From positions 1 through 23,330 of IMG/VR virus record IMGVR_UViG_3300036770_007058: a DNA stretch of 23,330 nt; one strand, given 5' to 3'. The stretch is from a virus. The translations under genes and the position numbers were made by a program. Below, one piece after another: positions 1-23,330 of this stretch. Position 1 is the stretch's first letter, and each line of letters starts with the position of its first letter. The notes under the pieces were generated by a model. It had not been told where the DNA came from. It did not search any database and saw nothing but the letters and a program-made list of their open reading frames with translations.

Positions 1-572
1 GCATTGACCATGGGCGTGGCCTTGACACGCCACAGGTGAGGCAGCCAGGTCTGGCTGAAACCTTCGCTGGCAAAGTTGGCTTCTTGGATCACATAGTACT
101 TGGGCAGGGCCTTGGGTATGCTAGTGTCCAAGGGGTTTAGGTCTCTTAGATTTGGTACTTCCAAGACATCGCCGCTCATGAGCTTGCGCCCAATGGTGTC
201 AATCATGTCATTGTAGTGGAACGTGATGAACAGCGTGTCGTTCTGCAGGAACAAACCAAACTGCGTGAGATCAAAGTTTATGTCTTGGGTGTTGTACACA
301 CCGCGTATGCGATAGATATCGGGATCGTAGGCTCGGTCGCGGTTTTCCAGCAGCAAGAGATCTTGGATAAACAGGGGATTCTCTACCGAGTAGTTGGGCT
401 GGGTAGCATCGTAATTGCCAGATTCTACCGAATCTCCCTGTCCGGTTTTGGGTCCGAGATACTTATGGACATAGATGTCCAGACCGCCAACGGTGTACAT
501 TTCCGAAATGGTCTTGTCAAAATAGCGGTAATCGTTGGTCCGGTTAGGACGCCACATTGAAAGTCTGGGCAT
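1..572 (-). CDS. gp14: Probable neck protein, T4 gp14-like (3' end outside window)
   Basis: I translated the minus strand from an ATG at 572-570; it stays open for 190 codons to the left edge, so the C-terminus is missing. Landmarks follow the T4/cyanophage gp14 pattern as I remember it. An early segment ISEMYTVGGLDIYVHKYLG (about residues 22-40) resembles the 'ES..(M)(R)GV..YY(V)PR' block. TQFGLFLQNDTLFITFH matches the 'FG..V.DE.T..I' block, GDVLEVPN the 'GDLIYFP' block, and KYYVIQEANF...FSQTWLPHLWRVKATP the closing strand pair. gp14 joins gp13 at the head-tail connector after DNA packaging. The plus-strand open frame covering this stretch is its antisense shadow. The gene is divergent from the rest of the module and has a late promoter motif 8 bases upstream. 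Assignment is by motif order, not by alignment; another neck or connector protein is possible. Confidence 0.6.
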   Translation of the reverse strand, partial: MPRLSMWRPNRTNDYRYFDKTISEMYTVGGLDIYVHKYLGPKTGQGDSVESGNYDATQPNYSVENPLFIQDLLLLENRDRAYDPDIYRIRGVYNTQDINFDLTQFGLFLQNDTLFITFHYNDMIDTIGRKLMSGDVLEVPNLRDLNPLDTSIPKALPKYYVIQEANFASEGFSQTWLPHLWRVKATPMVN

Positions 573-579
573 AGTGCTG

Positions 580-587
580 TATTTATG
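580..587 (-). promoter_or_regulatory. Late promoter motif CATAAATA for the gp14-like gene
   Basis: On the minus strand the sequence reads CATAAATA, then 7 bases, then the ATG of the gp14-like gene. It matches the T4 late consensus TATAAATA and the NATAAATA form of cyanophages. In T4 the transcript starts about 6 bases after the box, which here would leave a leader of only about 2 bases. The downstream bases make the 12-mer TAAATACAGCAC, which is repeated exactly before the gp13 gene. Confidence 0.65.
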
Positions 588-592
588 GGTGG

Positions 593-621
593 TTGACCCT
601 ATTTGGATGACCTGCTATAAT
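593..621 (+). promoter_or_regulatory. Sigma70-type promoter with extended -10
   Basis: TTGACC at 593-598, a 17-base spacer and TATAAT at 616-621 preceded by TGC (extended -10) form a near-perfect host-type promoter. The expected transcription start is near 628, which is exactly an in-frame ATG of the next gene. It lies back to back with the late promoter of the divergent gp14-like gene. It suggests that the following gene can be read by unmodified host RNA polymerase, hence possibly early or middle. Confidence 0.8.
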
Positions 622-651
622 AGCCCTATGTTTGCAGAATCTGGAGCCCGC

Positions 652-1791
652 ATGAATACCCAAAAACCCGTCAAGGCCATGGTCACCACGGCTGCCAATA
701 TACGCTACATGGGCACCGAGCCCGATTGGTCGCAGCAGCCCGAAGATAAAAATCGCGTGTCGCGCCTGTCTGGTGCGTTTGCATGGTACGGCTATCACTT
801 TGGGCACAAAGAAGCCAAAGAGTGTGTGCTGGATTGGTTGACTCGCAACAGCACCAGCGACGTGGTCAAGGAGTTTGCCCGTGTGCCAGAAAACAGTGTC
901 ATCAACACCCTGGGTTGGCTGTGCAGGATGGGCCTGCGTGGACTGGTGTTCAACGAACGCGAAAGCAACTACGTTCGGGACACCGTGGCCAATCTCATCG
1001 AGCGCAATCAACAGGCCAAGGTCGAAGTAGACACCGACGAGCCCGCGGCTCCCAAGCCCAACATCCAAGAACGCCTGCGCGAGAAAGTGCAGGCAGCGGC
1101 CGCGGAGATTGATGCCATGTACGATGACTTCCGCACCGGCGGCTGCAAGTTGGGCGACCAACACAAGCCCATGAACGTGATACGCGGCGCCAACGTTGTG
1201 CCACAGATGGTCAACGACATCAGTGACATCTGGCAGCGGCATTTGGATGAGCTGCTGCTGGTGGCGGAGGGCACAGATGGACAACTGGTGGAAGGTTACA
1301 GCCATCTCAGTGCCAAACAGCTCAAGGCCTGCATACGCTTCTGTGAGCAGGTCATAGATGACTGCGCCAGTTACCGGCAGATCAAGAAAGTGGAGCGCAA
1401 GCCGCGCAAGAAAAAGCCCGTGAGCCCGGAAAAGCTCACTGCCCGATTCAAGTATCTGCGCGAACATCCCGAACTCAAACTCACCAGCGAGCCGGTCACC
1501 AAGCTGGTCAATGCGTCCGAAGCCTGGTTCTACGAGGTCAAAAAACGCAAGTTGATACACGTGGTGGCGGATCCGCATGTACGCACGTTCTCGGTCAAGG
1601 GCTCTGCTCTGATCGGTATTGATGACAAGAACACTGTGATGAAAACCCTGCGCAAGCCCGAAGAGCAGATCAAGAAGTTCATGGCCAGCGGCTTGCCGCA
1701 GATGCGCAAGTTCTTCAAGGACATCAAGGCCACCGAAGCTCGTTACAACGGTCGCGGCACAGAAAATCTAGTTCTGTTGAAAATCAAATAA
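652..1791 (+). CDS. Conserved T4-like aquatic phage protein, function unknown
   Basis: The product is 379 aa. I recognise the overall pattern as a protein conserved among T4-like cyanophages and related aquatic phages, but I know no function. The N-terminal third (LSGAFAWYGYHFGHKEAKECVLDWL, about 40-65) is helical. The middle carries the landmark EGYSHLSAKQLK near residue 220. Next come a basic stretch (RKPRKKKPVS, near 255), FKYLREHPELKLTS and a C-terminal part with VKGSALIGIDDKNT...KTLRKPEEQI and a final GRGTENLVLLKIK. The basic linker suggests nucleic-acid contact (inference). The start at 652 is chosen because GGAG lies 5 bases upstream. An in-frame ATG at 628, coincident with the expected transcription start, would add eight residues as a leaderless start. 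Its TAA stop is part of the next late promoter motif. Confidence 0.85.
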   Translation: MNTQKPVKAMVTTAANIRYMGTEPDWSQQPEDKNRVSRLSGAFAWYGYHFGHKEAKECVLDWLTRNSTSDVVKEFARVPENSVINTLGWLCRMGLRGLVFNERESNYVRDTVANLIERNQQAKVEVDTDEPAAPKPNIQERLREKVQAAAAEIDAMYDDFRTGGCKLGDQHKPMNVIRGANVVPQMVNDISDIWQRHLDELLLVAEGTDGQLVEGYSHLSAKQLKACIRFCEQVIDDCASYRQIKKVERKPRKKKPVSPEKLTARFKYLREHPELKLTSEPVTKLVNASEAWFYEVKKRKLIHVVADPHVRTFSVKGSALIGIDDKNTVMKTLRKPEEQIKKFMASGLPQMRKFFKDIKATEARYNGRGTENLVLLKIK

Positions 1792-1794
1792 ATA
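1787..1794 (+). promoter_or_regulatory. Late promoter motif AATAAATA overlapping a stop codon
   Basis: AATAAATA contains the TAA stop (1789-1791) of the preceding gene. It lies about 45 bases before the next start, which has its own strong ribosome binding site, leaving a normal-length leader. It fits the T4-like late motif seen at other boundaries of this window. Confidence 0.55.
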
Positions 1795-1839
1795 ACATTG
1801 CTCGTGTTACACACACGCACACACAAAAGGAGGTATACC

Positions 1840-2064
1840 ATGAGCAAATCACCCTACGAGATCCGTCTGGATCTACTGAGACTGGCCAAAGAGACTCTCT
1901 ACGAGCCGTACTTTTTCCAAAGAAGTGCCTTGGAGCAACAGTGGTCGGCGAAACGCGATATTGACCCCAATACTCCGTATCCCGAAATGCCCACAGCGCC
2001 CACCACAGAAGATGTGATCGCTGAAGCAGAGAAACTCAACAGCTTCGTCAGCCAGTCGGCCTAA
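1840..2064 (+). CDS. Small conserved phage protein, function unknown (74 aa)
   Basis: This 74-aa protein has the pattern SPYEIRLDLLRLAKETLYEP near the N-terminus and TTEDVIAEAEKLNSFVS at the C-terminus. I recognise both as features of a small protein common in T4-like cyanophages, of unknown role. It is predicted helical at both ends with a proline-rich middle (PNTPYPEMPTAPTTED). The ATG at 1840 is preceded by AAGGAGGT, the strongest ribosome binding site in the window, 6 bases upstream, so the longer open frame beginning at 1798 is not used. The gene lies between a conserved unknown gene and gp13, and strong translation suggests an abundant product (inference). Confidence 0.85.
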   Translation: MSKSPYEIRLDLLRLAKETLYEPYFFQRSALEQQWSAKRDIDPNTPYPEMPTAPTTEDVIAEAEKLNSFVSQSA

Positions 2065-2073
2065 CCGGCCTGG

Positions 2074-2103
2074 GGGCTCTGTGCTAAATACAGCACGGAG
2101 CCC
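2074..2103 (+). promoter_or_regulatory. Hairpin with TAAATA in the loop region, covering the gp13 ribosome binding site
   Basis: The arms GGGCTC (2074-2079) and GAGCCC (2098-2103) pair, followed inward by a T:G wobble and GTGCT (2081-2085) with AGCAC (2092-2096). This gives a 12-pair stem and a 6-base loop. The late-promoter core TAAATA (2085-2090) lies at the loop. The only Shine-Dalgarno for gp13, GGAG at 2097-2100, is inside the 3' arm. In RNA read from upstream the hairpin could hide the site or act as a weak terminator (three T follow). RNA started at the late motif would lack the 5' arm and leave the site open. Confidence 0.6.
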
Positions 2104-2106
2104 TTT

Positions 2107-2886
2107 ATGTCTAACGGTCAGAATCCCATCAACAACAGCCTCGATCCCTTGAAAAAGGCCTTGATCGAGTACGTGCAACTGCAACTCGCTGACCAAATTG
2201 TTGATATCGAGCTGGACCCTTCGCACTACGAAGCCGCTTATCAGCGCACCTTGGGTGTGTATCGCCAGCGGGCTCAAAACGCCTACGAAGAATCCTACAG
2301 TTTTATGCAACTGCTGGACAACGTCAACGAATATACTTTGCCCCAAGAAGTCATGACTGTGCGTCAGATCTTCCGTCGCACCGTGGGCATCACCGGCACC
2401 GGCGGCTACAGTTTTGATCCCTTTGGTGCGGCCACGCTGAACGTGTATCTGTTGAACTTCAACCAAGCATCAGGCGGCATGGCCACTTATGATTTCTATC
2501 AGCAGTACGTGGAACTGGCTGCCAGAATGTTTGGTGGCTACATCATGTACACATATAACCCTGTGACCAAACGGTTGCAGATCATCCGTGATCCACGCGG
2601 CAGCGGCGAAACGGTGTTGCTGTGGACCTATAACCTCAAGCCCGAGATAACGCTGCTGGCAGACATGCAGATCTCGCAATGGTTCCGAGATCACATGACC
2701 GGTGCTGCCAAATACATCATTGGTGAAGCTCGAGAAAAGTTCAGCCAAATAGCCGGACCCCAGGGTGGTGGCACTCTCAACGGTGCAGCCATGAAGCAAG
2801 AAGGGCAGGCCATGATGGACAAGTGCATCGAAGATCTCAAACTCTATGTGGACGGATCACAGCCCTTGACATTCGTGATCGGCTAA
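2107..2886 (+). CDS. gp13: Neck protein, T4 gp13-like
   Basis: This 259-aa product matches the T4/cyanophage gp13 layout. An N-terminal helical part (KKALIEYVQLQLADQIVDIELDPSHYEAAYQRTL) is followed by a strand with QEVMTVRQIFRR (about 78-92) and a DPFGAATLNVYLLN segment. Then comes the RLQIIRDPRG...ETVLLWTYN strand pair. The C-terminal block, GGGTLNGAAMKQEGQAMMDKCIEDL ending in FVIG, parallels gp13's 'GGVTLNG..I..EA...I..LEEEI...FMIG'. gp13 works with gp14 in the head-to-tail connector. Length is close to cyanophage gp13 and shorter than T4's. The ATG at 2107 has GGAG 6 bases upstream, inside the preceding hairpin. It shares a 12-base promoter-proximal sequence with the divergent gp14-like gene, which supports the pairing. 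Confidence 0.78.
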   Translation: MSNGQNPINNSLDPLKKALIEYVQLQLADQIVDIELDPSHYEAAYQRTLGVYRQRAQNAYEESYSFMQLLDNVNEYTLPQEVMTVRQIFRRTVGITGTGGYSFDPFGAATLNVYLLNFNQASGGMATYDFYQQYVELAARMFGGYIMYTYNPVTKRLQIIRDPRGSGETVLLWTYNLKPEITLLADMQISQWFRDHMTGAAKYIIGEAREKFSQIAGPQGGGTLNGAAMKQEGQAMMDKCIEDLKLYVDGSQPLTFVIG

Positions 2887-2895
2887 CACCGGGGT

Positions 2896-2923
2896 TTGAC
2901 AATTCCAAAATCCATGCTATAAT
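2896..2923 (+). promoter_or_regulatory. Sigma70-type promoter with an inverted repeat around the -10 box
   Basis: TTGACA at 2896-2901, a 16-base spacer and TATAAT at 2918-2923 preceded by TGC give a near-consensus extended promoter. A perfect 7-base inverted repeat, CCATGCT (2912-2918) and AGCATGG (2926-2932), straddles the -10 box and reaches the start codon. This geometry suits a repressor or operator site, or an RNA hairpin covering the start. The expected transcript start is at about 2930, so the mRNA would have essentially no leader. Confidence 0.8.
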
Positions 2924-2928
2924 GAAGC

Positions 2929-3450
2929 ATGGACATCATGGTAGACATCGAAGGTCTGGCGACCGGACCTGACACAACCATTCTCACTATCGCTGCACAA
3001 GAATTCAACCCCTTGGTGCGTGATCAGTTTGGCCAAAACTTCTATGCCAGAGTCACGCTGGAAAGCCAAGAGGATCGCAAGATCGAACAAGGCACCATTG
3101 AGTGGTGGGCTACCCAGCCTGAGATAGTGCGGGAAGAAGCATTCAGCGAACAAGGGCGTGTGCCTTTGCAGGAAGCTCTACAAGGACTGCACCGCATCAT
3201 GTGGCATGCCAAGCGCATTTGGGCGCAAGGTCCCACCTATGACATGACCATCCTGGAACATGCCTACAAGAGTTATGGAATGCCGTTGCCTTGGCAGTAC
3301 TACTCCGTTAGAGATAGCCGTACTGTGTTGAGCCTGTGCCCGGACCTACAGAAGTATCCGGCCACGCACCATGCCTTGGAAGACTGCCGACGCCAGATAC
3401 ATCTGTTGTGGGATGCCTTAGAGTCACTCAAGATAAGGCAACTGTCATGA
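2929..3450 (+). CDS. dexA: DEDDh 3'-5' exonuclease, DexA-like
   Basis: This 173-aa protein has an intact DnaQ-like active-site set. D6 and E8 lie in MVDIEG (Exo I), D105 in GPTYDMTIL (Exo II), and H147 and D152 in HHALED (Exo III, HxAxxD). It also carries the TIEWW motif (56-60) typical of T4 DexA and of the Rv2179c-like exoribonuclease family. DexA (about 227 aa in T4) degrades DNA or RNA from the 3' end; the shorter length here is a compact version, not a truncation, since all motifs are present. The start could be 2929 (used here) or 2938, which gives MVDIEG; neither has a Shine-Dalgarno, and the promoter places the transcript start at about 2930. The stop overlaps the next ATG (ATGA), so the two are probably translationally coupled. 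Whether RNA or DNA is the substrate cannot be read from sequence. Confidence 0.85.
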   Translation: MDIMVDIEGLATGPDTTILTIAAQEFNPLVRDQFGQNFYARVTLESQEDRKIEQGTIEWWATQPEIVREEAFSEQGRVPLQEALQGLHRIMWHAKRIWAQGPTYDMTILEHAYKSYGMPLPWQYYSVRDSRTVLSLCPDLQKYPATHHALEDCRRQIHLLWDALESLKIRQLS

Positions 3451-4562
3451 AGGCCTATATCGGATGGCATCTCAAGCCAGTGACTTTGATCTCAGCGGGC
3501 ATGCCGCGCCGGGAAACACAAGATCATCTGGAAAAAACACTGGATGAAATGCTGGGCATACATGACTGGACACAGACCTTTGATCAACCCTGCGAGCTGC
3601 TGCACGATGAAATCGTCAATCCCGAACTGCTGAGGGGACTGCATGACTGGTTGCGGGCCAGGGCGTGTAACATTGAAAACATCACTGTGGTGACCACACA
3701 TGACCTTGGCGTGTCTGAGTGGTGGGAATCCTACAAACAACTGTTCAAGATAAAGTCCTTTTCCATACGGGAAGAGCTGTTCTTTGACAGCCTGCGATTT
3801 CGCCCCTACATGTTCCAAGACATTCAACCAGTGCCGGGACAGGAAGAACTAGCGCAGCAAAAGACATTCAGCAAGCACTTTGCGTACTATGGCGGATGGG
3901 CGTACTCCCTAGATGATCGCAACTTGCTGACCTTGAAAATTTCTCAATTGGCCGATCATGGCATCGTGCAACAGATGAGCAAGTTCCGCGAACGCCAGAT
4001 GTTGTTGAATTTTGCCGAGTGGGTCACGTATTATTGCGGGCAGCAGTTCGTGGACGAGATCAATGCTTTGTACGACACCTATGTGGAGCCAAGAGATCTC
4101 GCTTGGAAATGCCAACAGGTCGTGGATGGTCCATCGCCCATACACGACGAACGATTTGATTTCAGCAGTTATCAGTGGGAGGTAGACCGCCGCTGTTTTG
4201 CCACAGTGGTACGCGAGACACACAATGATCGCTTGTGGCCGTCGGTGACAGAAAAAACCTATCGGGCCTTGTACCATCACACCGCGGCCATGCCCATGGG
4301 CTATCGCTCTATTGAGCTGTTGGAACGACTGGGGTTCTGGTTCCCCCATGATATCATAGATTATTCGTATCAACACCAGTCTGAGTTTGTGCCCAGGCTT
4401 GAAGCATTTGTGGGCAGCGTCCAAAAACTGACACTGCTGCCCTTGGATATGCTCCGGCAGTATTGGTTGGACAATTTTCCCAAGTTCCAAAGCAACGCAG
4501 AACTGGTTTACCATTTGGCTTGCAAGAACCGAGCCGCAGAACTTTACAAGGAAATCACATGA
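3447..4562 (+). CDS. Glycosyltransferase-like phage protein
   Basis: The product is 371 aa. The recognisable part is the C-terminal third (about residues 253-305), V-RETHNDRLWPSVTEKTYRAL followed by MGYRSIELLERLGFWFP. This resembles the 'E.......TEKT.......P.I..G....L..LGF' block of exostosin/fucosyltransferase-like proteins found in many T4-like cyanophages, where it forms part of the nucleotide-sugar site. The N-terminal two thirds (DHLEKTLDEML, NIENITVVTTHDLG) may be the acceptor half of a GT-B-type fold (inference). The start at 3447 overlaps the exonuclease stop by four bases, and the end overlaps the kinase start in the same way, giving one coupled unit. A modifying role on DNA bases or on host or virion surface glycans is possible; the substrate is unknown. 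A non-enzymatic member of the family cannot be excluded. Confidence 0.6.
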   Translation: MKAYIGWHLKPVTLISAGMPRRETQDHLEKTLDEMLGIHDWTQTFDQPCELLHDEIVNPELLRGLHDWLRARACNIENITVVTTHDLGVSEWWESYKQLFKIKSFSIREELFFDSLRFRPYMFQDIQPVPGQEELAQQKTFSKHFAYYGGWAYSLDDRNLLTLKISQLADHGIVQQMSKFRERQMLLNFAEWVTYYCGQQFVDEINALYDTYVEPRDLAWKCQQVVDGPSPIHDERFDFSSYQWEVDRRCFATVVRETHNDRLWPSVTEKTYRALYHHTAAMPMGYRSIELLERLGFWFPHDIIDYSYQHQSEFVPRLEAFVGSVQKLTLLPLDMLRQYWLDNFPKFQSNAELVYHLACKNRAAELYKEIT

Positions 4563-5203
4563 TCATTGGCGTTTGTGGACTGATTGGTGCTGGCAAGGAC
4601 ACCCTTGCCGACTATCTCGTGAACATCCACGAGTTCCGCAGGGAGAGCTATGCTGGCACGCTCAAAGATGCCGTGGCTGCTGTGTTTGGATGGGATCGCA
4701 CCCTGCTGGAAGGACGCACACGGCATGCTCGCGAGTGGCGCGAACAGCCAGATCAGTGGTGGAGCCAGAGACTGGGCATCCCGCATCTCACGCCCAGATG
4801 GGCTCTGCAACAGTGGGGCACTGAAGTGTGCCGACGCAGTTTCCACGACGACATCTGGATCGCCAGCATAGAAAACAAGCTCAGGCACAGCCTGGATGAT
4901 GTGGTGATTTCCGACTGCAGATTCCCCAACGAGATCAGCAGCATCAAGCGCCAGGGCGGCTACGTGATACGAGTGGTGCGCGGTCCCGATCCCAAATGGT
5001 TTGATCTCGCATACTGGGCCAATCGCGGCAACGCACAAGCACAGATAGATCTCCAGGCCCATGGTGTGCATGCCAGCGAAACAGCCTGGGTAGGCACAGA
5101 GTTTGATGCCGTGATAGACAACAACGGCAGCCTAGACGATCTCTATGGCAAGATCAACGATCTGCTTCGAGATCTCCGCGCTGCCAAGGCAGATCAGTCT
5201 TGA
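4559..5203 (+). CDS. Deoxynucleoside monophosphate kinase (T4 gp1-like)
   Basis: The 214-aa product starts with a P-loop, G-LIGA-GKDT (residues 7-15), and contains DVVISDCRFPNEI and a RWALQQWGTEVCR segment, both typical of phage dNMP kinases of the T4 gene 1 type. These enzymes transfer phosphate from ATP to dNMPs (in T4 including hydroxymethyl-dCMP), feeding the phage nucleotide pool. Length is close to T4 gp1 (about 241 aa). The ATG at 4559 overlaps the preceding TGA by ATGA and has AAGGAA 6 bases upstream. The last 50 bases overlap the convergent HNH-like gene. A kinase next to a glycosyltransferase-like gene recalls base-modification pathways, but no hydroxymethylase is visible here. Confidence 0.85.
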   Translation: MIIGVCGLIGAGKDTLADYLVNIHEFRRESYAGTLKDAVAAVFGWDRTLLEGRTRHAREWREQPDQWWSQRLGIPHLTPRWALQQWGTEVCRRSFHDDIWIASIENKLRHSLDDVVISDCRFPNEISSIKRQGGYVIRVVRGPDPKWFDLAYWANRGNAQAQIDLQAHGVHASETAWVGTEFDAVIDNNGSLDDLYGKINDLLRDLRAAKADQS

Positions 5204-5498
5204 CGATCTCTGCGCTACAGTTGAGACATACTGTTTTTAGGTTTCGCAGCTCGCAGTTGTTGAGATCTCCATCCACGTGCATGACCACAAGTTGGGACGC
5301 ATACCTGGCCACGAATCGGCACCGATCGCACTGTTTTTTCTTTTGATACCCAGCCGTCTGCCACCGGGGCTGGGCTTTGCGTAGTCGCTTGCCCTTGCGC
5401 AGGCATGGATCGCACAGCGATCTGTAATAAATACGATCGTATTTGTGGTAGGCCACGGCCCTGGGCCTAGATCCACATGCCTTGCACAAGGGTCTCAT
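5154..5498 (-). CDS. HNH-like zinc-finger protein
   Basis: This 114-aa minus-strand product starts MRPLCKACG. Two zinc sites are visible: C5/C8 with C29/C32, and C57/C60 with C91/C94. Between the last two pairs lies an HNH-like core, H74-V-D-G-D-L-N-N...N86-L-K-T-V-C. The usual final histidine of HNH nucleases is not seen at the end, so catalysis is uncertain. I recognise this small protein as common in T4-like cyanophages and aquatic phages, often called an HNH endonuclease. The ATG at 5498 is chosen over the upstream one at 5546 because the conserved start is MRPLCK and a TGTAAATA motif sits 5 bases before it. It overlaps the kinase 3' end by 50 bases on the opposite strand, an arrangement that recalls a small inserted homing-type gene (inference). 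Confidence 0.82.
   Translation of the reverse strand: MRPLCKACGSRPRAVAYHKYDRIYYRSLCDPCLRKGKRLRKAQPRWQTAGYQKKKQCDRCRFVARYASQLVVMHVDGDLNNCELRNLKTVCLNCSAEIVKTDLPWQRGDLEADR
5429..5444. repeat. 16-bp perfect palindrome
   Basis: AAATACGATCGTATTT is a perfect palindrome inside the HNH-like coding region (codons for K-Y-D-R-I-Y) and about 155 bases upstream of the sheath gene. On the plus strand its left part joins an AATAAATA motif at 5426-5433. It could be a protein-binding site or chance. Confidence 0.6.
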
Positions 5499-5503
5499 GC
5501 AGA

Positions 5504-5511
5504 TATTTACA
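5504..5511 (-). promoter_or_regulatory. Late promoter-like motif TGTAAATA for the HNH-like gene
   Basis: On the minus strand TGTAAATA is followed by five bases and the ATG at 5498. Using the T4 late geometry, transcription would begin at the A of the ATG, i.e. leaderless. No Shine-Dalgarno is present. Confidence 0.45.
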
Positions 5512-5516
5512 TTAGG

Positions 5517-5528
5517 CCTATATATAGG
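5517..5528. repeat. 12-bp palindrome in the divergent intergenic region
   Basis: CCTATATATAGG is a perfect palindrome in the 101-base gap between the divergent HNH-like and sheath genes. It lies between two oppositely oriented TAAATA-type motifs, so it is placed to influence both. The TATATA core could also act as a -10 element. Confidence 0.55.
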
Positions 5529-5559
5529 TTGCCGTAACGGCACCATTTTTCAACTTTCT

Positions 5560-5567
5560 GGTAAATA
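5560..5567 (+). promoter_or_regulatory. Late promoter motif GGTAAATA for the sheath gene
   Basis: GGTAAATA lies 32 bases before the gp18 ATG. It leaves a leader of about 26 bases that contains GGAAG 6 bases before the start codon. This is the normal geometry expected of a late structural gene. Confidence 0.6.
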
Positions 5568-5599
5568 TTCGTAGCAAACATTTTACCAAGGAAGCAACT

Positions 5600-8500
5600 A
5601 TGGCCCTCGTATCACCCGGTGTAGAAGTTACCATCATTGATGAGTCTAACTATATTCCCGCCTCTACCAATACGGTTCCCTTCATCTTGCTGGCGACTGC
5701 CCAGAACAAGATTTCCGGAGACGGCTTGGGCGTGGCGCCTGGCACACTCGCTGCCAATGCGAATAAAGTTTATCTCATAACCAGCCAGCGAGACCTGGCA
5801 GCCACATACGGCAACCCATTCTTTTACAAGACGTCAGCAGGTACGCCAATCAATGGCTACGAGCTGAACGAATATGGTTTGCTGGCTGCTTTCTCGGTGT
5901 TGGGTATCAGCAACCGAGCCTATGTGCAGCGTTGCGATGTTGACCTTGCTGAACTCACAGCCAGCCTGAGCCGTCCGTTGGGCACGCCCACCGAAGGCGA
6001 TTACTGGTTGGATACCAGCACCAGTCAGTGGGGCTTGTTCCAGTGGAACAGCACCACAGGTGCTTTCAGCACCAAGACTCCCATAGTCATCACCAGCTCT
6101 GCTCAGCTCAGCGGCACTGTGCCCCTGGCCAGCGTGGGCAGCGTGGGCGACTATGCTGTCAACGCGCTCAACGCAGCCAACCCTATCTACTACAAGAACA
6201 CCAACAATGCTTGGGTCTTGGTAGGCAGTGACGCTTGGAAGAGCTCGTGGCCCACTATCGTTGGTACACAGAGCGTGACCGGCACCCTGACCGCTGGCAA
6301 CACGCTGGTGATCAACGGTGTCAGCGTGGCAGTGCCCGCTGGTCCCAACAACACACTCGACGGTTTGGTAGCAGCGATCAATGCGCTGACATCCACCACA
6401 TTGCCTGGCGTCACAGCAGCAGCTGACAGCAGCGATCGCTTGCAGTTGTTTGCCAACAGCAGCGCACAGGCCGATGGTTCCACAGCAGACGGCGGCGTCA
6501 TCAATATTGATGGCAGCAGCACACCTGCATTGCTCACAGCTCTTGGTATCGGCACAGGTAGTTCTTATGCACCTGCGCTGCAACAGAGCTACAACTACAC
6601 AGTGCCGCGCTGGCGCACAGTAGACGCCCAACCACGCCCCACAGGTTCTGTGTGGAACATGCTGACACCAGTGAACTCTGGTGCGGACATCGTGGTGCGC
6701 CGTTACAACGCTGGCCTAGGTGCTTATGTCACACAGGCCACACCAATCTATCAAAACGATTGGAGCGCAGACAAGGCCCTGGATCCCGCAGGCGGTGGTC
6801 AGAACATCCCAGCTGATACGCTGTATGTGGCCTATGATGTGTCGGCTGAGTACAACAGCGACACCGGTCTCTTCAACAACACAGCAACATTCAGTGTGTT
6901 GGAGCGCCGTGTACAAGGCGCCACAGTTATCACTGGCAACAATGTGACACCCACATTTGTCAGCGGCAACGCATTTACCATCCGCGCCAGCCAGGCCAAC
7001 AGCACTGCGCTGACAGCAGCGGTCACAGCCACACTGGCAGGTACCACAGCAGCAGACTTTGTTGCAGCGGTGTCAGCAGCGGCGGTACCTAATGTATCGG
7101 CCACAGTGACAGCATCGGGCGCGATTGCGTTTACTCACAGCCTGGGTGGCGAGATCGTTGTTGCCAACACCGTTGGCACACCGCTCACTGCTGCTGGTTT
7201 CAACACCAACGTCACTGGCGTGCGCACAGGTCCCGTGACCATCAGCAACAGCCTGTTGCTCAGCAACTGGTCATTGTTGGACTACACAGCCAGCGAAGAA
7301 GCTCCTGAGCTTGATCCAGCCAACGGTCGCTTGTGGTACTACTCGGCCACAGATCAAGTGGACATCATGGTCCTGGGCGACAACGGCTGGCAAGGCTATC
7401 AAAACTGCACCTTGGACGTGCGTGGTTTTGATCTCAGCCAGACCAACCCATCCGGTCCTATTGTGTCGGCCACAGCGCCCACGCAACAGACCGACGGCAC
7501 AGATCTTGTGCCCGGCGACCTTTGGATTGACACCAGCAACCTTGAACTGTATCCAGTGATCAAGCGTTGGGGTCCGGATGCCAATGGTGTTGACCAGTGG
7601 ATCTTGATCAACAACACCGATCAGACCACCAGCAATGGTGTGCTGTTTGCTGATGCTCGTTGGGCTCCCAACGGTGTCACAGATCCCGTGTTGTCGGCGT
7701 ATCCCACGATCCTCAGCTTGTTGACCAGTGACTATCTGGACATCGATGCACCTGAGCCGGATCTGTATCCCACAGGCATGCTGCTGTTCAACACACGTCG
7801 CAGTGGCTTCAACGTCAAGCAGTTCCGTGCGGATTACTTCAATCCCGTGGACTTTGCAGTGGATGGCTACAGCAACCCCACCACGTATTTGGCCAATGAC
7901 TTGGTCAACTACGACGGTATCATTTACATTGCTCTGCAGACCACCCAAGGTAACTTGCCCACCAACCCCACTTACTGGGCCGTGTTGGAATCCAATGCAT
8001 GGGTAACAGCCGTGGGCAATCGCAGTGATGGTTCGCCCTACATGGGTCGCTTGGCACAACGCCAAGTGGTGGTCGAGGCCATGAAGGCCGCGATCGACAC
8101 ATCGCAAACACTGCGCGAAGAGCAGGCTGTGTACACCTTGTTGGCGACTCCCAACTACCCAGAGCTGATCCCCAACATGGTGGCACTCAACAACGAGCGT
8201 GGCAGCACAGGCTTCGTGGTTGGCGATACTCCGCTGCGTTTGGCGCCCAACGGCACCGACATCGTGGCCTGGGCTACCGACAACAACGGATTGGGCTTCA
8301 GCACAGGCGATGGTCTCAGCACCAGCAGCCCATATCTGGGCGTGTTCTATCCCAGCTGCGAAACCACAGACCTAACTGGTTCTATCGTGGTACAACCTCC
8401 CAGCCACATGATGCTGCGTACTATTGTTCGCAGTGACGAAGTTGGCTATCCTTGGTTGGCACCAGCTGGTGTGCGTCGTGGTCTTGTTGACAACGCCACA

Positions 8501-9013
8501 CGCATCGGCTATGTTGATGCAGCCACTGGCGAGTTTGTGCCCCTGACCACAGGACAAGGTCTGCGTGATGTGTTGTATACCAACAAGATCAACCCAATCA
8601 CGTTCATCCCTGGTGTTGGTATCACCAACTACGGCAACAAGACCGAAAGTTCTATTAGCAGTGCCCTGGACCGCATCAACGTGGCGCGTTTGGTGGCGTT
8701 CATACGCGGACGCTTGACAGAGATTGCCAAGCAGTTTGTGTTTGAGCCCAACGATCAGATCACCCGAAACGAGATCAGCGGGGCTATCGACAGCCTGATG
8801 ATCGACTTGGTGGCCAAGCGTGGTATCTACGACTACCTGATTGTTTGCGATCTCAGCAACAACACACCAGCACGTATCGACAGAAACGAGCTGTATGTTG
8901 ACATCGCGATCGAACCAGTCAAGGCAGTTGAGTTCATCTACATACCGGTGCGTATCAAGAACACCGGTGAGTTGGCCGCTGGAGAAATCGCTACATCGGC
9001 AGGCGTACAGTGA
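5600..9013 (+). CDS. gp18: Contractile tail sheath protein, T4 gp18-like, enlarged
   Basis: The product is 1137 aa, against 659 in T4. The N-terminus (SPGVEVTIIDESNY...NTVPFILLATAQNK) and the C-terminal 120 residues (DRINVARLVAFIRGRL...KQFVFEPNDQITR...IDSLMIDL...YIPVRIKNTG) are the conserved sheath domains that interlock subunits and drive contraction. The extra length lies in the middle. There are two W/Y-rich segments, GDYWLDTSTSQWGLFQWN (about 132-150) and GDLWIDTSNLELYPVIKRW (about 638-657). There are also two segments resembling flagellar hook-IN motifs: about 230-325 (LVINGVSVAVPAG...LDGLVAAINA...ITG-like strand and LLTALGI) and about 440-550 (FVAAVSAAAVPNVSATVTASG...). The inserts probably face the outside of the tail. 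GGAAG precedes the ATG. Confidence 0.95.
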   Translation: MALVSPGVEVTIIDESNYIPASTNTVPFILLATAQNKISGDGLGVAPGTLAANANKVYLITSQRDLAATYGNPFFYKTSAGTPINGYELNEYGLLAAFSVLGISNRAYVQRCDVDLAELTASLSRPLGTPTEGDYWLDTSTSQWGLFQWNSTTGAFSTKTPIVITSSAQLSGTVPLASVGSVGDYAVNALNAANPIYYKNTNNAWVLVGSDAWKSSWPTIVGTQSVTGTLTAGNTLVINGVSVAVPAGPNNTLDGLVAAINALTSTTLPGVTAAADSSDRLQLFANSSAQADGSTADGGVINIDGSSTPALLTALGIGTGSSYAPALQQSYNYTVPRWRTVDAQPRPTGSVWNMLTPVNSGADIVVRRYNAGLGAYVTQATPIYQNDWSADKALDPAGGGQNIPADTLYVAYDVSAEYNSDTGLFNNTATFSVLERRVQGATVITGNNVTPTFVSGNAFTIRASQANSTALTAAVTATLAGTTAADFVAAVSAAAVPNVSATVTASGAIAFTHSLGGEIVVANTVGTPLTAAGFNTNVTGVRTGPVTISNSLLLSNWSLLDYTASEEAPELDPANGRLWYYSATDQVDIMVLGDNGWQGYQNCTLDVRGFDLSQTNPSGPIVSATAPTQQTDGTDLVPGDLWIDTSNLELYPVIKRWGPDANGVDQWILINNTDQTTSNGVLFADARWAPNGVTDPVLSAYPTILSLLTSDYLDIDAPEPDLYPTGMLLFNTRRSGFNVKQFRADYFNPVDFAVDGYSNPTTYLANDLVNYDGIIYIALQTTQGNLPTNPTYWAVLESNAWVTAVGNRSDGSPYMGRLAQRQVVVEAMKAAIDTSQTLREEQAVYTLLATPNYPELIPNMVALNNERGSTGFVVGDTPLRLAPNGTDIVAWATDNNGLGFSTGDGLSTSSPYLGVFYPSCETTDLTGSIVVQPPSHMMLRTIVRSDEVGYPWLAPAGVRRGLVDNATRIGYVDAATGEFVPLTTGQGLRDVLYTNKINPITFIPGVGITNYGNKTESSISSALDRINVARLVAFIRGRLTEIAKQFVFEPNDQITRNEISGAIDSLMIDLVAKRGIYDYLIVCDLSNNTPARIDRNELYVDIAIEPVKAVEFIYIPVRIKNTGELAAGEIATSAGVQ

Positions 9014-9017
9014 TTGA

Positions 9018-9046
9018 GATCGGGGAGGGGCAACCCTCCCCAGATC
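9018..9046 (+). terminator. GC-rich GCAA-tetraloop hairpin between sheath and tube genes
   Basis: GGGGAGGG (9022-9029) and CCCTCCCC (9034-9041) pair perfectly around a GCAA loop. GATC on both sides (9018-9021 and 9043-9046) extends the stem to 12 pairs with one bulged A. It begins just after the gp18 stop at 9013. There is no T-run, so it is not a classical terminator; it may end gp18 transcripts partially, or protect or process the 3' end. A late promoter follows 8 bases later. Confidence 0.6.
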
Positions 9047-9053
9047 ATGCAAT

Positions 9054-9061
9054 CATAAATA
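9054..9061 (+). promoter_or_regulatory. Late promoter motif CATAAATA for the tube gene
   Basis: CATAAATA lies 21 bases before the gp19 ATG, and AGGAGAG follows 7 bases before the start. With the upstream hairpin this makes gp19 independently transcribed, as expected for a high-copy tail tube subunit. Confidence 0.7.
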
Positions 9062-9082
9062 AAGGAACATAGGAGAGATCAA

Positions 9083-9724
9083 ATGGCAGTTTCATCGCTA
9101 ACTAGAATGACCGTGCCGCTGGCCAGCGACCAGACCAACCCAGCGCAGGGCCTGTTGATGCCCAAACTCCAATATCGCTTTAGGGTGATGTTTGAGAACT
9201 TTGGCATTTCAACACCGCGCACTGAGTTGACCAAGCAGGTCATCGACTTTACTCGTCCGCAAATCGAGTTTGAAGAGATCGAAGTCCCAGTATACAACAG
9301 CCGCATCTACTTGGCTGGCAAGCACACCTGGCAGGAACTCACAGTCACCATGCGTGACGATGCCAGCGGTGACATTTCCAAGTTGGTGGGCGAGCAGTTG
9401 CAGAAGCAATTGGACTTCGTTGAGCAGGCTTCGGCTGCTGCAGGTATCGACTACAAGTTCACCACACGTTGCGAAATCCTCGACGGTGGTAACGGTACAG
9501 CGTTGCCCACAGTGCTTGAGACCTGGGAGATGTATGGTTGCTTCCTGCGCAGCGTGAACTACAACGAACTCAACTATGCCAACAGTGAGCCTGTAACAAT
9601 CCAGATGAACATCCGCTTTGACAACGCAGTGCAAACTCCGTTGGGCTCGGGCGTGGGTTCGGCTGTGGGTCGTGCGGCTGGTACAACTGTGACAGGTGTG
9701 GGTTCGGCGATCAACGTAATTTAA
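9083..9724 (+). CDS. gp19: Tail tube protein, T4 gp19-like
   Basis: The product is 213 aa (T4 gp19 is 163). It has the family pattern: YRFRVMFENFG near residue 30, then TRPQIEFEEIEVPVYNSRIYLAGKHTWQELTVTMRDD (about 58-94), the loop-and-strand core of the tube fold. A central helix with KLVGEQLQKQLDFVEQ follows, then TWEMYGCFLRSVNYNELNY (strand pair) and PVTIQMNIRFDNA. A glycine/valine-rich tail of about 25 residues ends the protein. Hexamers of this protein stack into the inner tube through which DNA passes, surrounded by gp18. Position directly after the sheath gene, with its own promoter and strong ribosome binding site, agrees. Confidence 0.93.
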   Translation: MAVSSLTRMTVPLASDQTNPAQGLLMPKLQYRFRVMFENFGISTPRTELTKQVIDFTRPQIEFEEIEVPVYNSRIYLAGKHTWQELTVTMRDDASGDISKLVGEQLQKQLDFVEQASAAAGIDYKFTTRCEILDGGNGTALPTVLETWEMYGCFLRSVNYNELNYANSEPVTIQMNIRFDNAVQTPLGSGVGSAVGRAAGTTVTGVGSAINVI

Positions 9725-9734
9725 TCGCTGAAGC

Positions 9735-10973
9735 ATGGCGTTTGGTCAGAACTTTCTTAGCTCGTTCTCGGCTCAAGAGACGCTTCGAGACTACACCCAT
9801 GCATCCAACATCTTTCGGAGCAACTCCTATGAAAATGCTCCGAGATTCAAGTTTGCGTTCCATGTTTACTTCACACTAAACACAACGCAGATTCCAGCAC
9901 TAAGGCAGATATATGGCGCAGGAGACCAGTCAACGATTGGTCTCCTCGTCAAGTCCATTGATCTTCCCAAGTACAAGGTTGATGTTGATGTAATGAATCA
10001 ATACAACCGCAAGCGTATCATACAGAAAAAAATCGAGTACGAACCTGTCAACCTGTCGTTCCACGACGACGGCGGCGATCTCATTCGCGGGTTGTGGTTC
10101 AACTATTTCAGTTACTACTACAAAGATCCCAACCAACCTTATAACGGTCAACCCAGCACCAATGGTACCAGTGGTGCCAGTGCTGTAACACCCAATGGCT
10201 TTGACTACAACAGTCGTGACACTTATGTGAATGAGCGACAGGTCAACGACTGGGGCTTCATTGGCGAGGCCTTCAGCGACGCGACTACCAGCACCGGCGG
10301 CAAGCCCGCGTTTTTCAAAGACATCCGTATCTATGGATTCAATCAACACAAGTTTGTTGAGTATGTACTGGTCAACCCAACAATAGCCAGCTGGAATCAT
10401 GACGTCTATGCCTACGAACGTGAAGATGTCATGGAAAACAATGTGTCGATCGTTTACGAGACAGTCAAGTATTACGAAGGAAACATCGGTGGAGTACGTC
10501 CCGACACCAATGTGCAGGGTTTTGCTGACCCTGCAACATACGACACAGTGGACAGCCCACTCAAGCGTCCATTGATGAACCGCAGCGTGGTGGGACAAGG
10601 CAGTTTGTTGGACACCGGCATTGGCAGCATCACCGACCTCAACACCGGTGGTGTCATGAGCCAGGTGGGCGCAACACAGGCCGCAGCCACACAGTTCCAA
10701 ACCTACAATCGCGCACCGCAATACAACCCAGCAACCAATGCCAATCAATGTGTGATCAGTCACGCACGTCCCGGACAACCTCCCAACAACACCTTGGCAG
10801 CACCCGGCGGCTTTGGCAGCAGCCTGTCGCCCACGTTCTCAACCTTTGGTTATCAGAGCCTTTTGCAGAACCCGCAGTTCCCCATACCCAGCCCGCGTTG
10901 TACTCAAAACAACATCAACAATGCTCCCACTAGAGTGAATCCCAGCAATAGATTTGGCATACCTGGAGGCTGA
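9735..10973 (+). CDS. Second tube-fold tail protein (gp19/gp54-like)
   Basis: The product is 412 aa. Residues about 35-255 carry the tail-tube-type pattern. PRFKFAFHVYFTLN is followed by GLLVKSIDLPKYKVDVDVMNQYNRKRI, then PVNLSFHDDGGDLIRGLWFNYFSYYY. Near residues 195-255 come DIRIYGFNQHKFVEYVLVNPTIASW and MENNVSIVYETVKYYEG. I recognise this as a protein conserved in T4-like cyanophages. By analogy with T4 it may be a baseplate tube initiator or cap (gp54/gp48 share the tube fold) or a tube-associated component. The C-terminal 150 residues are rich in N, P, Q, G and T and probably flexible. The start lies 10 bases after the gp19 stop with only a weak purine stretch upstream, so coupling to gp19 translation is likely. 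The exact role is inference. Confidence 0.7.
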   Translation: MAFGQNFLSSFSAQETLRDYTHASNIFRSNSYENAPRFKFAFHVYFTLNTTQIPALRQIYGAGDQSTIGLLVKSIDLPKYKVDVDVMNQYNRKRIIQKKIEYEPVNLSFHDDGGDLIRGLWFNYFSYYYKDPNQPYNGQPSTNGTSGASAVTPNGFDYNSRDTYVNERQVNDWGFIGEAFSDATTSTGGKPAFFKDIRIYGFNQHKFVEYVLVNPTIASWNHDVYAYEREDVMENNVSIVYETVKYYEGNIGGVRPDTNVQGFADPATYDTVDSPLKRPLMNRSVVGQGSLLDTGIGSITDLNTGGVMSQVGATQAAATQFQTYNRAPQYNPATNANQCVISHARPGQPPNNTLAAPGGFGSSLSPTFSTFGYQSLLQNPQFPIPSPRCTQNNINNAPTRVNPSNRFGIPGG

Positions 10974-10975
10974 TC

Positions 10976-11344
10976 ATGGGCACATTGAACGAACCAAATC
11001 CCAAGGTAGACCGCACAGTCAGGCTGTTTGATCAATTCTATGCTTTTGATGTCAATGTACCGGTCAATGAATTTGACGCAGTCAACAGTTATTTTGTCAG
11101 TCTCTTCAAGACCAAGGCCGCGGCACAAAATTTCACCACAGCTCTGTTCCGCATCAGCCAAGACACCGGCATTCCAGTGTTGACGCTGTTGCAGGAACTA
11201 CAGGCACAAGGCCAAGGCAGCACCATATCGGTCACACAGACCTTGGCCTACTATCTCAACATCAATAGGAGCCGCGCCACTCTCTTGGGCGTGGGTCAAT
11301 ACCTCACCCCCAACCTGTTCGTGGCACGCAATGTTTCACCATGA
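10976..11344 (+). CDS. Small conserved T4-like phage protein, probably tail-related
   Basis: This 122-aa protein has the pattern KVDRTVRLFDQFYAFDVNVPVNEFDAVNSYF near the N-terminus. It continues with QNFTTALFRISQDTGIPVLTLLQEL and ends with ARNVSP. I recognise it as a small protein that follows structural genes in T4-like cyanophages; I know no function. Predicted mostly helical. The ATG at 10976 lies two bases after the preceding stop and has GGAGG 6 bases upstream. Its TGA overlaps the gp4 start in ATGA. The context between tube-fold and head-completion genes suggests a virion or assembly role (inference). Confidence 0.82.
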   Translation: MGTLNEPNPKVDRTVRLFDQFYAFDVNVPVNEFDAVNSYFVSLFKTKAAAQNFTTALFRISQDTGIPVLTLLQELQAQGQGSTISVTQTLAYYLNINRSRATLLGVGQYLTPNLFVARNVSP

Positions 11345-11787
11345 GCAATTTTGCCCAGGGCACATTCGTGCCCCAGAATCCACAAAAGTACGTAGGCAAG
11401 GGTAACCCCCGATACCGTTCGGGCTGGGAGTGGAGTTTCTTCCAATTCTGCGATCAGAACGAGGCAGTGCTGGAGTGGGCCAGCGAAGCCATCGTGATCA
11501 AATACATCAATCCCTTTACCGGCAAGCAGGCCAACTATGTGCCGGATGTGTTCATGCGCTACCGCACCCGCAACAACAAGATCTGCACCGAGATCATAGA
11601 GATCAAACCCCGCAAGCAAAGCATGATGGAAGGGCGCATGAGCGATCGAGACCGCGCAGTAGTGGCTGTAAACATGGCCAAATGGGCCGCTGCACAGGCC
11701 TGGTGCAAACGAGCAGGCATCGTGTTCCGGGTGCTCAACGAAGACAGTCTGTTCCACAACGGAAACAAAGGCAAGAAAAAGCGGTAA
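11341..11787 (+). CDS. gp4: Head completion protein, T4 gp4-like
   Basis: The 148-aa product follows T4 gp4 (gp50/65) closely. Q-G-T-F-V-P-Q-N-P-QKY corresponds to the 'QGRYIPKN..KY' start. YRSGWEWSFFQFCDQNEAVLEW matches 'YRSSWELKFLKWCD....LEW'. Then come VPDVFMRYRT and EIIEIKPRKQ, and NMAKWAAAQAWCKRAG near the end. gp4 acts late in head assembly so that packaged heads can join tails. The fold is TnsA-like; the PD-(D/E)xK set looks intact (P68-D69, E87-I-K89), as in T4. The start overlaps the previous stop by four bases, and the TAA stop is the first half of the next late promoter motif. Confidence 0.9.
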   Translation: MSNFAQGTFVPQNPQKYVGKGNPRYRSGWEWSFFQFCDQNEAVLEWASEAIVIKYINPFTGKQANYVPDVFMRYRTRNNKICTEIIEIKPRKQSMMEGRMSDRDRAVVAVNMAKWAAAQAWCKRAGIVFRVLNEDSLFHNGNKGKKKR

Positions 11788-11790
11788 ATA
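11783..11790 (+). promoter_or_regulatory. Late promoter motif GGTAAATA flanked by GCGG/CCGC
   Basis: TAAATA (11785-11790) contains the gp4 TAA stop and is flanked by GCGG (11781-11784) and CCGC (11791-11794), a perfect inverted repeat. The next ATG follows immediately at 11795. As RNA the same bases form a short hairpin touching the start codon. With only 4 bases to the ATG, transcription from here would start within the coding region, so a pure promoter role is doubtful. Confidence 0.4.
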
Positions 11791-11794
11791 CCGC

Positions 11795-12319
11795 ATGTCA
11801 CTTGCCACCAACAAAAATCTCGAAGAACTGTTTGATCTGCCGGCGGGACGCGAAAACGACAATGACAGCGACCCCGATGTAGACGCCGAAACCCACAACG
11901 ATATCCAAACCAATCTACCGGTGCTGCCCGATACTCTGGTGGCCCTGGACAAGATTGAAGCGGCGTTGCCACAGGTACGCGGTCTTGAAGCCAGTGATGA
12001 GGAAATGGATGACCTTGCTGGCCGGGCCAAAGAGAGCTTTGATGATCTCATGAACCTGGGCATGCAAGTGGACAGCCGATATGCATCGGAAATCTTCGCT
12101 GTGGCCAGCACCATGCTGGGCCATGCCATCACAGCCAAGACCGCCAAGATGAACAAAAAGCTCAAGATGATCCAACTGCAACTGCAAAAAGCCAAGATGG
12201 ATCAAACCAATCAGGATGCTCCGCAACCAGCTGACGGCACAGGTCGGGTGCTGAATCGCAACGACCTCCTGCGCACTATTTTGTCCGCGGAACGCGAAAA
12301 ACCTGCGCAAGATAAATAG
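11795..12319 (+). CDS. gp16: Probable small terminase subunit, T4 gp16-like
   Basis: The product is 174 aa (T4 gp16 is 164). The N-terminal 60 residues are acidic and probably flexible (GRENDNDSDPDVDAETHND). The central part is two helices: EEMDDLAGRAKESFDDLMNLGMQV, then RYASEIFAVASTMLGHAI...KLKMIQLQLQKAK (about 92-130). This parallels gp16's 'YEVVR.N......L..A........PR.YEVFA.LM......' coiled-coil pair, which forms the ring that loads DNA onto the packaging motor. The C-terminal RVLNRNDLLRTIL resembles the short conserved tail of gp16 proteins. No Shine-Dalgarno is seen before the ATG. The large terminase gp17, adjacent in T4, does not follow here. Assignment rests on pattern and size, so it could instead be another small head-assembly protein. 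Confidence 0.6.
   Translation: MSLATNKNLEELFDLPAGRENDNDSDPDVDAETHNDIQTNLPVLPDTLVALDKIEAALPQVRGLEASDEEMDDLAGRAKESFDDLMNLGMQVDSRYASEIFAVASTMLGHAITAKTAKMNKKLKMIQLQLQKAKMDQTNQDAPQPADGTGRVLNRNDLLRTILSAEREKPAQDK
12311..12318 (+). promoter_or_regulatory. Late promoter motif GATAAATA overlapping a stop codon
   Basis: GATAAATA shares bases with the TAG stop (12317-12319) of the preceding gene. It lies 18 bases before the next ATG, with a GGGA stretch between. It would start the long run of abutting genes from 12337 to about 18015. Confidence 0.6.
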
Positions 12320-12336
12320 AATACGGGAAATCAAAA

Positions 12337-12942
12337 ATGAAAACTTTTGCTCAATACCTTACAGAAAGCCGCAAATTACATCAATATCGCATCAAGATCG
12401 TGGGTGATGTACCGGCTGGCTTCATGAGATCACTCCGGGATCAACTCAAGAAGTTTGATCCCCAAAGCATCAGCGAACCCAAGACCACACCGGTCATGGC
12501 TCAACCTCGTGATTTCCCAAACTATCCCAATCAAAGCGTGACCATGATGGATGCGGCTTTCCGTTATCCAGCCACACCGCCCCAAGTGCAGCAGATAGTC
12601 GAGCTCTTGGGACTGGCAGCCGATCGCCTCAGCATGTCACAGCTGGAGTACGAACAAGGGCTTGACAAAGAGATGCTGGGCATCGCCGAGCAGAACAAAG
12701 ATCTCTTGGTCAATCCTGAATATCCCAAAGACACAGCCGAACAGAAGCAGCTCAAGAAAGACTATGCCGCACCTCCCATGGAGAAAAGCGTGGTCAAGAA
12801 CAGCGCAGACGCGGCAGTGTTTACCGTGGCAGGAGGCAAAACACCTCCCGCCGAGACCACGAATGATTTGCCCATGGGAGTACGCAGTCCCATGACCAAC
12901 GTCAAACGTCCGCCCATGCCGGCCACAGGCTTCAGGAAATAA
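12337..12942 (+). CDS. Putative capsid-targeted protein with MKTFAQYLTE N-terminus
   Basis: The product is 201 aa. The first ten residues, MKTFAQYLTE followed by S, closely resemble the T4 capsid-targeting sequence of the internal proteins IPI-IPIII (MKTYQEFIAE followed by A), including the (L/I)-x-E cleavage site of the gp21 prohead protease. In T4 this tag sends proteins into the prohead core and is then removed. The rest is unrecognised. YRIKIVGDVPAGFMRSLRDQLKKFDP (about 17-42) could be a small alpha/beta domain, RYPATPPQVQQIVELLGLAADRL is helical, and the C-terminus is proline-rich. The ATG follows a late promoter motif. Role as an internal or core protein is inferred from the tag and position. 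Confidence 0.82.
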   Translation: MKTFAQYLTESRKLHQYRIKIVGDVPAGFMRSLRDQLKKFDPQSISEPKTTPVMAQPRDFPNYPNQSVTMMDAAFRYPATPPQVQQIVELLGLAADRLSMSQLEYEQGLDKEMLGIAEQNKDLLVNPEYPKDTAEQKQLKKDYAAPPMEKSVVKNSADAAVFTVAGGKTPPAETTNDLPMGVRSPMTNVKRPPMPATGFRK

Positions 12943-12953
12943 GGATCACCACA

Positions 12954-14978
12954 ATGAACAACATGTACGACATACTCGCACGTATCAATCTGCTGGAAGG
13001 CAAAGGCAGCAAGCCTGACTTCCTGGACCTTGACAAGGACGGCAATCGCAAAGAAAGCATGAAGGATGCAGCCAAAGAAGTAGATGAGTCTACCGGCGAC
13101 TACTCGGCCAAGAAGGCTCGCGCCGGCAAGGACATTGGCAAGCCTGGCAAGCAGTTTGCCAAGATCGCAAAGTCCGCTGGTGAACGTTATGGATCCCAAG
13201 AGCGCGGCGAAAAGGTCGCAGGTGCTGTGTTGGCTAAACTACGTGCCAAGAAAGAAAGCGTCGAAGAAGCCAACGACGGCAACTTGGCCAACAACGCCAA
13301 ACCCTACGACAAAGTCACACGTGGTGATGTCATCGCTGGACGCCTGGGCAAAGACGCCATGGGCGGCAAGCGCAAGGTCAAAGAAAGCCCGCAGTTGATC
13401 AAAGTGCTGGAAGGCCATGGCCGCCGCGCACAAGTGATCTTGGACCGCGAGTTCAACGAATATCAAGTGCGTTTCATGGCCGAAGGTCAAGAAGCGGCAC
13501 AGCCAGAATTTACAGAAGTGGCTTCAGATGCCCTGAACTGGGCTCGCCAGTGGGTGGCAGAAGGCAAAGTCACACACACTCCCACTGGTTTGATCCATCG
13601 TGGTTCCTATGGCAGTGAATACCAAGGCGACGATGAAGAAGACGATGACAAGCCACGTGTCAAACAGCCTGCGGGTGGCAAACGCGCCCCTGGTCGTCCC
13701 ACTGGTACCGGTCGCAAACTAGGCGCCCGCGGACCTTCGGGCAAGAGCAAGCTCATGACCCGCGAGGCCGGTCCCGCTGATGAGCCAGTCGAGCCCGACA
13801 TGGATGCCGACGACAAGCGTTTTGATGACATGGATGAATCTGCGCTGCAAGCGCACATTGGCAAGGAAAAATACGGTGCCAAGGGCATGGAAGAGCTGCA
13901 AAAGGCCGGACGTGAAGGAGCCAGCGAGAAAAAGATGGCTGCGATCCGCGCAAAGCATGACAAGATGGACGAGTGCGCCGATGATCCCGAGTACGGACAA
14001 GAAGGCGACATGGCCAAGGATGACCTGCGCAGCATCGCAATGGCTGCCAAAGAACTGCACAACATCTTGGGTGACGATCAAGATCTCCCGGAGTGGGTGC
14101 AGAGCAAGATTACCAAGGCCCTGGACTACATCAACAGCAGCAATCAATACATGAAGCGCGAACGTGATGACATGGACGATGCCGAACAGCCCATAGCCGA
14201 AAAGGCTGTGAGCGTGAAACAACGGCGTGCTGCTGGAATCGCACACGCTGCCCAAAAGGGCGAGATTCCCAAGAGCGAGCTGCGTGGCGCTTCTAAAGAG
14301 ATGGCCAAGATGGCCAAGGGCGAACTGCACAAGTTTGCGGCCACCAAAGAAAAGGATCTGCCCATGAAGAAAGGCAAGAAGTCCGAAGCCAAGGAAGAAG
14401 TGGAAGAGACAACCACAGCAGGTTCGGTGGCCGTGGCCGACGACGCACCCAAGGCCAAGGGCAAGAAGGGCATGCAGTTTGGCAAAGGCATCTATGAGGC
14501 TCGATTGGAAGAAGCCTATCGAGCTGAGTTGGATCGCACACTGAACGAAAGCGTCAGCATCAACATGAGCATCAGCAGCGAAGGACAGAAAAGTCTCACA
14601 GCCTATGCCACTGACGAAGATGCCGAAGCCCTAGGCGCACTGCTGAAAATGGCAGGCCTGATGCAAGACGGTGAAGGCGGCGCCAAGAGTGGGGTTTGCC
14701 CGCAATGCGGCGCACAACACGGCATGCACGAAGCCGGTTGCGGCGGTGGCGAAATGGTGGAAGAAGGCGATCTTGCCAACAGCCCCGAACCCGAATATGC
14801 CGACACCAACACCATGGTCAACACACTGTCGGGTGGACTCAATGGTCGCAAGACCACGGGCCAGACCACTGTGCCTGTGCTGCAACGCGATCCCGCACGC
14901 CAAGGCAATCCTGCTGTGGCTGAATCGCAAGAACAGCGCCTGTGGAACCTTTATAAAAACTATTCTGGACGCGCCTGA
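12954..14978 (+). CDS. Large multi-domain acidic/lysine-rich protein, putative prohead core component
   Basis: The 674-aa product looks assembled from modules seen in other aquatic phage proteins. Near residues 13-15 is LLE, then G (possible prohead-protease site). D25-L-D-K-D-G (about 25-30) resembles an EF-hand loop in the familiar 'KPD(F/Y)LDLDKDG' context. About 355-400 is DDLRSIAMAAKELHNILG...EWVQSKITKALDYI, a helical module. About 415-472 is DUF3008-like (VSVKQRRAAGIAHAAQKGE...ASKEMAKMAKGELHKFAATKEKDLPMKK). Near 582 is CPQCG, a possible half zinc site. Composition is rich in K, E, D and A with basic and acidic blocks, as in core/scaffold proteins. Internal (L/I)xE sites (IAE, LEE, LNE) could be cleaved. 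TAAGGA lies 9 bases before the ATG. The stop overlaps the next start (TGATG). Confidence 0.85.
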   Translation: MNNMYDILARINLLEGKGSKPDFLDLDKDGNRKESMKDAAKEVDESTGDYSAKKARAGKDIGKPGKQFAKIAKSAGERYGSQERGEKVAGAVLAKLRAKKESVEEANDGNLANNAKPYDKVTRGDVIAGRLGKDAMGGKRKVKESPQLIKVLEGHGRRAQVILDREFNEYQVRFMAEGQEAAQPEFTEVASDALNWARQWVAEGKVTHTPTGLIHRGSYGSEYQGDDEEDDDKPRVKQPAGGKRAPGRPTGTGRKLGARGPSGKSKLMTREAGPADEPVEPDMDADDKRFDDMDESALQAHIGKEKYGAKGMEELQKAGREGASEKKMAAIRAKHDKMDECADDPEYGQEGDMAKDDLRSIAMAAKELHNILGDDQDLPEWVQSKITKALDYINSSNQYMKRERDDMDDAEQPIAEKAVSVKQRRAAGIAHAAQKGEIPKSELRGASKEMAKMAKGELHKFAATKEKDLPMKKGKKSEAKEEVEETTTAGSVAVADDAPKAKGKKGMQFGKGIYEARLEEAYRAELDRTLNESVSINMSISSEGQKSLTAYATDEDAEALGALLKMAGLMQDGEGGAKSGVCPQCGAQHGMHEAGCGGGEMVEEGDLANSPEPEYADTNTMVNTLSGGLNGRKTTGQTTVPVLQRDPARQGNPAVAESQEQRLWNLYKNYSGRA

Positions 14979-16552
14979 TGAAAAGCCTCAAACAATACAT
15001 CACCGAAGCTGAAACATGGGTATCTGAACCAGCGCAGGGCGACAACTTCGCCATCAACATCCGCGAGGAGTGTTTGATCGAGACGCATGTAGTGGACGTC
15101 ATGGAAGATGGCGTGGTGCTGCATGCGGATCAGCGCATGCTGGAACTGCTGGAACAGTATGGTTACAGCATGGAAGAAATCCGCCGGTATGGTGCCGTGG
15201 GCAACAATCGTGCCATGGGCTATACCAACGAAGATGAGCACCCTGATCAAGCCATGAATCGTAGAGCAGCAGGTGATCAAGCACAACGCAAGATCGACAT
15301 GCCTGCTGCACAACGCAAGGCGTCAGGCGACGCCAACTGGCGAGTTTCGTTGACTGATCTATATCAAGCACGTCAGCGCCACGACAGCGAGCATCTGCGA
15401 CGCCTGCGTGAGCTGGCTGGCATGCACATGGAAGATGCCAACAGCAATGATCCACTCATGGCCAAGAGCTTTGATGATGCCGCGGTTCCGGCCTTGGAGG
15501 AAAGCAGCGACAGTTATGATGCTGTGGCCAGCGCCATCACAAATCGCATCATGACACAACACTATGATGTGCTGGCCAAGCATGGTCCGGCTCGCGTGAT
15601 ACAGGCCATTGATGATGTGGCAGAATTCGTGGGCGATGTGGACGAGATCGGCACCAGCGATGTCAGTGGTTGGACCAAGGAAGTCATCAAGGACCTTGAC
15701 TCGGGACGCTACGATCATGTCAAGGAAGAAGTCACCACAGACGAGCCCATGCCCCAGCAGGGCAGCGTGGCCAGCGAACCACTGGATCCCTTGAACCCTC
15801 CGCACGAGGTCGACGAGGCCCAGGACGACGATGACGAAGATCGTCCCGAAGACCCCGACAAAGACAAAATGCCTCACATCGTGATGCAGGCCCGCAAGGC
15901 CGTGGACGTGGATGGTAAGTTCCCCATAATGTTCCGAGATGGCAGCAAGACGCGCATACCCTTGCCGGTGTTGCAGCAGTTCCTGGCCATGTACAATGTC
16001 ATGAAAAGCAATGACAAAGAAGTTTTCCAGAACATGGTCAGCGGCAACGCCAAAGACTTTGTCTCAGTGGTCATGGGCACCCAGGTCAACGAGGCCGCAG
16101 ATGAGTCCACGGATCAAGATCCCTTGGTCACTGTGCATGACAAAGACGGCCTGCACACGCATGCCCATCTCAGCACAGTGAACGGTATTTTCAACATTGA
16201 CGTTGACGCCAAGGATGTGCTGGCAGGACCAGTGAACATTCACAGTGGTTGGGAAGATCGGCGCCCCTTGCTGATCAAGCTCAGCCAGCACCACAAAGGC
16301 AGCCAAGTGGACGAGGCCGAATACCAAGGTCGCGAAGTGCCCCTGGGCAAGCCCATGGCCGGCGATGTCAAGAAAAAGAAAGTCTATGTGCGCAAGCCCA
16401 ATGGCAATGTGGTCAAGGTAGAATTTGGCGATCCCAACATGCGCATCAAGAAGCACATACCGGGGCGGCGCAAGAATTTCCGCGCCCGACACAACTGCGA
16501 CAATCCCGGACCGCGCTGGAAAGCCCGGTACTGGAGTTGCCGCGCCTGGTAA
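14978..16552 (+). CDS. Putative capsid-targeted protein with conserved FGDPNM/RARHNCDNPGP C-terminal domain
   Basis: The product is 524 aa. It begins MKSLKQYITE then A, another close match to the T4 capsid-targeting sequence with an ITE cleavage site. Residues about 180-250 form a helical module (DAVASAITNRIMTQHYDVLAKHGP...FVGDVDEIG..DVSGWTKEVI). About 268-300 is an acidic linker. The C-terminal 75 residues (EYQGREVPLGKPM...VEFGDPNMRIKKHIPGRRKNFRARHNC, then DNPGPRWKARYWSC) are a domain I recognise as recurrent in T4-like aquatic phages, attached to various head-region proteins including prohead protease or core proteins. Two cysteines and histidines there may bind metal. I see no protease motif I can name. 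The one-base overlap with the previous gene suggests coupling. Confidence 0.85.
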   Translation: MKSLKQYITEAETWVSEPAQGDNFAINIREECLIETHVVDVMEDGVVLHADQRMLELLEQYGYSMEEIRRYGAVGNNRAMGYTNEDEHPDQAMNRRAAGDQAQRKIDMPAAQRKASGDANWRVSLTDLYQARQRHDSEHLRRLRELAGMHMEDANSNDPLMAKSFDDAAVPALEESSDSYDAVASAITNRIMTQHYDVLAKHGPARVIQAIDDVAEFVGDVDEIGTSDVSGWTKEVIKDLDSGRYDHVKEEVTTDEPMPQQGSVASEPLDPLNPPHEVDEAQDDDDEDRPEDPDKDKMPHIVMQARKAVDVDGKFPIMFRDGSKTRIPLPVLQQFLAMYNVMKSNDKEVFQNMVSGNAKDFVSVVMGTQVNEAADESTDQDPLVTVHDKDGLHTHAHLSTVNGIFNIDVDAKDVLAGPVNIHSGWEDRRPLLIKLSQHHKGSQVDEAEYQGREVPLGKPMAGDVKKKKVYVRKPNGNVVKVEFGDPNMRIKKHIPGRRKNFRARHNCDNPGPRWKARYWSCRAW

Positions 16553-16567
16553 TCAAGGAAAACAAAG

Positions 16568-16858
16568 ATGTCCGCACCCCAAGCAAACGCATACACATCA
16601 GTTTCGGCACAGGCCTGGCTCACAGACAAATGCCGTATCAGCACTGGCAACACTGCCGTGACCTATCAGGTCAACATGCAGTACGCCACTCCTGACACAG
16701 GCAATCTCTATGGCAACGCTCAACCATCTGTGCCGGCCAACAGTTCACTGGATGTGTGGGTGGGAGTTGGTAACCAACTCACCATCACAGGCGCCAATTA
16801 CACTGCCTTGGAAGTGGGCACTAAATCATCGGGCCAATACGCTGTAAGAGGTGGTTGA
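16568..16858 (+). CDS. Small beta-rich phage protein, function unknown
   Basis: This 96-aa protein lacks the capsid-targeting-like N-terminus of its neighbours. It reads as alternating strands and turns (NAYTSVSAQAWLTD, TAVTYQVNMQYATP, ANSSLDVWVGVGNQLTITGANYTALEVG), rich in T, S, N, G and V. This fits a compact beta-sandwich such as a decoration or fibre-accessory protein (inference). AAGGA lies about 9 bases before the ATG. Its stop is separated by one base from the next ATG. I do not recognise a named family. Confidence 0.75.
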   Translation: MSAPQANAYTSVSAQAWLTDKCRISTGNTAVTYQVNMQYATPDTGNLYGNAQPSVPANSSLDVWVGVGNQLTITGANYTALEVGTKSSGQYAVRGG

Positions 16859-16859
16859 G

Positions 16860-17243
16860 ATGCGGGCACGTGAATTTGTGCCGCAGAACCTGGGCGAAGC
16901 TGTCACGGGACGCATATCCAAACGTCATCGCTATCCCACACGCGGTCTCAATTTGTTCAAAGATGGTGAGCAGTGGAACACTGATTACACGCTGAATCGT
17001 GTGATGATGGCCGCGGCCTGCACCGATGGAACCTTCGTTCCTGATGTCAACACCAAGTCTTGGATCGGCAAAGGCAAAAGTGCGCACCCCTACACACAGC
17101 AAGAACAAGACATGCTCAAGATGGCCTACAAGGCCGCGGGCGCCAAATGGACCGATCTCAATGGTGGTGACATGGACAGCGAAGAGATGCCGGATACCAA
17201 CAACAAGAGCCCGGTGGTGGCATTCAAAGGATATCCGCGATGA
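16860..17243 (+). CDS. MRAREF...GYPR family protein, copy 1
   Basis: The 127-aa product begins MRAREFVPQN and ends SPVVAFKGYPR, ends shared with the next gene, while the middle differs. The middle has KRHRYPTRGLNLF, DYTLNRVMMAAACTDG and YTQQEQDMLKMAYKAAGAKW, the last a helix near residues 80-98. The N-terminus resembles capsid-targeting sequences but has VPQ where the cleavable (L/I)xE would be. I know these small proteins as frequent, unnamed genes in T4-like aquatic phages. The ATG at 16860 has AGAGG 9 bases upstream and is preferred over an in-frame GTG at 16851. Its last codons include AAAGGATAT, which also serves as ribosome binding site for the next gene. Confidence 0.82.
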   Translation: MRAREFVPQNLGEAVTGRISKRHRYPTRGLNLFKDGEQWNTDYTLNRVMMAAACTDGTFVPDVNTKSWIGKGKSAHPYTQQEQDMLKMAYKAAGAKWTDLNGGDMDSEEMPDTNNKSPVVAFKGYPR

Positions 17244-17644
17244 GAGCTCGTGAATTCATCACCGAACAGGCTGACTTGCCCGACGAAACCAAGGATCCCA
17301 TGCGCTGGACCTATGTGTTGCCGGGACTCAGTGCTGCCGATCCTTACAAAAACTATCGCATGGGCGTGGCCGTGGCCCGAGCCAGAGCCGATTACGCCAG
17401 CAACCTCAATCCCCAGAACGATGCGGTAGATCCTTACAAGCCAGACTGGAGCGCCGAGACTGCTTTTGGTGAGCACGGTGTGGTGGTAGGCATGGGACCG
17501 GGTGTGGCACAAATCATTGACCACGCCTTGAAGATGACCAAAACTCCCGGTGGCAAGCGCCTGGTCAGCAGCGGCGACAGCGCAGAACCCAAATCCACCA
17601 ACGATCGCAGTCCCATCAAGCCTTTCCGGGGATATCCAAGATGA
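17240..17644 (+). CDS. MRAREF...GYPR family protein, copy 2
   Basis: The 134-aa product begins MRAREFITE then Q, a capsid-targeting-like N-terminus with a plausible ITE cleavage site. It ends NDRSPIKPFRGYPR, like its upstream neighbour. The body, DPMRWTYVLPGLSAADPYKNYRMGVAVARAR followed by WSAETAFGEHGVVVGMG and ALKMTKTPGGKRLVSS, matches a small protein I recognise from T4-like aquatic phage genomes. No function is known to me. It overlaps copy 1 by four bases (ATGA) and the next gene by four bases (ATGA), so all three are probably translated from one message. Location in the capsid interior is inferred from the tag. Confidence 0.84.
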   Translation: MRAREFITEQADLPDETKDPMRWTYVLPGLSAADPYKNYRMGVAVARARADYASNLNPQNDAVDPYKPDWSAETAFGEHGVVVGMGPGVAQIIDHALKMTKTPGGKRLVSSGDSAEPKSTNDRSPIKPFRGYPR

Positions 17645-18015
17645 GAGCACAAGAAATAATGCCACAGGGTCAGCCCGTGACCATCAGCATACCCATAAAC
17701 ATCACCATTCCCGCGGGTGGCGGGATGCCTACCATAGCAGCCCCAGCCACAGAGGAGCTGCCACCGCAGCCCGTGATGGTGCCACCGCTGCAGGCCGATC
17801 TAGAACTGAAAAAACAGCAGGGCGGCAAAGCCAGCAAGGTCATAAATCAAATCGTCAGTGACGATGGTGCCTACAGTCCCGATGATGGCGAAAAGCCTGA
17901 CGTCCCGGACAGTGTGACCGAACCCGAACCGGCGGTGTTGGGCGTGTATGATCTAAACGAGCATTACGATCAATTGGTCAGCATATATGCTCGTACTCTC
18001 ATGGAACGAACCTAA
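17641..18015 (+). CDS. Proline-rich small protein with MRAQE N-terminus
   Basis: The 124-aa product starts MRAQEIMPQ, a degenerate version of the MRAREF N-terminus of the two preceding proteins, and lacks the (L/I)xE site. A hydrophobic valine/isoleucine/proline stretch follows (QPVTISIPINITIPAGGG, about 11-28), then a proline-rich linker (ATEELPPQPVMVPPL). A lysine-containing helix (KKQQGGKASKVINQIV), an acidic stretch and a final helix (YDLNEHYDQLVSIYARTLME) complete it. It lacks the GYPR ending. Start overlaps the previous stop (ATGA), with GGGGA 9 bases upstream. Function unrecognised; the gene context suggests a virion or head-associated protein. Confidence 0.78.
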   Translation: MRAQEIMPQGQPVTISIPINITIPAGGGMPTIAAPATEELPPQPVMVPPLQADLELKKQQGGKASKVINQIVSDDGAYSPDDGEKPDVPDSVTEPEPAVLGVYDLNEHYDQLVSIYARTLMERT

Positions 18016-18030
18016 TCAGACTCAAATGAC

Positions 18031-18894
18031 ATGCCAGCCAACGCACAGACTGCCATACAAGAATTCTTTACCAGCAGAAACAACGGTATCGTCAGTGCTG
18101 ACTACGTTGGCCAACAGGGTCGCCTTTGGTACGATCCAGTAACCAACACCATTAGAGTCTATGATGGCACTGTGGGTGGCAGAAGTGTCACCTCAGGAGG
18201 TGGGGGCAATGCCAGCCTCACAGTGGGACAAAGCAACATTTCTGGCGGCAACCTCAGCAATGTTGTCAGCGATGTCAGCACCATTTATTTTGATACCGAC
18301 GCTGGTCTCACGGTCAATGACCTAGGCGATGACAGCGTGGTCATCAGTTTTGGCAGCACCTTCAAGTACTGGGAAGTCACTGGACAGCCTACCCTGGAAG
18401 CCCAGGGCGAGGACACTGTAGAATTCATCGCTGGCAACAACATTGCCATCACCACCAGCAACACCAGCACGCCGCAAAGCATAGCATTTGCTGTGACTGG
18501 CACTGTGCCCACGGCCAACACCGTGACCAACAGTGCGCAACCCAACATCACCAGTGTGGGCACACTGACAGCCCTCACTGTGTCGGGCAACACGGCCCTG
18601 GGAGACCTGGCCAATGTCAGCATCCTGGGCGGCAACGCAGGTTATGTGATAACCACTGATGGTGCCGGTGTCCTGACCTGGCAACCGCGCAACAACATCG
18701 GTGTGAGTTATTTGGGCAACCAGATCACGCCCGATGTCAGCAGCCTAAACTTCACCGGCGGCGGGGTGCTGGCCACTGCGGTGGGCAACTCTGTGACTAT
18801 CTCTGTGCCGGCTACCTATGCTATCTTTGATGGCGGTGGACCCGAACAAGATTATTCAGGCGGCCCGGCCTTTGATTGCGGAGGGGTGTTGTAA
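18031..18894 (+). CDS. Tail fibre/appendage protein, repeat-containing
   Basis: The product is 287 aa. Residues 8-48 (AIQEFFTSRNN...QGRLWYDPVTNTIRVYDGTVGG) form an N-terminal module typical of phage appendage proteins. The middle holds QPNITSVGTLTALTVSGN (near 170-187), the same repeat that recurs in the next gene. The C-terminus, YAIFDGGGPEQDYSGGPAFDCGG, is an ending I recognise from fibre-type proteins of T4-like cyanophages. Composition is rich in G, N, T, S and V with few charges, as in extended beta fibres. No Shine-Dalgarno precedes the ATG at 18031, 15 bases after the previous stop. The stop shares one base with the next ATG (TAATG). It is likely a structural appendage; the binding target is unknown. 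Confidence 0.78.
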   Translation: MPANAQTAIQEFFTSRNNGIVSADYVGQQGRLWYDPVTNTIRVYDGTVGGRSVTSGGGGNASLTVGQSNISGGNLSNVVSDVSTIYFDTDAGLTVNDLGDDSVVISFGSTFKYWEVTGQPTLEAQGEDTVEFIAGNNIAITTSNTSTPQSIAFAVTGTVPTANTVTNSAQPNITSVGTLTALTVSGNTALGDLANVSILGGNAGYVITTDGAGVLTWQPRNNIGVSYLGNQITPDVSSLNFTGGGVLATAVGNSVTISVPATYAIFDGGGPEQDYSGGPAFDCGGVL

Positions 18895-21800
18895 TGCCTT
18901 TTATACAGTTCCAATTCCGTAGGGGCACCGGCGCTGAGTGGCAAGCAGCCAATACCGTGCTGGCTCCAGGTGAACTGGGGCTAGACACCACCACTCAAAG
19001 ATTCAAGATCGGTGACGGCAGCACGGCCTGGAACGACCTAGTTTACAGTCCGGTAGCGGACGGGCCCGAAGGCTCCATACAGTTCAATCAAAGCAATGGC
19101 ATAGCTGGCAGCAGCAACTTAACCTATACCGATGGTACCACGCTGAGTGTGGCAGGTAACTTGTTGCCACAGGCCAATGTCACATACAGCCTGGGCAACG
19201 CCAATCTGCGATGGTCCAATTTGTTTCTTGCCGGCAACACCATTGACCTAGGTGGTAGCCAGATCAAAAGTGACACCGAGGGTGCTATCGTTTTGGTACC
19301 GCCGGTTACAGTGGCCAACCCCAATCCCACGGCTCTTGTAATCAACACCACGGGCAGTATCGTGCCTGTGGAGACCGTGGATGGTGTGCCCAATGCCAAC
19401 GCAGTGACCGAAGCGGTCAGCAACACCGACAGCACTTTTGGCAATGTGTTTGTGACCGGCAATCTCACTGCCAATCAAGCCACGGTGTCCATTGGCAACA
19501 TATTGATCAATGGCGATACCATCAGCAGCGTTGACGACACCATATACATTGACCCAGCCAGCCCCGGCAACACTGGATTGGTGATCATCGAGGGCAATCT
19601 GCAGGTCACGGGCAATGTGACCTACATCAGTTCAAACGTAGTCACCATAAACGACAAGTTCATCAATCTGGCCAACAATGCTGCCAACAGCTCTGAAGCC
19701 AACGGTGGCGGCATTGGTGTGGGACCAGTGGGCTCTGAATACGCTAAATTGTCTTTTGACAATGCCAGCACGTCGTGGACCACGGACATTCCCTTGTCGG
19801 TCACAGGCAATGTCACCGCCAACTATTTCATTGGCAACGGCAGCCAGCTCACAGGCATTGATACCAGCCAGATACAGAATGGCACCAGCAATGTCAAGAC
19901 CCTGCAGAACAGCAATGTCGCGATTTCGGTAGCAGGTACCAGCAATGTCCTGGTGGCCAGCTCCACAGACATCGTGATCAAGGGCAATGTTTTGCCCGAT
20001 GCCAACGTAACCTACAATCTGGGCAGTGCCACACAGGCCTGGCACAGCCTATACATTTCCGGCAACACGCTGTACATCGCCGATGAAAGCATGGCGGTCA
20101 ACAGCGCCACCGGCGTTTGGAGCTTCACCAGCAATGGCGGTGAAATCACGCTGGGCGTTGACTCGGTCTTTGCCAACTCAGTATCGGCCAATTACATACT
20201 TGGCAATGGCGCTCTGCTCAGTGGCATCGTTACCTCTGCGGGCAATGTCAATTTTGCCAACATTGCCAACCTAGCCTACAACATCAGTGGGTCTAATGTC
20301 AGCGGAGCAGTGGCCAATGCCACCTATGCCGATACAGCCAACATAGCCACAGTGGCATATTCGGTATCGGGCAGCAACGTATCCGGTACAGTAGCCAATG
20401 CCACCTATGCCGTGTCGGCGGGCTCAGCTGATTCAGCTACCACAGCAGGCACTGTGACCACAAATGCACAGCCCAACATCACCAGTGTAGGCACATTGAC
20501 ATCACTGTCGGTGTCGGGCAACGTGTCGGGCGATTACATTCTTGGCAACGGTAGCCAGCTCACTGGATTGCCTGAGCAATACGGCAACGCAAATGTTGCC
20601 GCATATCTGCCCACCTACACAGGTAACCTAGCAGCCAACAACATCACCATCACTGGTGTATACACTGGTAATGCAGCGGGCCTAAGCGCAGTGCCCGGCG
20701 CTAATGTCTCGGGCACGGTGGCCAATGCCACCTATGCTGATACAGCCAATATCGCATACAGCGTGAGTGGCAGCAATGTATCGGGCACTGTTGCCAATGC
20801 CACCTATGCCGTGTCTGCTGGATCAGCAGATTCGGCCACTACCGCCGGCACTGTGACCACAAATGCACAGCCCAACATCACCAGTGTGGGCACACTGACA
20901 TCCTTGACTGTGACCGGCAATGTTTCCGGCAATTATATCCTGGGCAATGGTAGTCAGCTCACTGGTTTGCCCGAGCAATACGGCAATGCCAATGTTGCTG
21001 CATATCTGCCCACATATACCGGCAATCTAGCGGCCAACAACATCACCATTACCGGTGTGTACACAGGCAATGCAGCCGCATTGACCAACTTGCCCGGTGC
21101 CAATGTCTCAGGCTCAGTGGCCAACGCCACCAACGCCGACACGGCCAACGTGGCCTACAGCGTGAGTGGCAGCAATGTTTCCGGCACGGTGGCCAACGCC
21201 ACATTCGCCACCACGGCTGATTCAGCTACCACAGCAGGCACTGTGACCACAAATGCACAGCCCAATATAACCAGCGTGGGCTCGCTGTCGTCCTTGACTG
21301 TGTCCGGCAATACCACAGCGGCCAATGTGGCTGCAGGTAACATAGCATTGACAGGCGCTGTGGCGGCTGCCAGCGGCAGTTTCAGTGGCAACGTTGCCAT
21401 GGGCGGATTTGAGATCACGAATCTGGCATCACCCACCACCGCCAACAGTGCAGCTACCAAACAGTATGTTGATGCCGTGGCCGAAGGCCTCCATATACAT
21501 GCCTCATGCGATGCGGCCACACCGGCAAACTTGGCCACCATTACCGGTGGCACTGTGACCTATGACAATGGCAGTGACGGTGTCGGAGCCACATTGACCA
21601 CCACAGGCACCTACGGCAACATTGATGGTGTAGACATCACCACAGTGGGCAGCAGAATCCTGGTCAAGAACGAAGCCAATACCACACACAACGGTATCTA
21701 CGTTTACAGCAATGCCACGGTACTGACCCGCGCCACCGACACCGACACTGCTGCGGAAATGGCTGGTGGTGACTTTACTTTCGTCACCGGTGGAACCTTG

Positions 21801-22697
21801 TATGACAACACTGGATGGGTGCAGACCGAACCAGTGCTGGTGATTGGTACCGATCCCGTGATCTATGTGCAATTTTCTGGTGCTGGCACCTACACTGCCG
21901 GCACTGGTCTAACGCTTACCGGCACAGAATTCAGTGTCAACACCACACAGACACAGATCACCGAAGTAGGTAATCTAGTGGCGCTGACTGTGACTGGTAA
22001 CATCGCTGCCAACTACATTTCGGCCACACAAGAGATCCTGGCCGATAGATTTGAAGGCAACGGTTGGCAACTCACCAGCATCAACGCTGCCAACATTTCT
22101 GGCTCAGTGGCCAACGCCAACTTTGCTGTGTACAGCGACACCGTGGCAGCCAGCAGCCAACCCAACATCACGTCGGTGGGCAATCTAGTTGACCTCACAG
22201 TCACAGGCAACGTGTCTGCCAACTATTTCTTGGGCAACGGCAGCCAGCTCACAGGCATCGTCACAGGCAACGCATTTGGCAACATAGTGGTGGCCAACGC
22301 CAACACTGTCACTGCTGATTCCGCCAGCGCCAATCTCACGCTGCGGGCCGGCAATGCCATGAGCATCGATACTGATCCCGCAAACAACACCGTTACCATA
22401 GCCCAGATCAATTTCAGCCAGAACTTTGGCTTCGTGACCGGCAACGTGGATCAAGAAGACGACCTAGGCCTGGTCACACTCACTGCAAACCAAGCCGGCG
22501 ACCTCGGCACAGTTACCGTGGACGGGTATGTGACCCCAGGCGTGTTTATACTGCCCACGTTCACTGTGGCCACGCTGCCCAACCCTGCCCCGGCTGCGCA
22601 GGTCATTTATGTCAGCGATGAGTCAGGCGGTGCAGTCATGGCCTTCAGCGATGGGGTCAACTGGCGCCGCTGCACAGATCGGGCCATTGTAACATAA
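18894..22697 (+). CDS. Long tail fibre protein with internal repeats
   Basis: The product is 1267 aa. Residues 1-50 (FQFRRGTGAEWQAAN...LAPGELGLDT....FKIGDGSTAWNDL) match the N-terminal module of major tropism determinant-type and many other tail fibres. Residues about 85-850 are beta-rich repeats built from motifs such as (V/L)TGNVSANYFLGNGSQLTGI and QPNITSVGTLTSLTVSGN, including two exact-length 133-aa tandem units. About 855-1010 is a recognised fibre domain (KQYVDAVAEGLHIHAS...RILVKNEANTTHNGIYV...GAGTYTAGTGLTLTG). The end (TVATLPNPAPAAQVIYVSD...MAFSDGVNWRRCTDRAIV) is a common phage fibre C-terminus. It probably contacts the host surface. The ATG at 18894 is used rather than an upstream alternative because GGAGG lies 8 bases before it and the module begins there. 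Confidence 0.88.
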   Translation: MPFIQFQFRRGTGAEWQAANTVLAPGELGLDTTTQRFKIGDGSTAWNDLVYSPVADGPEGSIQFNQSNGIAGSSNLTYTDGTTLSVAGNLLPQANVTYSLGNANLRWSNLFLAGNTIDLGGSQIKSDTEGAIVLVPPVTVANPNPTALVINTTGSIVPVETVDGVPNANAVTEAVSNTDSTFGNVFVTGNLTANQATVSIGNILINGDTISSVDDTIYIDPASPGNTGLVIIEGNLQVTGNVTYISSNVVTINDKFINLANNAANSSEANGGGIGVGPVGSEYAKLSFDNASTSWTTDIPLSVTGNVTANYFIGNGSQLTGIDTSQIQNGTSNVKTLQNSNVAISVAGTSNVLVASSTDIVIKGNVLPDANVTYNLGSATQAWHSLYISGNTLYIADESMAVNSATGVWSFTSNGGEITLGVDSVFANSVSANYILGNGALLSGIVTSAGNVNFANIANLAYNISGSNVSGAVANATYADTANIATVAYSVSGSNVSGTVANATYAVSAGSADSATTAGTVTTNAQPNITSVGTLTSLSVSGNVSGDYILGNGSQLTGLPEQYGNANVAAYLPTYTGNLAANNITITGVYTGNAAGLSAVPGANVSGTVANATYADTANIAYSVSGSNVSGTVANATYAVSAGSADSATTAGTVTTNAQPNITSVGTLTSLTVTGNVSGNYILGNGSQLTGLPEQYGNANVAAYLPTYTGNLAANNITITGVYTGNAAALTNLPGANVSGSVANATNADTANVAYSVSGSNVSGTVANATFATTADSATTAGTVTTNAQPNITSVGSLSSLTVSGNTTAANVAAGNIALTGAVAAASGSFSGNVAMGGFEITNLASPTTANSAATKQYVDAVAEGLHIHASCDAATPANLATITGGTVTYDNGSDGVGATLTTTGTYGNIDGVDITTVGSRILVKNEANTTHNGIYVYSNATVLTRATDTDTAAEMAGGDFTFVTGGTLYDNTGWVQTEPVLVIGTDPVIYVQFSGAGTYTAGTGLTLTGTEFSVNTTQTQITEVGNLVALTVTGNIAANYISATQEILADRFEGNGWQLTSINAANISGSVANANFAVYSDTVAASSQPNITSVGNLVDLTVTGNVSANYFLGNGSQLTGIVTGNAFGNIVVANANTVTADSASANLTLRAGNAMSIDTDPANNTVTIAQINFSQNFGFVTGNVDQEDDLGLVTLTANQAGDLGTVTVDGYVTPGVFILPTFTVATLPNPAPAAQVIYVSDESGGAVMAFSDGVNWRRCTDRAIVT
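20361..21158 (+). repeat. Two tandem 399-bp coding repeats in the fibre gene (third partial copy follows)
   Basis: Units start at 20361 and 20760, each exactly 399 bases (133 codons) from a serine codon in SVSGSNVSGTVANATYAVSAG. A third, diverged and shortened copy starts at 21159 and loses similarity after about 21315. Proteins of the two units are nearly the same, while many third codon positions differ, so the duplication is not recent. Units contain NAQPNITSVGTLTSL, ILGNGSQLTGLPEQYGNAN and YTGNLAANNITITGVYTGNAA. Confidence 0.9.
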
Positions 22698-22700
22698 ATA
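22693..22700 (+). promoter_or_regulatory. Late promoter motif CATAAATA overlapping a stop codon
   Basis: CATAAATA contains the TAA stop (22695-22697) of the long fibre gene. It is followed by 6 bases and the ATG of the next gene. T4 geometry would put the transcript start 1 base before that ATG; no Shine-Dalgarno is present. Confidence 0.6.
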
Positions 22701-22706
22701 TAGAAT

Positions 22707-23330
22707 ATGGCCATCCCTGAACCCTCCAATGTAGCCCCTTGGTATCTGCGCAACATCACGCAGGCCCTTGAGCTTAACGAAGCCACGGGGCAGGTGTTTG
22801 TTCGCACCAATGCTGAGATCATTGGTAATGTCACCGTAGGCAACGTGGCCATTGGTAGCCTGGGCAACATAGACATATCAGGCACAGCTCTGCCCGTGAC
22901 CGGCAACGTCAACGTTGCTGTTACTTCGGGCAATGTAGGCATCCTGGGCAATGTCACTGTGCTGCAAGGCACCACACCCTGGACCGTGACCGGCAATGTA
23001 AACTCAGCTGTGACCGGCACGGTAGCAGTCAGCGCCATCACTGGCAACCTCGCAGGCATCACGGCCAATGTCACAGTGGTAGATGGTGGCGGCAGTCTCA
23101 CGGTGGATGGCAATGTTGGTATCAACGGCACAGTGGACGCCAACATCACTGGTGGCAATGTTGCAGTCAGTTTCAACCCCACGTTGATCGATGCATTCAG
23201 CAGGCTCAGAGTCAGCGATCCATATACATTGTTTGATTCGCGAGCCATGTACTATGATCACGATCAATTTGCCAGCAACCTGGTGGCATCAGGCAACGTG
23301 GTCTATAACGCCAACAGCAGCACTTTTCTC
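22707..23330 (+). CDS. Repeat-rich structural protein, fibre-type (3' end outside window)
   Basis: I translated from the ATG at 22707; 208 codons stay open to the window edge. The N-terminus (EPSNVAPWYLRNITQALELNEATGQVFVRT, residues 5-34) is followed by about 120 residues of short repeats built on GNV/TGNV. These recur roughly every 6-12 residues (GNVTVGNVAIGSLGN, TGNVNVAVTSGNVGILGN) and suggest a beta-helix or beta-spiral shaft. After this comes DAFSRLRVSDPYTLFDS (about 168-184), a block I recognise from phage structural proteins in which it opens a C-terminal domain that is mostly outside this window. It has the same GN-rich style as the long fibre gene upstream. Start is supported by the late motif just before it, though there is no Shine-Dalgarno. 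Confidence 0.8.
   Translation, partial: MAIPEPSNVAPWYLRNITQALELNEATGQVFVRTNAEIIGNVTVGNVAIGSLGNIDISGTALPVTGNVNVAVTSGNVGILGNVTVLQGTTPWTVTGNVNSAVTGTVAVSAITGNLAGITANVTVVDGGGSLTVDGNVGINGTVDANITGGNVAVSFNPTLIDAFSRLRVSDPYTLFDSRAMYYDHDQFASNLVASGNVVYNANSSTFL

Follow-up and report, generated by a model that had tools for sequence, protein, structure and literature searches.

The N-termini encoded by genes 12337, 14978 and 17240, and probably that of 12954, are best explained as T4-type capsid-targeting sequences, short tags that would direct otherwise different proteins into the phage head. Genes are named here by their first nucleotide in the window, i.e. the whole stretch of DNA that was analysed, which is a complete IMG/VR record of 23,330 bases. 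We put the probability of this reading as a whole (targeting, docking, cleavage after Glu and exchangeable cargo) at roughly 80%. A short amphipathic N-terminal helix would dock on the prohead core, so that the protein is carried into the head. Docking would involve hydrophobic residues 4 and 7 in a 10-residue form of the tag (class A) and 3 and 6 in a 9-residue form (class B). A gp21-type protease would then cut after the Glu and free the mature protein in the head beside the DNA. The proposed packaging of the tagged proteins is well supported by analogy, and we infer docking, cleavage and injection for this phage. Proteins 16860 and 17641, which have no Glu, may be packaged uncut or may carry decaying tags. 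The cargo would be exchangeable and clade-specific, and the parallel with T4 suggests that part of it may be injected into the host and act there.

The window genes point to a T4-like myovirus, as they encode a neck protein, a DexA-like exonuclease, a dNMP kinase, a tail sheath, two tube proteins and a gp4-like head-completion protein. There was no megablast match to the window in the phage collection. For the sheath protein, the cultured phages with the best coverage are Atu_ph07, Phosso and PA5oct, at 40-43% identity. For comparison 50 related contigs were gathered, and IMG/VR was scanned for both tag classes. Gene starts were counted with our own gene caller, which gives 23 genes in the window, and the expected numbers come from sites inside the same proteins. 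The relevant N-terminal features are:

12311..12318, + strand: T4-late-promoter-like box GATAAATA, 19-26 nt 5' of gene 12337; consensus match only
12337..12366, + strand: class A tag MKTFAQYLTE (then S), gene 12337; sequence read, pattern match
12954..12998, + strand: candidate longer propeptide MNNMYDILARINLLE (then G), gene 12954; weaker than the other three
14978..15007, + strand: class A tag MKSLKQYITE (then A), gene 14978; sequence read, pattern match
16860..16886, + strand: class B tag without Glu, MRAREFVPQ, gene 16860; closest homologs retain E
17240..17266, + strand: class B tag MRAREFITE (then Q), gene 17240; pattern match and alignment
17641..17667, + strand: degenerate class B start MRAQEIMPQ, gene 17641; start backed by an ATGA overlap with the preceding stop

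The initial annotation described six N-termini, those of 12337, 12954, 14978, 16860, 17240 and 17641, and all are present where it placed them. It assigned a tag ending in (L/I)-x-E to four of the proteins. Three of these, 12337, 14978 and 17240, fit the full T4-type pattern, whereas 12954 fits only the terminal LxE. In all three the extreme N-terminus has a residue that is hydrophobic or small, two unconstrained positions, then F/Y and L/I/V-x-E. The T4-type form, about 10 residues long with hydrophobic positions 4 and 7 and L/I-x-E over positions 8-10, is found exactly in 12337 and 14978 and as a 9-residue variant in 17240. In 12954, positions 4 and 7 do not follow the hydrophobic pattern. 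The starts of 16860 and 17641 had been described as MRA(R/Q)E without the E, and this is correct; Gln replaces the cleavage Glu in both. In a structure model the 12337 tag is predicted to form a short helix over residues 4-10, separate from the fold that begins around residue 15 and with lower confidence than that fold.

The tags of 12337, 14978 and 17240 are real and well above chance. Three of the 23 gene starts in the window match M-x(1-4)-[FLYIMAVS]xx[FY][LIV]xE, where 0.01 is expected (Poisson P ~5e-7). Since the window was picked for its visible tags, the relatives provide the independent test, and they have 3-8 matches per genome compared with 0.2-1.0 expected. HTVC008M has zero full-pattern starts, and the one found in Atu_ph07 (160 kb examined) is not above expectation. 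As a control, applying the pattern to T4 recovers ipII, ipIII and the small gene 61.1, and a codon-pattern version also matches one site within gene 43. The class A pattern gave 21 forward and 0 reversed matches in 20 records; the class B pattern gave 64 and 2. One could argue that LxE near the start is simply frequent in acidic phage proteins, and the loose LxE by itself is indeed only mildly enriched, uninformative in PA5oct and too common to be used as a tag. The full pattern, however, lies far over expectation in each close relative and near zero in the reversed controls. Chance is hence refuted for 12337, 14978 and 17240 and highly improbable as a general explanation, but it may hold for 12954. 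Most N-termini of 12954 orthologs have LxE before G/A/S at shifting positions, to be read against a baseline of 12% of genes and orthologs that are not independent. It is still plausible that INLLE in 12954 is a capsid-targeting sequence, though different from the other three.

Across 23 homologs of 12337, K2, Y7 and L8 are retained in at least 90%. One subclade has A or S in place of E10 with residues 4 and 7 unchanged, and the PA5oct homolog, which starts MKSFRDYYDA, has A at position 10 instead of Glu. In the T4 tag, positions 4 and 7 direct targeting and positions 8 and 10 direct processing, and Asp at position 10 gives targeting without cutting (PMC9026906). Loss of E10 with the targeting residues kept is thus consistent with T4 genetics (PMC9026906). 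Orthologs of 14978 start MKTLKDYLTE, MKSLRDYITE and MRTLKEYISE, and one has YLTD. The closest homologs of 16860 keep the E (FIKE, FLAE, FITE, FVTE). In the alignment of the 17240 tag M1, R2, A3, E5, F6 and E9 are invariant, which is partly built in, as the tag pattern itself had retrieved most of the rows. For 17641 no homolog was found among the relatives, and a class B-like pattern is absent from Atu_ph07, PA5oct, HTVC008M and C48C1.

The losses of E10 in the 12337 subclade and in PA5oct, the Gln in 16860 and 17641, and the T4 tag that still targets with D at position 10 would all fit structural docking helices that target the head but are never cut, LxE being incidental. We consider this unlikely. 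The E is kept in most tags that were found independently of Glu (orthologs of 12337, 14978, 16860 and 17240), the same kind of site occurs in the capsid proteins of the relatives, and in class A the E is often followed by A or S, as at the T4 gp23 and ipII/ipIII sites.

Genes for the gp21 prohead protease, which the capsid-targeting reading assumes, and for gp23 are present in relatives of the window. Of the 13 class B records (both sets) that reach 140 kb or more, 12 have gp21 (PF03420). Among class A records, most of which are fragments, it was found in 4/15. G039, a long gp21-negative class A record, had been found through a 19-aa chance ORF. No gp21 gene was found in the 23-kb window, itself a fragment. 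The capsid proteins of the relatives and of PA5oct have (Y/H/F)LxE immediately N-terminal to the mature-like region, likely the end of a propeptide, as judged by inspection since the aligner gapped there.

The IMG/VR scans used MKTFxxF(L/I/M/F)xE for class A and MRAxEFIxE for class B. The former gave 84 proteins, of which 80 have an upstream in-frame stop no more than 25 codons away. The latter gave at least 120 stretches and 0 in the reversed control; among the matches listed, 80/95 lie at most 25 codons from such a stop. The bodies behind the tags form 47 phmmer clusters for class A and 31 for class B (from 116 tagged proteins, among the matches listed with genome matches added). Cargo domains include GNAT, HD_4, HNH, DPBB, GH19, DUF6267, DUF6321 and DUF5661, and ParB_N below threshold; ADP-ribosyltransferase-like and kinase-like cargo was read by eye only. 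Both classes are used by the window and its relatives. Several homologous bodies have an MKTF tag in some phages but an MRA tag in others (L341/L188, E 1.5e-34; L361/L183, E 2e-28), and the GNAT proteins L337/L204 are a further pair with opposite classes. Since homologous bodies bear either class, the tags are exchangeable. This swapping provides the strongest sequence evidence for two equivalent signals, of which each phage lineage has its own form.

TAAATA is found upstream of 44/83 (53%) class A tagged genes compared with 188/813 (23%) other genes on the same contigs (p 2.6e-8), which fits late expression. No such enrichment is seen for class B, and the late-promoter box was rejected as a mark of that class. 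The TAAATA enrichment and the clustering of tagged genes could also mean that a functionless N-terminus spreads as hitch-hiking DNA through recombination at a shared late promoter, ribosome site and first codons. The tag DNA, however, nearly always differs between proteins (89/90 and 79/81 distinct); synonymous codons and the x residues vary freely, and this codon diversity shows that the constraint acts at the protein level. The lack of promoter enrichment for class B and the different tags on homologous bodies also speak against hitch-hiking, which has very little probability left.

The initial annotation held the bodies of the window proteins to be unrelated to each other. This holds only in part: 16860 and 17240 are paralogs with a common ...SP(V/I)xxF(K/R)GYPR end, and a segment of 12954 is shared with 14978 orthologs (E ~1e-19). 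The bodies are:

12367..12942, + strand: gene 12337, predicted ferredoxin-like alpha/beta domain and a low-confidence tail (model pTM 0.49)
12999..14978, + strand: gene 12954, mosaic of small modules including a KPDFLDLDKDG segment, DUF3008 and a TTTAGSVA segment
15008..16552, + strand: gene 14978, with a C-terminal RARHNCDNPGP...YWSCRAW module (phrog_7595)
16887..17243, + strand: gene 16860, paralog of 17240
17267..17644, + strand: gene 17240, most frequent family behind class B tags (61/116 tagged proteins, among the matches listed and genome matches)

A fold search with the 12337 model gave no PDB match at E<0.001; weak ribosomal-S6/ferredoxin-like matches were seen, and no function was assigned from them. 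The model of the 17240 body is poor (pLDDT 74, pTM 0.39), and the family has no match in cultured phages. A Pfam search with the bodies of 12337, 16860, 17240 and 17641 gave no match. None of the families matched by window bodies is annotated as IPI, IPII, IPIII or Alt, judged by family annotation alone. Phage C48C1 has the phrog_7595 module of 14978 in a 105-aa protein starting MKKFKQYIDE.

Published virion proteomes allow a comparison with particles. The S-CREM2 virion table holds 52 proteins, among them all the tagged ones: ORF6 (SAM hydrolase), ORF13, ORF14 (kinase), ORF136 and ORF154 (cytidylyltransferase) (PMC10665884). The M[KR] pattern matches 5/52 virion proteins and 0/140 others (nominal p 1.3e-3, in a small test with four patterns tried); the match in ORF17 looks like chance, and ORF136 is missed. 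With the preset pattern the numbers are 4/52 and 2/140 (nominal p 0.047, four patterns tried), or 4/28 among virion proteins without a T4-type structural role (nominal p 7.5e-3). In S-SZBM1 the cytidylyltransferase/NMNAT detected in the virion begins with MRFRQFIIE, and in S-SCSM1 with MKSFLQFLKE (PMC9146016, PMC9602691). Tagged ORFs 191 and 192 of S-SZBM1 are absent from its 30 detected virion proteins, and a second tagged gene in S-SCSM1 has no virion annotation. Across the three cyanophages, published mass spectrometry thus places tagged cytidylyltransferase/NMNAT, SAM hydrolase and kinase in the particle. In PA5oct, EST35_0202, the homolog of 12337, carries a virion-protein annotation from ESI-MS/MS despite its missing Glu. 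LxE starts are not enriched among the 93 MS-annotated proteins of this phage (13/93 vs 37/257), and the PA5oct virion annotation was rejected as a test.

The proposal of a transferable targeting tag made in the initial annotation is borne out by the conservation in relatives, the gene starts on dozens of unrelated bodies, the swaps between homologs, gp21 and the capsid sites, and the cyanophage virion enzymes. A restriction of the tag to the head-gene region is not seen, as it occurs at many sites across related genomes.

The mechanism is that of the T4 internal proteins and is already known, and ip genes have already been located through their signal sequence in T-even phages (PMC12373910). 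The sequence MKTYQEFIAE, earlier given for IPI-III, is exact for ipII and ipIII, while that of IPI is merely similar (PMC9026906). The class A tags resemble those of IPII and IPIII in the length of 10, K2, aromatic or hydrophobic residues at 4 and 7, L/I at 8, E10, the unrelated bodies and a gp21-type protease in relatives. In contrast to T4, the class A tags here are found among neck and tail-tube genes and one of them heads a large mosaic protein, there is a second, 9-residue class (MRAxEFIxE), and far more kinds of cargo are found across phages. The short propeptides of SPN3US/phiKZ head proteins are likewise cut after Glu, but their prohead protease and site motif have diverged (PMC9026906). 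The S-CREM2, S-SZBM1 and S-SCSM1 enzymes carry the same kind of tag in particles, although their cargo has no known homology to the window proteins. The available parts of the papers on these virions (PMC10665884, PMC9146016, PMC9602691) mention no tag and leave contamination open. Tagged cargo also overlaps with the polyvalent proteins (Iyer et al., 2017; PMC5512222) in GNAT, ParB-like and possibly ADP-ribosyltransferase-like domains. Those were predicted to be packaged from context, while here a defined N-terminal tag is proposed, and none of the window proteins is itself a polyvalent protein. Within the open-access literature searched, three things appear to be new: the MRA class of 9 residues, the wide and exchangeable use of the tags, and the connection to enzymes in cyanophage particles that had no explanation.

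We lean towards the wider view that MKxFxxF/Y-L/I-x-E and MRAxEF-I/L/V-x-E are interchangeable forms of a general sorting signal. With it, T4-like phages other than the T-evens would load large, mixed sets of effectors into the head and deliver them to the host, and the packaged set of any such genome could be read from sequence. The kinds of effectors in this wider view are acetyltransferases, HD hydrolases, nucleases, cell-wall enzymes and kinases. For many virion proteins of large T4-like phages no function is known, and papers on cyanophage particles do not decide whether the enzymes in them are packaged cargo or contamination. A loading tag that can be read from sequence would make this question testable gene by gene. 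A list of tags would provide candidate injected effectors from metagenomes, and the new short tags may be used for putting foreign proteins into phage heads.

Putative T4-type capsid-targeting N-termini (tags), or sites resembling them, are found both in cultured phages and in other IMG/VR stretches and records (L and G handles):

OL473597 122311-125375: region of the tagged genes SSZBM1_191/192, cyanophage S-SZBM1
G016:C1:245734-246102: tagged gene (MKSTEFITEWKK) within a head operon, portal gene on one side and core genes on the other
MF403008 84393-85148, minus strand: Atu_ph07 homolog of window gene 12337
OR473000 7704-10313, minus strand: ORF12 of cyanophage S-CREM2, Cas9-annotated nuclease, virion-detected
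L206:11641-11838, minus strand; L216; G016:C1:96870: small tagged proteins, MRAQEFIKENASVGATSSGSVATVAMPVGG...
L152:2992 and L351:4299, both plus strand: tag, then a Tat-like or hydrophobic segment (MRAVEFIAEIDRRGFLGALGAGAMAAAG)

SSZBM1_191/192 adjoin a gene for a 707-aa protein with a DUF3008-like segment at its start, an arrangement that resembles window genes 12954 and 14978, and the region is a possible cultured-phage counterpart of that block. In PA5oct a MKINDIITE protein is encoded beside the portal gene and has been detected in the virion by MS.

The start of the Atu_ph07 homolog is probably annotated too far downstream, as an upstream start gives MKTLQDYLTE, and the C48C1 cytidylyltransferase is probably annotated too short, an upstream start giving MIKNFSQYLLE. 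In S-CREM2 ORF12 the tag-like site, RFASFMAE before A, occupies residues 18-25; either a longer N-terminus precedes it or the start is misplaced.

Through L271 we also noticed T4 gene 61.1 (NC_000866 18966-19130; 54 aa, hypothetical). It begins with MKTFKEFIKE, the putative cleavage point preceding D, followed by GTTSGAVV and a basic tail, and its product looks like a so far unrecognised candidate small T4 internal protein.

Within the window, 18894-22697 encodes a long fibre-like protein built from the repeat units SGxVANATYADTAN / GNVSGNYILGNGSQLTG. The tRNA-Thr called by ARAGORN at 915-994 lies inside coding frame 652-1791 and is probably a false positive.

The MRAQEFIKENASVGATSSGSVATVAMPVGG... 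of the small tagged proteins is similar to KYLKENASSGSTVSGNIATL, the region around the propeptide end in the capsid proteins of relatives, and these proteins are possibly mimics of the capsid N-arm. In the L152 and L351 proteins, cutting of the tag might uncover a signal for export; in that case they would appear to be destined for the periplasm.
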